A DNA stretch of 64,000 nucleotides from Salibacter halophilus. Lineage in GTDB: Bacteria; Bacteroidota; Bacteroidia; Flavobacteriales_G; Salibacteraceae. The position numbers and the translations under genes were made by a program. Below the pieces are notes generated by a model, which worked only from the letters and a program-made list of their open reading frames with translations, ran no database searches and had not been told where the DNA came from. Shown here one piece after another: positions 1 to 64,000 of this stretch (position 1 is the stretch's first letter; each line of letters opens with the position of its first letter). The stretch is from the NCBI RefSeq assembly GCF_008806325.1, contig NZ_WACR01000002.1, positions 248,001 through 312,000 on the forward strand, in the 5' to 3' direction.

Positions 1-1
1 G

Positions 2-1033
2 GTAGTTTTTCATGATTTTGACTTTTTGATTACTCCACTAACTGAAATTGTTGACATTTACCTATTCATTGTAATTGCCCTGTTTATTCAAGCTTTGCTA
101 CAGGGAAGTCGTGATTACCTGCTGACAAAGGATAAATTCAAGGACAAGCCTATTCAAAGTTTAGCCCAATTACTCAATATTGCGAGCTGGATTGTTGTCG
201 CCATTTTGATTTTCTCAGAACTCACAGAAAAATCTGTCACCAACCTATTTGCTGCACTTGGTGCTGCATCGGCAGTTCTACTACTTATTTTTAAGGATAC
301 CATTTTAGGATTTGTGGGAAGTATTCAGCTCTCTTACAATGATATGGTTAGGGTTGGCGATTGGATTGTTATGAGTAAATACGGAGCCGATGGTAATGTA
401 ACTGTCATCAACCTCAACACGGTAAAAGTACTCAACTGGGACAATACGATCACGAATGTGCCAACTTACGCCCTCATAAGCGATAGTTTCATCAATTACC
501 GCAACATGGAGGAAGGCCCTGGCCGTAGAATTCAAAAAGCGATTTACATCAAACAAAGTACGGTTCGATTTCTCGAAAAAAACGATTTGGATAAACTCAA
601 GGGCATTCAACTCATCAACAAATATATAGACACTCGCCAGGCTGATATCGATAGCCATAATGAGAAAAATAACATCGATAAATCTTTAGCTATTAATGGT
701 CGGAACCAAACGAACCTGGGGATATTTCGCAAATATTTGCTCGAATACCTCAGACAAAACCCTATCATGAGAAAAGATATGAAGTTAATGGCTCGTCAAT
801 TACACCCAACTGAGCACGGAATTCCTATTGAAATTTACGGGTTTAGCAAGATAAAATCCTGGGTTGACTATGAATACGTAATGGGCGAAATCTTTGATCA
901 CGCAATCGCTTCAGTAAAGTACTTTGATCTCGAGTTGTTTGAAATTCCAGCCGGATCTGACATCACACCTCTCAAATTACAACATAATGGAGATGTCAAA
1001 ACTGGAAACGAAGCCCAAGAGAGTAAGTCATAA
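2..1033 (+). CDS. MscS-family mechanosensitive channel, 5' end outside window
   Basis: The reading frame is open to the left edge, so the true start lies upstream and only the C-terminal part is seen. Two hydrophobic segments are followed by the MscS pore-lining and beta-domain pattern: a stretch with FAALGAASAVLLLIFKD, then a soluble part with VGDWIVM and VTVINLNTVKVLNWDN typical of the cytoplasmic beta domain. A long charged C-terminal extension resembles the YbdG/MscM subgroup, which gates in the inner membrane under hypo-osmotic stress. Its last 38 bases overlap the 3' end of the convergent gene. Family assignment is firm; the subgroup is inference. Confidence 0.85.
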   Translation, partial: VVFHDFDFLITPLTEIVDIYLFIVIALFIQALLQGSRDYLLTKDKFKDKPIQSLAQLLNIASWIVVAILIFSELTEKSVTNLFAALGAASAVLLLIFKDTILGFVGSIQLSYNDMVRVGDWIVMSKYGADGNVTVINLNTVKVLNWDNTITNVPTYALISDSFINYRNMEEGPGRRIQKAIYIKQSTVRFLEKNDLDKLKGIQLINKYIDTRQADIDSHNEKNNIDKSLAINGRNQTNLGIFRKYLLEYLRQNPIMRKDMKLMARQLHPTEHGIPIEIYGFSKIKSWVDYEYVMGEIFDHAIASVKYFDLELFEIPAGSDITPLKLQHNGDVKTGNEAQESKS

Positions 1034-1730
1034 GGTTTGTATTGGATGATACCTTATCGTAAGTAGCTTCCTGCGTGTTATCGTTGTACTCAATTGATTC
1101 AGGATCTATGTAGGAGGATTCGGTTCCGTAGAGTTTTTCCACTCTACCATCAATAAATACTACACGCGATAATTTAATAGACAAACCACCTGCATAGCCA
1201 TAACTCCAGGCGCCTTTCGTTTCGTTTTCGATTTCATCTGGCGGTGGGTTCTGAGTGTAGTCATCAACTGAAATACGGGTGCGGGAATTGAACAATCTAA
1301 AACCGGCTATTCCCTCGATGTAAGGATAAAATGCGTTGTTCACATTCTTGAGCGGACTAACTCTCAAGTTAGCATGAATGGGCATCATGTTGCTATTCAC
1401 AACTGAGGTAACTTCGTATTCGCCAAACTGTGGATCGTCTTTTTGAAAGTCCTCTTCCTGCCTTTCCATCCAGTAATAATGGTAAGTTAAACCGAGTTCG
1501 AGCGTCAATTTGCGAACGAGCGGAAAATAGATTCCGCCACCAACACCAAAAAACGCACGATCACCAACGGTTTCTTTAAATTCACCTTCTGGAAATCCTA
1601 ATCCCATGTGAACATCTAAGTGCCCGTCATTTTCATTCTCGTCATCTTCGTCATCGTTCTGTCCAAATACCTGAACAGAAGTTGCGAGCAACACCATCAC
1701 TAAAATACTCAATCGTTTAAGCATATCCAT
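996..1730 (-). CDS. Outer-membrane beta-barrel protein
   Basis: About 244 residues with an N-terminal signal peptide ending near FGQ, an acidic stretch (DDEDDENEND) just after it, and alternating aromatic/polar beta strands ending in the terminal phenylalanine LGLRFQF, as expected of a porin-like eight-strand barrel. The start at 1730 is preferred over the longer frame beginning at 1763, because a TATTTTTG promoter element (minus strand, 1768-1761) covers that upstream codon. The gene converges with the mechanosensitive channel and the coding ends overlap by 38 bp. No specific function can be assigned. Confidence 0.75.
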   Translation of the reverse strand: MDMLKRLSILVMVLLATSVQVFGQNDDEDDENENDGHLDVHMGLGFPEGEFKETVGDRAFFGVGGGIYFPLVRKLTLELGLTYHYYWMERQEEDFQKDDPQFGEYEVTSVVNSNMMPIHANLRVSPLKNVNNAFYPYIEGIAGFRLFNSRTRISVDDYTQNPPPDEIENETKGAWSYGYAGGLSIKLSRVVFIDGRVEKLYGTESSYIDPESIEYNDNTQEATYDKVSSNTNLMTYSLGLRFQF

Positions 1731-1760
1731 CCTTTTGTTAGTGATTAGCAGAAACCAGAC

Positions 1761-1768
1761 CAAAAATA
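1761..1768 (-). promoter_or_regulatory. -7 promoter element TATTTTTG
   Basis: Exact match to the Bacteroidota TAnnTTTG element on the minus strand, about 31 bases before the ATG at 1730. A TTTG lies upstream at 1787-1784, but with a spacer of only 15 bases instead of about 19. It helps place the start of the beta-barrel gene downstream of 1763. Confidence 0.4.
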
Positions 1769-1824
1769 CTTTAATTGTTGAAACAAATTAAACCCTTAAA
1801 TGTAAATAACAGAATTACAACACT

Positions 1825-3894
1825 TTACCTAATCAAAATCACACTACCCATTTTCACTTCTTCATCACCGGATTGATTGACGAGCGAGATACGATAAGCA
1901 TAAGCTCCCTGCTGAGCCGCACTTCCGTCTTCTCCCGTTCCGTCCCAACCTCTTTCAATATTGGTCGATTCAAAAATGAGATTTCCAAATCGGTTAAAAA
2001 TCTGTAATCTGTACTGTCTAAAACCTCCAAAAGCTACAGTGGGCTTAAACTCTGGATTATGAATTCCTGTTGGCTTAAATGCATTCGGCACCCAAATTTT
2101 TGTATTCGATTTAAAACATTTCCTGTTCGAGTAAACCTGTAAACTATCCCGATTGGTAGCTCGAACGATGTAGCAAATCCTGTTGCCCTCTGTGATGTAA
2201 GTCTCTGTGTTTTCTTCAAAATTGCGCAACGTATCACCTGTAGTGAGAGTTTGGTTCATTGAGCCGGCTGCATTATCCGCCACGCGAAATAAGTCGTAGT
2301 GATCGAGCGAGTCGCCCAACACTCCCCATCCAATGTACTGAGTCCACGACAGCTGAGCATTGTAAGTTTGCTCATCAAAAGTTCCGTTCAGGTATATCGT
2401 TTTGGCCAAATTTGAAATAGAAATCGGGAAGTCGCACGAATCGTACATTACAACCCTGTACCAGTAATCGGTTTGGTTCACTTGTGCTGTTCTATCCTCA
2501 AACTCGAGGACCGGGTTCTGATCGTAAGGAGCGCGAGCAATTTCAATGAAAGTTCCATTGGAGTCTATCGCCCGTTCCAGAGCGTAGTAGTTCACAAAAA
2601 TCGAAGTATCGACTAAACACTCAACCTCAACAAAATCACTGTTGACAACATTTGCTCTTTGCAGATAGTGAATATTTGGCTGGAAAGAAGCAGCGCTTTG
2701 CGGACAAGCAACATTTGAGGTACTCGTCTTTGATCGATCTGTGGCATAACCAACGATCACGTAGCAATAGTTTTGCCGCACATCCACATTATCGTGCAAA
2801 TAAGTACTGTCAGATCCCGGGACCGAATCCAAAAAGACTGACGGTCCATTATTGAGTCTGTAATAAATCGCATATCCCTGTAAGTCATCCCAGCCCTGGT
2901 ATTGAGACCACTCTAACTGAACTTCTTCAGCGCAAAAATCAGGGAAAGTTTCAAGAAAAATCGATTGGTGCGCATCACTCCCCGCGCTGATATTGGCAGT
3001 TGCCGGATTTCCTTTGTAGCAGGTGTCAAATGAAGCGATAGCGTATTGCTGAGTTCCACCACTTCCTGATGCTGCAGAATCGATATATGTTGTGTTTGCT
3101 TTTCCGTAAACGGTATCGATAATAATCCATGCCGATGACGCATAATCGTAGTACAAGATTTGATAACCATCTGTGTCTCCTGCCTCGCTAGATTGCCAGG
3201 TCAGTTCGAGATTTCCGGTAGCTGTATCAACTGTAACGCTGTCCATGATTGGGATATCAGGTGAAGTGTTGTCCTCAAACAACTCTTCCACAATAGCTGA
3301 TACAGATCTACATCCGCTATTATCCTGCGTTTCCACTTTAAATGCAACATCCTCAGAACACACTTTGAAAGTCGTGTCGGTAAAAGTTTCAGTTCCGTAA
3401 GGTGTGGTTCCGACCAATACCCACGGCCCTCCTCCAATTCTCCTGAAAACTTCGTAATTACCAGAGTTGCTGGATAAATTGGGCACGATTTGCGGATTCC
3501 ACGTTATGGTAGCCGTAGTATCGGTTTTGTTTGATATTACCGGAAGCATCGTTTCAAACGTATCGCTAGAAACCTCTACATTTCCGCTGCCATCATCATA
3601 AACCGTTTTGACGTAGTAAAACTCAGAGTTTGTAGTAGCATTGGAATTTGTATTTGTGAAAGTCGTAGTCGCGAGGTTGGCAACAGATGTTTCGGTATAA
3701 GTGCCATTTCGTGAATTGCTCACACCCACCACATATTCGACAAATTCATTTGCCGGATCATTGGGCGCAATCCACGTGAGTACCACGTCACCGTTAGGCT
3801 GAACAGCAACGCAACGCAAATCTGGCGGGTCAACAGCTCCGCGAGCAAATCCAGCCAGTAAAAACATAATGGTCAGAACCGAAACTATGCGCAT
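1825..3894 (-). CDS. Secreted multi-FN3 protein with T9SS type B sorting domain
   Basis: A 689-residue protein with a signal peptide (MRIVSVLTIM to FARG), several fibronectin type III-like repeats recognisable by VxLxW strands and YYxYRV-like strands, and a C-terminal domain of about 90 residues with IWVPNAFKPTG, LQIFNRFGNLIFES and WDGTGEDG. That ending is the gliding-motility-associated (CHU_C, type B) sorting domain used by the type IX secretion system. It is probably an adhesin or surface fibre. An exact copy of the dispersed GGTCAGANCC word lies in its signal-peptide codons (3871-3880). Confidence 0.88.
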   Translation of the reverse strand: MRIVSVLTIMFLLAGFARGAVDPPDLRCVAVQPNGDVVLTWIAPNDPANEFVEYVVGVSNSRNGTYTETSVANLATTTFTNTNSNATTNSEFYYVKTVYDDGSGNVEVSSDTFETMLPVISNKTDTTATITWNPQIVPNLSSNSGNYEVFRRIGGGPWVLVGTTPYGTETFTDTTFKVCSEDVAFKVETQDNSGCRSVSAIVEELFEDNTSPDIPIMDSVTVDTATGNLELTWQSSEAGDTDGYQILYYDYASSAWIIIDTVYGKANTTYIDSAASGSGGTQQYAIASFDTCYKGNPATANISAGSDAHQSIFLETFPDFCAEEVQLEWSQYQGWDDLQGYAIYYRLNNGPSVFLDSVPGSDSTYLHDNVDVRQNYCYVIVGYATDRSKTSTSNVACPQSAASFQPNIHYLQRANVVNSDFVEVECLVDTSIFVNYYALERAIDSNGTFIEIARAPYDQNPVLEFEDRTAQVNQTDYWYRVVMYDSCDFPISISNLAKTIYLNGTFDEQTYNAQLSWTQYIGWGVLGDSLDHYDLFRVADNAAGSMNQTLTTGDTLRNFEENTETYITEGNRICYIVRATNRDSLQVYSNRKCFKSNTKIWVPNAFKPTGIHNPEFKPTVAFGGFRQYRLQIFNRFGNLIFESTNIERGWDGTGEDGSAAQQGAYAYRISLVNQSGDEEVKMGSVILIR

Positions 3895-3932
3895 ATCAAT
3901 GGTTTAAACGACCCAGCCGGCAATTCGTTGTA

Positions 3933-4886
3933 TTAAAGGTCAAAAACTTTATCACAAATCGCCTTTCTCGCTTCGCGGTATTCTGTGAGGAGGTTTTCAA
4001 AAATCTTCTTAGCCGGCAATACATCCTTAATTTGAGCACTCACCTGACCGATTTCGAGTTCGCCCTGTTCCATATCACCCTCGAACATTCCTTTTTTAGC
4101 TCTCGCTCTGCCCAGTACTTCTGCCAACTCCTCTTTTGATGCGCAACGATCATATGCTTTCATCACATCAGCGTAAAATTCATTTTTGATAAGTCTAACA
4201 GGTGCGAGTTCTTTGAGTGTCAGAACCGTATCCCCTTCATTCGTGCTCACGATCCTGTTTTTGAAATTCTCGTGACCCGATGATTCATTGCTCGCTGCAA
4301 ATCGGCTACCGATTTGAACAGCATCAGCACCGAGTGACATAGCTGCCAGAATAGACCCTCCCGATCCAATACCACCGGCTGCAATTACCGGTACGTCAAC
4401 GGCATCATTCACGAGCGGAATGAGGCACATGGTTGTCGTCTCTTCTCTTCCATTGTGTCCACCAGCTTCAAAACCCTCAGCCACAACAGCATCACAGCCA
4501 GCTTCAACAGCCTTTTTAGCAAACTTCGCACTCGACACAACATGCACGACTTTAATACCGTGCTCCTTGAGTTTAGGTGTCCAGGTTTTAGGATTACCGG
4601 CCGATGAAAAAACGATCGGAACCTCGTAATCGATGATTGTTTGAATATGTTCCTCAATGTTGGGATAGAGCAACGGAACGTTAACCGCAAATGGTTTATC
4701 AGTAGCTTTTTTGCACTTTTCAACATGCTCTCTCAACACTTCAGGATACATTGATCCTGATCCGATAATCCCCAACCCTCCAGCGTTAGAAACTTCACTG
4801 GCCAATTGCCAGGGCGAACACCAGATCATTCCGGCCTGAATAATAGGATAGTCTATATCAAACAACTCACAAATACGATTCTTCAT
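3933..4886 (-). CDS. Nitronate monooxygenase / FabK-like flavoprotein
   Basis: Roughly 317 residues of a TIM-barrel FMN enzyme: MKNRICELFDIDYPIIQAGM at the N-terminus, then GGLGIIGSG, VVAEGFEAGGHNG and VPVIAAGGIGSGGSILAAMSLGADAVQIGSRF, the FMN phosphate-binding region. These motifs are shared by nitronate monooxygenase (formerly 2-nitropropane dioxygenase) and FabK-type enoyl-ACP reductases, so the substrate is undecided. The start at 4886 begins at the conserved MKNRI; the frame continues ten residues further up without similarity to the family. It is a single gene between surface-protein genes. Confidence 0.85.
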   Translation of the reverse strand: MKNRICELFDIDYPIIQAGMIWCSPWQLASEVSNAGGLGIIGSGSMYPEVLREHVEKCKKATDKPFAVNVPLLYPNIEEHIQTIIDYEVPIVFSSAGNPKTWTPKLKEHGIKVVHVVSSAKFAKKAVEAGCDAVVAEGFEAGGHNGREETTTMCLIPLVNDAVDVPVIAAGGIGSGGSILAAMSLGADAVQIGSRFAASNESSGHENFKNRIVSTNEGDTVLTLKELAPVRLIKNEFYADVMKAYDRCASKEELAEVLGRARAKKGMFEGDMEQGELEIGQVSAQIKDVLPAKKIFENLLTEYREARKAICDKVFDL

Positions 4887-4916
4887 CATCCAAATTTTGA
4901 ATGCGAATTTACGCAA

Positions 4917-5138
4917 GAGCAGTTGAATAGAGAAAGTGAAGGATTGTTTTTAGATAATAGCCATATGATAAGAATAAAGCCATTTTGCTTTATTTAAAAA
5001 GCAAAATCACTCACAATTGTTAAATAGATAAAGCATTTGAGTAAATTGGTGAATAAGAATCTAAATTTATAGTTCTACTTTCTTTTAGAATAAGACTTAA
5101 TATTTTTTTATTTATCGTAGTGGATTCCTAAAGAATAA
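4917..5138. other. AT-rich intergenic stretch, no gene seen
   Basis: Together with the adjacent hairpin at 5139-5167 this forms about 310 bases without a coding region. It is strongly AT-rich. I see no promoter match of the TAnnTTTG class on the minus strand immediately before the oxidoreductase gene and no further inverted repeat apart from the hairpin. Confidence 0.5.
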
Positions 5139-5167
5139 GCTTCCTTCCGGAACCCTCGGAAGGAAGC
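5139..5167 (-). terminator. Strong hairpin downstream of the Lcl-domain gene
   Basis: Perfect 11-bp inverted repeat GCTTCCTTCCG / CGGAAGGAAGC with a 7-base loop, 58 bases past the stop of the minus-strand gene ending at 5225. On the minus strand it is followed by TTATTCTTT, only a modest T-run, so it is a likely but not classical intrinsic terminator. Confidence 0.6.
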
Positions 5168-5224
5168 AGAAAGATTGGAGGGATCATTCCCTATTTAGTT
5201 ACATACAAACTTGTTGCGAACAGT

Positions 5225-6316
5225 TTAGAATTCCCTTACGGCTCTCACATTAAACGGTGCGGTCTTATTAGTATTAGAGGTAGAAGTGCCACCGGGAGTT
5301 ATTAATACATATTTAGCATCATTTGCATTCACCTCATTTGAACTCCAATAAGGACTGGTAACTAAAGCTGTTCCTCCATTCGCGATAGAAGAATCATTGA
5401 CAATAACACGATTCTGACCAATCATTAACAGCTCTTCCACGGTTGGCAGGTACCAATCACCGTAATCTACTCCTCCGTGGGTCACAACTAAATCACTACA
5501 AACAGAAGCAGCATAATCATTTCCATCATCTCCCAAAACCATTTGAGCATTAATGATTAGATTGGTATTATCTTCTCCTCCATAAACACCGTCACCCACT
5601 GCCCTGGTAATTCCATAACTACCTGCATACCATCTAATGGTAGATGAAGTAACATCCTCAATAGTACATACTAATCCGTGTTGTCCGGTTTCGTCAACCC
5701 AAAAGACAATACCTCCCTGTGCAAAATCTCCCACCTCATAAGTTTTTAATCCTGCAACATATCCCATTTGCGAAATATCGGTTGAATCTATATGAGGGGA
5801 ATTCCAATTAGCAGTATCTGCTCCTGTAATACTGCTTGCTAGTGATGTATCAAACACTGGATCAGCTTCTGAATAAGTAACAGCTCCTGTAAGTGAATCT
5901 GCAGTTGTTGAATGCAAAGCATAAGGCACACTTAATAACTGACTTGTACCTGTTATAGAATAATTCGTTCCGCCATTTGGATCCGTTTCTGTTTTAATAA
6001 AGAATGGTCCGTTTGCCCAGTCAATGGTAGAGAAATCACCACTTACAACTGTTCCAGTTCCTATCTCAAGGCTAACTAAACCATTAGTATTCGTAGTTGG
6101 AGTTTGAGTTTCTTCATAAACGGCTGTTCCATTTGGAGAACCTTGTAAAATGCTTATTTGCATTCCAACCACTGTAGAAGTTACGAGATCGTCAGAACCA
6201 TCTCTAATTACAGCCTGGTAGCTCATTTTTTCAGGGGATTGAGCATTTACCATCTGTGGTATTAAAACACTTACAGTCATAAAGAATACTACTAAAGTTG
6301 TCATTATATTATTCAT
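5225..6316 (-). CDS. Secreted protein with C-terminal Lcl/DUF1566 domain
   Basis: A 363-residue exported protein with signal peptide (to VNAQ). The N-terminal half (MSYQAVIRDG, VYEETQTPTTNTNGLVSLEIGTG, LLSVPYALHS) is a beta-rich module common in Bacteroidota surface proteins and also seen in fibre-like proteins. The C-terminal 150 residues contain GGIVFWVDETGQHGLV, DWYLPTVEELLMI, YWSSNE and FNVRAVREF, the Lcl_C (DUF1566) fold distantly related to formylglycine-generating enzymes and often used as a surface ligand-binding module. No catalytic role can be claimed. Confidence 0.75.
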   Translation of the reverse strand: MNNIMTTLVVFFMTVSVLIPQMVNAQSPEKMSYQAVIRDGSDDLVTSTVVGMQISILQGSPNGTAVYEETQTPTTNTNGLVSLEIGTGTVVSGDFSTIDWANGPFFIKTETDPNGGTNYSITGTSQLLSVPYALHSTTADSLTGAVTYSEADPVFDTSLASSITGADTANWNSPHIDSTDISQMGYVAGLKTYEVGDFAQGGIVFWVDETGQHGLVCTIEDVTSSTIRWYAGSYGITRAVGDGVYGGEDNTNLIINAQMVLGDDGNDYAASVCSDLVVTHGGVDYGDWYLPTVEELLMIGQNRVIVNDSSIANGGTALVTSPYWSSNEVNANDAKYVLITPGGTSTSNTNKTAPFNVRAVREF

Positions 6317-6420
6317 AGTCTTTGGTTTTAAAGTTTTTCAATTAATCTATCTATTCATACTATAGAATCATAGCAATTTGAGTTGATTTTTTTCTCATGA
6401 TAAAGAGAAAAACATTCTAT

Positions 6421-6909
6421 TTAGTTTTTAACAATTTTAAAAGATTGAACCTCTCTATTTTCCCGATCCACAACATTCATAAAATACAATGCCGGGGGCA
6501 AGCTTGTTGTATTTATTTGAGTTCTTTGAGTTCTTATTTGATCATTCATTAATAACCTCCCCTTCATATCGTAAAGTTGATAGGACAGTTTATTATTATT
6601 GTACTTATTGATTTTCAAAATCAACTTATCATCTGTTGGATTGGGAAAAACTGAAAGTGAAATGTTTAATTCAGTTTCCTGAACCCCCACCTCATTTATA
6701 TTATAGGTTTGCTGAACGCCCTGACTTACACTTCCTGTTGTATCAACATTCGTAGTAAATACTACCTGACCTAAGCTGTAGGCAACGGAACCTCCCACGC
6801 CTGACGCATTTCCTCCAGATACATTAACAGATTCCTGAGAATGTACCAGCCCTACCCATAGTAACCCTGTAACGGTCGTTACTATGAGTTTAAATTTGTT
6901 TTTTTTCAT
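6421..6909 (-). CDS. Small T9SS type A cargo protein
   Basis: A 162-residue secreted protein: signal peptide ending near VHSQE, a short variable region (GGNASGVGGSVAYSLGQVVFTT) that is frequent in front of sorting domains, then a type A sorting domain with LSVFPNPTDDKLILK, YQLYDMKGRLL and LPPALYFMNV, ending in SFKIVKN. Almost no room is left for a passenger domain, so it may be a minimal surface protein. It lies 104 bp upstream of the Lcl-domain gene on the same strand and the two could be cotranscribed. Confidence 0.85.
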   Translation of the reverse strand: MKKNKFKLIVTTVTGLLWVGLVHSQESVNVSGGNASGVGGSVAYSLGQVVFTTNVDTTGSVSQGVQQTYNINEVGVQETELNISLSVFPNPTDDKLILKINKYNNNKLSYQLYDMKGRLLMNDQIRTQRTQINTTSLPPALYFMNVVDRENREVQSFKIVKN

Positions 6910-7084
6910 ATTGTTGCATTTTTATAAATTATTAAACATAATCTCCTTGAAGAAGTCTTATTTATCGAGCAAAAATTATTGAGCTATTGATTAAAAAAGG
7001 AAGAATCAGCGTTGTGAAGAAAAGGTCAAACTCTCAAGCACTGATCCTTCCTGTGATGTTGAACTAATCGTAGATAGCCATGAA

Positions 7085-9334
7085 TTAGTGGTTAACAATC
7101 ATCAGGCGTGAAGTGTGTTGAACACCATCACGCTCAATATGTACAATGTAAATACCGCTTGCCATTCCAGTGAGGTCTACTCTATCACCTCGAACTGGAA
7201 CTGTTGTCATTTCTCCTTTTTGACTGATCAGGTTTACTTTGTTAGGTTGAAAACCTTGCAAGTTCAACTTCGTGTAATCACTGGCCGGATTAGGATAAAC
7301 ATTAAAAGACTTCTTAGCAGAACTTAACACTGGTTTACCACTCATTGAAATAGTTGAATCGGAATAGTAATAAACACCGGCTTTATCGTTGCTATTCGCC
7401 ATTCTGCGGTCGCGGACCGTCATGAGCACGTTGTCATCCGTAAAGCTGAATGTTGTAAATGGTTCGGGGTTTCCATTGCCGTCAACAGGGTAATCGATTT
7501 TCGTAAATGTGTTTCCGTTGTCCTCTGTGTAGTAAATGCCTTGACCCTGCATGGTGCCAAATGTGGATCTGACCATTACATAGAGATTGTTCTCATGGTC
7601 AAACTTTATCTCAACATCTACATTTGTGGCTGCTCCGTAAGAGAAATTGAGACTATCCCACGACTGGCTGATCGTATCCCTGCGGTAAAGGCTCTGACCA
7701 GCAGCTACGTATAAATTCTCTCCGGTTCTGTCAAATACCATCTTGTGTATTTGTGCTAAACTATCGGGAAGGGATATTTCATTCCAGTTTGCTCCATCGT
7801 CTTTGGATTGCAAGAGCATTGGTTGAATTGCAAGTGATTGTCCAAAAATGTAGTGAACGGGCTGATTGGAAATAATGTCATTAAACTTGAAAACAGTTGG
7901 GTTCCCATTAGCTCCACTTTCAAAAAGCTTCCTCCATGATTGACCAAAATCTGGTGTGAAATCCACATAATCCTGCGTTTGATGCTGGATGATAGAGATA
8001 CTTCCGTTTTGTCCGGCATAGATTTGCTGCGGATTGAGTATTCCGTAAACCGGAGCCAGCGGAGCTGTTGAATCGGTTCCGATCACCTGAAAGTTGTTGC
8101 CTTCATCAGTGAGACGAGCGAGGAAGTGAGTTCCGCCCAAGACTAGCTGTCCCGAACTATCCACGGCAATATCGTTGATTTTCGTTTCAAATTGCAGTTC
8201 ATCGTAGGCCGAATGATTAGTCCACTCGAGAGTTTTAAAGTTGAACTGAGACAAAAATGCGGTGTAAACCGAACCGTAATACAGTTGACTGTTATCAGTG
8301 ATTTCCAAATAGTCGGCATCGAGTGAGAAGCCTTCTGTGTAAGATACAAAATCATTGTTTGTTCCAACATTTGCCCCTCTGGTATACTGACCACTAAAAA
8401 GCGCTTTTTCATCACCCAGAGCCATGATATTGAAAGCACTCGTTTCACTATCGATTTTTTCCCAGCTTCCATTAAGCTGTCTAAAAACACCTTTGTCAGT
8501 TGTTGCAAAAAGGATGTCATCTTCCTCGCTGTAATCCATATCTGTGATTACTGCATTATTCGGCAAACCGTTAATCTGTTGCCAGTTATCACCAAAATCT
8601 GAAGATTCATACAAAACTACATCATTTGTATTGTATTGGACGGTTGCAAAAAGCATGTCTCCGCCCACTTCTAAATTTGTAACTGGAAACCCTGCAAATG
8701 CTACATTTGACCAGTTTGCGGACTGCTCAGTACGGTAAATTCCATCATTTGCAGCTATGTATATCAGTGAATCTTTGTAAAAAGCGAACCCGCCATGTGG
8801 GAAGAAAGGCACGCTGTCAAAGTGTGTAAAACTGTTTGCATTGTTAGAGCAAACAAAAATTCCATTGTCAGGATTGCTGCTAAACGGATCGCCAAATGTC
8901 ATGACGAAAGCATCATTTCCCCTCACGCCAATATCGAGTATTGTAGCACCAAAGCCGGAGGTTCCACCTCCACCTGTGAGGAGATCATTGTCCCAGTTAG
9001 CTCCAAAATCATCTGTCCAGGCGATACCGTCAGATCCTGTAGCTACATATACACGGTCAGATCCATCAGAAGCGTTTACATCGCCAATATTTGTGTGACT
9101 GAGCGCAGTTTGAAACGGTGCCCAGGACTTACCGCTATCGGCAGAGTGATAAATCCAGCTATCGGGAGTTATAGCGAAAACATTGCCATTATGATCAGAT
9201 TTCGAGATTGAAGTCAGTGAGTTAGTATTGTCCAACCCAGACAGTTTCTTCCATTCTGGTTGTGAAAATGCGAGTTGAGTCAATACAATCATGATGATGA
9301 TTAAACTCAGCGCTTTGAACAAATTGAATTTCAT
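7085..9334 (-). CDS. BNR/sortilin-like beta-propeller protein with T9SS type A domain
   Basis: About 749 residues from the ATG at 9334, which opens a clear signal peptide (MKFNLFKALSL to AFSQ); the frame extends 26 residues upstream without such features. The body consists of repeats with SxDxGxxW patterns (HSADSGKSWAPF, WTDDFGANWDND, ESSDFGDNWQQI, YYTEDNGNTFTKI), the hallmark of BNR/sortilin-type beta-propellers. It ends with FNVYPNPASDYTKLNL and GIYIVHIE, a type A sorting domain. It is predicted to be cell-surface or secreted via T9SS. Two exact GGTCAGANCC words lie inside it. Confidence 0.88.
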   Translation of the reverse strand: MKFNLFKALSLIIIMIVLTQLAFSQPEWKKLSGLDNTNSLTSISKSDHNGNVFAITPDSWIYHSADSGKSWAPFQTALSHTNIGDVNASDGSDRVYVATGSDGIAWTDDFGANWDNDLLTGGGGTSGFGATILDIGVRGNDAFVMTFGDPFSSNPDNGIFVCSNNANSFTHFDSVPFFPHGGFAFYKDSLIYIAANDGIYRTEQSANWSNVAFAGFPVTNLEVGGDMLFATVQYNTNDVVLYESSDFGDNWQQINGLPNNAVITDMDYSEEDDILFATTDKGVFRQLNGSWEKIDSETSAFNIMALGDEKALFSGQYTRGANVGTNNDFVSYTEGFSLDADYLEITDNSQLYYGSVYTAFLSQFNFKTLEWTNHSAYDELQFETKINDIAVDSSGQLVLGGTHFLARLTDEGNNFQVIGTDSTAPLAPVYGILNPQQIYAGQNGSISIIQHQTQDYVDFTPDFGQSWRKLFESGANGNPTVFKFNDIISNQPVHYIFGQSLAIQPMLLQSKDDGANWNEISLPDSLAQIHKMVFDRTGENLYVAAGQSLYRRDTISQSWDSLNFSYGAATNVDVEIKFDHENNLYVMVRSTFGTMQGQGIYYTEDNGNTFTKIDYPVDGNGNPEPFTTFSFTDDNVLMTVRDRRMANSNDKAGVYYYSDSTISMSGKPVLSSAKKSFNVYPNPASDYTKLNLQGFQPNKVNLISQKGEMTTVPVRGDRVDLTGMASGIYIVHIERDGVQHTSRLMIVNH

Positions 9335-9448
9335 ACGAGTCAATTTTAATTTGATTTCTGCTGACAAATAACCTTCACAAAGCTTATCAACGCAAATATC
9401 AACGGGGTACAAAAGGGGGACACCACTACATTTTCTACCGTTTTATCC

Positions 9449-9477
9449 TTTGCTGTAAAGGCTTCCTATTACTTTTG
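9449..9477 (+). promoter_or_regulatory. Promoter candidate for the TPR-HTH regulator
   Basis: TACTTTTG at 9470-9477 matches the Bacteroidota -7 element; TTTG at 9449-9452 is a -33 candidate with a 17-base spacer, slightly short. The ATG follows about 31 bases later at 9509. Confidence 0.4.
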
Positions 9478-9508
9478 GTGAGTAGACATCAAAACTATCA
9501 GCTACATT

Positions 9509-11134
9509 ATGCAAATTTCAAAGACCACATTCAAATTACTTTTGATGGTGAGTATTTGTCTGCTCACTGTCACCAAATCCTGGTGTGTCCAGGTGGACTC
9601 ACTCGAACATCCGGAATTCTATCTACTCAACAAAAAAATAGAGAGTGAAATTGCATCGAGTCATTACGACCGGGCCGCACAACTCATCGATTCAATATCG
9701 GGAATGACACAGGGCGATTCGGTTCTGACCGGTATAACGCATTACCTCAAAGGTGTGAGGTATTCAAAAATTACGGAGCACGAAAAAGCATTATCGAACC
9801 TGTTTCACGCGCTGCGAATTTTTAAAGAAAACGATAATAAAGAAGCTATTGGAGAGGTGTATTTCAACCTGGCTTTTGTTTACGCTGTAAGGGTTAAACG
9901 TGAAAAAGCAATCGACTTTTACGAAAAAGCTACAGCAATATTTACGGAGATCGGTAACACCGAATACATCATCAAAAGCAAAGGGAATATGGCGATTCTG
10001 CTCGCTCAAAACGGTGACTATGAACGGTCGCTCAAAACATTTAAACAGCTCAATTCATGGGCGATGAAGGTTGATGATAAAACATCACAACTCGCAGCCT
10101 ACCAAAACATGGGAAGGTTATTCCTCATTACTGACAGGATTGACAGTTCAAAGTATTACCTCAATAAAGCTGTCGATCTCGCTGAAGAAATAAAATCTCC
10201 GCTAGTACGGGCCGATGCAATGGGTAATTTAGCAGAACTCAATTATAGTGAAAACAAAGTTGATGAGGCAATTGAAAGATGGTCTGCTTCAATAGATACC
10301 TATCTCAATGCCGGTGAAGTAAGCCGCTCATTTCACAGCTTTAGAAAAATCATAAATGCTCATGAAAAAGCCGGGAATTACAAGGTTGCCAATGAGTATC
10401 TCAAAAAGTATCACGCACTTGCAGATTCCCTATACACGGTTGAAAAGGAAAAAGCAATCGCGAGCCTTGAAAATGAAATTGAAGTAACAGAAAAGGAAAA
10501 CGAGATAGCGCTTTTGCAGGCCCAAAAGAAAAGTGAGCAGCGCAAGACCTACTTTTTCATTTCACTCTTTGTATTGGCTGCTACCGGTGGCGCGGCTATC
10601 ACGATTAAGCTGCGCAGTGATCGCAAATTGAAAGCCAAAAAGAACGAGGTTCTGCAAAAAGAGTTGGAAGTGAAAACCACGCAGGAAGAGCGATTACGGT
10701 CAGAACTCCAATTGAAATCCCGCGCACTCACGAAAGAGGGTCTGCGGATTATCCAAAAGAACAAACAGCTCGAAGATTTTAAGGATCGGATCAATGAGTT
10801 GTCTAAAAAGGTTCCCGGTGAGGCTCGATCAGATTTGAACGGGATTAAATCGGCACTGAAATATGCGTTCAGTGTTGACAAGGACTGGAAGGAATTCAGC
10901 GTGTATTTTGAAGATGTACACCCTCAATTCCTGAAAAAACTGGACGACCTCAATCCCAAACTCACACCAAAAGAAAAACGCCTGTGCGCACTCATGAAGG
11001 TGGAAATGAGCACCAAAGAAATCGCCTCGGTGCTCAACATCTCTCCTGATTCGGTAAAAAAGGCGAAAACTCGCTTGCGCAGAAAACTCAAGGTTGAACC
11101 GCGCGAGGATTTGATCGAAAAAATCGATGTTTAA
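9509..11134 (+). CDS. TPR-transmembrane-HTH transcriptional regulator
   Basis: A 541-residue regulator of a type common in Bacteroidota. It has a signal sequence/anchor, about seven tetratricopeptide repeats (roughly residues 35-320, e.g. ALSNLFHALRIFKEN, AIDFYEKATAIFTEIGN), a single membrane span (TYFFISLFVLAATGGAAI, near 347-368), a coiled coil, and a C-terminal LuxR/GerE-like helix-turn-helix (LTPKEKRLCALMKVEMSTKEIASVLNISPDSVKKAKTRLRRKL). It presumably couples a periplasmic or membrane signal to DNA binding. The stop codon overlaps that of the convergent gene within a shared TTAA. Confidence 0.85.
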   Translation: MQISKTTFKLLLMVSICLLTVTKSWCVQVDSLEHPEFYLLNKKIESEIASSHYDRAAQLIDSISGMTQGDSVLTGITHYLKGVRYSKITEHEKALSNLFHALRIFKENDNKEAIGEVYFNLAFVYAVRVKREKAIDFYEKATAIFTEIGNTEYIIKSKGNMAILLAQNGDYERSLKTFKQLNSWAMKVDDKTSQLAAYQNMGRLFLITDRIDSSKYYLNKAVDLAEEIKSPLVRADAMGNLAELNYSENKVDEAIERWSASIDTYLNAGEVSRSFHSFRKIINAHEKAGNYKVANEYLKKYHALADSLYTVEKEKAIASLENEIEVTEKENEIALLQAQKKSEQRKTYFFISLFVLAATGGAAITIKLRSDRKLKAKKNEVLQKELEVKTTQEERLRSELQLKSRALTKEGLRIIQKNKQLEDFKDRINELSKKVPGEARSDLNGIKSALKYAFSVDKDWKEFSVYFEDVHPQFLKKLDDLNPKLTPKEKRLCALMKVEMSTKEIASVLNISPDSVKKAKTRLRRKLKVEPREDLIEKIDV

Positions 11135-12399
11135 TCCAACAGTCTTTCGGGAAAAACGATGAGCTGTATAAAGTTGAATTCCAGGTTATCGAATGAAATG
11201 TTTTGGTCAGAGCCCACGGAAAGATCCAGTTTCGGGTACCACCGCAGGTTTGTACGCAAAATCCAACTCTGTATTCTGTTTGGCCGAATATCCCACCCAA
11301 ATGTAACTCCGTAAGCGAATTTTTGATCTTCGATGTCGTGGTTCTCCACTCCTCTCACTCTTTCAGTGAAGGATAGGTTTTCGTAACTCACAACCGGACC
11401 GATAAACGGATCAAATCCGTGATAGTCGAACAGGAATTTGGTGACTTCGAGTCCGAGTGAATTCCGCGAAACATTTTGATCGACTCCATATGAACCGGTT
11501 TGAGATTCGTAACCCCGGTAAGCCAGCGTAAAGTTGAGATCTGGCTTGTGCAGGTAGTAACCGAGTGCAAAATCGGGCATGTTGCTGATCGGGTATTTTT
11601 CAATGTATGGATGAGCTTCTTTGTTGTAGCTGCTCTCATTCAGCCAAAAAGTCGATGAAAACCCGGCACCTACGAAAAAACTATTCAGATCGCCACGCTC
11701 TGCCAGCTTTTGTGTGACTTCCTGTGTTTTTCCGGATTCCCAACTCTTCTCTGCCGACAAAGTCGTTTCCAACATGTAACGATACGAAAGATGCAACTGA
11801 AAAGGCGACAGTTCTACACTTGCTCTTTCAATCTCGCTCAAGTAGTAATCCGCAGTATTGTCGTAATTGTATGAGACACCCAGCTCAAATAACTGATTGC
11901 CGTAGTTGTATGTGAATCCGGCCAGTAAAGGAAAACGGCTTACCTGTAAATTGGGTCCGTCAGACCATACTCTTTTCTTGTTATCCTGCTCGTATTGATA
12001 AGTGGATAACGCAATGCCCAAATACGGACGAAAAGACTTATTCTCAATCCGCCACGGGTAAAATTTGAACGCTGTTTCCACTCCTGATCGGTAATAAACA
12101 TCCTGATCGTTTTTGGAAAACCGACTGTTTAACAACGGAAACGAAATCGTGAAATCGGCATGTCCCCAAAAGTGAGTTCCGCCAATTATGAGCCTCGGTT
12201 GATGTGTCAGCGGGAAGTCAAATTCGTTGAGCTGATCACCTCCCGTCAGGTAATGCGACTTCCCTCCCACGTTTGTTGCGAGATCTGCACCAAAGTTCAA
12301 CTGCGCAAAACGGTGACGGGTCTGTTTTTCGGTGTAAACCTGCGCGGTGAGGAACTGGCAAAAAAGTGATCCGACCAATACTAAAATAATCGTTTTCAT
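11131..12399 (-). CDS. Outer-membrane beta-barrel protein, about 422 aa
   Basis: Signal peptide followed by many amphipathic beta strands rich in aromatic residues (e.g. RPYLGIALSTYQYEQ, PFQLHLSYRYML, NFTLAYRGYESQTG), consistent with an outer-membrane barrel of about 14-16 strands; no named family recognised. The ATG at 12399 is preferred to an in-frame TTG at 12408, because the signal peptide starts at MKTIILV and the ATG lies one base after the upstream gene's stop (TGA-T-ATG), suggesting translational coupling. Its 3' end abuts the HTH regulator with shared stop bases. Confidence 0.7.
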   Translation of the reverse strand: MKTIILVLVGSLFCQFLTAQVYTEKQTRHRFAQLNFGADLATNVGGKSHYLTGGDQLNEFDFPLTHQPRLIIGGTHFWGHADFTISFPLLNSRFSKNDQDVYYRSGVETAFKFYPWRIENKSFRPYLGIALSTYQYEQDNKKRVWSDGPNLQVSRFPLLAGFTYNYGNQLFELGVSYNYDNTADYYLSEIERASVELSPFQLHLSYRYMLETTLSAEKSWESGKTQEVTQKLAERGDLNSFFVGAGFSSTFWLNESSYNKEAHPYIEKYPISNMPDFALGYYLHKPDLNFTLAYRGYESQTGSYGVDQNVSRNSLGLEVTKFLFDYHGFDPFIGPVVSYENLSFTERVRGVENHDIEDQKFAYGVTFGWDIRPNRIQSWILRTNLRWYPKLDLSVGSDQNISFDNLEFNFIQLIVFPERLLD

Positions 12400-12400
12400 A

Positions 12401-13036
12401 TCAGGCAATTTTTGATTTCACATTTTTCCTCACCCAATAGCTGATGATGATACTTCCCACAGCTCCGGGAAGTAGCCAGCCCACAACTCCAGGAAGGATT
12501 TGATTGACCACCACAAAAGCTGTTACCGCTGCTATGAAACCTCCCATCATGCGGGTTAAATGCTGATTGAGCCAGGTGGCTCTCAACTTCTTTCGGTTCT
12601 GAAAGAGCCTTAAATCCTGAATGGAGAAGTAAATACCCACAGCTCCAAAAACGGTTAAAACGATGTCCATTTTGGCGGTGAGCAATGGTGGCAGTGTGAT
12701 CATCAAAACCCCGCTGACGATCATCACGTAAGCGATAATTTTATCGAACATCAGGTTGTGGTTTTTCCTTTTGAATTGGAGCGCACGATACCCTGTGAGG
12801 ACAAAAAACAGGCTGAAAATGCCTACCGCGAAAAGGAACGGACTTTCGTGCCCGGGCAAGACAGAGATGAGAAATGCTGAGATTCCGCATGCCATCATGG
12901 AATAGTAAAATACTAGTCCGGATTTGCGGTGTAGTTTTTTCCCTTTTTGCGCAATGACAGCGATTGTAGCAGAGAGCAATGCGATAGCTCCGCACGTAGC
13001 GTGAATAATGATCGAAATGTTGGTGAAAGTTTCCAT
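12401..13036 (-). CDS. DUF2306-like multi-pass membrane protein
   Basis: About 211 residues from METFTNISI with seven hydrophobic segments. The opening (HATCGAIALLSATIAVIAQKG then KLHRKSGLVFYYSM) matches the DUF2306-like membrane family, whose function is unknown. The longer frame to 13075 adds only a polar N-terminus. It is cotranscribed with the downstream barrel protein (one-base gap). Function unknown. Confidence 0.65.
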   Translation of the reverse strand: METFTNISIIIHATCGAIALLSATIAVIAQKGKKLHRKSGLVFYYSMMACGISAFLISVLPGHESPFLFAVGIFSLFFVLTGYRALQFKRKNHNLMFDKIIAYVMIVSGVLMITLPPLLTAKMDIVLTVFGAVGIYFSIQDLRLFQNRKKLRATWLNQHLTRMMGGFIAAVTAFVVVNQILPGVVGWLLPGAVGSIIISYWVRKNVKSKIA

Positions 13037-13281
13037 TTGTCGTGATTGTTTTGTGTTCAATTCGATGAACAACATTAATCACAACTACCTGAAATTAAGT
13101 ATTTTAGGGATAGAATGCAAGGTTTTGTGACCAATAGCAAAGTTTTTTTGATGAAATGCAAGAGTTGGGATGAGTTACAAACTACAATCAACAACCCAGT
13201 CTTACCATTTTTTCATCAGAACTCTCTAAGGTCTAGTGTTGAGGCTGAGGTCAAGAAGTGATGAACCTTTTTTTTGACTCA

Positions 13282-13329
13282 GGTTTTTAGGATGAAAAAA
13301 CAAGCGATCTTTTAGTAAACAATTAACCA
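13282..13329 (+). repeat. Direct repeat copy 1
   Basis: About 48 bp shared with 13878-13926, beginning GGTTTTT and including CAAGCGATCTTTTAGTAAAC and AATTAACCA; the copies differ by one A in a poly-A run and one substitution. The pair brackets about 550 bp. Confidence 0.8.
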
Positions 13330-13350
13330 CAATCTCAATTCGTAGGTTCC

Positions 13351-13555
13351 GTCTCATCAGTCAGCGATATGCAGCGGATGTGCGTAGTCGCGTCTTTGAG
13401 TTTCTTGCCTATGACCGAAGTGTCAGAGGCTTAGAAAATCATAGACCCACGCACTTGCTGCGGGGGTTCAACATACGAAAAAGACAAAGCGCGGAGCACA
13501 CAATCCGACTGCGGTTTTCGCAGCGGACGCGGAGAAAAATCGCCTCTGATGAGAC
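13351..13555. repeat. Inverted-repeat-bounded segment of about 205 bp
   Basis: GTCTCATCAG at 13351-13360 is the exact reverse complement of CTGATGAGAC at 13546-13555; a few bases inward, GCGAT and ATCGC extend the symmetry imperfectly. The interior holds a CTGCG-GTTTT-CGCAG hairpin (13509-13523). Its size and ends fit a MITE-like or dispersed palindromic element, but no target duplication is proven. Confidence 0.5.
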
Positions 13556-13877
13556 TTGATTTTTTCTATCTTTTTTATCAAGAAAAAAGATTGATGATTG
13601 CAATTAATCAATATTTTATGTTGTCCTTTTGCCTTGATGCAAAAGGACAGAAAGATCAAGGCTGACGGAAACTTCGCTCGAATTTCTAGCAGTCGATCTC
13701 TATTTTTACTGAACTCGCAAACGCCTTTTACGTGTTTTTCTTTTGAAAAACCCGAAGGCTGAGCTCAGGCACAGCAAAAATGTACGCTCTCTCTGCTGAA
13801 ATTCTACGCGTCAGTTCCCGAGGCCAAAAAGCTCGTAAAGTCATATCGGGAGTAGTTCGAATTACGTTCTCGTCTCT

Positions 13878-13926
13878 GGTTTTTGGGATGAAAAAAACAA
13901 GCGATCTTTTAGTAAACAATTAACCA
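13878..13926 (+). repeat. Direct repeat copy 2
   Basis: Second copy of the repeat at 13282-13329, in the same orientation, ending just before the ATTAGAAC element and the GGTTGGCT tandem array. Confidence 0.8.
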
Positions 13927-13954
13927 TAAACATCATTAGAACGATCTCAATCTT

Positions 13955-14010
13955 GGTTGGCTGGTTGGCTGGTTGGCTGGTTGGCTGGTTGGCTGGTTGG
14001 CTGGTTGGCT
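13955..14010 (+). repeat. Tandem repeat, 7 perfect copies of GGTTGGCT
   Basis: Seven identical 8-bp units in a row (56 bp) with no interruption, in non-coding DNA between the DUF2306-like gene and the LytTR gene. Perfect short-unit arrays are prone to copy-number change. No spacer structure, so it is not CRISPR. Confidence 0.97.
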
Positions 14011-14072
14011 AAACAAACACCAAACCCACAAACCTCCAAACCCTTAACACCTTAAGTGCACAATTATGTCAA

Positions 14073-14114
14073 AATATCATTAGAACTTCTCTCAACCTCA
14101 ACCTTAACCTAAAC
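14073..14114 (+). repeat. ATTAGAAC element with hexamer tract (copy A)
   Basis: AATATCATTAGAAC followed by four degenerate hexamers CTCAAC, CTCAAC, CTTAAC, CTAAAC that run into the 3' end of the LytTR gene. It is the partner of 22453-22482. Confidence 0.6.
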
Positions 14115-14979
14115 CATTCCGATCTGAAAACCGGATCATCGCCTTTTTAAAAGGCTTCGTGTAACTGCGCGAAACCGGGATCTGATCGTTTGAAAACTCC
14201 AGTTGGAGTGTGAAACCCTGTGAATTCCCCTCCACCTTTTGAACATAATCGAGGTTGACAATGAAAGCCCGGTGACATCTGAACAGGACTTCATTGGAAA
14301 TCAAATCCTCAACACCCTTCATCGTGCTCCTGATCATTTCGCGTTTCACCTCTTCCCCATCGCGGTAATGCACTTTGACGTAATTCCCTTCAGACTCGAT
14401 AAAAATAATCTGCTCGTAATGAAACGAGTAAGTCTGATTACCCGCGGTCAGATCCAGCGTTGAGTTCGTCTCCGTATGATCCTTTTTGTGAGAGATTGAA
14501 GTGTTGATCTCGTCAGATCCAGCAAGATTCCTCTTCAGGTTGATATTCTGCTGAATGAACGTAGTAATGACAGCCGGGAACAATCCGATTGGAATCGTAA
14601 AACCCAAGAAAATGAGAAACCCCTCAATACCGGCCCAGGAGAAAAACCCGACCCAAACAGAGTACAGGTAATTCCCCGCGGCAATCATCACGACATCGAT
14701 TACCAGCCAAATGATGTGGCGCTTTACTGTCCAGTTTTTTTCAGCAAAATGGCGTGGAAATATTTTGGGAATGATGATCAGGTTCAGAACCATGAAACAA
14801 AACGTGACGACTCCGTAGCCAAACAAGAACAGCGCTTTGTACTCCATCTCGATGAACTGCAAACCAAACGGCTCAAAAACCATCAAAAACAACCCGATGA
14901 AAATGCTGATTGCAATAATCATGGGCCACTTCTTCATACTCACCGGGTACGGTCTGTTCAATATTTCCCAAACGGACAT
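14104..14979 (-). CDS. Membrane-anchored LytTR transcriptional regulator
   Basis: A 291-residue protein with four N-terminal membrane segments (roughly residues 18-140), a short linker, and a C-terminal LytTR DNA-binding domain (about 180-285: IIFIESEGNYVKVHYRDG, FRCHRAFIVNLDYVQKVEGNSQGFTLQLE, IPVSRSYTKPFKKAM). There is no receiver domain, so signals probably come through the membrane part. A TATATTTG element sits only 6 bases before the ATG (minus strand 14992-14985), which would make that ATG leaderless or favour the later ATG at 14937. It is a solitary gene flanked by repeats. Confidence 0.85.
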   Translation of the reverse strand: MSVWEILNRPYPVSMKKWPMIIAISIFIGLFLMVFEPFGLQFIEMEYKALFLFGYGVVTFCFMVLNLIIIPKIFPRHFAEKNWTVKRHIIWLVIDVVMIAAGNYLYSVWVGFFSWAGIEGFLIFLGFTIPIGLFPAVITTFIQQNINLKRNLAGSDEINTSISHKKDHTETNSTLDLTAGNQTYSFHYEQIIFIESEGNYVKVHYRDGEEVKREMIRSTMKGVEDLISNEVLFRCHRAFIVNLDYVQKVEGNSQGFTLQLEFSNDQIPVSRSYTKPFKKAMIRFSDRNGLG

Positions 14980-14984
14980 GGAGT

Positions 14985-14992
14985 CAAATATA
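14985..14992 (-). promoter_or_regulatory. -7 element TATATTTG next to the LytTR start
   Basis: Exact TAnnTTTG match on the minus strand. No convincing -33 TTTG is found at the expected distance. Its position suggests transcription starting at about the annotated ATG. Confidence 0.35.
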
Positions 14993-15527
14993 GGGGAATA
15001 ACCTTTTTGGGGATGAAGTATGGATTAAGTCTTTTTGAATCTGAACTTTAGAATGTTTTTCATCAACTTAAATAGATTGCGTTCTCAAGCTTTTAGTATT
15101 GAATATCAATAGAGGTAACATAAAGCATAAACTGCATCATGCTTTATTAAGGAACAACCAGCCCAACCAACATGAGTTAACGAATAATCTGATAGCAATT
15201 CACAAACACTATCTTTATATTGCAAAAAAGAGCAATGCGAGAGCTACTTTGCTTAAGGTTAATGAAGGTTGCTATTTTGGAATAGAAACAACATAGGCTA
15301 CTCCTCAAAAAACATCCTACTCAAGATTCATGGAAGAGCTTGAATGTTCCTGGAAAAGTGAAGTCATATATTCTTATGTTTGTTACTACTATGATAAAGG
15401 AGTTCCTAATCATCTTACAGTTGGCGCTCTAATGCGCACAAAATATTTTTTCATACGTTTGTACTGTTTTAGAATCCCGGAAGTTGCAGCTTCCAGGATT
15501 CTGTTAGAAATTTATTACTATTCTTTA
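14993..15527. other. Intergenic region without a supported gene
   Basis: Several short open frames exist but lack recognisable domains, start context or coding bias. Near its end lies an imperfect hairpin (15471-15502) with arms AGAATCC-C-GGAAG and CTTCC-A-GGATTCT, followed by the terminator at 15528. A small RNA or a decayed gene ending there is possible. Confidence 0.4.
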
Positions 15528-15731
15528 GCCTCGCTCCTTGCGAGGCTTTTTACTTTTGAGTGATGTCGACACAACCTGGCAAATAAACACCAGTTGGAAA
15601 ACAAACTCAACTGGATCTTTTAAAAGATCAAGAGCAGTTTCAAAATGCTCCATTGAACCTCCAATTTTATAGTTAACAGCACTATTCTTTTCTCGCCTGG
15701 CCGCATTGAGCATTAAAATTTGTCTCTTCAT
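15525..15731 (-). CDS. Possible 68-aa small protein
   Basis: A short frame starting MKRQILMLNAARREKN with a central amphipathic or hydrophobic stretch (VEFVFQLVFICQVVSTSL) and a basic tail. Support is indirect: a TACATTTG promoter element lies at the right distance upstream (minus strand 15762-15755), with TTG a further 21 bases back. Against it, the frame's last codons run through the plus-strand terminator hairpin. No family recognised; it could be the intact remnant of a longer gene. Confidence 0.35.
   Translation of the reverse strand: MKRQILMLNAARREKNSAVNYKIGGSMEHFETALDLLKDPVEFVFQLVFICQVVSTSLKSKKPRKERG
15528..15551 (+). terminator. Intrinsic terminator (plus strand)
   Basis: Perfect 7-bp stem GCCTCGC / GCGAGGC with loop TCCTT, followed directly by five T. 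It is preceded at 15471-15502 by another hairpin. No upstream plus-strand gene is clear, so the terminated transcript is unknown. Confidence 0.75.
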
Positions 15732-15754
15732 ATTTGTTTATTTAAATCGTTCTT

Positions 15755-15762
15755 CAAATGTA
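15755..15762 (-). promoter_or_regulatory. -7 element TACATTTG
   Basis: Exact TAnnTTTG match on the minus strand with TTG at 15786-15784 (21-base spacer); about 24 bases from the ATG of the 68-aa frame. Confidence 0.4.
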
Positions 15763-16594
15763 AAACCTCGGTATAGGCAAAGTCAAGCCATTTGCATAGT
15801 AATTATGCACATTAAACTTACATTTACCCCCTGTTTCAAACACCTCATTGTTAGGAAAAACAAGTTTCTCATCATAATTATGCCTTTTTTAATACTTCCT
15901 AAAAAATCATTCTCCATTATCCACTCAATATTAAAACACTATATATCAATGTTGAATTATTTCTCTGCAAACCTAAAGTAGCGACATATACCAAGTCATC
16001 CCCAATTCTGAAATTATTTTTCATGTTGTTTATATGCACAAGTCTGCAAACGATCTCTTTTTTCTTCATTTTTTTCATTTAATCCAAAATTAATGGAAGA
16101 AAATGCCAAACTGTTATTCTTTAAAATAACACGCCAAAGATGCGCCAGTACTGGAGCTATTGTCAAATAACGGCCGTTATGCGAGCATATCATTTCGCGC
16201 TGTTTTCTCTACTTTCATCTAGTTATAACTAACAAGAGTGCAAAATGGAAACATTCAAAGCTATTTTTTCTGTAAGGTGAATTCCTGTTATTTCAAGCCG
16301 GGTAAGGTTACCCGTTTTAGCCGGGCTCTTTTATCCTTTCCCAATCAGTAACTTCTTAAGAAGATTGACATTGAAGAATTACAGTTCAATGTCATACAGT
16401 GCAGTAACAGATATCCTACAACAATAATGATTCATGGACGTGAGCTATGCTCAGGCTTATTTGCCAATGGTAGCTTGAATCCTGAAAGGTGAACATTGGA
16501 TTTTGATGCATCTAAAGAGCTTGAGGAAGTTCAATGCTAGATGTAATATCAAACAACTCTAATTTCTTTATATTAGCGAGCAAATGCTCTACGA
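15763..16594. other. Intergenic region with clustered palindromes
   Basis: No supported gene. Within 16113-16180 lie three inverted repeats in a row: GTTATT/AATAAC, CCAGTACTGG and the perfect 14-bp ATAACGGCCGTTAT. A further stem CGGGTAA-GG-TTACCCG lies at 16299-16314, followed by a repeat of AGCCGGG and a T-rich stretch. The purpose is unknown. Confidence 0.5.
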
Positions 16595-17128
16595 TTGACA
16601 CCCTTGAAAATTAGACCATTAATAAACTGCTCTTTCTATTCTGTGATCAGTCTAATTTCATTGCTTTCCTTTACTTCAGGAAAAGCTCAGAATTCTTGTG
16701 ATACTATTTCATACTCCTCTTGTGAATTTGCAGAAAAATTCCAGAAGAAGTTCGACAAAATCAACTCCGACAGTATATTAGGAGTTACTTATACTTCGGG
16801 AACAAATGGTTGTAGTTACAAATTTGGAGTTCTAGCATGGACTAAGAAAGGCAGTATCAAAGTAAAAGTTTTCAAAAATGAACCTTTTTTTCACAGAAAG
16901 CTATTCGTTGGAAACAGAACTAAAAAAATAGTAAATCAGTTCTTTACAGACAGCATATATAAGGTAACCGGAGAGGTAACAGGGGCTATGTTTGTCGATG
17001 ATGGGAGTTGGACAACTGTAGTTTTTAAGACTAAACAGGACTGTTGGAGACACGGGCATAATATTGCAGATAAAAGTGACCCACGAGTAAAATGGTCTGA
17101 AGAGTTAAAAAGTCATTTTATACAATAA
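16595..17128 (+). CDS. Unrecognised secreted protein with four cysteines
   Basis: About 177 residues with an N-terminal hydrophobic export signal (SVISLISLLSFTSGKAQ) and a soluble domain with four cysteines (NSCDTISYSSC, NGCSYKF, KQDCWRHG) that could form two disulfides. No family recognised. There is no ATG in frame near the signal; TTG at 16595 or at 16604 would serve. It stands alone in the gene-poor stretch, with a one-mismatch copy of the dispersed word 18 bases after its stop (17146-17155). Confidence 0.55.
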   Translation: MTPLKIRPLINCSFYSVISLISLLSFTSGKAQNSCDTISYSSCEFAEKFQKKFDKINSDSILGVTYTSGTNGCSYKFGVLAWTKKGSIKVKVFKNEPFFHRKLFVGNRTKKIVNQFFTDSIYKVTGEVTGAMFVDDGSWTTVVFKTKQDCWRHGHNIADKSDPRVKWSEELKSHFIQ

Positions 17129-17478
17129 CTCTTAAAAAAATAGACGGGTCTGACTTAAAGCAAAAACACGATAAAAAAATACTCCGAACTAAATTAAGAT
17201 CAACCGAACATTAGGAGTTCATGGTCTTTACGTTTTACTATTAAATATACTTAATCAATCTTATTAATTCAAGGAATTCGTAAGCTCGCACTTGCGTGCT
17301 CGGTTGAAACAGTTCGCAACTCCCTTAGCACATTCTTGATTTTTTATAGCGATACTACTTAATAAACCCACTATAATGAATTCACTCCTATCTTATTTAA
17401 ATGCTATGAATGAGCAATTTAAAGTAAATTGAATAGCTTTACATTCTTTTAGAAAATCTCAAATTAGAAAAGCTCGAA
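17129..17478. other. Intergenic region, 350 bp
   Basis: No gene. It contains a weak -7-like element TAGCTTTA (17434-17441), which could start transcription of the following hydrolase, and a near-match GGGTCTGACT of the dispersed word at 17146-17155. Nothing else stands out. Confidence 0.4.
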
Positions 17479-18789
17479 ATGAAACAAGTAAATTTATTAA
17501 TCGTCCTCTTTGCCTTTTTATCAATTGGTAGTACTGCTCAAAATGACACACTAAGAGTGTTGTTTTTGGGGAATAGCTATACAGCTTACAACAACCTGCC
17601 TCAACTGGTATCAAATCTGGCAAATGCCGATAATAAAGAACTTATCTACGATAGCTATACTCCCGGAGGTACTTTGCTGTGGAATTTTGCTAATAATGAA
17701 AATACTTCACAACAGCTCGACACTACAGCAATGCACAAAATCAAGTCTGAAAACTGGGACTTTGTCATACTTCAAGAACAAAGTCAGGTCCCCACAATCG
17801 ATCACTACAGGTACAATTACATGTATCCTTCAGTTGAAAGCCTCGAAGATTCAATTTCACATTATAACCCATGTGCCAAAATAATGATGTTTATGACCTG
17901 GGGAAGGCAAAATGGCGGACAACAATGCTCACCAGATAATTATTGCAGTCCGGTCTTTGTCGATTTTAGCCACATGCAGGATTCACTGGAAAGTGCCTAC
18001 ATAGGAGCAGCTGAGGCTATTAATGCAAGTGTTGCACCAGTTGGAATTGCATGGAAAAACATCATCGAAAACACCAATTTAGTTTTACATTCATCTGATC
18101 AGAGCCATCCCAATTACAGGGGAAGCTATCTTGCAGCTTGTGTTTTTCATGCCGCTTTATGGAACTCGAGCCCTGTCGGAAATACTTTTACCGGCAACCT
18201 GAGTAATTCAGAAGCCAATTCTTTACAAACTATGGCAGACTCTACCGTTTTTGATGCTTATTCCAAATGGAACCTGGATGCTTATGAGGTAACAGCAGAC
18301 TTCAACTTTAATGTCTTTCACGATTCAGTAGCTTTTACAAATTTATCGCTAAGTCGGTCTCCGGTGAATTATTACTGGGATTTTGGAGATGGGAATACTG
18401 ATACCGCAAAAACGCCAACTCACACCTACAATTCAAACGGTAGCTACACCGTGAGGCTAATCGCTGATTATTGCTCGAGCCGTGATACTACAGAAAAAAC
18501 CATCAACATTTCAACAACCAAAAGGGTTGAGTATCACTTCAATGAAAACTTTGAAGTCTTTCCCAATCCGGCAACATCCAAAATTGTCATTCAAAATAAC
18601 GGAACAAATAAAGGCACTTTAGAGATCGAGCTGATGAATACTTTAGGTCAAATCGTTATTAGTCAAAGAGTAAATGCAGCACGAAATACCAATATCCAAC
18701 TATATGACTTGCCTACTGGTTTTTATATAATCAGTTTAAGAGATGAGTTTTCAGGATCAAAAGCAAGTTTTAAAATTTTGAAAAAGTAG
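17479..18789 (+). CDS. Secreted SGNH hydrolase with PKD and T9SS type A domains
   Basis: A 436-residue protein: signal peptide (to GSTAQ), an SGNH/GDSL-type hydrolase domain with GNSYT (nucleophile Ser33) and SDQSHPN (Asp207, His210), a PKD module (YYWDFGDGNTDTAKTPTHTY, near 270-345) and a type A sorting domain (FEVFPNPATSKIVIQ to the end). It is likely an extracellular esterase, for example a carbohydrate deacetylase, bound to the surface by T9SS. Family catalytic residues are present; the substrate is unknown. Confidence 0.87.
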   Translation: MKQVNLLIVLFAFLSIGSTAQNDTLRVLFLGNSYTAYNNLPQLVSNLANADNKELIYDSYTPGGTLLWNFANNENTSQQLDTTAMHKIKSENWDFVILQEQSQVPTIDHYRYNYMYPSVESLEDSISHYNPCAKIMMFMTWGRQNGGQQCSPDNYCSPVFVDFSHMQDSLESAYIGAAEAINASVAPVGIAWKNIIENTNLVLHSSDQSHPNYRGSYLAACVFHAALWNSSPVGNTFTGNLSNSEANSLQTMADSTVFDAYSKWNLDAYEVTADFNFNVFHDSVAFTNLSLSRSPVNYYWDFGDGNTDTAKTPTHTYNSNGSYTVRLIADYCSSRDTTEKTINISTTKRVEYHFNENFEVFPNPATSKIVIQNNGTNKGTLEIELMNTLGQIVISQRVNAARNTNIQLYDLPTGFYIISLRDEFSGSKASFKILKK

Positions 18790-19000
18790 TCTGTAAAAAC
18801 TCAGAGCTCATACTTTTTTCTTTAGCTATTCAATTTTGATGTTGAATGCTTATGCGAGGCTTACTCGGTTGAAAGCAATTTGAAAAGTTGACATGATACC
18901 TCAATGTAACAACCCTCACTTTCCTTCTCAATTTTAGTGAGTAAATTCGCTTCAGTTCTTAAGCGTAGTTAAAACAAAAACCAAAATCAACTTATTCATA

Positions 19001-19684
19001 ATGAAAACCCTTGGAATGATAGGCGGAACTTCCTGGTATTCCACCGTAGAGTACTACAGTTCAATCAATAAAAAAGTGGCAGAGGAAATTGGCAGTCAGG
19101 GCAATCCGCCATTGATAATTCACAGTCTCAACATCGAGCTCATGCGTGAGCAGAACTGGGAAAAAATCAATGCAAAGTACCTGGAGACTTCTCAAAAATT
19201 GGAAGAGGCCGGTGCCGAAGCCATTATCATTTGTGCCAATACTCCGCACAATGTTTACGATTACGTGCACGATAAAATTTCAATTCCTATTCTGCACATT
19301 GCTGATGCTACCGGAAAAAGAGCGCAGCAGTTGGGACTTGAGAAACTAGGGTTATTGGGCAACAAACCCACTATGACTGGCAGCTTCATTGCAAACAGAT
19401 TGAAAAACAACTTTCAAATAGAAACCATCATTCCCGATGATCAATTCATCGACCAGGCGCATCATTATGTTTCCAAAGAACTGACGCAAGGCACCTTTTC
19501 TGATGATGCACTGCATTTCTTCAAAGAGCAAATCGAACAGCTGGTACAAAACGGTGCCGATGGCATTATTCTAGGCTGCACGGAGCTGCCAATCCTTTTC
19601 AAAGATCATAAAATGGATGTGCCCCTTTTGGCTACTACAGATTTACACGTCAACATGGCGGTTGATTTTATATTAGATCGATAA
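19001..19684 (+). CDS. Aspartate/glutamate racemase family protein
   Basis: A 227-residue cytosolic enzyme with the two catalytic cysteines of cofactor-independent amino-acid racemases: Cys78 in CANTPH and Cys193 in GCTELP. The start MKTLGMIGGTSWYST is typical of the YgeA/aspartate racemase subgroup. It interconverts L- and D-amino acids, with broad specificity in characterised relatives. It ends 13 bases before an exact intergenic GGTCAGAGCC word (19698-19707). Confidence 0.88.
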   Translation: MKTLGMIGGTSWYSTVEYYSSINKKVAEEIGSQGNPPLIIHSLNIELMREQNWEKINAKYLETSQKLEEAGAEAIIICANTPHNVYDYVHDKISIPILHIADATGKRAQQLGLEKLGLLGNKPTMTGSFIANRLKNNFQIETIIPDDQFIDQAHHYVSKELTQGTFSDDALHFFKEQIEQLVQNGADGIILGCTELPILFKDHKMDVPLLATTDLHVNMAVDFILDR

Positions 19685-19697
19685 TTTATTTATTTTC

Positions 19698-19707
19698 GGT
19701 CAGAGCC
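19698..19707 (+). repeat. Intergenic copy of the dispersed word
   Basis: GGTCAGAGCC, 13 bases after the racemase stop and not part of a hairpin. One of only two exact copies outside genes; the other is in the terminator at 60155-60191. Confidence 0.9.
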
Positions 19708-19811
19708 TGTCCTGTCATTGACTATTCCAATCCTCCAACTCAGCCTTTTTATGGATCAAATTCGCCATTACAGCTAACAAAACTTTCCACTTTGCTCATT
19801 GTTGAGCAAGT

Positions 19812-20366
19812 ATGACAATTGAAACGCTATTTGCCTCTGACCAAAAAATCAACGCTCACAATTCAGTGTTTTTAGCCGGACCATCACCAAAAGATGGAGA
19901 AATGCTAAACGGTTGGAGAAGACAGGTCATCAAACGATTTGAGTCAATTGAAGATGAGCAAATCAACTCGATGCAACTCATCATTCCACAGCCCAAAACA
20001 GGTTATTGGGATGACGTGATGACTGAACACTACACAGAGAAAGACCAAACACTTTGGGAGCACGACAAAATGCTGGAAAGTAAAGTCGTAGCGTTTTGGC
20101 TGCCAACTTTTTGGACATCTGAAAAAGCGGGAAGTTATCCTGCTAACATCGGGCCTTCATCACGGTTTGAGTTCGGATTCTTTTTGAGTAATGCCATTCA
20201 AAACAAAAACCAAAAAATCATTGTGGGTAGTCCGCACAGAGCAGAGTCACTCAACTGGGCCAAAATACTGTGCGAAAAATACGGTATCTCCTGGCACTAC
20301 CCCGATACTGATGACGCCATTCCCAACTCATTTTACAACGCCATTGTTAGAGCGATTAAAGAATGA
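19812..20366 (+). CDS. Nucleoside 2-deoxyribosyltransferase-like protein
   Basis: A 184-residue protein with FLAGPSP near residue 20 and GPSSRFEFGFFLSNA near 116, corresponding to the substrate-binding and catalytic glutamate motifs of the nucleoside 2-deoxyribosyltransferase-like superfamily. Members cleave or transfer sugars from nucleosides or nucleotides; some are hydrolases. It is probably cytosolic (no signal). It is convergent with the following membrane gene, with a 12-base gap. Substrate unknown. Confidence 0.78.
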   Translation: MTIETLFASDQKINAHNSVFLAGPSPKDGEMLNGWRRQVIKRFESIEDEQINSMQLIIPQPKTGYWDDVMTEHYTEKDQTLWEHDKMLESKVVAFWLPTFWTSEKAGSYPANIGPSSRFEFGFFLSNAIQNKNQKIIVGSPHRAESLNWAKILCEKYGISWHYPDTDDAIPNSFYNAIVRAIKE

Positions 20367-20378
20367 GCATGACGCAAT

Positions 20379-22130
20379 TCAACGCCCAAGCAACAGCGAA
20401 TAATTTGCCTGTACATCTTGCTGATCAGGGTCGATGGCGAGTGAGCGCTCGTAGTATTGCTTAGCCATTTCATATTGCCCCAGGTTGTGATAAGCCGATC
20501 CGATGTTGCCCAAAAATTGCGCTTTATTTGGGTGGATTTCATTGGCTCGTTTGAAATACTTGAGCGCAGTTTCATAGCGCCTTTTATTGAAATAGTAAAA
20601 ACCCAAATTATTCAGTGCACCCGTATTGGTAGAATCGATGGCGAGCGTTTCCTCAAACAGTTTTTTAGCATCCTCTAGCCTACCCGTTTTCTGAAAAATC
20701 ACGCCCTTGTTGTACAGCGCTTCAAAATTTCTCGGCAAAATCTCAATCGCTTTGTCATAGTAGCTCACACCCTTTTTATAAAGCTCAAACTGCTGCGCTG
20801 ACGGTTGCATCGCTTCGGCTTTTTCGCGAAAAGCTGTCCCCATCGCCATTTGAACGCGCGTACTCTCAGCATGCGATTCCAAACTCGCCTTCACTAGCGT
20901 CTCGTTACTCTCCCACTCACCATTTCGCGTGAAGGTTCTCACAGAATAAAAAAGCAGTACCATTACGGTCAGAGCCGTGGCCGCTTGCCTCCATCTCCCG
21001 TTTGCCAAAAAATGTGATAATCCGACAGACAGTCCCATCATAAAAAACAGCGATGGCATAAACAGGAATCGCTCCGCGAAATTGGCTCCGATCAACATGA
21101 ACAAATTCAGCACGAGCAATAACGAAATAATGATGGACAATACAGCCCAGCCGTAAATATTCTTGCGGTAACACAAGTAAACAGATCCCAGGATTATGCT
21201 GATAACGGTCAGAACCGAAAAGATTCCCTTAGCCGTGAAAAAAGGTACAACCTGAATAACAGAATAGGAATAATCCCAACTCAGGTTGATCGGAAAAATT
21301 AGTTTGTAAAAATAGAGCAGTAACAAATATGCACTGCTGGAAATGCGATCGAGGAATGTGTCTGCCGCTACCAGTGAATTGTTGAGAACATGAACGACTT
21401 CACCTCCTGCATTGCTGTCCACGATTGAGGATCTGACCATGAAAAACAACCCGAATACAACTACCATCGAAATGACTGAAGTAAGGAGTTTTTTGCGGTC
21501 TGTTTGTCCATAAACATAAAGCGTTACCGGTGCGATGAAAAGAAAAGTAACTGCATTTTCTTTGGACAAAAGTGCCAGGAAGAAACACAGCAGACTCAAA
21601 ATCAACTGCAAAAAACGCTCTTTCTTGAAATATTGAAAAAGCGTGTAGAGCGAAGCTAGCAGAAAAGTGAGCACGAGCAACTCATCTCTACTTTTGAGGT
21701 TGCTCACTACCTCCGTGTGAATGGGATGAGCTATGAAAAGAGCAACCAACAGAATGTGAAACCACCAGTTCTTTTTCGGAAACCACGTTTTGGAAAGCAG
21801 CCAAACCAGGAACCCACAAACCGAATAAAGCAAAAGATGAATAAATCGGCTCGCTGTTAAATTCCCACCACAAAGCGACTTCTCAGCAGCGAAAGTAAAA
21901 ACAGTAAAAGGTCTGTAAGAGAAGCTTTTGTTGTTGAAAGATTGGAGATAGCCGCTCGTGAATATCTCATCAGTAGCTGAGAGACCTTCCTGCACGTATT
22001 TACTTTTGAGCACCACGCTGTCGTCCAGCACCATCGGGTAGCTGAGCGATTTCCCGTAAAGCACAAAAACCAGCGCGAGCATAAATCCAAAAACCACGAT
22101 GGGTCGCTCAAAAGTGCTACTCCTTTTCAT
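20379..22130 (-). CDS. TMTC-like membrane protein with C-terminal TPRs
   Basis: A 583-residue polytopic membrane protein: about ten hydrophobic segments over residues 12-400, early VLDDSVVL and HPIHTEVVSNLKSRDELL motifs, then four tetratricopeptide repeats (YDKAIEILPRNFEALYNKG, AKKLFEETLAIDSTNTGALNNLG, ALKYFKRANEIHPNKAQFLGNIG, AKQYYERSLAIDP). This is the layout of the TMTC (transmembrane and TPR) glycosyltransferase-like family of the GT-C type. It may mannosylate or otherwise glycosylate exported proteins; this is inference. Three exact GGTCAGANCC words fall within 470 bp of it. It is paralogous to the next gene upstream. Confidence 0.8.
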   Translation of the reverse strand: MKRSSTFERPIVVFGFMLALVFVLYGKSLSYPMVLDDSVVLKSKYVQEGLSATDEIFTSGYLQSFNNKSFSYRPFTVFTFAAEKSLCGGNLTASRFIHLLLYSVCGFLVWLLSKTWFPKKNWWFHILLVALFIAHPIHTEVVSNLKSRDELLVLTFLLASLYTLFQYFKKERFLQLILSLLCFFLALLSKENAVTFLFIAPVTLYVYGQTDRKKLLTSVISMVVVFGLFFMVRSSIVDSNAGGEVVHVLNNSLVAADTFLDRISSSAYLLLLYFYKLIFPINLSWDYSYSVIQVVPFFTAKGIFSVLTVISIILGSVYLCYRKNIYGWAVLSIIISLLLVLNLFMLIGANFAERFLFMPSLFFMMGLSVGLSHFLANGRWRQAATALTVMVLLFYSVRTFTRNGEWESNETLVKASLESHAESTRVQMAMGTAFREKAEAMQPSAQQFELYKKGVSYYDKAIEILPRNFEALYNKGVIFQKTGRLEDAKKLFEETLAIDSTNTGALNNLGFYYFNKRRYETALKYFKRANEIHPNKAQFLGNIGSAYHNLGQYEMAKQYYERSLAIDPDQQDVQANYSLLLGR

Positions 22131-22247
22131 GTGATAAAAATAGTTGAATTTAATTACGGCTTCTTCATTACGTTCTTTGCGTAATGGAAATCGAAAGCTA
22201 ATCTAATAGCTCTATGTTCCACAGATTAAAATGTTTTCTGTTACTTA

Positions 22248-22305
22248 GCCACAAAGGCTCTAAGTCTCAAAGGTAGTTTCTTTGTGTACTTCGCGACTTT
22301 GTGGC
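22248..22305. repeat. Imperfect long hairpin with GCCACAAAG ends
   Basis: Nine-bp perfect ends GCCACAAAG and CTTTGTGGC with interior bases that also pair partly (CTCAAAG against CTTTGTG). This kind of CACAAAG/CTTTGTG inverted element is recurrent in bacterial intergenic DNA; no mobility gene is present. Confidence 0.6.
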
Positions 22306-22452
22306 AAAATCTTGACCTTGATCTTAACCTTCTAACTCCCTCCTACTTCGACTCCGCTAAAGCTTTGCTCAGTATCCAGGTAATTCGCCTGGCAACAAAC
22401 TTCCCAACTCCAAACCTCCTACCCATTAACAACTAAAAAAAAGTAATCAAGA

Positions 22453-22482
22453 AATATTATTAGAACTATTCTTGACCTTGAC
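22453..22482 (+). repeat. ATTAGAAC element with hexamer tract (copy B)
   Basis: Reads AATATTATTAGAACTATTCT then CTTGAC twice; it aligns with 14073-14102 (AATATCATTAGAACTTCTCT then CTCAAC twice). In both places the tract touches the stop codon of a minus-strand gene. A shorter relative lies at 13930-13956. Confidence 0.6.
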
Positions 22483-22483
22483 A

Positions 22484-24481
22484 TCACCTCTTCAACTGCT
22501 GCAATCGACTAATAGCATTTTGATTTTGAGGCTGAATTTGCAGAACTTTTTCGAGAGTCTCTATCTCCTTTTGCGTATCGCCCATTTTGTGATAAGCAAA
22601 TGCCAGATTCATCCAAATATCGATTCGCTGCGGATTGATTTGAAGAGCTTGCGTGAAAGTGTTGGCTGCTAATTGGCTCTGACCACTCTTTCCGTACAGA
22701 ATTCCCAAAGCGTTGAGCACATCGAGCTGATTGGGGTTGACATCTAAACTTTGCTTAGCAAATAAAATCGCTTTTTCAAAGTCCTGCTGAGCCTCAGCAG
22801 CCTGAGCCATGATGAAATACGCCTGGCTGTTATTCGGCTTGAATTTCACGTATTCTTTCAACACGATCATGCACTTTTCGTATTGCTCCGAATCAAAATA
22901 CACAGCTCCCAAATTGTAGTAACCTTTTGAATAACCGGGATCGAGCTGAATGCATTCGCGGTAGACATCGGCCGCTTCGCTGTAGTTTCTCAGTCCTTTC
23001 AGAGTCATCCCCAGGTTGTTGTACGCATCAATGTAATCGGGGTAAATCTCGATTGCTTTTTTCAAATATTTCTCTGACTCTCGTAAAGTCTGCTGCATTT
23101 GTTGTTCATCTGATAGTAGAAAGGCCTGTCCCTGAAGTTCAGTACCGTAATTGTAATTAGCCCGCGCACTTTGACTCGCCTTCTCCACATCAGCTCCGTA
23201 GAGCGTTAAATTGTTCTTCCAATCCTGGTTCCGACCAATCGTTTTAAAACTGAAAACAACGCACACAACCAAACTCACCACAGCTAATTTTTTCTGATCC
23301 TTAACCGAAAACTGATTCTTGCTTTTTGTGATTAATCGGTGAAGGACCATCACAACTGCGATGCTAAACGGCAATACGGCAAGGAACAGCAATCGCTCGG
23401 CAAACTGGACGCCAATTGGCATAGCGATTTGCGAAGCAACGAGAATGCTCGACAAGTAAATAGCTGCACAAATTCCCAAAATATTCTTTTTGATCAGACC
23501 CCAAACCGAGGCGGCAACAAGCGATAGTAAAACCAACAGTCCGAGTATTCCCTGCCACGAAGTCATTTTCACTAAAGGGATCTGATTGTAAGAGTAATCG
23601 TGAATTAGTTCGAACGGAAAAATTAGTTTTTTGAGGTAAATCAACTGGAGGTGAAACGTAGATCCCCAACGCAGAGATGAGTCTGCCGTAGCAGCAATCG
23701 GGTTGTTGAGAAGATTGAAATTTCCTTCATCAACCGGATTCGGCATGCTATCGATAATGTGATTACGCCAGAACATAAAGATCAAAGAAAGCGGCAGCAA
23801 AATCATAAGAAAAGGCAAAGTTTTTTTCAGACTCACTTTAGGATGAAGAAACATCAACAGCGGGATAATAAACGAATATGTCACCGCGCTTTCTTTTGAA
23901 AAAAGAGCAAACAAAAAAGCGACAATCCCCAGTACCAAATAATTGATCGACCTCTTCTCAATCTGCTTTGAAAAACTAAACTGACACAAAGCAAAACCGA
24001 AAAACGCAAAGAGCTCATCACGTCCTTTTACGTTTGCCACAACTTCAGTATGCAAAGGATGAGCGAGGAAAATCAAGGCAATACCCACCGGAATGATCAA
24101 TGGATAGGATCTGAAAATAAACCGCAATGCTCTGAAAAGAAACAGACCTCCAAGCGCATAAAAAAGCAAATTCAGAAAGTGAGAAACTTTCGGGTTCATC
24201 CCAAAAAATGCTTTCTCCAAAGCAAAACTCACGAGGCTCAATGGTCGGTAGAGACCGTCATTAAATCCTCCCTGGCCGTGCCGATAATTGGTCGTCAAAA
24301 TATCACCTATTCCATCAATACCATCCTGAACATATGAATGATTGACAATCACAGAATAATCATCCAGCGCAAATTGATGATTGAGCGTGTTCACGTAAAG
24401 CAAGCCCGCAAAAACCGGAATTATCCAGATTAAATGAGGCTTTAAAAAAAAGAGTAAGTCTGTTGATTGGCTCGGTTTCAT
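22484..24481 (-). CDS. TMTC-like membrane protein with TPRs (paralogue)
   Basis: A 665-residue protein with the same plan as the gene downstream: FALDDYSVIVNH and HPLHTEVVANVKGRDELFAF in the membrane half (about ten spans), then about six TPRs (SEKYLKKAIEIYPDYIDAYNN, AADVYRECIQLDPGYSKGYYN, and so on) to the C-terminus. It is likely a GT-C-type glycosyltransferase of the inner membrane with periplasmic TPRs. Similarity in order and spacing to the neighbour points to tandem duplication. The stop lies just after a CTTGACCTTGAC tract. Confidence 0.8.
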   Translation of the reverse strand: MKPSQSTDLLFFLKPHLIWIIPVFAGLLYVNTLNHQFALDDYSVIVNHSYVQDGIDGIGDILTTNYRHGQGGFNDGLYRPLSLVSFALEKAFFGMNPKVSHFLNLLFYALGGLFLFRALRFIFRSYPLIIPVGIALIFLAHPLHTEVVANVKGRDELFAFFGFALCQFSFSKQIEKRSINYLVLGIVAFLFALFSKESAVTYSFIIPLLMFLHPKVSLKKTLPFLMILLPLSLIFMFWRNHIIDSMPNPVDEGNFNLLNNPIAATADSSLRWGSTFHLQLIYLKKLIFPFELIHDYSYNQIPLVKMTSWQGILGLLVLLSLVAASVWGLIKKNILGICAAIYLSSILVASQIAMPIGVQFAERLLFLAVLPFSIAVVMVLHRLITKSKNQFSVKDQKKLAVVSLVVCVVFSFKTIGRNQDWKNNLTLYGADVEKASQSARANYNYGTELQGQAFLLSDEQQMQQTLRESEKYLKKAIEIYPDYIDAYNNLGMTLKGLRNYSEAADVYRECIQLDPGYSKGYYNLGAVYFDSEQYEKCMIVLKEYVKFKPNNSQAYFIMAQAAEAQQDFEKAILFAKQSLDVNPNQLDVLNALGILYGKSGQSQLAANTFTQALQINPQRIDIWMNLAFAYHKMGDTQKEIETLEKVLQIQPQNQNAISRLQQLKR

Positions 24482-24569
24482 CTATCAACTGTCGCTATGC
24501 TTTATAGCCGACAAAATACAAATGAAACAAAGGATAATCACCTTTTGAAGAGAAAATCTGATTCAATCT

Positions 24570-25994
24570 TTACTCCACTCCTCCACCTAGCGCCCTGAAT
24601 AATTCTGTTGCAGATTGCAAACGAGCAGATTCAGTAGTTGTACGCTGCAGTTGGATATTCAAAAGTGATTCCTGTACGTTTAATACTTCCAAGTAATTGG
24701 CATAGCCGTTCTTGAGCAAATCCTCAGCATTTTCCAAAGCATTGGTAAGGTGATTCTCCTGTCTCTTGCGTATCTCTAGTTTTCGGTTCTGAATGTCATA
24801 ATCTTTCAATGCATTGTTCACTTCCATTCCGGCATTTAGTACTGTTTGCTTGAAAGCCATAAAATTCTGCTCAGCTTGCGTTTTGGAAACATCCAACTGA
24901 GTGAGCAACTGCCTGCGCATGAAAATAGGCTGCGTAATACCGCCAATCAACGTAGTGAAAAATGAGTTTGGACTGATCCAGTTCGTTGTTTCGAGCGACT
25001 GAAATCCGCCAGTGAGCGATAATTGAACACTGGGATACATCGAGGCTCTCGCTACATTAACCTGTTCAAAACTGCTCCTGTAAACGAGTTCTGCTTCTCG
25101 TACATCAGGTCGGTTTGCGAGTATTGAAGCAGGTTTCCCAACCACAAAATCATCAGGAAACTCCTGCTCGCTCAACTTACTCCGCTCGATGTACATGGTG
25201 TGCTTTCCTTTTAAAATTGAAAGTGAATTTTCAAGGGTGAAAATCTGTTGCTCTACATCTGCCAGTAGCGCTTTTGCTTCATCTACCTGGGCTGCAGATT
25301 GATTGACAGCAAGCTGAGTTGTTTGCCCTGCCTGCTTTAAGTCCCTTATCGTTTGCAAGCTTTTGGATCTGACCGAGATCGTTTTTTCCAGAATTTGTTT
25401 GCGCTGATCAGCGGCCAGTAACTGATAATACGTGTTGGCTACGTTGCTAATGAGTCTTGTTTGAACCGCTTGCTGGGCTGTGACAGATTGTAAAAACTGT
25501 GCTTCACGCGATCGCTTTTGACTCGCTATCTTTCCCCAAATATCAGCTTCCCACGACAACGATGCCGATAGATCGTACTGGTAGAGAACTTCATTGAAAA
25601 ACTCCCCAAAACGCGAGTTTGGAGACACCTGTTGTCTCTGAGCTTCAGCTCCAACCTGTAAAGTTGGGAAAAAGCCCATTTTGCTCTGTTTGAAATAAGC
25701 ATCAGCCGCCTCAATACTCTGCAACGCAATCTGGTTATTGAAATTATTCGCCAGCGCGCTATCGATGTGTTTTATCAAAATTGGATCTGAGAAAAACGCT
25801 CTCCATTTCACTTCACCAAGAGCATCTTCCTCACCTTTTTGCAGACTGTCCAGCCTGAACATGAACTGCTTTTCATCCTTCGGTTCCTCGTAATTTTTTG
25901 TCACAAAACAGGACTGTACTCCAAATATTGCAACAACCATTACAGTCAGAACCGGAAGTAAACGCACAACTTTATATCGATCTCTCATTCTCAA
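24570..25994 (-). CDS. TolC-like outer-membrane efflux lipoprotein (NodT type)
   Basis: A 474-residue outer-membrane factor: a lipoprotein signal with lipobox VQSC near residue 28, then two repeats of the OEP fold (long coiled helices such as SVTAQQAVQTRLISNVANTYYQLLAADQRK and the strand-rich SLSWEADIWGKI). It forms the exit duct for the RND pump encoded just upstream; the gap to the permease stop is three bases. This is the last gene of the efflux operon. One exact dispersed word (25365-25374) lies within it. Confidence 0.92.
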   Translation of the reverse strand: MRMRDRYKVVRLLPVLTVMVVAIFGVQSCFVTKNYEEPKDEKQFMFRLDSLQKGEEDALGEVKWRAFFSDPILIKHIDSALANNFNNQIALQSIEAADAYFKQSKMGFFPTLQVGAEAQRQQVSPNSRFGEFFNEVLYQYDLSASLSWEADIWGKIASQKRSREAQFLQSVTAQQAVQTRLISNVANTYYQLLAADQRKQILEKTISVRSKSLQTIRDLKQAGQTTQLAVNQSAAQVDEAKALLADVEQQIFTLENSLSILKGKHTMYIERSKLSEQEFPDDFVVGKPASILANRPDVREAELVYRSSFEQVNVARASMYPSVQLSLTGGFQSLETTNWISPNSFFTTLIGGITQPIFMRRQLLTQLDVSKTQAEQNFMAFKQTVLNAGMEVNNALKDYDIQNRKLEIRKRQENHLTNALENAEDLLKNGYANYLEVLNVQESLLNIQLQRTTTESARLQSATELFRALGGGVE

Positions 25995-25997
25995 ACT

Positions 25998-28900
25998 TTA
26001 TTTTTTCAATGAAACCTTTTCGTGTAACCACTGGAAGATCACGTAAAATACCGGGATGATGAAAAGCCCCACAATTGTTCCAATCAACATACCTCCGGCA
26101 GCTCCTGTACCGATTGAATTGTTTCCTGCTGCTCCCACACCGTTCGCCAGAACAAGGGGAAGTAAGCCCAGGATAAATGCAAACGATGTCATCAATATTG
26201 GTCGGAGCCGAACTTTAGCCCCGTCAATTGCCGATTGCGCGAGCGACATTCCCTGTTGCCTGCGTTGCCGCGCAAACTCAACGATCAGAATTGCATTTTT
26301 AGCTAACAGCCCTAGTAACATCACGAGCGCGATTTGGAAGTAAATGTTGTTTTCCAAACCGGCAATGTAAGTCGTGAAATACGCTCCGGCTACACCAACA
26401 GGAAGTGAAAACAGTACAGAAAAAGGCAACAGGTAACTCTCGTACTGTGCTGCGAGGAAAAAGAACACGAACAAAATGCTCAACCCGATGATGATCGGAG
26501 CCTGTCCCTGGCTTTTGATCTCTTCTCGTGTAATACCGCTAAAAGCAATATCAAAGTTAATCGGTAACGACTCGGCTACTTCTTCAACAGCTTTAATCGC
26601 ATCACCTGAACTGTAACCCGGAGCTGATGATCCATTGATGGAAACTGAATTAAAAAGATTAAATCGGTTTATCGTTTGCGGACCGTAGATTTTTTTCAGC
26701 TCAACAAAAGAGGCGATCGGAGCCATTTCACCATTTCCGTTTCTCACAAAAACCTGTTTTAAAGCATCTTTATTCGCCCTGTCTTCAGGAAGTGATTGAA
26801 GGTAAACTTTATAAGGCTTACCAAACTTACTGAAGTCTGTCGAGTAGATTCCACCGTAATATCCCTGGAGAGTATTGAGGATGTCATCGATGCTCACTCC
26901 TGCTCTCTTGGCAAGTGCTGCATCAACGCTCAGCTCGTACTGAGGAAACTCTGTACTGAAAGAGTTTGAAGCAAACGCAATTTCCTTTCGTTGACGTAAC
27001 TTCCCGATAAATTCTTCAGCAACATCATTCATCTGTGTCAACTCCCCGGCAGACTTATCCAACAGCTCCACCTGAAAACCATCTGATGCTCCGAATCCCG
27101 GAATACTTGGAGGTGTAAAAAAGATGATATCGGCATCTTTGATTTTTTTGCTCCGCTTGAAAAGCTGACCGGTTATCGCTTCCAGACTTTCATTTTCGCT
27201 ATCTCTATTTACCCAGTCTTCGAGCAAAATAAAGCCCATCCCGTAACTGCTACCACTTCCCGAAAAGAAGTTTCGTCCTGCAATTGTGGTTGCTGTACGG
27301 ACACCATCTACCTGTTCTATTTCATCATACATCTCTTGCGTAGCTGCAAAAGTGCGGTCCATTGAAGTTCCGGGAGGAAGTTCCATATTCATGAACACGA
27401 CACCTCTGTCCTCACTGGGAACAAAACCTGAAGGTGTCACCGAGCTCGACCACCAGATTAATATACCGGCTAAAACCAAAACCACTGCTGTGATCCATCT
27501 GTATTTCAGCAGGTTTTTCACAGCTCTTCCGTATCGCTGAGTCGTTGCTTCAAAGGCAACGTTAAAGCTCGAATAGAAACGCTGTAGTAAGTTTCGGTTC
27601 TGACCATTATTGTGATTTGGTTTGAGGAAAATAGCGCACAATGCCGGACTCAACGTAAGGGCATTCAATGCCGAAATGAGAATCGCGATGATGAGCGTCA
27701 ATCCAAACTGTTTGTAGAAAACACCGGCCGGACCCTGAATAAACGTAATGGGAACGAAAACCGCTGCCATCACGAGTGTAATGGAAATAATAGCCCCACT
27801 GATTTCGCTCATCGCACTTTTTGAGGCTTCCAATGCATTATCGGCTCCGCGCTCCATTTTCGCATGGACTGCCTCCACCACCACAATAGCATCATCCACC
27901 ACGATACCGATCGCCAGGATAAGTGCAAATAAGGTGAGCAGGTTCATCGAAAACCCAAAGATTTGAAGGAAGAAAAATGTTCCCACAATCGACACCGGAA
28001 CTGCAATAGCCGGAATCAATGTAGATCTGAAATCCTGGAGGAAAATGAAAACGACCAAAAAGACGAGTAAAAATGCTTCAATAAGTGTTTCTGCTACTTT
28101 ATCGATAGAAGCATCCAGAAATTTATTGGTGTTGTAATTGATTTGATAATCGAGTCCTTCAGGAAAATCTTTCTTGAGTTCATCGAGCTTTGAAAGTACT
28201 TTGTTATTGATCTCCTGCGCGTTTGAACCTGGAGTTTGGAAAATACCAAATGAAATTGATGGATTTCCTCCGGCTCGTGAAACTGAAGTGTAAGAGAACG
28301 CATCCAGCTCGACTTCGGCCACATCTTTCAAACGCAGATAACTTCCGTCATTATTCGCTCTGATAATGATATCCTCGTACTGCTTCGCCTCTTTGAGTCG
28401 GCCTTTGTATTTGATCACGTACTCAAAACTCTCTCCTGCATTTTGCCCCAATGCACCGGGAGCAGCTTCCCTACTTTGCTCCTGAATAGCACGATTGACA
28501 TCGGCCGGAGTGAGGTTGTAATTTGCCATTTTGGTCGGATCCAGCCAAATCCGCATCGAGTATTCCTTACCGCCAAACAGGTTGACTTCACCAACACCGT
28601 TGATACGCTGTAACTCGGGAACAACATTAATCTTGAGGTAATTTTGAACGTAAGTATCGTTGTATTCATCACTCGATGAAAACATGGCTGCGTACATCAA
28701 GGCTGAGTTCTGACGCTTTTGGGTAATCACCCCTGAACGAATCACCTCACTCGGCAAAACAGCATTGGCTCGCGCAACACGGTTCTGAACGTTAACTGCA
28801 GCAATATCAGGATCGTAGCCCTGCTCAAAAAACACCTGAATCTCAGCCGATCCATTGTTACTAGCTGTGGAAGTCATGTACATCATTCCCTCCACACCGT

Positions 28901-29108
28901 TGATTTGCTCTTCGATTGGTGATATTACACTCTCCAGGATCGTCTCGGCATTAGCACCGGGGTAATTGGCGCGTACCTGAACCGTTGGCGGAGCAATATC
29001 AGGATATTGTGTCACCGGAAGCGTGTTGATCCCCAGCACACCTAATATCACAATAACAATCGATATTACGGTTGAAAGTACAGGTCTTTCAATGAATTTA
29101 TTGAGCAT
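25998..29108 (-). CDS. RND multidrug efflux permease (HAE1/AcrB type)
   Basis: A 1036-residue inner-membrane proton antiporter at full family length. The start MLNKFIERPVLSTVISIVIVILGV, the helix-4 motif with GIVVDDAIVVVEAV (the proton-relay aspartates), and two large periplasmic loops with the usual duplicated six-helix halves are clear (second half FFFLAAQYESYLLPF, MLLGLLAKNAILIVEFA). It exports hydrophobic or amphiphilic compounds together with the adaptor upstream and the TolC-like protein downstream; the start is five bases from the adaptor's stop. Confidence 0.95.
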   Translation of the reverse strand: MLNKFIERPVLSTVISIVIVILGVLGINTLPVTQYPDIAPPTVQVRANYPGANAETILESVISPIEEQINGVEGMMYMTSTASNNGSAEIQVFFEQGYDPDIAAVNVQNRVARANAVLPSEVIRSGVITQKRQNSALMYAAMFSSSDEYNDTYVQNYLKINVVPELQRINGVGEVNLFGGKEYSMRIWLDPTKMANYNLTPADVNRAIQEQSREAAPGALGQNAGESFEYVIKYKGRLKEAKQYEDIIIRANNDGSYLRLKDVAEVELDAFSYTSVSRAGGNPSISFGIFQTPGSNAQEINNKVLSKLDELKKDFPEGLDYQINYNTNKFLDASIDKVAETLIEAFLLVFLVVFIFLQDFRSTLIPAIAVPVSIVGTFFFLQIFGFSMNLLTLFALILAIGIVVDDAIVVVEAVHAKMERGADNALEASKSAMSEISGAIISITLVMAAVFVPITFIQGPAGVFYKQFGLTLIIAILISALNALTLSPALCAIFLKPNHNNGQNRNLLQRFYSSFNVAFEATTQRYGRAVKNLLKYRWITAVVLVLAGILIWWSSSVTPSGFVPSEDRGVVFMNMELPPGTSMDRTFAATQEMYDEIEQVDGVRTATTIAGRNFFSGSGSSYGMGFILLEDWVNRDSENESLEAITGQLFKRSKKIKDADIIFFTPPSIPGFGASDGFQVELLDKSAGELTQMNDVAEEFIGKLRQRKEIAFASNSFSTEFPQYELSVDAALAKRAGVSIDDILNTLQGYYGGIYSTDFSKFGKPYKVYLQSLPEDRANKDALKQVFVRNGNGEMAPIASFVELKKIYGPQTINRFNLFNSVSINGSSAPGYSSGDAIKAVEEVAESLPINFDIAFSGITREEIKSQGQAPIIIGLSILFVFFFLAAQYESYLLPFSVLFSLPVGVAGAYFTTYIAGLENNIYFQIALVMLLGLLAKNAILIVEFARQRRQQGMSLAQSAIDGAKVRLRPILMTSFAFILGLLPLVLANGVGAAGNNSIGTGAAGGMLIGTIVGLFIIPVFYVIFQWLHEKVSLKK

Positions 29109-29113
29109 ACTGA

Positions 29114-30271
29114 TTATTTAAATACTGTTGAAAATGAATTCACGATACTGTCCATCGGGACAATTTTCGGTTTGATTTGAGCTCCGGAACGTACCTTGCC
29201 TACACCTTTAGCCAAAATGCGATCACCCTCTTTGAGTCCGCGTGAAATGATGAAATATTTCCCTACCTCGTCTTGTACTTCAATCGGTCGTGAACGAAGA
29301 GAGTCTCCACCATTGATCAGGTAAGTGAGTCGTTTTCCCTGACGCTCAAAAGTTGAAAGCGCTGGAATTGCAATAGCATCTTTGTATTCGCGCGGCAAGC
29401 TGATAATTCCGCTACTTCCGTTTCGCAAAATGCGATTTGGGTTTTCAAAAATAGCGCGGAGCTGAATAGAACCCGTTTCAGGATCGATGTTACCCGTTGA
29501 GGCATCAATCGTTCCTTTGTGCTCATAGTCAGATCCATCAGCGAGTTGCAGTTTCACTTTTGGCATTTGTGCTAATTTATCCATTAGGTTTGTTCCTTCC
29601 AGTTTTTTGGTCAGATCCAAAAACTCACGCTCATTGAGCGAAAAATACGCGTAAACCCTGCTGATATTAGCTACCGTAGTCAGCGCCTGAGATGTTGTCG
29701 GTCCAACTAAAGATCCTTCACGCATATTAATTTTACCAACAACACCATCAACCGGACTTATAATCTTGGCATATCCAACATTTGCAGTGATGCTCTGGTA
29801 ATTACTTTTAGCTTGTTTGAGCTGAGCTTTAGCCGAATTGAGATCTGCTTTTGCCGTAGCGAGTTGCATCTCACTGATCACTTCTTTTTTCACAAGAGGC
29901 TCCAGTTTTTCAACTTCAAGCTGTGCTGCTTCCACCTGAGCTTTAGCCGTTTCAATTGTCGATTTAGCTGCTTCAGCATCCTGAGATAAAGAAGCCGTTT
30001 CGAGTTGAAACAGTGCCTGACCGCTCTTTACAGTTTCTCCTTCATCAACCAGTATTTCAGCTATATAGCCGCTAACCTTGGCTCGGATCTGAATATTTTG
30101 AATTCCTTCAATTTTAGCCGGATAATCCTGAAAGCCCGTGTAATTTCCGGTTGAAACTTCAATCACAGGATACTCAGGAACACCTGATCCCTGCTGTTGA
30201 TTCTCGCCTCCGCATGAGATGAACGCTATTGAAGCAATGGCCGGAATTATAAATCGAATTAGCTTAGTCAT
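29114..30271 (-). CDS. RND efflux periplasmic adaptor lipoprotein
   Basis: About 385 residues from the ATG at 30271, which opens a lipoprotein signal (MTKLIRFIIP to FISC). The order is lipoyl-like domain (IRAKVSGYIAEILVDEGETVKSGQALF), coiled-coil hairpin (AEAAKSTIETAKAQVEAAQLEVEKL...), second lipoyl half (ISPVDGVVGKINMREGSLVG) and beta-barrel. It bridges the permease and the outer-membrane factor. The ATG overlaps the regulator's stop by 8 bases (ATGACTAA), which decides the start and indicates coupled translation. Confidence 0.93.
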   Translation of the reverse strand: MTKLIRFIIPAIASIAFISCGGENQQQGSGVPEYPVIEVSTGNYTGFQDYPAKIEGIQNIQIRAKVSGYIAEILVDEGETVKSGQALFQLETASLSQDAEAAKSTIETAKAQVEAAQLEVEKLEPLVKKEVISEMQLATAKADLNSAKAQLKQAKSNYQSITANVGYAKIISPVDGVVGKINMREGSLVGPTTSQALTTVANISRVYAYFSLNEREFLDLTKKLEGTNLMDKLAQMPKVKLQLADGSDYEHKGTIDASTGNIDPETGSIQLRAIFENPNRILRNGSSGIISLPREYKDAIAIPALSTFERQGKRLTYLINGGDSLRSRPIEVQDEVGKYFIISRGLKEGDRILAKGVGKVRSGAQIKPKIVPMDSIVNSFSTVFK

Positions 30272-30755
30272 TTTCAATTGAGTTTTCCTTAAGTTTATGT
30301 TTGATATTCGTGAGCCCTTCAATCATCGATTGAGCGTACTGGATAAAAAGTTGATTGAAATTGAGGTCAACAGGAAAATCAGGGTTTAGCTGTTCAGCTT
30401 TACTCTTTTTGTAATTGTAAACACGTTTGTGAAGGGAGAGTTCTTTTTCCCACGTACTGATTTTTCGATCTATTACACGATAGACCTGATCATGAGGCAC
30501 ACGATAATATTTTTTACGGTCTCCGCATTTTGTCGTGTACTCAATGAGGTTGAGCTGAGAAAGCATTTTGAGATTCGTAGAAATTGAACTTTTGCTCGCT
30601 TCCAGGTCGTTCACCAATTCATCAAATGTAACTCCGTAACCAACTTGTAGTATTAGAGTTGCATAAATTCGAGCAGCAAGGGGTGATAGCTCTTCCTTCT
30701 GCTCAAGGTGAACACCGAAATCTTCTATCAGTCTTTTCTCTTCTTGTGTTTGCAC
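30264..30755 (-). CDS. GbsR/MarR-family transcriptional regulator of the efflux operon
   Basis: A 163-residue winged-helix protein: LSPLAARIYATLILQVGYGVTFDELVNDLEASKSSISTNLKMLSQLNLIEYTTKCGDRKKYYRV, with recognition helix and wing as in GbsR-type MarR relatives, followed by a helical dimerisation part. The start codon is GTG. As first gene of the operon with the pump it is probably a local repressor. A TAGTTTTG element (30785-30778) and an inverted repeat GTTCGG/CCGAAC (30792-30809) lie just upstream, a natural operator position. Confidence 0.85.
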   Translation of the reverse strand: MQTQEEKRLIEDFGVHLEQKEELSPLAARIYATLILQVGYGVTFDELVNDLEASKSSISTNLKMLSQLNLIEYTTKCGDRKKYYRVPHDQVYRVIDRKISTWEKELSLHKRVYNYKKSKAEQLNPDFPVDLNFNQLFIQYAQSMIEGLTNIKHKLKENSIEND

Positions 30756-30777
30756 GCTTCAATGATCAATTGAGCGG

Positions 30778-30785
30778 CAAAACTA
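30778..30785 (-). promoter_or_regulatory. -7 element TAGTTTTG of the efflux operon
   Basis: Exact TAnnTTTG match on the minus strand, 23 bases before the GTG start of the regulator. A GTTG partial -33 element falls inside the neighbouring inverted repeat. Confidence 0.5.
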
Positions 30786-30791
30786 CGTTTA

Positions 30792-30809
30792 GTTCGGAAA
30801 CAACCGAAC
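30792..30809. promoter_or_regulatory. Candidate operator GTTCGG-N6-CCGAAC
   Basis: Perfect 6-bp inverted repeat with six-base spacer AAACAA, placed where the -33 region of the operon promoter would be; a wider, weaker symmetry (TTTAGT ... ACTAAA) surrounds it. MarR/GbsR proteins bind such dyads as dimers, so autoregulation is likely; this is inference. Confidence 0.45.
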
Positions 30810-30883
30810 CAGTCAACTAAAGGAATCTTTAATGATTTGTTAAATTGTATTGACATTTAATGTTGGTACAGCTAGTAAGATTA

Positions 30884-31525
30884 TCATTTAGACCAGTTAA
30901 TACCAAATCTCAGATCTAACTGTACATTAGGAGTTATGCTTTCTTGAACTGGGAAGCTTACTCCTTTTTCTTTGACGTATTGAATGCCCAAGCCAACATT
31001 ACCTTCAAAGAAAATGTGTTTAGTTAGATTCCTTCTCATCCCAAACATCAAAAGTGCATTGAATTCGTAACTATTACCTGAATATAACACATTATCCTCA
31101 TGAAAGGGAGTCATAATACCGTTTCGATGGTGATAATTAAGTCTGAAACTTAAAAAGTTGGAAGCATTATTTGCTGTCCATTTATCCTTATTACTCCTCT
31201 TTTGAATATTGAAATACCAGCGAGGCTCAATATTGATTCCCGGTGTAAGAGGTAGTTTATTAAAGTCTTTACGAAATGGGAAATAAGTATCATACGATAG
31301 ATATATTTCATTGTAAAGCGTCCAGCGATTAGCGAGTGAAAATTCACAAAATCCTGATACCCCGTAGTTTAGATATCTCATCCAGCCAGTTTTTAAACCA
31401 AATGAGTGGTTTTCAACGATAAAAGGATTGTCATTTTTGTTTTGATTGTAAGCGAGCGGATTTACCTGAGCAAAAGATGTTAATACGAGAGTTGAGCTTG
31501 CAAAAAGGAGCAGTAATTTTTTCAT
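30884..31525 (-). CDS. Exported protein, probable small beta-barrel
   Basis: A 213-residue protein with signal peptide (MKKLLLLFASS to SFAQ) and alternating strands (HSFGLKTGWMRYLNYGVSGFCEFSLANRWTLYNEIYLSYDTY, FEGNVGLGIQYVKEKG) ending LDLRFGINWSK, consistent with an outer-membrane or surface beta protein. No named family. It is a solitary gene between the efflux operon and rimO. Confidence 0.65.
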   Translation of the reverse strand: MKKLLLLFASSTLVLTSFAQVNPLAYNQNKNDNPFIVENHSFGLKTGWMRYLNYGVSGFCEFSLANRWTLYNEIYLSYDTYFPFRKDFNKLPLTPGINIEPRWYFNIQKRSNKDKWTANNASNFLSFRLNYHHRNGIMTPFHEDNVLYSGNSYEFNALLMFGMRRNLTKHIFFEGNVGLGIQYVKEKGVSFPVQESITPNVQLDLRFGINWSK

Positions 31526-31659
31526 AGCATGAGTTAGTTTTGAGTTTTGACTCTGCTAAAGTAACCTGTAAACTACTGACATTAAGTCAACAAAAGTTAA
31601 TCCGTGTTAAGGAAAGTGAAATGGCAACTTTAAAAAGAATAGTAAATATTGCTTATCTT

Positions 31660-32973
31660 TTATTCAACAGGCGATCCATAAAGATCATAGTGCTCAGCAT
31701 AATCAATTTTGATGTTAGCAAAATCACCGACACGTAAAAAGTTATCTTCTGTGGGTATGAGCACTTCGTTATCGACTTCAGGTGAGTCGTATTCGGTGCG
31801 ACCAACAAAATGATCTCCTTCTACTTTGTCGATCAATACTTTCATCGTTTGCCCTACAAACTTTTGATTGAGATCGTGAGAAATACCACTTTGAAGTTCC
31901 ATTATCGCCTCTGCGCGTTCGTGCTTCACCTCTTCCGGAACATCATCTTCCATGGTGTAAGCATGCGTGTTTTCCTCGTGAGAATACGGGAAAACACCTA
32001 ATCTGTCAAAACGAGACTCTTCAACCCAATCGTAGAGTTGCTGGAAGTCGTCATCGGTTTCACCGGGAAAGCCGGTAATAAGTGTGGTTCTGAAAGCTAC
32101 CTCTGGATTTTTTTGACGGATTTCATCCATCAATCTCAGCGTTTTCTTTTTGCTGATGAGTCTGCGCATGCGTTTCAGCATGTTGTCAGAAATATGCTGA
32201 AGAGGCATATCCAAGTAGTTACAGATATTATCTCGCTCCTTCATTACATCGAGAATATCCATCGGGAAGCCTGCCGGATAAGCGTAATGAAGGCGAATCC
32301 AATCAATTCCTTCTACATCACTGAGATGCTTGAGGAGTTCTGACAGATTGCGTTTTTTGTAAATATCCAATCCGTAATAGGTCAGATCCTGAGCGATGAG
32401 CATGAGCTCTTTTGTTCCATTAGCTGCGAGGCGTTTTGCGTGATCGACCAACTCAGGAATCGGAGTGGATTTGTGTTTGCCGCGCATGAGCGGGATAGCA
32501 CAAAACGCACAAGGTCTGTCGCAGCCTTCGGCAATTTTAAAGTATGCGTAATGTGATGGTGTTGTCAGGAGCCTCTCACCTACTAACTCGTGCTTGTAAT
32601 CAGCTTTTAGGGTTTTGAGCAAGCGTGGCAATTCTGCCGTTCCAAACCACGCATCTACATTTGGAATTTCTTTTTCTAACTGAGGCTTGTATCGTTGAGA
32701 GAGACATCCTGTAACGTACACTTTAGAAACTTCACCGCGATCTTTCGCTCCAGACCATGCTAGAATTGAGTCGATCGACTCTTGCTTGGCATTTTCGATA
32801 AAACCGCAAGTATTGATGATCACAATCTCAGAGTCCTCTTTCATAGACTCGTGCTCAACTTCAAAGTTGTTGGCTTTGAGCTGCCCCATCATGACCTCTG
32901 AGTCGTAAATGTTTTTTGAGCAGCCGAGTGTGACTACATTGACTTTGTTTTTCTTAAGTGTTTTCGTTTTCAT
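31660..32973 (-). CDS. rimO: Ribosomal protein S12 methylthiotransferase RimO
   Basis: A 437-residue radical-SAM methylthiotransferase. The N-terminal UPF0004 domain has the auxiliary-cluster cysteines Cys18, Cys56 and Cys90; the radical-SAM cluster motif is CDRPCAFC (Cys151, 155, 158); a TRAM domain ends the protein. It adds a methylthio group to a conserved aspartate of ribosomal protein S12. Its ATG shares one base with the ftsY stop (TAATG), so the two are translated together. An exact GGTCAGATCC word lies at 32380-32389. Confidence 0.97.
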   Translation of the reverse strand: MKTKTLKKNKVNVVTLGCSKNIYDSEVMMGQLKANNFEVEHESMKEDSEIVIINTCGFIENAKQESIDSILAWSGAKDRGEVSKVYVTGCLSQRYKPQLEKEIPNVDAWFGTAELPRLLKTLKADYKHELVGERLLTTPSHYAYFKIAEGCDRPCAFCAIPLMRGKHKSTPIPELVDHAKRLAANGTKELMLIAQDLTYYGLDIYKKRNLSELLKHLSDVEGIDWIRLHYAYPAGFPMDILDVMKERDNICNYLDMPLQHISDNMLKRMRRLISKKKTLRLMDEIRQKNPEVAFRTTLITGFPGETDDDFQQLYDWVEESRFDRLGVFPYSHEENTHAYTMEDDVPEEVKHERAEAIMELQSGISHDLNQKFVGQTMKVLIDKVEGDHFVGRTEYDSPEVDNEVLIPTEDNFLRVGDFANIKIDYAEHYDLYGSPVE

Positions 32974-33938
32974 TAAGCCTCCTGTTCTTCGCCAAATAGA
33001 GAATCGACAAATTCGTATTTGTTGAACACTTGTAGATCCTCCATTCGTTCTCCTACACCGATGTAACGTACCGGAATCTTAAAAAGATCCGAAATTCCGA
33101 TAACGACACCGCCTTTTGCTGTTCCGTCTAATTTGGTCAGAGCCATTCCTGTCACCTCCGTCACCCGCGTAAACTGCTTAGCCTGCTCAATAGCATTTTG
33201 ACCGGTAGAAGCATCTAAAACGAGCATTACTTCATGAGGAGCATCCGGAATAACCTTCTTCATTACTTTTTTGATCTTCCCCAATTCGTTCATCAGGTTC
33301 ACCTTATTGTGGAGTCGGCCTGCTGTATCGATAATCACGACATCAGCGTCTTGTGCCTGTGCAGATTGAAGCGTATCAAACGCAACTGATGCGGGATCAG
33401 ATCCCATTTTTTGCGTGACGATGGGTACATCCACGCGTTCTGACCAAATCTTTAATTGATCAATTGCTGCAGCTCTAAAAGTATCAGCCGCTCCAAGAAC
33501 AACTTTTTTACCTGCTTTTTTAAACTGGTAGGCAAGTTTACCGATTGTTGTGGTTTTGCCAACTCCGTTCACACCCACAACCATTATCACATAAGGTGCA
33601 TCTTGTTGTGGAATGACAAATTCAGTTTCAGATCCTGAGTTGTTTTCTTCTAAAAGTCCGGAAATTTCCTCGCGCAGAATTTTATTGAGTTCTTCCGTTC
33701 CAAAGTATTTGTCTTTGGAAACACGCTCTTCAATGCGGTCAATAATCTTGAGCGTTGTATCGACTCCAACATCAGATGTTACGAGAATTTCTTCGAGATC
33801 ATCGAGTACTTCGTCATCAACCTTTGACTTTCCCGCAACGGAACGGGTAAGTTTTGAGAAAAAGCCCTCTTTTGTTTTCTTGAGGCCCTTATCAAGTGAT
33901 TTTTTCTTGTCTTTTGAAAATAGATTGAATAAACCCAT
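32973..33938 (-). CDS. ftsY: Signal recognition particle receptor FtsY
   Basis: A 321-residue SRP GTPase: charged N-terminal region (MGLFNLFSKDKKKS), helical N domain, and G domain with GVNGVGKTTTIGKLA (P-loop), DTFRAAA, DTAGR and TKLDGTAKGG. It docks ribosome-SRP complexes at the inner membrane for membrane-protein insertion. It sits in the common Bacteroidota order rpmB-rpmG-DUF4295-ftsY-rimO. A GGTCAGAGCC word falls precisely in the conserved ALTKLDG codons (33135-33144). Confidence 0.97.
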   Translation of the reverse strand: MGLFNLFSKDKKKSLDKGLKKTKEGFFSKLTRSVAGKSKVDDEVLDDLEEILVTSDVGVDTTLKIIDRIEERVSKDKYFGTEELNKILREEISGLLEENNSGSETEFVIPQQDAPYVIMVVGVNGVGKTTTIGKLAYQFKKAGKKVVLGAADTFRAAAIDQLKIWSERVDVPIVTQKMGSDPASVAFDTLQSAQAQDADVVIIDTAGRLHNKVNLMNELGKIKKVMKKVIPDAPHEVMLVLDASTGQNAIEQAKQFTRVTEVTGMALTKLDGTAKGGVVIGISDLFKIPVRYIGVGERMEDLQVFNKYEFVDSLFGEEQEA

Positions 33939-33963
33939 ATCAAGGTTGTATTAGTTAAGGCCA

Positions 33964-33971
33964 CAAAATTA
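33964..33971 (-). promoter_or_regulatory. -7 element TAATTTTG before ftsY
   Basis: Exact TAnnTTTG match on the minus strand, 26 bases upstream of the ftsY ATG and just behind the terminator of the ribosomal-protein operon. No clear -33 TTTG, since that position is inside the hairpin. Confidence 0.4.
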
Positions 33972-33975
33972 AAAT

Positions 33976-34008
33976 AAAAAAGCTCTCCGCGATTTGCGAA
34001 GAGCTTTT
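33976..34008 (-). terminator. Intrinsic terminator after the rpmB-rpmG-DUF4295 operon
   Basis: Stem AAAGCTCT-C-CGC / GCG-A-AGAGCTTT with loop GATTT and one C/A mismatch; on the minus strand it is followed by TTTTTATTTTAATTTT. It lies between the DUF4295 stop and ftsY. Confidence 0.75.
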
Positions 34009-34029
34009 ACAAATTCTATAACAAACAGC

Positions 34030-34182
34030 TTACTTGTTAAGAAAGTCCTTAACCTCGCTGTTAGGTAGTATCTTTTCTTCAAAAACGTAAGCTCCTGTTT
34101 TATCAGAGCGTACAGTTTTGATTGCTTTTGTTAAATCTTTTGCTCCACCTTTACCAAGTGTTGCCACTGTCTTCTTAGCCAT
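34030..34182 (-). CDS. DUF4295 small protein
   Basis: A 50-residue protein found by reading the minus strand between ftsY and rpmG: MAKKTVATLGKGGAKDLTKA at the start and SEVKDFLNK at the end. It belongs to DUF4295, a Bacteroidota-specific family always found next to rpmG and probably a ribosome-associated protein; this role is inference. It starts 12 bases after the rpmG stop, in the same operon. Confidence 0.88.
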   Translation of the reverse strand: MAKKTVATLGKGGAKDLTKAIKTVRSDKTGAYVFEEKILPNSEVKDFLNK

Positions 34183-34194
34183 AACTCAGGAGTT

Positions 34195-34380
34195 TTATTT
34201 GATTTCTTTATGTACGGTGTATTTTTTCATGATGGGGTTGTACTTTTTCAACTCCATACGATCGGGCGTGTTTTTACGATTTTTCGTAGTGATGTAACGC
34301 GATGTGCCCGGCATGCCTGAGTTTTTATGCTCAGTGCACTCAAGTATAACCTGTACGCGATTTCCTTTTTTCTTAGCCAT
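34195..34380 (-). CDS. rpmG: 50S ribosomal protein L33
   Basis: A 61-residue protein, [20 protein letters not shown] then [20 protein letters not shown], the L33 signature. It has only one of the cysteines of the zinc-binding form, so it is the zinc-free type. It lies between rpmB (14 bases upstream) and the DUF4295 gene. Confidence 0.97.
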
Positions 34381-34394
34381 AACTCAATACCTCT

Positions 34395-34634
34395 TTATCC
34401 TTTGTAGTAGCCTTTTTCCGCAGCTTCTTTGAGGCATGCGTGAAGGCCTTTTTTGTTGATATTGCGAATTCCCGCTGCTGAAACTTTCAGCGTAACCCAA
34501 CGGTCTTCTTCAGCGTGGTAAAACTTTTTTACCTGTAAGTTGGGTTTAAAAACCCTGCGAGTTCTCTTGTTTGAGTGAGAAACGTTGTTTCCTACTATTA
34601 CTCGCTTTCCAGTTATTTCACAAATGTTTGACAT
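34395..34634 (-). CDS. rpmB: 50S ribosomal protein L28
   Basis: A 79-residue protein from the ATG at 34634 ([48 protein letters not shown]-like end), the L28 family. The longer frame to 34670 includes only the leader. It is the first gene of the rpmB-rpmG-DUF4295 operon, with a good promoter at 34668-34699. Confidence 0.97.
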
Positions 34635-34667
34635 GACTTCTTTTTCGCTTTTTCCAAAACAGGGCTG

Positions 34668-34699
34668 CAAATATACGGGAATTTAACTTGTTATTTCAA
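34668..34699 (-). promoter_or_regulatory. Promoter of the rpmB operon
   Basis: On the minus strand TTG (34699-34697), a 21-base spacer and TATATTTG (34675-34668), matching the Bacteroidota consensus, about 34 bases upstream of the rpmB ATG. Confidence 0.6.
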
Positions 34700-35943
34700 G
34701 TATCAGCTAAAATTTCTTTTCTCAACATATTGAGAGCAGCCAGTGCCGACTGTCTGATGTTGCGTTCGCGGTTATTTCCAAATGTATATTTTTTAGCTAT
34801 TGTTCCACTTTTGCTGGACACTGCAATCCAAACTGTACCTACCGGTTTTTGGTCAGATCCACCATTAGGGCCTGCCACACCACTCGTGGCAACGGCAAAA
34901 TCTGTACGCATCGTTTTTCGAGCTCCTTCAGCCATTTGTCTAACTACTTCTTCGCTAACTGCACCATGTGTTTCTATATCACTCGATGAAACACCCAAAG
35001 TATTTTGCTTTACTTCATTGCTGTAAGAGACAATTGATCCCTGGAAATAATCGCTACTCCCTGAAATACTCGTGATCAAATGGGCAATGTACCCTCCCGT
35101 GCAGCTCTCCGCTGTAGATAAAGTTTTTCCTTTTTCACGCAGTAACTTTCCAACAACTCCTTCTAGCGTATCTTCACCATAACCAAAAATGATATCCCCT
35201 ATCAGATTCTCGAGCTCTTTGACTTTCTTATCTACCGCAGTTGTAATTCGGTTCTGATTGTCACCTGTAGCGCTCAACCTCAGCCTCACCATTCCGGGAG
35301 ATGGTAAATAAGCCAGTTTGATGTTATGTTCTTCCAGGCTATCTTCCCATTTGCTGATAAGTCCCATGATCCTGCTCTCCCCCATTCCCTGAGTGAGCAC
35401 GGTTCGGTGGTAAACAAACGGAGTATTGAAATACTGCTTTATCCACTTGAGTAGCGGATCATTCATCATGGCTTTCATCTCATAAGGAACTCCGGGAAGA
35501 GATATAAATACCTGTCCGTTGTCTTCCATCCATGTTGCCGGGGCAGTACCATTCTTATTTTGAACCGGTTTACTCCTGCTAGGAACCAAAGCCTGGTATT
35601 TGTTGACATCGAGCATTTCTTTGCCCTTTGATGCAAAATAATCCTCTACTCCTTTGAGAATTCTGTCATTCATGATGAGTTCATCATTGAAGTAATCGGC
35701 AAAGGTTCTCTTGGTAATATCGTCTCGTGTTGGTCCCAGTCCACCGGTCATGATGATTAAATCAGCATTCTTGCGCGCTTCATTCATCGCGTTGAAAATG
35801 TGCTCTTTGTCATCTGAAATGCTGGTAATTTGGCGTACTCTTATTCCTAAAGCGTTGAGCTGCTTTGCAATCCAGGCTGAATTAGAATCGATTACCTGCC
35901 CGATCAATATTTCGTCACCAATTGTTATGATTTCTGCAAACAT
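34696..35943 (-). CDS. cinA: CinA family protein
   Basis: A 415-residue two-domain protein: N-terminal MoaB/MogA-like (COG1058) domain (MFAEIITIGDEILIGQVIDSNS, MTGGLGPTRDDITKRTFADYF) and C-terminal CinA nicotinamide-nucleotide amidase domain (TAESCTGGYIAHLITSISGSSDYFQGSIVSYSN, ATSGVAGPNGGSDQKPVGTVWIA). Relatives deamidate NMN and hydrolyse ADP-ribose in NAD recycling; in some competent bacteria the gene is competence-induced. An exact GGTCAGATCC word encodes part of GGSDQKP (34851-34860). Confidence 0.94.
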   Translation of the reverse strand: MFAEIITIGDEILIGQVIDSNSAWIAKQLNALGIRVRQITSISDDKEHIFNAMNEARKNADLIIMTGGLGPTRDDITKRTFADYFNDELIMNDRILKGVEDYFASKGKEMLDVNKYQALVPSRSKPVQNKNGTAPATWMEDNGQVFISLPGVPYEMKAMMNDPLLKWIKQYFNTPFVYHRTVLTQGMGESRIMGLISKWEDSLEEHNIKLAYLPSPGMVRLRLSATGDNQNRITTAVDKKVKELENLIGDIIFGYGEDTLEGVVGKLLREKGKTLSTAESCTGGYIAHLITSISGSSDYFQGSIVSYSNEVKQNTLGVSSSDIETHGAVSEEVVRQMAEGARKTMRTDFAVATSGVAGPNGGSDQKPVGTVWIAVSSKSGTIAKKYTFGNNRERNIRQSALAALNMLRKEILADT

Positions 35944-35982
35944 GTAGCAAAGATAAATTCTGTTTTCGGTTAATGAATTGCT

Positions 35983-35990
35983 TAAGTTTG
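35983..35990 (+). promoter_or_regulatory. -7 element TAAGTTTG deciding the phosphorylase start
   Basis: Exact TAnnTTTG match located downstream of the alternative TTG start at 35978, so the mRNA would begin near 35997 and the ATG at 36014 is the likely start. Confidence 0.5.
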
Positions 35991-36013
35991 AACCGCTAAA
36001 TTATACCAATAGA

Positions 36014-36910
36014 ATGCAATTAAACGAAGAAAGTTCAACAAATCGGATTGGTGACTCAGAGCTTATCCTCAATCCTGACGGAAGTGTTTACCATCTCGCG
36101 CTCAAACCTGAAAATATTGCTGATGATGTGCTTGTAGTGGGTGATCAGGGTAGGGTTGATGAAATTGCCAAATACTTTGATGAAATTGAGTTTAACGTTC
36201 AGAACCGGGAGTTCAAGACAGTAACGGGGATTTATCGCAACAAGCGTTTCACCGTATTGTCTACCGGTATTGGTATTGATAACATAGACATTGTACTCAA
36301 CGAGTTAGATGCAGCAGTTAATATTGATTTGACTAAACGCGTTCCAAAGAGTGAACATCGTTCGCTTCGTATCATTAGACTGGGAACCAGTGGAGCATTA
36401 CAGGAAAATATCCCTGTTGGCTCATTACTTGTCACCGATGCGGTTTTAGGTTTAGATGGTTTGTTGAATTTTTACAAATGTTCTTCATCTCCACGTGAGT
36501 TAGAACTCGAAGATGCATTCATCAAGCACATGAAATGGAGCGATAAGCTCGCCAGACCATACGCGAGATTCGGGTCCAGGGATCTGACCGAAAAACTCGT
36601 TGTGGGAAACACTAAAGGTTATACGATTACAGCTCCGGGTTTTTACGCTCCGCAGGGAAGAAATGTTAGACTGGGAATTTGGGATCCCGGATTTCACGAC
36701 CATTTGAGAAGTTTTGATTTTAAGGGTGAAAAAATCACCAATTTCGAGATGGAAACCTCAGCTCTGTACGGCCTCAGCAAGGCTTTGGGTCATAAAGTTT
36801 GTACAGTTTGTACGATTATTGCCAACAGAGCCACAAAAGAGTTTGCTGAGGATTATCATCCGCTTGTAGACCGCATGATTACTGATGTTTTGAACAAGTT
36901 AACACACTAA
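36014..36910 (+). CDS. Nucleoside phosphorylase (uridine phosphorylase-like)
   Basis: About 298 residues from MQLNEESSTNR. Family features: VLVVGDQGRVDEIAKYFD (phosphate loop region, here GDQGR), STGIGIDNIDIVLNEL, RLGTSGALQENIPVGSLLVTDAV, and NFEMETSALYGLSKALGHK with the ribose-binding Met-Glu. It phosphorolyses a nucleoside to base and ribose-1-phosphate; uridine is the best guess. Downstream of divergent cinA. A TAAGTTTG promoter element supports this start rather than the upstream TTG. Confidence 0.88.
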   Translation: MQLNEESSTNRIGDSELILNPDGSVYHLALKPENIADDVLVVGDQGRVDEIAKYFDEIEFNVQNREFKTVTGIYRNKRFTVLSTGIGIDNIDIVLNELDAAVNIDLTKRVPKSEHRSLRIIRLGTSGALQENIPVGSLLVTDAVLGLDGLLNFYKCSSSPRELELEDAFIKHMKWSDKLARPYARFGSRDLTEKLVVGNTKGYTITAPGFYAPQGRNVRLGIWDPGFHDHLRSFDFKGEKITNFEMETSALYGLSKALGHKVCTVCTIIANRATKEFAEDYHPLVDRMITDVLNKLTH

Positions 36911-36991
36911 GTGTGAAAAAGTAACGGAAACATGTGAAATTAGAGCTTGTTATTCAGGATAACTTTGGGCAAAGTTTAATTGCTGTTATCA

Positions 36992-37864
36992 TTGAATAAA
37001 CAGACTGACATAGAAGCACTCATTAAATTACTCGAAGATCCTGACGAAAATATTTATTTTCAAATCAGGAAAGAGTTGATAGATCTTGGCCCCAGCGTAA
37101 TTCCTGAACTGGAAAACCGATGGGAAGAGGAATCATCTCTAGGACTTTTATTTCAATCTCGCGTGGAAGATCTCATCCACGATATTCAGTTCAACAGCGT
37201 TAAAAAAGAGATAAGAGAATGGCGTGACAGTGATGATCACGATTTATTGAGGGGTATGCATTTGATTGCAAAATACCAATATCCTGATCTTTCATTTGAG
37301 TCGCTCGACCGCGCTGTGGAGTCGATTAAAAAAGAAATTTGGATTGAATTGAACAGCAGGCTCACTGCATTTGAAAATGTGCGGATAATGAATCATGTGT
37401 TGTTCAATGTTCACAATTTCCAGGGTAATACTTCAAATTATCACGCTCCGCAAAATTCATTTCTCAATAACGTACTTGACACTTGTAAGGGAAATCCTAT
37501 TTCTCTTTCAATTATTTATATTTTAATTGGTCAGCGACTGGGTTTACCCATCTACGGAGTCAATTTACCCAGGCATTTTGTTGTGGCTTATGTAGATCCT
37601 GTTTTTCAAAGTGATCATCCTACCGAGGAAAATGTATTGTTTTACATCAACCCGTTTAGTAAGGGGAGTGTCTTTGGAATTGACGAGTTAAAGGATTTTG
37701 TGCAACAAATCAACTTACCTGATCATTCACAGTTTTTCAATCCGTGTGACTCGATAACTATTGTCAATCGAGTTCTCAACAATTTAATCAATAGCTACAA
37801 CAAGCTAGGATATCCTGAGAAAGTAGAAGAATTGAAGATTTTGCAGAATACACTTATCGGATAA
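36992..37864 (+). CDS. SirB1/transglutaminase-like family protein
   Basis: About 290 residues. An N-terminal helical segment resembling a HEAT-type repeat (ALIKLLEDPDENIYFQIRKELI) precedes the SirB1 domain (LRGMHLIAKYQYPDLSFE, YHAPQNSFLNNVLDTCKGNPISLSIIYILIGQRLGLPIYGVNLPRHFVVAY), a transglutaminase-like fold in which the usual catalytic cysteine position is occupied in CKGNPISLS and the histidine in PRHF. Function unknown. No ATG begins the frame; TTG at 36992 or 36980 is used. Its last 11 bases overlap the convergent sugar transferase gene. Confidence 0.8.
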   Translation: MNKQTDIEALIKLLEDPDENIYFQIRKELIDLGPSVIPELENRWEEESSLGLLFQSRVEDLIHDIQFNSVKKEIREWRDSDDHDLLRGMHLIAKYQYPDLSFESLDRAVESIKKEIWIELNSRLTAFENVRIMNHVLFNVHNFQGNTSNYHAPQNSFLNNVLDTCKGNPISLSIIYILIGQRLGLPIYGVNLPRHFVVAYVDPVFQSDHPTEENVLFYINPFSKGSVFGIDELKDFVQQINLPDHSQFFNPCDSITIVNRVLNNLINSYNKLGYPEKVEELKILQNTLIG

Positions 37865-38441
37865 TGCGATAGAGTGTTTGAAAAATGATTTTCAAATCTG
37901 TGAAGAAACTCTGCTTTTCAACATATTCACGCCCCAGTTTCAACTTAGCCGGCATGATCTCTTCCCTGTAAGTTTGCTCTGGATTATCGCTTTCAGCAAG
38001 CAGTTCGCTTTCATCGACAAATTTGAGCGATGCGTAATCCGTTAAGCCGGGTCTGACCGATAATACTTCACGTTGTTCTGGCGTGTATAGCTCAACATAT
38101 TTTGGCACCTCAGGCCTGGGTCCCACAACGCTCATTTCTCCTTTGAGAATGTTGAGTAGTTGAGGGAATTCATCGAGTTTGTACTTGCGTAGCAGATAGC
38201 CGATTTTGGTCACGCGAGGATCTCGGTGACCAACGGTGATTTGCAGCTTATCGCTATTGGGCCGCATGGTTCTGAACTTGTAGAGCCTAAATGTTTTGCC
38301 GTTTTTCCCAACTCTTGTTTGGCGGTAAAAAATTCCACCTTTTGAGTCTAACACAATTGCGAGAGCTATTACGGTCAGAACCGGAAATAGCAAAACGAGG
38401 ACGAGTCCTGCACTTACTAGATCAAACAGCCTTTTGAGCAC
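37854..38441 (-). CDS. Initiating phosphoglycosyl transferase (bacterial sugar transferase)
   Basis: A 195-residue monotopic transferase of the PglC type: N-terminal reentrant membrane helix ([31 protein letters not shown]), then [42 protein letters not shown]-like sequence (here [26 protein letters not shown]). It moves a phospho-sugar from a UDP-sugar to undecaprenyl phosphate, the first step of the polysaccharide repeat unit. It starts with GTG and overlaps the upstream aminotransferase gene by 20 bases. Two exact dispersed words lie inside it. Confidence 0.93.
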   Translation of the reverse strand: [195 protein letters not shown]

Positions 38442-39657
38442 GAGACTTCTCCATTACTTTTTCATACGCAGTAACTACAGCATTAATGACTGTATCGATA
38501 TCTTCATCACTCAAATCGTAATAAACGGGGAGTGAAATCTCATGCGTATAATTTTCAAAGGCTTTTGGGTAATGATCAACGTTAAAGCCCATTTTCTTGT
38601 AATAGGTAAGCATCGGTAATGGCTGATAGTGAACGTTCACTGCTACATCCTGCTCGTAGATTTCGTAGATGATCAAATTGCGCTCGTGTTCAGTAATACC
38701 TTTGATACGCAACATGTAAAGATGGTAGTTTGAAATCTTATCATCGGTTTCGTAAGTTGGCGTTATTGCCCAGTCGTTTTTCCCGAGTTCTTTCGTGTAG
38801 CGATCAAAGATGTATCTTCTTTTTGCTAGCGTATCTTCTTCGTATCGTTCCAGTTCAACTAATCCAATTGAAGCCAATATATCAGTCATGTTGTACTTGT
38901 AACCGGGCTCAATTACATCGTATCGCCAGCCACCTTTTTTCACTTTGGCAAAAGCATCTTTCGTTTGCCCGTGAAGTGCTTTTACATTTAGCTCTTTGTA
39001 GATTCTTTCGTGATCGAATCTATCTGGCATGTTGACTGCGAGTGCGCCACCCTCAGCAGTTGTGAGGTTTTTTACTGCGTGAAAGGAAAATGCTGAAGCA
39101 TCGGCTAAAACTCCAGAGTTTTGGCCTTTGTATTTAGCTCCAATACTGTGAGCTGCATCAGCCAGAATTAAAACTCGTCCTAGCAGTTCCTGCCTCTCAT
39201 TGTTGGGTGTAAAAAGTGAGCGAATTTTTTTGGATCTGACAAGTGAGTAGAGTTCGTCATAATCACATGGCATTCCGCCAACATCAACTGGTATAATGAC
39301 TTTAGTGCGTTCGGTAATCAGTGATTCAATCTTGTTGACATCTATGTTGAAGTCATCACCAACATCACACATGACTGGTGTTGCTCCTTTGTGAACAACA
39401 GCATTTGCGGTTGCTGTGTAAGTGTATGAAGGTATAATCACTTCATCCCCTTCTCCAACGCCAAACCAGCTAAGCATCAACTCCATACCGGCTGTACCAC
39501 TGTTGAGGCAAACAATTTTACTTGCTGTGGTAAACTCTGCGAGCCTCTTTTCAAAAAGTTTCGTTTTTGGGCCGGTTGTGATCCATCCTGATTTCAATGC
39601 GTCAACTACTTCCTCTACAATTCTATCATCTACCCTGGGGGGTGAAAATGGTATCAT
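38422..39657 (-). CDS. DegT/DnrJ/EryC1/StrS aminotransferase
   Basis: A 411-residue PLP-dependent sugar aminotransferase: MIPFSPPRVDDRIVEEVVDALKSGWITTGPKTKLFE, CLNSGTAGMELMLSW, VIIPSYTYTATANAVVHKGATPVMCDV, DAAHSIGAKYKG and SFHAVKNLTTAEGGAL with the PLP lysine. It transfers an amino group to a 4-keto or 3-keto UDP-sugar for the glycan repeat. A GGAG Shine-Dalgarno-like stretch precedes the ATG, unusual for this phylum. It overlaps the transferase gene downstream. Confidence 0.93.
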   Translation of the reverse strand: MIPFSPPRVDDRIVEEVVDALKSGWITTGPKTKLFEKRLAEFTTASKIVCLNSGTAGMELMLSWFGVGEGDEVIIPSYTYTATANAVVHKGATPVMCDVGDDFNIDVNKIESLITERTKVIIPVDVGGMPCDYDELYSLVRSKKIRSLFTPNNERQELLGRVLILADAAHSIGAKYKGQNSGVLADASAFSFHAVKNLTTAEGGALAVNMPDRFDHERIYKELNVKALHGQTKDAFAKVKKGGWRYDVIEPGYKYNMTDILASIGLVELERYEEDTLAKRRYIFDRYTKELGKNDWAITPTYETDDKISNYHLYMLRIKGITEHERNLIIYEIYEQDVAVNVHYQPLPMLTYYKKMGFNVDHYPKAFENYTHEISLPVYYDLSDEDIDTVINAVVTAYEKVMEKSRAQKAV

Positions 39658-39712
39658 TTACTCTCCTTTTATTTTTAGCGCTACAAAATTAATCAATTCT
39701 AATCACCGTGCT

Positions 39713-40927
39713 TTAATCGCTGTATGTGAAGTACAAAAATGCGTTAAATATGGCGTAAAAAACGACTCCATCCTGCCGTTCAAAAATAGCTTCTGTCAAA
39801 CAGCTCATAGTTATGATAAAAACGAATAACGGGAAGATGAAGTTGGAATGAATATTTACTTTGAATAACGGGATTACTAGCATTCCAATGAGGGGTAGTA
39901 AACCGAGCAGGCCCAAAGCAACTCCAGATTGAACAAACTGGTTGTGTGCATTGAGGTGCCTTTCCTCTGCGTAATCGAAATTTTCTTTTTCCCATTTATC
40001 ATTCATCACCTCGCTTACATCCCCTGTTCCGTAACCTAACAATGGCTTTTCCTGAAAAAGCTCCCAACTGTACTTCCACAACAATGGCCTGGATCCAGAG
40101 CTGCTCTCCTCGTTCATTACATTTTCTGTAACGTCCTTAAACCGATCGACATACTTAATGCTAACGGCTATAAATCCTGCGGTAAAAACTACTACTAATG
40201 TGAGTGCTATAAGTGGATTTTTGAACCGTATGCGGGGAAATACTAAATAGCTAAATGCATAAGCTAGCAAAAAGCCTAGCACGATAATTCCCATCCTTGC
40301 GGATAGTTGGTAAACTGTGATAATCAAAAAAGTTAGCATCAAGTAATTGTGAAGCTGCACTTTTTCACGATTGTGAAAAATGAATATAATTAGAATCGCT
40401 ATTGCAAAGTTTACATAAATTGAAAAATATCCTGCATGCCTATAATAGCTGAGATATACGTAATAAAAAGACTCTACCTCACCAGATTTATAATATGAGA
40501 TTCCAGCGTACACAAAACTCACAATAGCTGCTAATACTGTAGCGTAGAGGAAAGTTCGCAAAAGCTCTGGCAATGTGAATTTATTGATGACGTTACTCGT
40601 TAAAACGACCCATGGAACGAGTAATAAACTCAGTTTTATCTCCAAATCAAAAAAACCACTACCCAGATCATCACTGTAGATAACACCTATTGCATGTGCG
40701 AGATAATAAGCTGAGAAAAGCCAAATAAAAAACTTTCGCTTTTTGTAGTAGTAAACTCGCTCGTGAAAAGGGTGAATGAAAATATTTGAAGCTGCAAAAA
40801 TGATGAGAGCCCAGGGCAACAATCGCTGCTCAAACGGCAACAAAAACACAACAAGATGAGCCAGGTATAAATTGACTTTCTTGAGATTGATATTTTTTAT
40901 TCCAATGGGTTTACTCAACTGAATCAA
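39713..40927 (-). CDS. O-antigen ligase/polymerase family membrane protein
   Basis: A 404-residue polytopic protein with about eleven membrane spans and a large periplasmic loop in the C-terminal third containing LLWKYSWELFQEKPLLGYGTGDV and HLNAHNQFVQSGVALGLLG, the Wzy_C/WaaL signature with the conserved His. It ligates or polymerises lipid-linked glycan in the periplasm. It starts 36 bases before the wecB stop. Confidence 0.88.
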   Translation of the reverse strand: MIQLSKPIGIKNINLKKVNLYLAHLVVFLLPFEQRLLPWALIIFAASNIFIHPFHERVYYYKKRKFFIWLFSAYYLAHAIGVIYSDDLGSGFFDLEIKLSLLLVPWVVLTSNVINKFTLPELLRTFLYATVLAAIVSFVYAGISYYKSGEVESFYYVYLSYYRHAGYFSIYVNFAIAILIIFIFHNREKVQLHNYLMLTFLIITVYQLSARMGIIVLGFLLAYAFSYLVFPRIRFKNPLIALTLVVVFTAGFIAVSIKYVDRFKDVTENVMNEESSSGSRPLLWKYSWELFQEKPLLGYGTGDVSEVMNDKWEKENFDYAEERHLNAHNQFVQSGVALGLLGLLPLIGMLVIPLFKVNIHSNFIFPLFVFIITMSCLTEAIFERQDGVVFYAIFNAFLYFTYSD

Positions 40928-40963
40928 TATTGCCCAATATTACTCAATTATTACATCATAGGA

Positions 40964-42031
40964 CTAAATAGATAAAATAGCTTTTGCTATTTGCTTTGCA
41001 GCTTCGCCATTACCATATAGATCTGTATCAAAACTAACAGATTTTTTGAGCATCTCTGATGCTTTTTGCTTCAAATCATCCTCAGGCTTAACAAGCTGAT
41101 TTACTCCTTCTTCAACCAATTCAACCCATTCAGTTTGGTCCCTTAAGGTTAAACATGTTTTGTGGAAGAAAAAGGCTTCTTTTTGCAATCCTCCACTATC
41201 GGTCAGAACCATTGAGCAGTTTTTCAAAAGCTCAATCATGTCGAAATAGCCTACCGGATCGATTACTTTCACATTGAGATCTAAATTATACTCTTTAAGT
41301 TTTGCTTTTGTACGAGGATGTAGAGGAATCACAACTGGTTTTACTGATTCGTGAACCTCATTGAGGTTTTCCACAAAAGCTTGAAGTCTTTTGAGATCAT
41401 CGGTATTCTCTGCACGATGTAATGTGCATAGAATAAATTCATTTGGAACTGACTCTACTACAGAGGAAAGTTGAGCTGACTTTTCAGCATAATACAGTGC
41501 TGCATCATTCATGACATCTCCTGAACGCACAATTTCACAGTCAAAATTTTCATAGCCCTCATTCTTGAGATTTTTTATTGCCGAATCAGTAGGACAAAAG
41601 AGTATCGTTGATATTCTATCAGTCAATATTCGGTTGATTTCTTCAGGCATTTCCATATTGAAACTTCTCAAGCCTGCTTCAACGTGACCAACTTTTATAT
41701 GGAGCTTTTGTGCGGCAAGTGCTCCGGCAAGAGTAGAGTTTGTATCACCGTAAACCAAAACCAGATCAGGTTTTTCACTGATAAATACCTCTTCGAGTTT
41801 TTCGAGCATTCTGCCAGTCATAGCACCATGTCCTACTCCATTTATTTCAAGGTTATATTTTGGTTTTGGTATTTCCATTTCGTCAAAGAAAACATCAGAC
41901 ATGTTTTGATCAAAATGCTGACCTGTATGAACCAGTATTTCCTCTACACCGTCATATTTCTTTAACTCCCTGCTTACAACTGCTGCTTTGACAAATTGCG
42001 GACGAGCACCTACTACTGTTATAATTTTCAT
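40964..42031 (-). CDS. wecB: UDP-N-acetylglucosamine 2-epimerase
   Basis: A 355-residue non-hydrolysing epimerase: MKIITVVGARPQFVKAAVVSREL, LVHTGQHFD, VYGDTNSTLAGALAAQKLHIKVGHVEAGLRSFNMEMPEEINRILTDRIS, TDSGGLQKEAFFFHK. It makes UDP-ManNAc from UDP-GlcNAc for the surface glycan. Its ATG overlaps the stop of the upstream glycosyltransferase by four bases. An exact GGTCAGAACC word at 41201-41210 encodes the VLTDSGG motif. Confidence 0.95.
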   Translation of the reverse strand: MKIITVVGARPQFVKAAVVSRELKKYDGVEEILVHTGQHFDQNMSDVFFDEMEIPKPKYNLEINGVGHGAMTGRMLEKLEEVFISEKPDLVLVYGDTNSTLAGALAAQKLHIKVGHVEAGLRSFNMEMPEEINRILTDRISTILFCPTDSAIKNLKNEGYENFDCEIVRSGDVMNDAALYYAEKSAQLSSVVESVPNEFILCTLHRAENTDDLKRLQAFVENLNEVHESVKPVVIPLHPRTKAKLKEYNLDLNVKVIDPVGYFDMIELLKNCSMVLTDSGGLQKEAFFFHKTCLTLRDQTEWVELVEEGVNQLVKPEDDLKQKASEMLKKSVSFDTDLYGNGEAAKQIAKAILSI

Positions 42032-43263
42032 ATTGAAACAAGCTTTTTTAATTCATTGTTAAATGAAGCTGCTATTTTATTGCGATTGAATTTTTGATTG
42101 ACATAATTCCGCCCATTTCGACCGAGTTCTTCCAACTGGATCTGACCATTAGCTATTTTAACAAGCAATGAAGCTAACTCCTTGTAATTTTCTGGCTCAA
42201 ATGGAAGAGCGCACTGCCCCTCATCAGCAAATAATTCTTTAGCCTCGCCTTTTACACCCAGAATAACAGGGTTTTTCATAGCAGCATTTTCAAAGATCTT
42301 AGATGGAATAGCTCCTTCAAAAAGTGGCAGGTTCCTCAAAGGAACAATCGTTGCATCAACGGCTTTAACAACTTTAGGCATAATTGATTTTGGGACAGGG
42401 TCAAAAAAACGAACATTATTGAGATCCATTTTTTTTGAGAGTTCGAGGAGCTCTTTTTTAACTGGCCCATCTCCCATTAAAATGAATTTCAGCTCAGAGT
42501 GATTTTGAACCTCTTTAGCAGCTTTCAGGATCACCTCTAATCCCTGTGCATGACCAATTATGCCACCGTAAAACAAAAGTATGTCAGAACCGGAATAACC
42601 ATTTTCTTTCCTCCAGTCCGATTGTACTTCATCAGGGTTGTAATACGATAAATCAACACCATTTGGCAACCAGAAAGTTTTTAACTGTGGAAATCTTTTA
42701 TCGATATCATTAACTATCCCCTGAGTTTGACCTGTAATCAATGCTGCATTTTTATAGCACCATGCCTCTAGTCTATAAGCTAGATTTAAGAAGAGTTTAT
42801 TTTTTACAAGATCTAATTTTTCAGCACTTTCAGGCCAAAGATCAGATACATTAAAAATCATCTTTGCCTTTAGCTTTCTTGAGAGGAAAACTGCCGTAAA
42901 ACCAAGAAATAGCGGTGGAGATTCTACTAGTAAAAAGTCAAATTGATTCTTTTTAAAATTCTTGCTACCGTATTTCCAACTCGACCAAACAAAAGAAAAG
43001 TAGTTCAATAGTCTTTTTATTATTCCGCTATCCTTACTCACATAGATAGATGATCGGTGTACTGGAATGCCATCGATTTCTTCTCTTTTATTCTTCAGCC
43101 CGATGTACTCTTTGAATATTTCCATTTTGGGGTAGTTGGGCATGGCAGTCAGAACCTCAATGTGGTTCCCCTCATTTTTTAGTCTTACAGCTAACTCGTG
43201 AAGTCTATTTTGTGGAGCACCTGTTTCAGGAGGATAATATTGAGTGAGAATAAGGATTTTCAT
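42028..43263 (-). CDS. Glycosyltransferase family 4 (WbuB-like)
   Basis: A 411-residue GT-B glycosyltransferase: MKILILTQYYPPETGAPQNRLHELA at the N-terminus, FNVSDLWPESAEKLDL, LPNGVDLSYYNP and the C-terminal donor site FEGAIPSKIFENAAMKNPVILG. The closest recognisable type is WbuB, which often transfers FucNAc or a related sugar in O-antigen assembly next to wecB. It lies upstream of wecB with a four-base overlap. Confidence 0.9.
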   Translation of the reverse strand: MKILILTQYYPPETGAPQNRLHELAVRLKNEGNHIEVLTAMPNYPKMEIFKEYIGLKNKREEIDGIPVHRSSIYVSKDSGIIKRLLNYFSFVWSSWKYGSKNFKKNQFDFLLVESPPLFLGFTAVFLSRKLKAKMIFNVSDLWPESAEKLDLVKNKLFLNLAYRLEAWCYKNAALITGQTQGIVNDIDKRFPQLKTFWLPNGVDLSYYNPDEVQSDWRKENGYSGSDILLFYGGIIGHAQGLEVILKAAKEVQNHSELKFILMGDGPVKKELLELSKKMDLNNVRFFDPVPKSIMPKVVKAVDATIVPLRNLPLFEGAIPSKIFENAAMKNPVILGVKGEAKELFADEGQCALPFEPENYKELASLLVKIANGQIQLEELGRNGRNYVNQKFNRNKIAASFNNELKKLVSI

Positions 43264-43283
43264 ACTATAATTAAATTACTGAA

Positions 43284-44996
43284 CTAAAAAATGTTACCAT
43301 TGGCATTTTTCTCAGGAAAATAGAAATCCTCAACATCAAACATTCTTTTTAAAGAATAATTTGTAGGAAAAGTATATAGTTTAGATGTAGTAAATGACTT
43401 TACTTCAGCACTTTCCTTTTTTGAAGTGTATAACACTAATCTCAATTCGCTCAAGTCGTTCAAATTCAGACCTTCAACTCTTTTAAAACCAGCAGAGTGA
43501 AGCAATACCAAGTTAGAAGTATCAGGTTTTAATGGTGAATAATATCTCTCTGCAGAATTTCCATTTTTATCGATCAATAGGATTCTAACACTTCTGGGAC
43601 TGAAATTAGGCTTCACTTTAAATCCAAAATATTTAAACTTGGCTAAATCATTATTTTCTAATGTTAAATGAACAGAATGAGCATTTAAGTCAGCTGTATC
43701 ATTTTCTACAATGAAGTAGTCTTCATTCAAATACTCAACATTTTTATATTCATTAAATGAACCAAATTGAGAATATGAAGTATCAGGAGTTATGTCATTG
43801 AAAGATTCACCTGAAACAGATCCTATGTAGAAACTCTTCCCTGAATAATTCGCATAATAATCAACTGAATTTAACTCCCCAATATCAGAAAGTTTGACAG
43901 AATGAAACACTCGTTTGTGTATAGGAATATTAAATTCCCTGGTATTTTCAATATTAATAATGTCTTTATATTGATTAGTATAATTAAAAACAATTGACAT
44001 TGGGTAAGTATCAATCCAATAAGGATGAGGAGGACCTAAAACACTAAAGAATAATAAGCTATCACTGATTCTCTCAATTGGAAAATGTTTGATAATAATC
44101 TTTGATCTCTTCTCAATTTCACTTATCCAACTACTATCTTTGTCAATACTATTCAATGATGAAAATAGCATCATGTCATAAATTGCATAGTGTGTTGACT
44201 CTATTGTTTTAGGATTAAGCATGTAATAAGTCCAGGAATTATCTTTGTAATAATATTTTTCAGCCAATTTAAAAAAGGCTTGTTTCCCGCTATTGAAAAG
44301 TTTTTCAAGCTCTTCATCATTTGATAAAATAGATAATTGTTTTATCGCAATCATGCTAAATAGAAATCCATTTAACACATAATATGCATCTTCATTATTT
44401 GTATTAAAAGAAGCATATTCTAAGCACCAATCAGAACCATTTTCAGAAACTAAGCAGCCTCCCTGGAAAGTTGGCAGGGTCAGAGATTTTTTCACTCTAT
44501 TATATTCATAGAGGAAAGTTGAATCCTGAAAAATTTGATATCCTTTATAAAAGCTAATTGCAATAGTAGAATTAGCCATTCCAGACCACCAATTTCCCTT
44601 TTGAAATTCACGATGCTTAAAACCATAAGCATATGTTGTCACTTCTCCAGTGTCAATTCTATATTTATAATTCTTCAAAAAGTTTAGATATTCAAATCCA
44701 ATATCAAGGAGTACTGAATCATTTAGTTTGTCTCCATAATAAAGTGAATAATAAGCCTGTCTTCCAATATCCAGAGGGTGGTATTTTTTAAATAAAGTCG
44801 AATCTTTAAATGATGTTTTAATAATTTGATCGTTATACCCCCAAAAAAATGGAGTCCTGAAATCTAATTCCTTGTTTTTATCAAAATTAAACAGTTTCTT
44901 CTTCACAGAATCATCATTAGCACTTTTGCTGGAATAGGGAGAATCACAGGCGGAATAAAATGTGATAATAAAAAGTACTATTAATGTGTATTTCAT
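43284..44996 (-). CDS. D-glucuronyl C5-epimerase-like lipoprotein
   Basis: About 570 residues from the ATG at 44996, which opens a lipoprotein signal (MKYTLIVLFIITFYSAC). The central region carries the C5-epimerase C-terminal pattern: HPLDIGRQAYYSLYYG, NWWSGMANSTIAISFYKGYQIF, EYASFNTNNEDAYYVLNGFLFSMIAI and ESTHYAIYDMML. Relatives convert D-glucuronate to L-iduronate in heparan-type chains. A beta-rich C-terminal part follows. The location inside a polysaccharide cluster fits polymer modification in the periplasm or at the outer membrane. The AT content is markedly higher than in flanking core genes. Confidence 0.65.
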   Translation of the reverse strand: MKYTLIVLFIITFYSACDSPYSSKSANDDSVKKKLFNFDKNKELDFRTPFFWGYNDQIIKTSFKDSTLFKKYHPLDIGRQAYYSLYYGDKLNDSVLLDIGFEYLNFLKNYKYRIDTGEVTTYAYGFKHREFQKGNWWSGMANSTIAISFYKGYQIFQDSTFLYEYNRVKKSLTLPTFQGGCLVSENGSDWCLEYASFNTNNEDAYYVLNGFLFSMIAIKQLSILSNDEELEKLFNSGKQAFFKLAEKYYYKDNSWTYYMLNPKTIESTHYAIYDMMLFSSLNSIDKDSSWISEIEKRSKIIIKHFPIERISDSLLFFSVLGPPHPYWIDTYPMSIVFNYTNQYKDIINIENTREFNIPIHKRVFHSVKLSDIGELNSVDYYANYSGKSFYIGSVSGESFNDITPDTSYSQFGSFNEYKNVEYLNEDYFIVENDTADLNAHSVHLTLENNDLAKFKYFGFKVKPNFSPRSVRILLIDKNGNSAERYYSPLKPDTSNLVLLHSAGFKRVEGLNLNDLSELRLVLYTSKKESAEVKSFTTSKLYTFPTNYSLKRMFDVEDFYFPEKNANGNIF

Positions 44997-45057
44997 ACTA
45001 GTTAAAAATAAAGGGATTAAAACATCACTTTGAAAAACCAAAAAACACTACTGCTTT

Positions 45058-46173
45058 TTATGTGTTAATGAGTCTCCTGTAAAGATCTATTAAAACTTGA
45101 GACTCTTTTTGCCAGTTGAGCATATTTACCTCCCTTAACCCTTTTTCTACTCTTTCACTTAATTGCTTTTGATCACTAATCATATCGTCAATGCTTTTTG
45201 ATATCTTCTCACTATCTGAAGGGTCTGTAAATTTAGCAACACTATGAAAGTTCTCTTTCCAATACGCGATATCTGACATTAATATAGGTAAACCTGCAGC
45301 CATATATTCAAAGGCTTTATTTGGTAGAGCAATTTTATGGTTTTTGATGTCCTTATCAAATAGAATTAAACCAATGAGCCCTTTCTCTTTTAAGAAAGTA
45401 TAGACTTGCTTGCTATCCTTAAATCCCCAATAGCAAACCTTACTCCAACCTTTTGAACGTTTACATATGGTCATATAGTCCTTAGACTCCCACTCTCCAA
45501 ATAAGTGTAAAACTTTAATCTGATAAGATTTACCAACTGCATCAATCATCTCCTTTATATTCCTTGCTGAAGTAAGCCCTCCAGCATAAACGGCACCTTT
45601 TTCAGCCTTTTGCATTTCTGGACTAAGTTCTTCACCCTTAAAATTATCAAGTATCGGTAAGTTTCTGATAAGAACCTTTTCATTTTGAATATACCTTTCC
45701 AACAGTGGCTCTGCTACAGAAATTACTGCGTCCAACTGCTTTGAAACATTAAGTTCATATTTTTCAAATACTTTAGAAACGAAATTTCTAACAAATTGAA
45801 AAGGGATCCACTCTTTATCGATAATTGATGCAGGAGTATTTTCATGTGCATCATAAATCACCAACTTACCTAACTTTTTTAACTTTAGTGCTATAGGTAA
45901 TAGCTCAGGATCATGAATATGATAAAGCTGACTATTAATTTCAACTGCCCTTTGATAGCAATCTTTAGAAAGTTTAAAAATACGATCGATTCGAGATGAG
46001 GGTTTTCTAACACCATGTATTTGGACACCTTCAATTGTAACGTCTTTTTCCATTTGGCATATTAAATGGACGTCAAACCCCTTATCTACTAGTGATTTAC
46101 ACTCCTTTTGAAATATTCTTATGTCATTCCAGGAATGAACTGAAGTTATGTGACAAACACTGGTTTTCATCAA
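45058..46173 (-). CDS. Glycosyltransferase (GT-B, family 4 type)
   Basis: A 371-residue enzyme: MKTSVCHITSVHSWNDIRIFQKECKSLVDKGFDVHLI at the N-terminus, YHIHDPELLPIALKLKKLGKLVIYDAHENTPASI, VYAGGLTSARNIKEMIDA and the C-terminal LPNKAFEYMAAGLPILMSDIAYWKE donor site. The acceptor is unknown. It begins the run toward the epimerase and WbuB-like genes; a TATGTTTG element lies 28 bases upstream of its start. Confidence 0.88.
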   Translation of the reverse strand: MMKTSVCHITSVHSWNDIRIFQKECKSLVDKGFDVHLICQMEKDVTIEGVQIHGVRKPSSRIDRIFKLSKDCYQRAVEINSQLYHIHDPELLPIALKLKKLGKLVIYDAHENTPASIIDKEWIPFQFVRNFVSKVFEKYELNVSKQLDAVISVAEPLLERYIQNEKVLIRNLPILDNFKGEELSPEMQKAEKGAVYAGGLTSARNIKEMIDAVGKSYQIKVLHLFGEWESKDYMTICKRSKGWSKVCYWGFKDSKQVYTFLKEKGLIGLILFDKDIKNHKIALPNKAFEYMAAGLPILMSDIAYWKENFHSVAKFTDPSDSEKISKSIDDMISDQKQLSERVEKGLREVNMLNWQKESQVLIDLYRRLINT

Positions 46174-46200
46174 CTATAGAACTATTTTTAATAAAATCTG

Positions 46201-46222
46201 CAAACATAAGCATCAATGCTTA
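46201..46222 (-). promoter_or_regulatory. TATGTTTG element and adjacent palindrome in a divergent region
   Basis: On the minus strand TATGTTTG (46208-46201) matches the -7 consensus for the glycosyltransferase gene. Directly upstream is the dyad TAAGCAT-CA-ATGCTTA (46207-46222), between this promoter and the divergent chain-length gene. It may be a regulator binding site. Confidence 0.4.
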
Positions 46223-46261
46223 TTCTACTTAGCAGAATTCATTTAATTTGCAATTGTAAAT

Positions 46262-47008
46262 ATGACATACATGAAAGAAGAGGAAATCAATATAAGCTCA
46301 TTACTCAAGTTTATCGCAAAAACAATTAAGAGTCACTTTCTTCTTATTTTAATAGCTGGAATAAGTGGAGCTATTATTGGATACAGTTTTTATTCTTTCA
46401 AAACCCCTGTTTATAAAACATCTGCAATTTTTCAATCTACTCTATTACATCCCTTTGAAGTTCAAAGCACGGTAAATCAACTAAATGACCAATTAAAAAA
46501 CTCATCATCTGAATTTCAATCACTTAAATTTTGCAGAAATATTGAGATTATTGCCCCATCGAACATTAAACCTGAAGAGGATGATTTTGAGAAAAGCAAA
46601 ATGCACTTCATAACAATTGCAATTGAAACCGTCAATCCTGAAGCTTCATATAAAATGAGTAATGAATTAGTTTCAATTTTTAAAGATAACTCTAAGCTCA
46701 GTGAAATGTTTGAAAGCAGAAAAGCTGTTTTAACTAGACATATTTCGAGACTCGAGAAAAAGTTATCAGACGAGTCCCGCAATAATTTAAATAATGTTAC
46801 AATTCAGAATTTGTCTCAATCTGAAAAAAGTCTTTTCACTGAACTGGCAGAAGTAGAATTAGCTTTAAGTGAATTATCAATTCTCAAAGAAATCAAGCCC
46901 TTTTATACTCCAACTAATCGTGTATCAAGTCCTTCTCTATTTATAATTATTGGTGCTTTAGGAGTTATTATACTCACTTTCATTGTCCGCTGGATTATCA
47001 AGAGTTGA
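46262..47008 (+). CDS. Wzz-like chain-length determinant protein
   Basis: A 248-residue protein with a membrane span near each end (SHFLLILIAGISGAIIGYSFY and SLFIIIGALGVIILTFIV) and a periplasmic coiled-coil region between (LTRHISRLEKKLSDESRNN ... EKSLFTELAEVELALSELS), the plan of polysaccharide co-polymerases. No C-terminal tyrosine kinase is attached. It is the only plus-strand gene of the cluster and its last 51 bases overlap the convergent polymerase candidate. ATG at 46262 or 46271. Confidence 0.72.
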   Translation: MTYMKEEEINISSLLKFIAKTIKSHFLLILIAGISGAIIGYSFYSFKTPVYKTSAIFQSTLLHPFEVQSTVNQLNDQLKNSSSEFQSLKFCRNIEIIAPSNIKPEEDDFEKSKMHFITIAIETVNPEASYKMSNELVSIFKDNSKLSEMFESRKAVLTRHISRLEKKLSDESRNNLNNVTIQNLSQSEKSLFTELAEVELALSELSILKEIKPFYTPTNRVSSPSLFIIIGALGVIILTFIVRWIIKS

Positions 47009-48265
47009 TTTTGCAGTTTGGTTTAAAAAGATCATTGAGAATAAAATCAGGGCAAAACCACCATGAGTAAGCATTGACGTAAACAGTCCTGAGTTTAATA
47101 ATGTGAATATAAACAGGAAATATAGTCCGAAAAAACCAGCACTAATATTCAACGAATCAAAAAACATAAACATCAATGCAACAAGGACAGTGATAAAAAA
47201 TAATCCAACGTAACCAAGGTTAATAACAGAATCACTAATAAAACCACTATTTGCATTTACGCTCTCCTCTCCAAAATAAATAAGTCCAATCATCGAAGCT
47301 GGTTCAAATGGGTACGGATAATCAAAAAAGCTACTCATAAAGCTATAACCGTAATATAGATTTTCTCCTTCAAAAAAATCAAGATAAGCCTGATTTAAAT
47401 ATGCAGGAAGAAAAAACACTCTTCTAACCATTAGAGAGTTCAACATCAACTCACCATTCGAGGCAGCAATAGTTCCTATCAAAGTGAATACTAATATTCC
47501 ACTCAGGAGCAATGTAAACTGATAATCATGCTTTTTAACCAAAGCAAATCCTAAGACTACAACTGCTGAAAAAATAATACTCTTATGCGGTGTCAATGTA
47601 AACATGAGTATCATTAGTGTTACTCCTACTAAACCTAACCAGTAACGCTTATGCAAAAGATAGTAAGCTATCATCATAGGCAGTAAAACTTTAACATATG
47701 GAGATAGCAAGTACCCTAAAAAGGGAATATTTACATGTGAAACCTCTTTCCTTATCTCATAGATAGCCCCACTAAAAGTAAAAAGGCTTAAATCAAAATG
47801 AAAGTCATATATAATTGCGAATGGAATAAAGCCTATTACAGATAACAACAAAAAAACTAATGACTGCTCCCTGATAGATAGGATTGGCATTCTTAGGTTG
47901 GGTATTCGAAACATGTCCCACGATAATAAAGCTATAAATAATAAAACCATCAATGATGGAATAATGGTGTACTCCCTATGCATCCACAAAATAATATTGG
48001 GAATCAAAAACAGAATTTGAAAAACACCACTAACAATTCTTAAGAAACTCGACCCAATTGAAAACAATAAAAATAAGGATCCACCAAATAAGACTATAGC
48101 TATCAAAAGCTCTAAAACTGTGACCCCATCACTAGTAAAGCCAGAATATTCGTAATGCTTAACCAAAAAATTAGGATATAGAATATTCATCATTATAAAA
48201 AAGGCAACTAATAAAAGCAGTTGTATAAACCTATTTATACTTGTTTTCTTAATAACGTACTCCAT
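46958..48265 (-). CDS. Candidate polysaccharide polymerase (Wzy-like)
   Basis: A 435-residue integral membrane protein with about twelve hydrophobic segments, and a periplasmic loop near residues 265-330 (RRVFFLPAYLNQAYLDFFEGENLYYGYSFM). No close family motif is visible, which is usual for Wzy proteins. The position between the flippase and glycosyltransferase genes supports the call; the O-antigen ligase-like protein at 39713 is the alternative polymerase. Confidence 0.55.
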   Translation of the reverse strand: MEYVIKKTSINRFIQLLLLVAFFIMMNILYPNFLVKHYEYSGFTSDGVTVLELLIAIVLFGGSLFLLFSIGSSFLRIVSGVFQILFLIPNIILWMHREYTIIPSLMVLLFIALLSWDMFRIPNLRMPILSIREQSLVFLLLSVIGFIPFAIIYDFHFDLSLFTFSGAIYEIRKEVSHVNIPFLGYLLSPYVKVLLPMMIAYYLLHKRYWLGLVGVTLMILMFTLTPHKSIIFSAVVVLGFALVKKHDYQFTLLLSGILVFTLIGTIAASNGELMLNSLMVRRVFFLPAYLNQAYLDFFEGENLYYGYSFMSSFFDYPYPFEPASMIGLIYFGEESVNANSGFISDSVINLGYVGLFFITVLVALMFMFFDSLNISAGFFGLYFLFIFTLLNSGLFTSMLTHGGFALILFSMIFLNQTAKSTLDNPADNESEYNNS

Positions 48266-48272
48266 TTTATTG

Positions 48273-49544
48273 CTACCTTTTTAAAATTCCCTTTTCATAT
48301 TCTCTTAAACTATATAATGTTAATACGAAGTATACTGAATAAGCTAATACTTCAAAAAGGACTAACATCTTAATAAATAAATCAAAATCAACACTCCTGT
48401 AAAAATATAGAGTCAACATTAAAATAACGTACAGCACTGGAAAAATAAGTGCCAACTTCAATCTTTTTAGAGCAATTAATAATTGACCAAAGGGTGAAAT
48501 CATAAATTTAAAAACAAATCCAAAAATTAAAATTGTAGCTAACTCTCCAGACCGCTTCCAGCTCTCTCCAAAAAAGAAGACAAACAGATCTTCACCAAAT
48601 GTGCTAATTATCAAAATCACAAATATGCCTATTGAAAGGAGAATTTTAATTATAGTAGAAAACTCATTCTTAAGGGACTCTCTGGTATTTATTTTATGCG
48701 CAATACGTTGAAAGTATACATTGCTCAAAGTCATAGATAATAGAGACAATGGCACGAATAAATACTGTCTTGAAAAGTTATAATACCCAGTTTGCTCAAC
48801 TGTAAAAAAAATCGTTATCATGAAAATAATGATGTGACTAGCAGTATCATTTAAAAAAGTTGATAAGACATTTAATCTAGGAAACTGCTTATATGTTCTA
48901 GCAACTCGAATTATTCTATCAACAGATATCTTTTCTTTGAAAAAACCAGATATACTCAAAAATATAAGCACCAAACCTATAAAGGCTAACCACCCTGAAA
49001 AGTACCCAAAAACCAAACCATCCTTTAATCCCCAATAACCTAGAAGTACAGTGAAAATTGAAATCCCCCCCCCCTGTACAACCTTAGCAATAGCATTTTT
49101 TGAATACAATCTGTTTCTATTCAACCAGTAATTAAATGGTTTGAAAAGTGCCATTACCCATAATAATGGTGGAATAATATATATAGTGTTACCTAAAATC
49201 TCTGCATTCAATAACTTTAGAATATCACCTTTGAAAAGGAAAATAATCAAGAGTATTAACAGCGATATTAAAAGCGAAATAAAAGCAGCTAACCTAACCA
49301 GAGCTTTAGAGTCAGATCCTTTTTTAGGAAGCATAACAGCCATTTCATATCTGCCTCCCGCTACATTACTTATAGAACTAACAACTGCTGATACAATTGC
49401 AAAAACCCCAAACTGTTCAGGAGTATACAATCTTGAAATAATTGGAGAAAACAATAGAGGAAGTGCTGAAGCAATCAACGTTCCAGAAAAAAGCGTAGAA
49501 AAGTCCTTTATAAAATCATTTTTAAAAAACTTCCTTATACCCAT
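48273..49544 (-). CDS. Wzx-type polysaccharide flippase containing a G10 tract
   Basis: A 423-residue protein with about twelve membrane spans; start FFKNDFIKDFSTLFSGTLIASALPLLFSPIISRLYTPEQFGVFAIV is typical of MATE/PST-superfamily repeat-unit flippases. The coding strand carries ten consecutive G (49074-49065), encoding Gln-Gly-Gly-Gly around residue 158. Gaining or losing one G would shift the frame and truncate the protein, so the gene is probably phase variable. It is currently in frame (on). Strongly AT-rich otherwise. Confidence 0.87.
   Translation of the reverse strand: MGIRKFFKNDFIKDFSTLFSGTLIASALPLLFSPIISRLYTPEQFGVFAIVSAVVSSISNVAGGRYEMAVMLPKKGSDSKALVRLAAFISLLISLLILLIIFLFKGDILKLLNAEILGNTIYIIPPLLWVMALFKPFNYWLNRNRLYSKNAIAKVVQGGGISIFTVLLGYWGLKDGLVFGYFSGWLAFIGLVLIFLSISGFFKEKISVDRIIRVARTYKQFPRLNVLSTFLNDTASHIIIFMITIFFTVEQTGYYNFSRQYLFVPLSLLSMTLSNVYFQRIAHKINTRESLKNEFSTIIKILLSIGIFVILIISTFGEDLFVFFFGESWKRSGELATILIFGFVFKFMISPFGQLLIALKRLKLALIFPVLYVILMLTLYFYRSVDFDLFIKMLVLFEVLAYSVYFVLTLYSLREYEKGILKR
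49065..49074 (-). repeat. Homopolymer of ten G (coding strand)
   Basis: Ten C on the plus strand inside the flippase gene, the only G/C run of this length in the window and conspicuous in AT-rich DNA. Such tracts change length by slipped-strand mispairing. Confidence 0.97.
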
Positions 49545-49839
49545 TTGATAAATTTAGACTTTTCACCATCTCCTAATAAACCTACTATAATCAACAAGGA
49601 CTTCAAGTTTAACTCAAAGTTGGTTCAAGTTAATGCAAAAGCAAATTAATATAGAAATACTCCAACACAAGAAGGATTCTATTATCAAATCTGAAGTACT
49701 TTGTATCATCTACATTTTTCAATATTCAAATTGCTATTACATTAAATAATACAAACATATCCTACTTCTCTTATCTAAACCTACATCAAAAAGACCTCAA
49801 GTTAAATACTATCTACAATATACTTTGCCAGATTAACCA
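49545..49839. other. AT-rich intergenic gap between the two flippase genes
   Basis: About 295 bases, extremely AT-rich, without a supported gene, hairpin terminator or exact TAnnTTTG promoter on the minus strand close to the flippase start. It may be a junction between cluster modules. Confidence 0.4.
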
Positions 49840-51174
49840 TCAAAGTTCCTTGAGCGATTTCCTAATACTGAGAGGTGAGGCTATTGCGATAATATTGAGT
49901 TTTTTCTTAACTACAATTGCACTGATTATATTCCATACTGCTGTACTAATTGCTGTTGAAATAGCTGCCCCTTCCATTCCGTACTCAGGAACGAGTATTA
50001 TGTTCAGAACCAGGTTTAATATAGCTGTCACAATTAAAACATACTGACTATAGACCTGGTTACCTGTCATTTGCAATAAGTACATTACAGATCCTGAAAG
50101 TGAATTCACCAACTGACCACATATTAATATTATGAGAGCTGACTTAGCTAAGGTGAAAGACTCTCCAAACAACCCTAAAAAGAAATCGCTGAATGAAATG
50201 ATCACAATTGTTACCGGAATAAGTGCTATAAAGACTAAGTTGGCACTATTAGTGACAATTGATTGCAGGTTTTTCATTTCTTTCATTTCATAAGCATGAG
50301 CCATTTTGGGTGCTGTAATGGCATTCACAGAAAAAAGTGCCAGTGTCGTAAGGTTAGCAATCTTCAGCGCTATATGATAATGACCAATACTTTCCTCACT
50401 TACATAAATTGCTAGAACAAACTGATCTGTCCATCCCATGATGAGGAACAACATGCCACTGATCAACATCGGGAAGCCGCGCTTGATGAGATCTGTATAC
50501 GAATACCTGTGCTCTGACCGAAACTTACCGAGTTGGGATTGCCTGTACCAAATAGCAAAGCTGTAAATACAAGTAAATACTAACGCAATATTGTATAACC
50601 AAAACATTACGGTAGGATATGGATACATCAATCCAATTGTAACAACCATTAAAATGGTGAGTCCTGAGGGAAAAATGCGATCGAGAGAAACATATTGCTC
50701 TACTTTTCCCTGTGATCTCAATGCCTCTCCATTCAACCTTGTAAGAGCTAATGGTATAATGCCGAGTATGGCAATTCTTAAATACGGAAGACTATTGGGT
50801 TTTTCAAAAACCTTTTCTGCAATATACGGTAGAACAAACCATCCTATTGATGTTAAGAGTATCCCCCAAACAAAAATCGAAAAGGCTGTTTTTTTATAAT
50901 CGCTTTTAAGTTTTCCCTGTTGGTCTTGAATTGGTTTTGAGGATGATATTTGAAGAAAAGAGATATCCAATCCTCCCTTCGCAATAGCAGCTCCAACCAT
51001 GAGTACCATCTGTCCAATTGCAAATAACCCAAATACTTCTGGACCATAGATTTGAGCTACGGCTATATTAAATAAATAAGTCAGCCCCATTCCAATAAGC
51101 CTGACAACAAGAGTTGAAAAGCTTTTACTTAATATACCAGTCTTTTGAACAGTGCTTTTATCGTTTGTAGACAA
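49840..51174 (-). CDS. Second Wzx-type flippase
   Basis: A 444-residue protein with about fourteen hydrophobic segments; GILSKSFSTLVVRLIGMGLTYLFNIAVAQIYGPEVFGLFAIGQMVLMVGAAIAKGGLDISFLQ at the start and paired repeats in the C-terminal half (MEGAAISTAISTAVWNIISAIVVKKKL) fit the oligosaccharide flippase family. Its sequence differs from the other flippase in the cluster, so they are not a recent duplication. The gap to the acetyltransferase stop is nine bases. Confidence 0.85.
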   Translation of the reverse strand: MSTNDKSTVQKTGILSKSFSTLVVRLIGMGLTYLFNIAVAQIYGPEVFGLFAIGQMVLMVGAAIAKGGLDISFLQISSSKPIQDQQGKLKSDYKKTAFSIFVWGILLTSIGWFVLPYIAEKVFEKPNSLPYLRIAILGIIPLALTRLNGEALRSQGKVEQYVSLDRIFPSGLTILMVVTIGLMYPYPTVMFWLYNIALVFTCIYSFAIWYRQSQLGKFRSEHRYSYTDLIKRGFPMLISGMLFLIMGWTDQFVLAIYVSEESIGHYHIALKIANLTTLALFSVNAITAPKMAHAYEMKEMKNLQSIVTNSANLVFIALIPVTIVIISFSDFFLGLFGESFTLAKSALIILICGQLVNSLSGSVMYLLQMTGNQVYSQYVLIVTAILNLVLNIILVPEYGMEGAAISTAISTAVWNIISAIVVKKKLNIIAIASPLSIRKSLKEL

Positions 51175-51183
51175 CTTATTGAG

Positions 51184-51768
51184 TTATTGGATTTTCTTCA
51201 CCACTCCATCTTTGAGAGAATACTCTTCACCACTTTCAGGACATTTAGCGACACCATCCTCATCAAAGTGCAGGCGGTGACCGTATTCACTCATCCAGCC
51301 TATTTGTTTGGCCGGATTTCCAACTAAAAGTGCGTAATCAGGAACGGTTTTAGTCACAACTGCTCCTGCTCCAATGAATGCGAATTTTCCAATATCGTGA
51401 CCGCAAACAATCGTTGCATTAGCACCTATACTGGCTCCGCGTTTCACTGTTGTTCTTTCGTATTGTCCTCTGCGAACTACATTACTTCTGGGGTTTGTGA
51501 TGTTGGTGAACACGCAACTGGGACCTAAAAAAACATCATCTTCACAATTGACACCTGTGTAGATAGATACATTGTTTTGAACTTTCACATTATTACCCAA
51601 ATGCACATCAGGAGATACAACTACGTTTTGCCCGATGTTGCATTTTTCTCCCAAAACACAATTTTTCATCAAATGCGAAAAGTGCCAGATTTTAGTTCCG
51701 GCACCAATTTCACAACCTTCGTCAACTACTGCGGTTTCGTGCGCAAAATATTTTTGGTCAGATCCCAT
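51184..51768 (-). CDS. Left-handed beta-helix acetyltransferase (WbpD/WlbB-like)
   Basis: A 194-residue hexapeptide-repeat enzyme: IGAGTKIWHFSHLMKNCVLGEKCNIGQNVVVSPDVHLGNNVKVQNNVSIYTGV, then SIGANATIVCGHDIGKFAFIGAGAVVTKTVPDYALLVGNPAKQIGW, followed by a short CPESGEEYSL tail. It matches the N-acetyltransferases that complete UDP-2,3-diacetamido uronic acids. A GGTCAGATCC word abuts the start codon (51756-51765) and encodes Gly-Ser-Asp-Gln after Met. The gene follows rny by one base. Confidence 0.9.
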   Translation of the reverse strand: MGSDQKYFAHETAVVDEGCEIGAGTKIWHFSHLMKNCVLGEKCNIGQNVVVSPDVHLGNNVKVQNNVSIYTGVNCEDDVFLGPSCVFTNITNPRSNVVRRGQYERTTVKRGASIGANATIVCGHDIGKFAFIGAGAVVTKTVPDYALLVGNPAKQIGWMSEYGHRLHFDEDGVAKCPESGEEYSLKDGVVKKIQ

Positions 51769-51769
51769 C

Positions 51770-53311
51770 TTACTTGGCTATATTAATCGCTCTTGTTTCG
51801 CGAATTACAGTTACCCGAACCTGTCCGGGGTAAGTCATTTCATCCTCAATCTTTTGTGAAATGTTCATTGAAATTTCACCGGCTATTGTGTCGTTTACTT
51901 TTTCACTTTCAACCATTACACGCAACTCACGACCTGCCTGAATTGCGTAAGCTTTCACAACACCGTCAAAACTCATCGCGAGGTTTTCTAAGTCTTTTAA
52001 TCGCTGAATATAAGATTCAACTACTTCTCGTCTTGCTCCTGGGCGTGCTCCTGAAATGGCATCACAAACCTGAACGATTGGCGATAACAACGAAGTCATT
52101 TCGATTTCATCGTGGTGGGCTCCAATGGCGTTACATACCTCAGCATTTTCGCCAAATTTCTCAGCCATTTTCATACCAAGGATTGCGTGAGGCATCTCTG
52201 GCTCGTCCTCCGGCACTTTTCCTATATCGTGAAGCAATCCAGCACGTTTTGCATGTTTAGGATTGATTCCCAATTCGCTCGCCATTGTTGAACAGAGGTT
52301 CGCTACTTCGCGAGAGTGCTGCAACAGGTTCTGACCGTAAGAAGAACGATACTTCATGCGACCAACCATTTTGATGAGCTCGGGATGCATGTTGTGAATT
52401 CCGAGGTCAATGCAAGTGCGCTTACCTGTGTCAACGATCTCTTCCTCAATACGTTTTTGTGTTTTGCGAACAACCTCTTCAATTCTTGCCGGGTGAATAC
52501 GACCATCGGTTACCAGTTGGTGAAGTGATAACCGAGCAACCTCCCTGCGAACCGGATCAAAGCAGGAGAGAATAATAGCTTCAGGAGTGTCATCCACGAT
52601 AATTTCAACTCCAGTTGCGCTTTCTAGAGCCCTAATATTTCGACCTTCACGACCAATAATTCGGCCCTTTATATCATCACTCTCGATGTTGAATACTGAA
52701 ACAGAATTTTCAACTGCATGCTCAGTAGCTACACGCTGAATACTTTGAATAACAATCTTTTTCGCTTCGTTATTCGCATTGATTTTTGCTTCGTCCACAA
52801 TCTCCTGAATCATTTGCATCGACTTGGAGCGAGCATCATCTACCAGTTCTTTTTTGAGCTCTTCAAGCGCCTCATCAGCACTTATCTCACTCATTTCTTC
52901 GAGTTGAGAAACACGTTTTGAGTGAAGTTTATCGAGTTCTGACTGTTTATTTTGAACAATTTCCAGTTGCTTATCCAGGTTTCCTCTTTTAGCGTTGATG
53001 TCTCTTTCTTTCTTGTTGACATCCTGTAGTTTTTGATTGAGCGTTTTCTCTTTTTGCTTGGCGCGATTTTCACTTTGCTGAATTTTATTGTTGCGCTCAC
53101 TGATAACTTTTTCGTGCTCTTCTTTAAGCTGAAGGAACTTCTCTTTTGCTTTGATGAGCTTACGCTCTTTGAGCATTTCCCCTTCTTTCTCAGCCTCTTT
53201 TAAAATGGAGGCCGCTTTACGCTCAGTTGATTTTTTGAGTAAGATATAAATGATACCACTGCCTATTATTAAGCCGGCTGCGGCTCCTACTAGCAAACTT
53301 ACTATTTCCAT
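51770..53311 (-). CDS. rny: Ribonuclease Y
   Basis: A 513-residue endoribonuclease: N-terminal membrane anchor ([20 protein letters not shown]), a long coiled coil (residues 30-165), a KH domain ([30 protein letters not shown]), and an HD domain ([44 protein letters not shown]). It starts mRNA decay at the inner membrane. It lies downstream of zapA and the 6S-like RNA, probably in the same transcript. Confidence 0.97.
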
Positions 53312-53327
53312 AGTTTTTAACGGTTTT

Positions 53328-53535
53328 AAAAAACCCGTACAAGCCCATATAGTTTGAGTAAAACTCAGAAAAGTTAAAGTTTAGGGCTGCCTAACTTCGC
53401 AACCGTCCAGTGTCTCCTCAAAGAGGAAATCCCCACGGCAAAGCCGGGGTAAACAGGCCTGGTTTTGTAAGTCGAGAGCTACACCCTTAACGATTTAGAT
53501 GTTAGTTTTACCAAACTTGGTTGAACTTGCACGGG
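53328..53535 (-). ncRNA. ssrS: 6S-like RNA between zapA and rny
   Basis: On the minus strand a 10-bp closing stem CCCGTGCAAG (53535-53526) / CTTGTACGGG (53343-53334, one G-U pair) encloses about 180 bases, and six T follow the closing arm (53333-53328). The interior has a G+C-rich terminal hairpin region (CCCCGGC ... GCCGTGGGG, and CCTCTTTGAGG) and long weakly paired flanks, the layout of 6S RNA, which mimics an open promoter and binds RNA polymerase. 6S is next to zapA in many bacteria. The exact subfamily is not verified. Confidence 0.68.
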
Positions 53536-53544
53536 ATGGTTTTA

Positions 53545-53558
53545 GGGGACAAGTCCCC
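53545..53558 (-). other. Short GC hairpin after the zapA stop
   Basis: GGGGAC-AA-GTCCCC, a 5-6 bp stem directly after the zapA stop codon and ten bases before the 6S-like RNA stem. No T-run follows, so it may be a processing or stability element and not a terminator. Confidence 0.5.
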
Positions 53559-53559
53559 A

Positions 53560-53859
53560 TTACTTTTTGTTCTCCAAATAGGAGTCGAGCTGTGCACGCA
53601 CGTCATTGAGTTGAGAGGATACTTCTTCATCCATCACAGTGCCTTTTGTTTCGTTACTCAAGGCCCTGTCAGCATAGTAAAGGGCTGTCATAGCCAATAA
53701 ATCCTGTTTATCGCGAACAGCATAATTGCTTTCCAGCTCCTTCATATTATCATTCACCTTCTTCGCTGCCCTTCTAATCTGCTCCTCTTCGTCTCTCTTT
53801 ATGGTTAACGGGTAAACCCGGTTTCCAATTGTTACTTTTATCGAAAGCGTGTCATCCAT
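53560..53859 (-). CDS. zapA: Cell-division protein ZapA
   Basis: A 99-residue protein with LSIKVTIGNRVYPLTIKRDEEEQIRRAAKKVNDNMKELES and QDLLAMTALYYADRAL, the ZapA head and coiled-coil tail that crosslinks FtsZ filaments at the division ring. A 15-base gap separates it from the coiled-coil gene upstream; the 6S-like RNA and rny follow. Confidence 0.92.
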   Translation of the reverse strand: MDDTLSIKVTIGNRVYPLTIKRDEEEQIRRAAKKVNDNMKELESNYAVRDKQDLLAMTALYYADRALSNETKGTVMDEEVSSQLNDVRAQLDSYLENKK

Positions 53860-53874
53860 TATTCACTTTCGTAT

Positions 53875-54168
53875 TTAGTCATTTAACAGTGCAATGCATT
53901 TGTCAACTTCCCGTACCAGTTCGTTAACCTTCTTCCTCAAATCATCTCGATCCTCAGCGTTTCCGGCAATTTTTTCGCCCATTCTCAACGCTTCATATCG
54001 CTTATTTAAGGTAGCTAACTCACTTTCTTTACGTTCCAATTGCTCTTTTAGTCTTTCATTCTCAAGATGCAATTGATTTGCTTTTTCATCAGCTTCGGCA
54101 TTCAATTTGATCAACCGGTTTACGCTGTGCGCAATATGTTTTACCGAATCGTTTAAATTGTTTTCCAT
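53875..54168 (-). CDS. Small coiled-coil protein upstream of zapA
   Basis: A 97-residue almost entirely helical protein with heptad pattern (RLIKLNAEADEKANQLHLENERLKEQLERKESELATLNKRYEAL). It precedes zapA in the same operon, so it may be a ZapB-like division partner; the functional link is inference from the neighbourhood. Confidence 0.8.
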   Translation of the reverse strand: MENNLNDSVKHIAHSVNRLIKLNAEADEKANQLHLENERLKEQLERKESELATLNKRYEALRMGEKIAGNAEDRDDLRKKVNELVREVDKCIALLND

Positions 54169-54192
54169 AAGCCGATTTCAAAAGGCTAATAG

Positions 54193-54223
54193 CAAAAGTA
54201 GTTTAGCTTTTTGTTAAAACAAA
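54193..54223 (-). promoter_or_regulatory. Consensus promoter of the zapA-rny operon
   Basis: On the minus strand TTTG (54223-54220), exactly 19 bases, TACTTTTG (54200-54193): a full match to the Bacteroidota promoter consensus, with about 25 bases to the ATG at 54168. Confidence 0.75.
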
Positions 54224-54250
54224 TTTTTGCAATTACTAATATCACCGCTG

Positions 54251-54283
54251 TTTGAAAACATTTGTCAAATTCGGATAGCTTTG
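54251..54283 (+). promoter_or_regulatory. Promoter of the M23 peptidase gene
   Basis: TTTG (54251-54254), 21 bases, TAGCTTTG (54276-54283), 21 bases before the ATG at 54304. It is back to back with the zapA operon promoter. Confidence 0.65.
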
Positions 54284-54303
54284 CAGCTCAACAATTATAG
54301 AAT

Positions 54304-56025
54304 ATGCGTAAATTGATTCTTCTCAGTGTGTTGTTTATGAGTCTTTCAGGTATCGGTCAGAACCGGGCCGAATTCCCTGTAGATTACTTCGATGCTCCGC
54401 TCGATATTCCGCTTTACCTCGCAGGAAATTTTGGTGAAATTAGATCCAATCACTTTCATGCCGGCATCGATCTCAAAACTCAACAAGTTGAGGGACTTGA
54501 TGTGAAAGCCGCTGCCAAAGGATATGTTTCGCGTGTCAAAACCTCACTGTATGGATACGGAAAAGCTATTTACATAGCGCATCCAAATGGATACACAACT
54601 GTTTACGCTCACTTGAAAAGCTTTAATAATGAAATTGAAAAATACATCAGGCAAAGGCAATACAATCAAAAATCTTTTGAGGTTGATGTGTACCCAAAAC
54701 CCGGAGAACTGAAAATTGAAAGAGGTGAAATAATTGCCCTATCAGGAAACACTGGTGGTTCTGGCGGACCTCACCTCCACTTTGAGATTCGCAAAACAGA
54801 TAATCAGGTTCCGGTTAATCCGCTTCTTTTCAATTTTGATATAAAGGATAACATTCATCCAATTATCAAAACTGTTTCGATCTATCCATTGAACGACACG
54901 AGCCTTGTTAACGGGAAAACAGAACCTCTTCACATAGCCGTTAGAGGAAGGAATGGAAAATATCACCTCCCCGGACCTCTCAATCTTACTGCTCGCGGAG
55001 TGATTGGCTTTGGTGTTGAAACGATTGATAAAACGAATGGATCTCACAATCGATGTGGAGCTTATTCGGTTTCGTTAATTGCTGATAGCGACACTATTTA
55101 CAACCATAGAATGACGGCTATTCCATTTGCATTGAGCCGCTATATCAATTGCCACATCGACTACGAACAGACTCACAAAAACAGGAGACGTGTGCAAAAG
55201 AGTTACATAGAACCAAATAACAAGCTAACAATTTACAATGATGTAAAAATAAACGGTAAAGTCTTCTTCTCTGAATATGATCATGAGCTCACTTACTCTA
55301 TTGATGATGCTTACGGAAACAATTCACAAATTCAATTTTCAGTAAAAGTTGATACTTCGAGCACGTCAGCAAAAAAAGAACACAAAGGACTCGAATACCT
55401 TTACTATGAGGATAACATTTATAAAAGTGAAAATGCTAAAATTGAAATTCCGGCATATTCACTTTACAAAAACCTCTATTTTCAACATAAAGCTGAAGAA
55501 TCGAGAGATGGAATGTACTCAGCTATTCACCACATTGCTGATCTCTACACACCTCTTCATGACTACATTGATGTGTATTTAAAGACTGAAGGCTTCCCTT
55601 CTGAAAAAGGAAATAAACTGTATGCTGTATCTCTTGATGAAGACTATGAAGTGATTAGTCCTGAAGGTGGCGGATTGACATCAGGAAACTGGTTTCATTT
55701 TAAAACCAGAAGCCTTGGTCCGTACACGGTGATGATGGATGAAGAAAAACCTGAAATTGTGAACCTCTCCGGCTCTGACCGAAAAATTGGAGAAAATGAA
55801 ATCCTCAAATTTAAAATTGAGGACGAAGGTTCTGGAATCAACACTTTTAATGGATATGTTGATGAAAAATGGATTCTGATGGAATACGATCGCAAGACAA
55901 AGGAGTTTTGGATGCAGGCTGACGGAGAAAAACTATCTCCGGGAAAACACGAACTTAAAGTGACCGTTACTGATAAAGTAGGGAATCGAAATTCATTGAA
56001 AACAAATTTTACATTTATACCTTAA
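54304..56025 (+). CDS. M23-family metallopeptidase
   Basis: A 573-residue exported protein: signal peptide to GIGQ, then a LytM-type zinc peptidase domain with HxxxD (His52, Asp56 in HFHAGIDLK) and GPHLHFEIR (His157, His159), so all zinc ligands are present. A long beta-rich region follows (residues 185-573, unknown fold). It probably cleaves peptidoglycan cross-bridges in the periplasm. Exact dispersed words at 54355 (in the signal peptide end) and 55771. Confidence 0.9.
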   Translation: MRKLILLSVLFMSLSGIGQNRAEFPVDYFDAPLDIPLYLAGNFGEIRSNHFHAGIDLKTQQVEGLDVKAAAKGYVSRVKTSLYGYGKAIYIAHPNGYTTVYAHLKSFNNEIEKYIRQRQYNQKSFEVDVYPKPGELKIERGEIIALSGNTGGSGGPHLHFEIRKTDNQVPVNPLLFNFDIKDNIHPIIKTVSIYPLNDTSLVNGKTEPLHIAVRGRNGKYHLPGPLNLTARGVIGFGVETIDKTNGSHNRCGAYSVSLIADSDTIYNHRMTAIPFALSRYINCHIDYEQTHKNRRRVQKSYIEPNNKLTIYNDVKINGKVFFSEYDHELTYSIDDAYGNNSQIQFSVKVDTSSTSAKKEHKGLEYLYYEDNIYKSENAKIEIPAYSLYKNLYFQHKAEESRDGMYSAIHHIADLYTPLHDYIDVYLKTEGFPSEKGNKLYAVSLDEDYEVISPEGGGLTSGNWFHFKTRSLGPYTVMMDEEKPEIVNLSGSDRKIGENEILKFKIEDEGSGINTFNGYVDEKWILMEYDRKTKEFWMQADGEKLSPGKHELKVTVTDKVGNRNSLKTNFTFIP

Positions 56026-56051
56026 AGTAAGTTTATTTACATTCGCTCGAT

Positions 56052-56693
56052 ATGATAAAAAAATTAACATCAATTTTTAGCTTGATAGCGATACTATTCG
56101 CACTTGGAACTCATGAATCGAAAGCTCAGGACGAAAACCTACTGCAGTTTTCCGGTGTTATTTTAGATGCCGATTCTCTAAATCCCCTACCATTTTCAAC
56201 TGTGATTATCAAAAACACGAACCGCGGTACAACATCTGACTATTACGGTTTTTTCTCTTTTGTAGCTGAACCGGGAGATACCATCAGGTTTTCAAATGTT
56301 GGTTACAGATCTGAGTTGTACATCATTCCCGATACTCTTCAAACTTCACGTTATTCAATGATTCAGCTTCTCAACAGAGATACAGTTGAACTCAAAGAAG
56401 TTACTGTTTATCCCTGGCCAACTAAAGAGCAGTTCAAAGAAGCTTTTCTATCGCTCAACACGCCTGATGATGACTACCAACGTGCTATGCGTAACTTGCG
56501 ACAGGCAACCATGAGAGATAAAATCATGAACATGCCAATGGCTGATGGAAGTGCCAACTTTAAATACGCTATGCAAAACCGAAATAGCCAAATATACAGT
56601 GCAGGCCAGTTTCCATCTTACACAATCTTCAACCCGCTCGCATGGGCTAAATTTATTAGCGCATGGAAAAACGGAGATTTTAAACAGGAATAA
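56052..56693 (+). CDS. Carboxypeptidase-regulatory-like domain protein
   Basis: A 213-residue exported protein: signal peptide to ESKAQ, then a CarboxypepD_reg-like Ig fold (LLQFSGVILDADSLNPLPFSTVIIKNTNRGTTSDYYGFFSFVAEPGDTIRFSNVGYRS) and a helical C-terminal region. Such proteins occur beside TonB receptors in Bacteroidota. It lies 26 bases after the peptidase and 82 before the TonB receptor, same strand. Confidence 0.8.
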   Translation: MIKKLTSIFSLIAILFALGTHESKAQDENLLQFSGVILDADSLNPLPFSTVIIKNTNRGTTSDYYGFFSFVAEPGDTIRFSNVGYRSELYIIPDTLQTSRYSMIQLLNRDTVELKEVTVYPWPTKEQFKEAFLSLNTPDDDYQRAMRNLRQATMRDKIMNMPMADGSANFKYAMQNRNSQIYSAGQFPSYTIFNPLAWAKFISAWKNGDFKQE

Positions 56694-56775
56694 ATTCACA
56701 CATACTAAAGATTTCGATTTCCAGTTGTTGAAAATGTAGATGCAACTCCTACATTTGAAAGCTTCAATTTAAGTC

Positions 56776-59310
56776 TTGAAAAACATTGGAAAACTCATAG
56801 CACTACTGTTCCTCGTCACTATTTGTGGAACGCCAGCCCTGTCACAAACTGCAACAGTCAACGGAACTGTTTCAGATGACGGCTTTAGGCCACTCGTTGG
56901 TGCCAATGTTTTTTTACAGTCAGAACCGAATAAAGGTACATCCACAAAGCGTGACGGATCGTTTTCTATCTCGATAAAACCCAACACTGAGCAAACAGTA
57001 GTCATCACCTACCTCGGTTATGACACGCTTTACAAAACATTTAACCTCAAACCGGGAGAAACAAAAAACGTTGATGTTCAGCTAAATTTTGGCAGCAGGA
57101 GTTTCAAGCAGGTTATCGTTGAGGATGAACGAACACGAACATCAACTATGAGCAGGATTGATCCCAAATCAATCGATCAGCTTCCAATGCCCAACGCCAG
57201 CATCGAAAAAACACTACTCTTCCAGGGAATGGGTGTTTCCAGCAGTAACGAACTCAGCTCGCAATACAGCGTTCGCGGTGGTAGCTTTGATGAAAACCTC
57301 ATCTATGTTAACGATGTTGAAGTATATCGCCCGTTTTTGGTCAGATCCGGACAGCAGGAAGGGCTCAGCTTCATCAATCCAAAACTCGTGCGGTCAGTAG
57401 AGTTTTCATCTGGCGGATTTGAAGCTCAATACGGTGATAAAATGTCGAGTGTGCTCGATGTACATTACAAAAAGCCGAAGAAAAAATTAGCGGGATCAGT
57501 TGAAGGTAGCTTACTTGGTGGAAATATTCATCTCGAAAATGCGAGTGACAACTACCGCTTCACTCAACTTCACGGATTTCGCTACAGAACAAACCAATAC
57601 GTGCTCAACAGTCTCGACACTGAAGGAAGTTACAAGCCATCCTTTACAGATTATCAGGGTTACTTTACTTACGACCTCACTGATGATTTAGAGCTTGGTC
57701 TTCTACTCAACTATGCGAGAAACGAATACAACTTCATCCCACAGGACCGTGAAACAGATTTTGGTACTATCAATGAAGCATTGAGGCTGAGAGTATTCTT
57801 TGAAGGCCAGGAAATCAACGAATACGAAACCGGTGTTGGGGCACTTACTGCAACCTGGCAACCTACAAACAAACTCCGACTCAAATTTATTACCTCTGCT
57901 TACCGCACACTTCAACAGGAAAATTTTGATGTAGAAGGAGCATACAGGCTTGATGAACTCAACCGTGATTTGGGATCTGACGATTTTGGTGAAGTAGCTT
58001 TCAGTCGTGGAACCGGAGGATACATCAATCACGCACGCAACTATTTGTTGGGGAATGTTTTTGCTGCTGCTCACAAAGGAACTTACTACGGTGATAAATA
58101 CACAATTCGTTGGGGGTTGCGTGGAAAACACGAACGAATAGAAGACGAGTTTAACGAATGGCGTTATGTTGACAGCTCAGGCTATTCGCTACCTAACGCT
58201 GCTCCGTTTACATCCAGAGAAGACATTAATCTCTACGAAGTAATCAGAGCCAAAAACAACATCAACTCGTCACGATTGATGGGATATGGCCAGCTCTCCA
58301 GGGCTCTGACCGTAGACTCAAACGATTTTACTTTTAATGTGGGCGGACGCTTTCATTACTGGGATTTCAACGATGAACTCGTGGGCGGACCAAGAGCTCT
58401 CGTTACCTGGAAACCTAATTGGGATAAAGATATTCTTTTCAAAGCTGCATCGGGGTTTTATTACCAACCTCCTTTCTACCGCGAAATGCGTGATTTAAAT
58501 GGTGACATCAATTACGATATCAAAGCGCAACGAGCCATTCACTATCTCGTGGGAATGGACTATGTATTTGAAATGTGGGATCGCCCCTTCAAGTTTGCTA
58601 CGGAAGCCTATTATAAACAGCTCGATAATTTGATTCCGTACGAAATTGACAACGTGAGACTTCGCTATTACGCAGAGAATAATGCGAGAGGTTTTGCTAC
58701 TGGTATAGATTTCAAAATAAATGGTGAGTTTGTAAAAGGTGTTCAATCCTGGGCGAGCCTTTCCATCATGACAACAAGAGAGGACATCAAGGATGACTTT
58801 TACTACGAGTATTACGATGACAATGGTAACCGGACTTACCGGGGAAATCAGTTTAACCCCATTGCCGATAGTGTGAGAAAAGAGCCCGGTTATATTCCAC
58901 GACCTACAGATCAGCGTGTGAATTTTTCACTTTTCTTCCAGGATTATTTTCCTGGAGATCCTACGATTAAAATGAATTTAAACCTCGTTTTTGGAACAGG
59001 ATTACCGTTTGGACCTCCATCCTATGACCGTTATCAGGATACTTTACGAATCCCTCCTTATCGAAGAGTTGATGTAGGTTTTTCAAAACAACTTTTACGT
59101 GACGAGAAAAGTGAACGAAGTGGTCTTGGACTCAAAGGGCCTTTTAAACATTTACACAGTGTTTGGCTAAGTGCTGAAGTATTCAACCTACTCGCTATCA
59201 ACAATACTATATCCTATTTATGGGTTCGCGATATTTCAAACCGCCAGTACGGAATTCCTAATTATTTAACCGGTAGGCAGCTAAATGTTCGATTAATCGT
59301 TAACTTTTAG
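56776..59310 (+). CDS. TonB-dependent outer-membrane receptor
   Basis: An 844-residue receptor starting with TTG (MKNIGKLIALLFL signal to ALSQ), a carboxypeptidase-regulatory-like domain (TATVNGTVSDDGFRPLVGANVFLQSEPNKGTSTKRDGSFSI), plug domain (SSNELSSQYSVRGGSFDENLIYVNDVEVYRPFL) and a 22-strand barrel ending in LNVRLIVNF. It imports a large substrate using TonB energy; no SusD partner is adjacent, so the ligand may be a siderophore or similar. Two exact dispersed words (57339, 58302) plus two near-matches. Confidence 0.93.
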   Translation: MKNIGKLIALLFLVTICGTPALSQTATVNGTVSDDGFRPLVGANVFLQSEPNKGTSTKRDGSFSISIKPNTEQTVVITYLGYDTLYKTFNLKPGETKNVDVQLNFGSRSFKQVIVEDERTRTSTMSRIDPKSIDQLPMPNASIEKTLLFQGMGVSSSNELSSQYSVRGGSFDENLIYVNDVEVYRPFLVRSGQQEGLSFINPKLVRSVEFSSGGFEAQYGDKMSSVLDVHYKKPKKKLAGSVEGSLLGGNIHLENASDNYRFTQLHGFRYRTNQYVLNSLDTEGSYKPSFTDYQGYFTYDLTDDLELGLLLNYARNEYNFIPQDRETDFGTINEALRLRVFFEGQEINEYETGVGALTATWQPTNKLRLKFITSAYRTLQQENFDVEGAYRLDELNRDLGSDDFGEVAFSRGTGGYINHARNYLLGNVFAAAHKGTYYGDKYTIRWGLRGKHERIEDEFNEWRYVDSSGYSLPNAAPFTSREDINLYEVIRAKNNINSSRLMGYGQLSRALTVDSNDFTFNVGGRFHYWDFNDELVGGPRALVTWKPNWDKDILFKAASGFYYQPPFYREMRDLNGDINYDIKAQRAIHYLVGMDYVFEMWDRPFKFATEAYYKQLDNLIPYEIDNVRLRYYAENNARGFATGIDFKINGEFVKGVQSWASLSIMTTREDIKDDFYYEYYDDNGNRTYRGNQFNPIADSVRKEPGYIPRPTDQRVNFSLFFQDYFPGDPTIKMNLNLVFGTGLPFGPPSYDRYQDTLRIPPYRRVDVGFSKQLLRDEKSERSGLGLKGPFKHLHSVWLSAEVFNLLAINNTISYLWVRDISNRQYGIPNYLTGRQLNVRLIVNF

Positions 59311-59325
59311 CCCAATTTCAAATTA

Positions 59326-60093
59326 ATGAGATCATTCGTAATTATCATATTGATCACGACAACGATGTGGGCTTGTCAAAAAGATGCTGATCCGCAGTTA
59401 ATTGGCAATAAAAACATCACCACTTTGAGCGATGTAATCAGTGACTCTGGAATCACTATAATCGATAGCTTTTACTGCTATTCAGCCTCAGACTCATCAA
59501 AACTAAGAGATGACAATCTACCCATAACTTTTAAAGGTTTTTTACCATCGGTGAAAATTGAGAAAATTGAAATATATTCATCCAATCACTTCTCAGCACC
59601 GCTAAGAGAAAATTTTACAACTTACCAAAGAATAGCGGAGACAAGCCCAGTTGACAACATGCTGAACCATAAATTACCATCAGAATACGGTAATAATTAC
59701 TTGATAGCACTGGGCTACTCTGGCGACACACTTTATCGGTCAGAGCCAATTCCATCGACATTCCTCACTGACCAAACCAACTATACAACCAGCGAGGTTT
59801 ACTGGGAAAAAGATGAAATCAACCGTATTCGGTTCATCACCAATTTTAAAGCTAATACAGTCAGATCCAGCATAGTTGAGATATCAGCTCCAAATAGCGG
59901 AAATGTTATTACGCTACATACTTCAGAGACTGAGTTCTCGCTAATCGATCAATTTGAATTCGGTTTTTCCTCAAAGCCAGATGTAGAAAATCCATCACTC
60001 GAGCCTGGTGAATACAATGTCAAACTATTCTTTTTAGATAGAGATAATCTAGCTATTTACAAGCAAAGGTTTGATAACTTAATCATCGAATGA
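59326..60093 (+). CDS. Lipoprotein, probable partner of the TonB receptor
   Basis: A 255-residue lipoprotein (signal with TTTMWAC lipobox near residue 17) composed of predicted beta strands (VKIEKIEIYSSNHF, LIALGYSGDTLYRSEPIPSTFL). The gene starts 16 bases after the receptor stop, so the two are cotranscribed and the protein may assist ligand capture at the surface. The sequence is not SusD-like. Family not recognised with certainty. Confidence 0.7.
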   Translation: MRSFVIIILITTTMWACQKDADPQLIGNKNITTLSDVISDSGITIIDSFYCYSASDSSKLRDDNLPITFKGFLPSVKIEKIEIYSSNHFSAPLRENFTTYQRIAETSPVDNMLNHKLPSEYGNNYLIALGYSGDTLYRSEPIPSTFLTDQTNYTTSEVYWEKDEINRIRFITNFKANTVRSSIVEISAPNSGNVITLHTSETEFSLIDQFEFGFSSKPDVENPSLEPGEYNVKLFFLDRDNLAIYKQRFDNLIIE

Positions 60094-60154
60094 ATTTTAT
60101 CCAAAAGATTTGTTGTAACTTCTTTCAACCTTTATTAGAAGTAACTATTTAAAT

Positions 60155-60191
60155 TAAAAAAAGCCGGATCTGACCATGACAGACCCGGCTT
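60155..60191 (-). terminator. Terminator of the solute-binding gene, built on the dispersed word
   Basis: Minus-strand stem AGCCGGGTCTG / CAGATCCGGCT (11 pairs including one G-U), 7-base loop, followed by seven T. The 3' arm and loop contain an exact GGTCAGATCC (60175-60166), and the 5' arm has a degenerate opposite copy. Probably acts for the convergent lipoprotein gene as well. Confidence 0.85.
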
Positions 60192-60213
60192 GTGACAATC
60201 GAAAATTTATATT

Positions 60214-61047
60214 TTACTCTTTCACTACAGCATCAATTACTTCATCACCCAAATATTTATTGAGTATTTTTCTGTAATCTTCACTAGCAGTAAAACCAAA
60301 TCCTTCAGTAAAAAACTTATTGAATGGCTCACTCCAGTCACTATCTTTTGGAAGCATGAATCCGTACTCCTCTTTATCAACTGTTGCAATACGGTGTAAT
60401 TTTAAATCACCATCGTTTTGCTTGACAAAGTTCCAGTATGTAAGCAAGTCAACCATTGCATAGTAGTCGTTTGTAAATGTTAAAAGTGGTAGCATTTCAT
60501 CAGGCTGATTGACATATTTTACAATCATCTTTTTATTGTGAAGTTCTTTAACTTCCATCAATTCCTTCTCGTGAGTTGTTCCTCTAATAACTAAAGCTGT
60601 TTTTTCACCAAAAACATTCTCGAAATCACTAAAAGAACGAAGTGTTGGCACATCCATGCGAGACACCAAAACTGAAGAGTTACGGAGGTATGTTGGTGTA
60701 AAGTCAACTTCTTGTGCTCTTTGTTTATTTATAGTTGTAAATGCTGCTCCAACTACATTCTTAGATGCTTTTACATCTTCGTAAAGTTTAATGAATTGGT
60801 TGTAACGAACAAACTCAACATTGAGTTCTACACCTTCGCGATTTTCAACCCATTTTTCAAATGATTTTAAAATATCAACTTCGATACCTACGAGTTCTCC
60901 ATTTTCAAAATATGCAAATGGATACTCTTCCTGGATGAAGACTTTTAATGTGCCCTCTCCATTTTCTTGAACATCGGACCAACTGGTTTGTGTAAAACCG
61001 CTAAAGGCCGCGATAATAAAGGCTGCTAATACAATAACTCTTTTCAT
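60214..61047 (-). CDS. Periplasmic solute-binding protein, family 3
   Basis: About 277 residues from the ATG at 61047 (signal MKRVIVLAAF to GFTQ). It matches the family 3 fold: GTLKVFIQEEYPFAYFENGELVGIEVDILKSFEKWVENREGV, VGAAFTTINKQRAQEVDFTPTYLRNSSVLVSR and YYAMVDLLTYWNFV. Such proteins bind amino acids or similar for ABC transporters, but no ABC subunits are adjacent; it may serve sensing or be an enzyme of the MltF-type group without its catalytic domain. Consensus promoter upstream and terminator downstream: monocistronic. Confidence 0.83.
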   Translation of the reverse strand: MKRVIVLAAFIIAAFSGFTQTSWSDVQENGEGTLKVFIQEEYPFAYFENGELVGIEVDILKSFEKWVENREGVELNVEFVRYNQFIKLYEDVKASKNVVGAAFTTINKQRAQEVDFTPTYLRNSSVLVSRMDVPTLRSFSDFENVFGEKTALVIRGTTHEKELMEVKELHNKKMIVKYVNQPDEMLPLLTFTNDYYAMVDLLTYWNFVKQNDGDLKLHRIATVDKEEYGFMLPKDSDWSEPFNKFFTEGFGFTASEDYRKILNKYLGDEVIDAVVKE

Positions 61048-61097
61048 AAAGGGGTTCATTTAATTAAATTAATTTTCAGTGTTTTAGAAATTCGCGG

Positions 61098-61128
61098 CAA
61101 AAGTACAGCCTTTTTTCACGCCCACAAA
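61098..61128 (-). promoter_or_regulatory. Consensus promoter of the solute-binding gene
   Basis: Minus strand TTTG (61128-61125), 19 bases, TACTTTTG (61105-61098): full consensus, about 51 bases upstream of the ATG at 61047. Confidence 0.72.
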
Positions 61129-61129
61129 C

Positions 61130-61172
61130 AAAAAGACCTCTGCAAACATTAATATATTGTTATGCAGAGGTC
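61130..61172 (-). terminator. Terminator downstream of pepD
   Basis: Ten-bp perfect stem GACCTCTGCA / TGCAGAGGTC with an 18-base loop, followed on the minus strand by TTTTTG. It lies 28 bases beyond the pepD stop and directly upstream of the next promoter. Confidence 0.75.
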
Positions 61173-61199
61173 AATTTACCGTATATTATTTCAGCTCAC

Positions 61200-62651
61200 C
61201 TACTTTTTAGGCGTACGTTTTATCGTATCAAGCGTAAAATCCCAAAACTTTTGAACTGAGGAAATACTTACTCGTTCATCAGGAGAATGAGCTCCGCGAA
61301 TTGTTGGGCCGAAAGAGATCATATCCATATCAGGGTAATGATTTCCCAAAATCCCACACTCCAATCCCGCATGGCAAGCCATTACATTCGGTTCTGACTG
61401 AAATTTCTCACGATAGAGATCAGCCATTACTTTAACAATTTTAGAATCTGGATTTGGTTGCCAACCAGGATAGTCACCTGTGTGCTCAACTTTAGCTCCT
61501 ATCAGCTCAAATACTGAGCGGATACTTGCAGCTAGATCATCTTTTTGTGAATCGACACTGCTTCGTTGAAGTGAAAGGATTTCAACTTTTCCTGCTTTGA
61601 TAGAAACACGCGCCAGGTTGCTCGATGTTTCCACCATATCCATTGTTGTACTGCGTTTGTACACTCCATTTGGCATAGCATAAATAGCTCTGAGCAATTT
61701 CATTTGCTCGCCTTCATTCATGACTTTTTGAGGAACATTGATTGGCTCAGCTTCTATTTTGAAGTTGGGTTCAACTGCGCCAAACTCCATCTGATTGAGA
61801 GCTTCAAATTCTTTGACAAGCTTCTTGAACTCGGCTTCATTATTGACAGCTACCTCAGCTACTGACTCACGTGGAATTGCATTTCGCAAACCGCCACCAT
61901 CTAATGAAGAAATTCGTAAACCTACTTCGCTTGAAGCTTTGTAGAGCAAACGGTTCATGATTTTGTTTGCATTTCCTCGCTCTGTGTCAATATCCATTCC
62001 ACTGTGACCGCCTTGCAAACCTTTTACGGTGAGCTTGAATCCGGCCATTTCATTTGGGGTCTCTTCCTCAGTGTAATCCCAGTAAATGCTTGTGTCAACA
62101 CCGCCAGCACAACCAATTGTAATTTCATCATCTTCTTCAGTATCCATATTGAGCATGATGTCACCTTTGAGGAAATTAGGCTTCAAGTGCTTGGCTCCAG
62201 TCATTCCGGTTTCTTCATCAACTGTGAAGAGCGCTTCGAGGGCCGGATGTTCAATATCGTCAGAACTCAAAAGTGCCATTGCTGCAGCAACACCTATTCC
62301 ATTATCAGCTCCAAGAGTGGTTCCTTTGGCTTTCACCCAGTCACCATCTATGTACATATCGATACCTTGCTTATCAAAATCGAAGTCTGTATCGTTATTC
62401 TTTTGATGAACCATATCAACATGCCCCTGAAGCGTAAGCATAGCTCGATCTTCCATCCCTTTTGTAGCGGGCTTGCGAATGATCACATTCCCAATTTCAT
62501 CCTCTACTGTTTCAAGCCCGAGGTCTTCGCCAAATTTTTTCATGAATTCAATTACTCGTTCCTCCTTTTTTGAAGGTCTTGGAACAGCATTGAGATCAAC
62601 AAAATGAGACCACACAGATTGTGGCTCTAACTTTTTAATTTCTTCATTCAT
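61200..62651 (-). CDS. pepD: Cytosol nonspecific dipeptidase (aminoacyl-histidine dipeptidase)
   Basis: About 483 residues from MNEEIKKLEPQSVWSHFVDLNAVPRPSKKEERVIEFM. It is an M20 metallopeptidase: LTLQGHVDMVHQKNN (zinc His), KGTTLGADNGIGVAAAMALL (bridging Asp), FTVDEETGMTGAKHL (catalytic Glu pair), GGHSGMDID and CHAGLECGIL near the C-terminus. It hydrolyses Xaa-His and other dipeptides in the cytoplasm. The start at 62651 is chosen because a terminator of the upstream gene occupies 62679-62702. Confidence 0.95.
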   Translation of the reverse strand: MNEEIKKLEPQSVWSHFVDLNAVPRPSKKEERVIEFMKKFGEDLGLETVEDEIGNVIIRKPATKGMEDRAMLTLQGHVDMVHQKNNDTDFDFDKQGIDMYIDGDWVKAKGTTLGADNGIGVAAAMALLSSDDIEHPALEALFTVDEETGMTGAKHLKPNFLKGDIMLNMDTEEDDEITIGCAGGVDTSIYWDYTEEETPNEMAGFKLTVKGLQGGHSGMDIDTERGNANKIMNRLLYKASSEVGLRISSLDGGGLRNAIPRESVAEVAVNNEAEFKKLVKEFEALNQMEFGAVEPNFKIEAEPINVPQKVMNEGEQMKLLRAIYAMPNGVYKRSTTMDMVETSSNLARVSIKAGKVEILSLQRSSVDSQKDDLAASIRSVFELIGAKVEHTGDYPGWQPNPDSKIVKVMADLYREKFQSEPNVMACHAGLECGILGNHYPDMDMISFGPTIRGAHSPDERVSISSVQKFWDFTLDTIKRTPKK

Positions 62652-62674
62652 AAATTGAAAGTTTTTGCAAATAA

Positions 62675-62706
62675 AAAAACGCCTCTTAAAATAAAGAGAC
62701 GTTTTC
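62675..62706 (-). terminator. Terminator of the upstream membrane-protein gene
   Basis: Stem ACG-C-CTCTT / AAGAG-A-CGT (one mismatch) with an A-rich loop; T-runs on both sides make it usable in both directions. It separates the membrane-protein gene from pepD. Confidence 0.65.
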
Positions 62707-62725
62707 AAAAATAGTTTAAACCTTA

Positions 62726-63232
62726 TTATTTGGTAAATGGCTTTTTAAAGCTCGAACCAACAAATAGCGCTGTATCGTTTTGGAGTATTCTCGATAAATC
62801 GCGCTTGAGTATTTTCACGTGTCGTTGCGAGATGAAGGAAAATGGAATCGTAATAACATCGATATTTCCATTTGGCTTTTCATAGTTGAGGATCAATTTT
62901 GATCCGTACCAACGATCGATAATATCATAGTCGCAAACTCTGTACTTCCAGTAACCCTGAATATGTCCTTTCCGCGGACGCTTAGTGTTACTGAATAAAC
63001 GAGATCGCTCAATTTCAATGAAATCATCTCTAGAATCGTATTTCACAAAAAATTCTTTCGTGAGAACGAGTAAAGCTCCAACAAAAAACAATCCAGCAAC
63101 AGCAGCATGAATTGGCCACGCCATAAAAATGAAATCAGTAAAAATGATTAAAACATTAGTCAACCCCAGTAATGTGAGGATGAAGAAAAGAGTTTTCAAA
63201 AAAGATTTGGAATAGAAGTTTGTTATTTTCAT
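62726..63232 (-). CDS. Two-span membrane protein of unknown function
   Basis: A 168-residue protein with a hydrophobic N-terminal hairpin (FLKTLFFILTLLGLTNVLIIFTDFIFMAWPIHAAVAGLFFVGALLVL) and a basic soluble domain (DDFIEIERSRLFSNTKRPRKGHIQGYWKYRVCDYDIIDRWYG) ending in a phosphate-rich-looking basic tail. It could be a PH-like bacterial membrane domain; not certain. Divergent from rarA. Confidence 0.6.
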   Translation of the reverse strand: MKITNFYSKSFLKTLFFILTLLGLTNVLIIFTDFIFMAWPIHAAVAGLFFVGALLVLTKEFFVKYDSRDDFIEIERSRLFSNTKRPRKGHIQGYWKYRVCDYDIIDRWYGSKLILNYEKPNGNIDVITIPFSFISQRHVKILKRDLSRILQNDTALFVGSSFKKPFTK

Positions 63233-63302
63233 TGAAGCTGTAATATTGAATTTGAAAAATTGTTACTACTAATACGCAGTTTTACATTTTTTGTTGCTTG
63301 CC

Positions 63303-63310
63303 CAAATATA
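63303..63310 (-). promoter_or_regulatory. -7 element TATATTTG
   Basis: Exact TAnnTTTG on the minus strand, 71 bases before the ATG of the membrane-protein gene; no good -33 TTTG at 19 bases. It is in the intergenic region shared with rarA. Confidence 0.35.
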
Positions 63311-63388
63311 TCAATTAAAAAAATACCGCGCCAGTTTTAATTATAGATTCATATAAACTTAATATGGTTGCCTCAAAACAAGAAAAAT

Positions 63389-64000
63389 ATGAATGATGCT
63401 CCTCTCGCTGAAAGACTTAGACCTAAGAAGCTCGATGATATTATCGGTCAGAGCCATTTAGTCGGTGATAACGGCACAATAGCACGCATGTTGAAGGCCG
63501 GACAAATTGCGTCAATGATTTTTTGGGGTCCGCCCGGTGTTGGGAAAACGACTTTGGCTGAAGTTATTTCAAACGAACTCAAGCGTCCTTTTTACACGTT
63601 GAGTGCCATCAGCTCAGGTGTTAAAGATGTTCGTGAGGTGATTAACAAAGCAAAAGATACGGGATTATTTGGCAAAGGCAGACCTATATTATTCATCGAT
63701 GAGATTCACCGTTTTTCAAAATCGCAACAGGATTCGCTCTTAGGTGCTGTAGAGCGCGGGACAATTACGCTAGTTGGTGCCACAACTGAGAATCCATCTT
63801 TTGAGGTTATTCCTGCACTATTGTCTCGTTGTCAGGTTTATACTCTGGAACACCTCAGTAAAGAAGACCTCATCAAGCTGGTTGACGATGCGTTAGCTAA
63901 AGATTCGGTTCTGACCGAAAAAGACATTAAGGTAAAATCCTACGATGCTCTACTCCGTTTTTCGGGGGGAGATGCGCGCAAATTGCTCAACACACTGGAG
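63389..64000 (+). CDS. rarA: Replication-associated recombination protein A, 3' end outside window
   Basis: The first 204 codons of an AAA+ ATPase of the RarA/MgsA family: MNDAPLAERLRPKKLDDIIGQSHLVG, FWGPPGVGKTTLAEVI (Walker A), ILFIDEIHRFSKSQQDSLL (Walker B), GATTENPSFEVIPALLSRCQVY (sensor 1, arginine finger) and SGGDARKLLNTLE. It acts on stalled forks and single-stranded DNA gaps with SSB. The frame runs off the window. Two exact dispersed words lie inside it, one in the conserved GQSH codons. Confidence 0.95.
   Translation, partial: MNDAPLAERLRPKKLDDIIGQSHLVGDNGTIARMLKAGQIASMIFWGPPGVGKTTLAEVISNELKRPFYTLSAISSGVKDVREVINKAKDTGLFGKGRPILFIDEIHRFSKSQQDSLLGAVERGTITLVGATTENPSFEVIPALLSRCQVYTLEHLSKEDLIKLVDDALAKDSVLTEKDIKVKSYDALLRFSGGDARKLLNTLE

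Follow-up and report, generated by a model that had tools for sequence, protein, structure and literature searches.

A putative exported glucuronyl C5-epimerase family protein encoded in a Wzx/Wzy-type polysaccharide cluster of Salibacter halophilus

Within a Wzx/Wzy-type polysaccharide cluster of Salibacter halophilus, a minus-strand gene (43284..44996) encodes a GLCE-like protein of 570 amino acids that is probably an exported uronate C5-epimerase of the D-glucuronyl C5-epimerase (GLCE; PF06662) family, acting at the level of the polymer and most likely anchored to a lipid. Positions are those of the window, by which we mean the whole stretch of 64,000 nucleotides that was analyzed, and the protein is called the epimerase below for brevity. 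We infer its activity, direction, substrate, and place of action.

Family membership and catalytic residues

The original prediction placed the protein among D-glucuronyl C5-epimerases on the strength of three motifs, all of which are present as written: HPLDIGRQAYYSLY at residues 73 to 86, WWSGMANSTIAIS at residues 136 to 148, and VLNGFLFSMIAI at residues 207 to 218. A profile search agrees with that placement. PF06662 (D-glucuronyl C5-epimerase C-terminus) matches residues 122 to 296 (44109..44633, minus strand) at 88.4 bits against a curated cut-off of 23.3 (E 5.4e-25), and Pfam, searched up to E 0.01, returns no other family, nor the AlgG/AlgE mannuronan C5-epimerase type, whose fold is a beta-helix. 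Searched against the PDB on its own, the sequence matches zebrafish GLCE at E 9e-4; a profile of eight sequences (the window protein and seven relatives) reaches E 2.4e-39 for human GLCE and 1.4e-38 for the zebrafish protein. Because the PF06662 match is joined by these profile matches, the motifs are more than chance, and membership of the GLCE family is supported by sequence.

Five residues of human GLCE are described as key in the available portion of PMC13308652: E499, Y500, N510, Y560, and Y578. L-INS-i, applied to 31 rows (29 bacterial, the window protein included, and 2 animal), shows all five to be identical in the window protein and in its relative from genome G013 (L003/L046), the only relative whose match covers almost the full length. 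They correspond to E193-Y194 (44415..44420), N209 (44370..44372), Y258 (44223..44225), and Y270 (44187..44189), all on the minus strand. The same pairing comes from an HMM-HMM alignment of the window pair with twelve rows of the family that include two animal ones, and from an alignment of sequences to an HMM built on those twelve rows. Default MAFFT on eight rows disagrees at one position and sets Y273, not Y270, against Y578; we prefer Y270 since it is conserved and Y273 is phenylalanine in the relative. The active-site tyrosines expected from the earlier reading are thus found as Y194, Y258, and Y270, aligned with Y500, Y560, and Y578.

All five residues are present in 22 of the 29 bacterial rows; the departures are L005, L006, L019, L023, L024, L059, and L060. 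The alignment leaves out 16 weak PF06662 loci (L025 to L040), matches for which no locus was returned, and L053, L056, and L061, which are further copies of the L004, L005, and L006 places. Elsewhere, the MAQG motif of GLCE reads MANS in the window protein. Conservation of the five catalytic residues is supported by these alignments, and it predicts GLCE chemistry for the epimerase.

Predicted fold and alternative activities

Structure prediction was less discriminating than sequence. An AlphaFold model of the whole protein built from two sequences was poor (pLDDT 44), and a two-sequence model of the catalytic part alone, which was mostly helical, reached a pLDDT of 59 and a pTM of 0.64. Foldseek with the latter model gave no match under E 0.001, and the Foldseek and VIA-align matches span a range of barrel types and a few other folds. 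By VIA-align, human GLCE (6hzz) scores Z 11.3 over 204 residues with an rmsd of 4.2 and 14% identity. Cellobiose 2-epimerases and a lanthipeptide synthetase (11.7) are level with it, and a GH76 mannanase heads the list at Z 13.2. The Foldseek matches include the polysaccharide lyase structures 5no8 and 5noa. The weak model therefore resembles GH76 and AGE-type enzymes no less closely than it does GLCE. Of the alpha/alpha-barrel anticipated for this protein, what holds is that GLCE is among the matches of a modest model; what does not is its separation from other barrels. The modeled fold class fits GLCE and by itself does not identify function.

Two other activities deserve consideration in light of these matches. 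The protein could be a polysaccharide lyase that uses the same proton-abstraction chemistry to trim the exported polymer, a reading helped by the first step that epimerases and lyases have in common and by the resemblance of the fold model to other barrels, a lyase among them. We regard it as improbable, however, given that Pfam finds no lyase family, that no other sequence match comes near the one to GLCE, and that the five GLCE residues are kept. A divergent barrel of the GH76 or AGE kind, noncatalytic or hydrolytic, that only binds or cuts the polymer is very improbable. GH76 mannanases do appear as weak profile matches and supply the best structural Z score, but the eight-sequence profile finds them only at E 3e-5, far weaker than GLCE, the catalytic residues are retained, and the catalytic part is more conserved than the C-terminal part. 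Between the window protein and its relative, identity is 45% in the catalytic part, 26% in the C-terminal part, and 36% overall, as expected if catalysis is kept. A C5-epimerase of the GLCE family thus remains the preferred reading.

Domain layout and export signal

The PF06662 match is preceded by 121 amino acids and followed by 274. The short stretch before it leaves no room there for the beta-hairpin and beta-sandwich of the animal enzymes. The C-terminal part (residues 346 to 570, about 225 amino acids; 43287..43961, minus strand) has no assigned family: Pfam up to E 5 returns none for it, and the PDB yields no sequence match under E 0.16.

The 570-amino-acid product begins at an ATG at 44996, upstream of which an open reading frame tool had placed a TTG start at 45041. 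The ATG is supported by the relative, whose frame is open only from about the equivalent position. From this start, the N-terminus is MKYTLIVLFIITFYSAC, which resembles an export signal. The putative signal peptide (44946..44996, minus strand) has good n- and h-regions and ends in a lipobox-like ITFYSAC17, with C17 preceded by alanine at -1, serine at -2, and tyrosine at -3; the usual lipobox consensus does not include tyrosine at -3. The earlier claim of a lipobox therefore stands for the export signal, which appears clear by eye, and falters on the lipobox itself, which is imperfect, so that lipid anchoring is likely and not certain.

A simple lipobox rule is passed by 4 of the 29 bacterial PF06662 rows (the window protein, L018, L021, and L022), and several strong members have no signal peptide by eye. 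As judged from sequence, export extends beyond the window protein and its relative. Five strong members without an evident signal peptide by eye are L013, L015, L016, L019, and L024, and in L013, L019, and L024 the PF06662 gene directly adjoins glycosyltransferase-like genes. By analogy with Agl32, such proteins perhaps act before export.

The polysaccharide cluster

The epimerase gene is the second of a seven-gene run. Read along the minus strand, the cluster begins after rny with a WbpD/WlbB-like hexapeptide acetyltransferase (51184..51768; 226 bits to 3mqg, which we take to be WlbB, with a NeuD-type protein as its best NCBIfam match, under cut-off), a second flippase-like protein of the MatE/Polysacc_synt kind (49840..51174), a Wzx-type flippase (PF13440; 48273..49544), and a polytopic membrane protein that is probably the Wzy polymerase by eye and has no family match (46958..48265). 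A structure paper on WlbB is in the reference list of PMC10059132. On the plus strand there follows a Wzz-like chain-length protein (46262..47008), so read by eye from two transmembrane segments and its position and also lacking a family match. The minus-strand run then comprises a GT4 glycosyltransferase (45058..46173), the epimerase, a second GT4 glycosyltransferase (42028..43263; WcaI-like under cut-off), a 2-epimerase (40964..42031), a Wzy_C/O-antigen ligase-type polymerase or ligase (39713..40927), a sugar aminotransferase (38422..39657), and an initiating sugar-phosphate transferase (PF02397; 37854..38441). The aminotransferase is closest to the capsular-polysaccharide aminotransferase 6ewj; its identification as WbpE was rejected, as none of its 17 structure matches at E <= 1e-30 is a chain named WbpE. 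The location that the original prediction gave, a polysaccharide cluster with diacetamido-uronate-type enzymes, is borne out by the WbpI-type and WbpD-like genes.

At 29.8%, the G+C content of the epimerase gene is the lowest of the thirteen genes measured between 37854 and 53311 (39.7% for the window), which fits acquisition and is no proof of it.

Two related genomes of one genus, G013 and G020, share this cluster, which is flanked in both by rny and a transglutaminase-like gene; the epimerase is present in G013 and absent from G020. The Wzz-like and GT4 genes of G020 lie about 150 bp apart on one contig, and searches of its whole genome (an assembly that is 83% complete) returned no epimerase match. 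A translated search of seven clusters from the family found the epimerase in G013 only, and three of the family's clusters (L074, L077, and L078) have a WbpI-type gene and no epimerase. Since the same cluster occurs without the gene in a related genome, the epimerase seems to provide an optional tailoring step within a cluster that is otherwise conserved. It lies after the GT4 gene in the window and before it in G013, an order that implies either independent placement or rearrangement. The GT4 homologue adjoining the epimerase gene in G013 (L044:11206-11335) has an in-frame stop near its start and is either disrupted or the product of an assembly error.

Elsewhere in the window, 1825-3894 and 17479-18789 encode type B and type A sorting domains of the type IX secretion system (T9SS), from which we infer that the organism probably has such a system. 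In Porphyromonas, the lipopolysaccharide that anchors T9SS cargo is fed by the Wbp pathway, according to the available portions of PMC4031482 and PMC13086638. By analogy, the cluster could be similar in role.

Relatives and distribution

In a midpoint-rooted tree from which L006 was left out, the window protein groups with its relative, with support, and a stem of 2.36 changes per column separates the two from the other 28 rows. This long stem, together with MANS in place of MAQG, means that the substrate may differ widely from that of other members.

Of 395 genomes sampled from the phylum, 30 have a PF06662 match over cut-off, in many cases a weak one; among 14 control genomes, two have a match and one is over cut-off. 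Relatives of the epimerase itself are fewer. Among 42 genomes of the order, two (one being the organism's own) encode a full-length relative and a third has a partial match; in the class sample, 13 of 395 genomes match, full length only in the window's own; and among a sample of 100 relatives, four matched, with G013 the only full-length case besides the window. A contig scan with two poor peptide patterns recovered only the known relative (DIYR01000094.1, Flavobacteriales bacterium UBA6049), and two viral scans found nothing.

Ten of 16 other PF06662 neighborhoods contain at least one glycosyltransferase, flippase, aminotransferase, 2-epimerase, or related gene of the query set, and six contain no polysaccharide gene by the queries used; the family is often, and not always, found in polysaccharide clusters. 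In none of the 16 is a TuaD-type dehydrogenase the best match. Just one (L087) contains a 2-epimerase in which the three residues diagnostic of WbpI are all present, and L084 and one 2-epimerase in L086 have only the tryptophan. As WbpI-type genes occur in one neighborhood of 16, linkage to the Wbp pathway is not general, and the connection between PF06662 and that pathway is suggestive only. In L087 (genome G166), a separate PF06662 protein is encoded beside WbpI-type, TviB-like, aminotransferase, and WbpD-like genes, and this protein has alanine at the position equivalent to Y500.

The candidate substrate

The product of 40964..42031, encoded two genes downstream of the epimerase, exceeds the cut-off of TIGR00236 in NCBIfam and is named WecB on that basis, and the original prediction counted a UDP-ManNAc enzyme in the cluster. 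Assignment as WecB/UDP-ManNAc was rejected, however, on structure matches and diagnostic residues. In the PDB, 8sxv and other UDP-2,3-diacetamido-2,3-dideoxy-glucuronic acid 2-epimerases match at 389 bits, and UDP-GlcNAc 2-epimerases are weaker (299 bits for 4neq and at most 178 for the rest, including 138 for 1f6d, presumably the E. coli enzyme). Ala18, Tyr96, and Trp307, in place of Leu/Met, His/Gln, and Arg, mark the diacetamido enzyme of Thermus thermophilus in the available portion of PMC10622841, and these served as the WbpI/WlbD test. The Thermus numbering fits 8sxv at all eight positions checked; the window enzyme has the same eight residues, and all three diagnostic ones are present as A16, Y94, and W302. 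It is also the only PF02350 match in the genome. The enzyme is better read as a WbpI/WlbD-type UDP-GlcNAc3NAcA 2-epimerase, and a UDP-ManNAc enzyme is unlikely.

Homologues of WbpA, WbpB, WbpE, WbpD, and WbpI all occur in the genome, the last two types within the window. A WbpB/WlbA-like gene on contig C13 is 73% identical to a query from L074 that itself matches 3q2i/3q2k, which we take to be WlbA; at this site (C13:77933-79956) two such dehydrogenases are adjacent, with 42% and 73% identity to the query. Contig C8 carries a WbpE-like aminotransferase (L041; WbpE at 348 bits, behind a first match to 7b0d at 375 bits that is named scyllo-inositol transaminase), a TviB/WbpA-like dehydrogenase, and, adjoining the WbpE-like gene, a UDP-glucose dehydrogenase of the TuaD type, both dehydrogenases being under their equivalog cut-offs. 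UDP-ManNAc3NAcA synthesis thus looks complete by homology, with its last enzyme encoded two genes from the epimerase, and UDP-GlcA is probably available too, given the dehydrogenase type on C8. A second surface-polysaccharide cluster lies on the same contig (L042; C8:193000-212000), with TviB- and TviC-like proteins, a PseB-type dehydratase, a flippase-like protein, and a sulfotransferase-family protein.

We envisage that a repeat unit would be built on undecaprenyl diphosphate, flipped by Wzx, and polymerized by Wzy in the periplasm. The Tyr/Glu site of the epimerase would take the proton from C5 of a uronic acid within the polymer, and reprotonation from the opposite face would turn some D-uronate residues into their L C5-epimers. 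Wzy polymerization takes place outside the cytoplasm, which, together with the export signal, would fit epimerization of the finished chain, as by AlgG with alginate.

With WbpI-type and WbpD-like genes in the cluster, the genetic context points to ManNAc3NAcA at least as much as to glucuronate and iduronate. Our leading guess, held with somewhat less than even confidence, is that the substrate is ManNAc3NAcA, whose C5 epimer is L-GulNAc3NAcA; we lean this way on account of its dedicated enzymes in the cluster, although a polymer can draw on both acids, and the location of the WbpA-, WbpB-, and WbpE-like genes on other contigs weakens the case for a diacetamido sugar in this polymer. Conversion of GlcA to its C5 epimer IdoA is the second guess, a possibility well short of even, and another acid, such as GlcNAcA or GalNAcA, is a rather unlikely third. 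The narrower proposal that the protein is a D-glucuronyl C5-epimerase making iduronate from polymer GlcA, a sub-case of the preferred reading, is doubtful. In its favor, GlcA is the substrate of characterized GLCE-type enzymes in the available portion of PMC13308652, and the genome encodes the TuaD-type dehydrogenase. However, a genome-wide PF03721 search places no nucleotide-sugar dehydrogenase within the window, which weakens the GlcA reading, and the uronate enzymes that the cluster encodes are WbpI- and WbpD-like. Moreover, all six other genomes of the family that were examined have PF03721 matches, whether or not they encode the epimerase, and such matches are therefore a poor guide. The iduronate residues put forward originally are thus not specifically supported, the uronate enzymes of the cluster being those for ManNAc3NAcA. 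Returning to the leading guess, we tentatively suggest, as a possibility that most of our confidence does not yet favor, that a GLCE-family enzyme converts polymer-bound 2,3-diacetamido-2,3-dideoxy-D-mannuronate to L-GulNAc3NAcA after Wzy polymerization and outside the cytoplasm, a step that related bacteria would gain or lose with a single gene. This would be an alginate-style epimerization of an amino-uronate by a heparin-type enzyme.

Significance and comparison with known systems

The PF06662 family and its chemistry are already known. A survey of putative prokaryotic C5-epimerases by Raedts et al. (2011), cited in PMC4432689, may mention relatives. Among the open-access papers listed, judged by titles, openings of abstracts, and passages of a few, none describes an exported GLCE-type protein that has such a C-terminal part, nor a GLCE-type gene in a Wbp-linked Wzx/Wzy cluster, and among the matches listed no title or opening of an abstract describes a C5-epimerase for diacetamido-uronates. 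With one cluster that has the gene and another that does not, the locus provides a concrete comparison from which exported GLCE-type action on a native polymer could be read by NMR. If ManNAc3NAcA is the substrate, the family, so far associated chiefly with heparin biosynthesis, would widen in substrate range. A possible genetic basis would also emerge for gulo-configured diacetamido-uronates, among them those of Listonella anguillarum and V. ordalii, which are of the L form. Their occurrence in the glycans of these organisms is described in the available portion of PMC3210612.

Close known counterparts are human and zebrafish GLCE (6hzz and 4pw2), whose catalytic domain is homologous and whose five key residues are all matched. 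In the animal enzyme, beta-hairpin and beta-sandwich domains precede the helical domain (PMC13308652, available portion), whereas the window protein has no room for them before its PF06662 match and has instead its C-terminal part and a bacterial export signal. PMC13308652 presents RED65_08024 of Bermanella marisrubri, which also features in PMC4432689, as the only bacterial glucuronyl C5-epimerase identified, and reports that it aligns with GLCE and has the same mechanism. Halobacterium Agl32, also according to PMC13308652 as available, is a prokaryotic uronate C5-epimerase of surface glycan assembly that does not have the GLCE residues and whose substrate is a lipid-linked glycan still to be moved across the membrane. 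The window protein resembles it as a prokaryotic protein of a presumed surface glycan but keeps the GLCE residues and carries an export signal.

All five enzyme types of the wbp/wlb pathway for ManNAc3NAcA have homologues in this genome, and a PF06662 gene goes unmentioned in the available portions of the two pathway papers (PMC10622841 and PMC4031482). AlgG epimerizes alginate in the periplasm (PMC4432689, available portion). AlgG and AlgE differ from the window protein in fold, and no such family appears in its Pfam search, but in epimerizing mannuronate at C5 in the polymer and outside the cytoplasm they would be the nearest analogues in function should ManNAc3NAcA prove to be the substrate.

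Follow-up and report, generated by a model that had tools for sequence, protein, structure and literature searches.

Is the run of ten G residues in a Salibacter halophilus flippase gene a switch for phase variation of a surface polysaccharide, or is it an incidental homopolymer that happens to be prone to slippage? The tract lies in the window, a 64,000-nucleotide stretch of contig NZ_WACR01000002.1, where positions 49065-49074 are exactly ten C on the plus strand and read as G10 on the minus (coding) strand. It begins with the third base of Gln157 and continues through Gly-Gly-Gly160, and the minus-strand reading across it, ...GTA CAG GGG GGG GGG ATT..., gives Val-Gln157-Gly-Gly-Gly160-Ile in frame. 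The gene around it (48273-49544, minus strand, 423 aa) has a G+C content of 31.1%. The open reading frame, its composition, and the sequence itself bear out the description in the earlier note of a G10 tract encoding Gln-Gly-Gly-Gly in the coding strand of an AT-rich, Wzx-type flippase gene. The use of GGG at all three Gly positions is a free codon choice, and GGG accounts for 11% of the Gly codons in the genes around the tract.

Contingency genes are recognized by a homopolymer of about eight or more bases at which a change of one base shifts the downstream frame, and the G10 tract is of this type. Its length also agrees with the range in which tracts are known to slip in other bacteria, as had been proposed. 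We computed the products predicted for neighboring tract lengths and obtained 207 aa for G8, 167 aa for G9, 208 aa for G11, and 168 aa for G12. The proposal that a one-base change would truncate the protein after about 160 residues is consequently accurate for G9 and only rough for G11. Since the tract falls in approximately the fifth hydrophobic segment of the protein (residues 151-169), truncation by a frameshift would remove most of the transporter.

The assignment of the gene as the flippase of a polysaccharide locus is supported by its match to Pfam Polysacc_synt_3 (E 8e-18, 65.1 bits, cut-off 23) and by the neighboring polysaccharide genes. Matches to the MOP flippase and TuaB models fell below cut-off. 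The protein has 13 hydropathy segments, some overlapping, in line with the approximately 12 or more of a Wzx/MOP flippase, and its gene has the location within a polysaccharide gene locus that is looked for in this class. Its syntenic orthologues (L002/L051 and L003/L050), which are 56-57% identical, have QGVSIS and QGMSIS in place of QGGGIS, with CAGGGTGTTTCA and CAGGGAATGTCA as the DNA at the site. As the alignment through the tract is free of gaps, length 10 (or 7 or 13) is in frame. The tract is absent from these two nearest orthologues and from all 26 homologues examined, among which the longest G run at the site is 5, and the best matches to the flippase in the two other available genomes of the genus are <30% identical. 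On the basis of these comparisons, the tract is private to the S. halophilus genome among the genomes available.

The polysaccharide locus extends from 37854 to 51768. Its minus-strand genes begin with a putative sugar-phosphate transferase (initiating enzyme, 37854-38441) and a putative sugar aminotransferase (PseC/DegT-like, 38422-39657), both named from profile matches below cut-offs. Profile matches identify a Wzy_C/O-antigen ligase family protein (39713-40927), a glycosyltransferase (42028-43263), a D-glucuronyl C5-epimerase C-terminus family protein (43284-45041), and a second glycosyltransferase (45058-46173) that is kept in relatives; WecB, the UDP-GlcNAc 2-epimerase (40964-42031), matched above cut-off. 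On the plus strand, a membrane protein (46262-47008) without a Pfam match, possibly chain-length determinant-like, is a guess from shape; it too is kept in relatives. Directly downstream of the flippase lies a polymerase-like membrane protein (46958-48265, minus strand), also kept in relatives, for which we found no Pfam or NCBIfam match and whose role is suggested by its position. The edge of the locus is formed by a hexapeptide-repeat acetyltransferase-like gene (51184-51768, minus strand), named by profile search and the synteny of relatives, and the gene beyond the locus is one that we take to be ribonuclease Y. Within the locus, we found only weak, short tandem repeats, and promoter and terminator scans gave nothing beyond chance. 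Two loci (L050 and L051), from Flavobacteriales MAGs that belong to a different genus in the family, carry most of the locus genes in the same order.

Our preferred explanation, to which we give a probability of roughly one half, is that G10 is a genuine homopolymer, likely recent, which forms an incidental slip-prone hotspot in the dedicated Wzx of a conserved locus. We regard an incidental, slip-prone run as somewhat more likely than an evolved contingency switch. According to this model, the tract would most likely be of recent origin, and length 10 corresponds to the ON state, in which the frame is kept. If replication slipped to G9 or G11, the protein would end at 167 or 208 residues; slippage back to G10 would restore it in full, and a small fraction of cells would be expected to carry reversible flippase-off alleles. 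This explanation is supported by a G10 that is in frame, has homology to either side, and is private to the genome among those available.

The expectation of slippage comes from analogy. In a meningococcal reporter tested over the range G5-G13, the median switching frequency of the wild type peaked at G10 (1.2e-7); for G10-G13, no difference between the wild type and a MutL-deficient background was observed (PMC4085013). Meningococcal phase-variation frequencies of 1e-4 to 1e-5 are cited in the same work (PMC4085013). The S. halophilus genome encodes both MutS1 and MutL, and slippage at some raised rate would be expected at its tract as well. We consider G10 to be a real and probably slip-prone frameshift site.

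Pattern searches of the 3.12 Mb genome identified G10 as its longest G/C run; no other reaches 9. Only one further run, a C8, reaches 8, and the total at 7 or more is seven, including one on contig C16 with flanks that we take to be 23S rRNA-like. Extrapolating from these seven runs at 0.12-0.25 per base, we expect about 0.01-0.11 runs of 10 or more per genome, a value calculated after the run was noticed that serves as a guide and not as a clean test. Within the window, the probability of a G/C run of length 1-4 gaining one base is about 0.11-0.2. Thus, G10 is unusual in this genome, yet not astronomically so. That it is the sole run of at least 9, in a genome with MutS1 and MutL, supports an incidental origin. 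Its rarity (0.01-0.1 expected) counts against such an origin when combined with its gene class, surface-glycan genes being the class in which contingency tracts are expected. The same is true of the C8, the only other run of at least 8, which lies in the coding strand of a wza-like export gene (L142:9299-10373, on the contig designated C8); the two coding runs of at least 8 that the genome contains are thus in polysaccharide export genes. A G7 (a G/C run of 7) is located about 205 bp upstream of the C8, and two of the seven runs of at least 7 therefore fall within 400 bp at the wza-like gene on that contig.

We then surveyed the family, in which 24 of 35 genomes contain one or more G9+ runs. 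Besides G10, the family has no fewer than 67 such runs, and we retrieved the regions around these 67, some of them in low-complexity sequence where contigs end; a few further runs near contig termini were omitted. Of the 67, 41 overlap an open frame of 150 aa or longer, and a Pfam scan of 29 proteins from such G9+ frames returned mixed functions. Many of the G9+ genes encode outer-membrane or secreted (Por_Secre_tail) proteins, but MurD, a DHH phosphoesterase, a LuxR-type regulator, and a histidine kinase are also among them. In the relatives G003 (L077:3855-6079) and G016 (L094:3398-4977), we observed pairs of similar neighboring genes for probable secreted or surface proteins; both members of each pair have a G10 or G11 at an equivalent position, with tract residues GGGANALV and SIDY.GGGD.

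A congener (G001) has an in-frame G10 near the start of murD (L127:3977-5308), and this is the only murD above cut-off in its draft genome. MurD is generally essential, and a contingency role would not explain the run there; hence, a G10 by itself is no mark of a switch. With in-frame G9 or G10 runs in housekeeping genes of the family, murD included, tract length alone is not diagnostic of a contingency gene. The wide variety of genes and locations in which the family has G9+ runs supports the explanation of the flippase tract as incidental. The G10 in murD (L127) led us to reject the proposition that long G runs are confined to surface genes in this family, and we set aside an aroB-like gene in L108 as a second housekeeping case, as it is a second copy below cut-off.

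The flippase nonetheless remains a plausible candidate for a contingency locus of a well-known kind, and we tentatively hold it possible that selection maintains the tract. ON/OFF switching would then vary the surface polysaccharide, while a second flippase either compensated for the loss or transported another repeat unit. The gene sits within a surface-polysaccharide locus, no G/C run in the genome is longer than its tract, which includes three unforced GGG codons, and an additional flippase has been inserted next door. Further support comes from a relative (G009), in which the gene of a WecA/MraY-like transferase, adjacent to wza/wzc-like genes, contains a G10 (L101:3717-4851, contig C25). 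The two tracts share their length, a surface-glycan area, and the family; in contrast to the flippase tract, that of the relative is in a different gene, near the 5′ end, and out of frame. The halves of the WecA-like gene are in different frames around its G10, the upstream frame ending SSHSIPTILGGG, and the break reflects an OFF allele or else a draft error. As an out-of-frame G10 in such a gene, it counts against an incidental origin of the flippase tract. The coincidences of the wza-like C8/G7 and the WecA-like G10 are post hoc and few, yet they keep a contingency role alive. Against such a role stand the homologues that lack the tract, its solitary occurrence in the genome, and the G10 in murD of the congener. 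The location of the tract, residue 157 of 423, also speaks against such a role, since losing this kind of transporter can trap the lipid carrier; the known polyG genes considered here are ones such as that of the glycosyltransferase pglG. The prediction of phase variation in the earlier note is thus upheld with respect to the flippase, the tract length, the early truncation, and the presence of a second flippase, whereas the private tract, the encoded MutS/MutL, and the G9 and G10 runs in housekeeping genes of the family weigh against it.

The second flippase, which the earlier note placed nearby, is a MatE/Polysacc_synt protein of 444 aa identified by profile match (49840-51174, minus strand). 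A 295-bp gap separates it from the first flippase. The two are about 24% identical, and the best relative of the second in 40 other genomes is 38% identical. In L050 and L051, no second flippase is found between the acetyltransferase and the orthologue of the G10 flippase, which in L050 follows 15 bases after the acetyltransferase. Owing to this absence from the syntenic loci of relatives, the second flippase is best read as an insertion in the S. halophilus lineage, and the first flippase is the locus's own. A backup role for the inserted gene, as a hypothesis, is compatible with this. We consider it unlikely, though, that poly-G switching takes place in the locus's own Wzx and is tolerated because of the new flippase, with the exported glycan changing and recycling of the lipid carrier left unblocked. 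Relaxed constraint, in which the second flippase made the first dispensable and the run grew in a decaying gene as frameshifts ceased to matter, would fit the insertion being absent from relatives; we find it decidedly improbable, as the reading frame remains open across all 423 codons, conserved residues have not been lost, and the 56-57% identity to orthologues is in line with that of the locus neighbors at 46958 (48-49%) and 45058 (53%). Lastly, homopolymers of such length are prone to errors, and an assembly or sequencing error had been raised as a way to refute the switch, but we give this scarcely any credence: length 10 keeps the full frame with homology on both sides and no gap, which makes a frame-breaking error of one or two bases very unlikely, and only an error of three bases would escape notice.

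An incidental but slip-prone G10 can be compared with known systems. The polyG/polyC genes of Neisseria (pglG, hmbR, hpuAB) and Campylobacter jejuni likewise have a coding G tract of 9-11 in a surface-related gene, and there, as in the flippase, a one-base change truncates the product. In those organisms, tract length is documented to vary from cell to cell and from strain to strain. Their genomes contain many such tracts compared to one tract of 9 or more in S. halophilus, and the affected gene is a transferase or receptor rather than a flippase. Bacteroides fragilis, of the same phylum, is known to switch its capsule loci by DNA inversion and not by slippage inside wzx. In its capsule loci, Wzx is found beside polymerase and transferase genes (PMC3090145), an arrangement that the S. 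halophilus polysaccharide locus shares. We found no poly-G phase-variable Wzx in Bacteroidetes in the literature searched, although a search this limited says little.

What the tract means for the organism depends on whether it switches. Homopolymer-driven switching of surface glycans is known mainly from host-adapted pathogens. If the tract does switch, such switching would extend to this Flavobacteriales family (Salibacteraceae), and the step affected, export of the repeat unit, would be an unusual one; it would amount to phase variation at the level of the flippase, in a lineage of Flavobacteriales that is not known to be host-adapted. If it does not, tract length alone over-predicts phase variation, as the run of equal length in murD of the congener illustrates.
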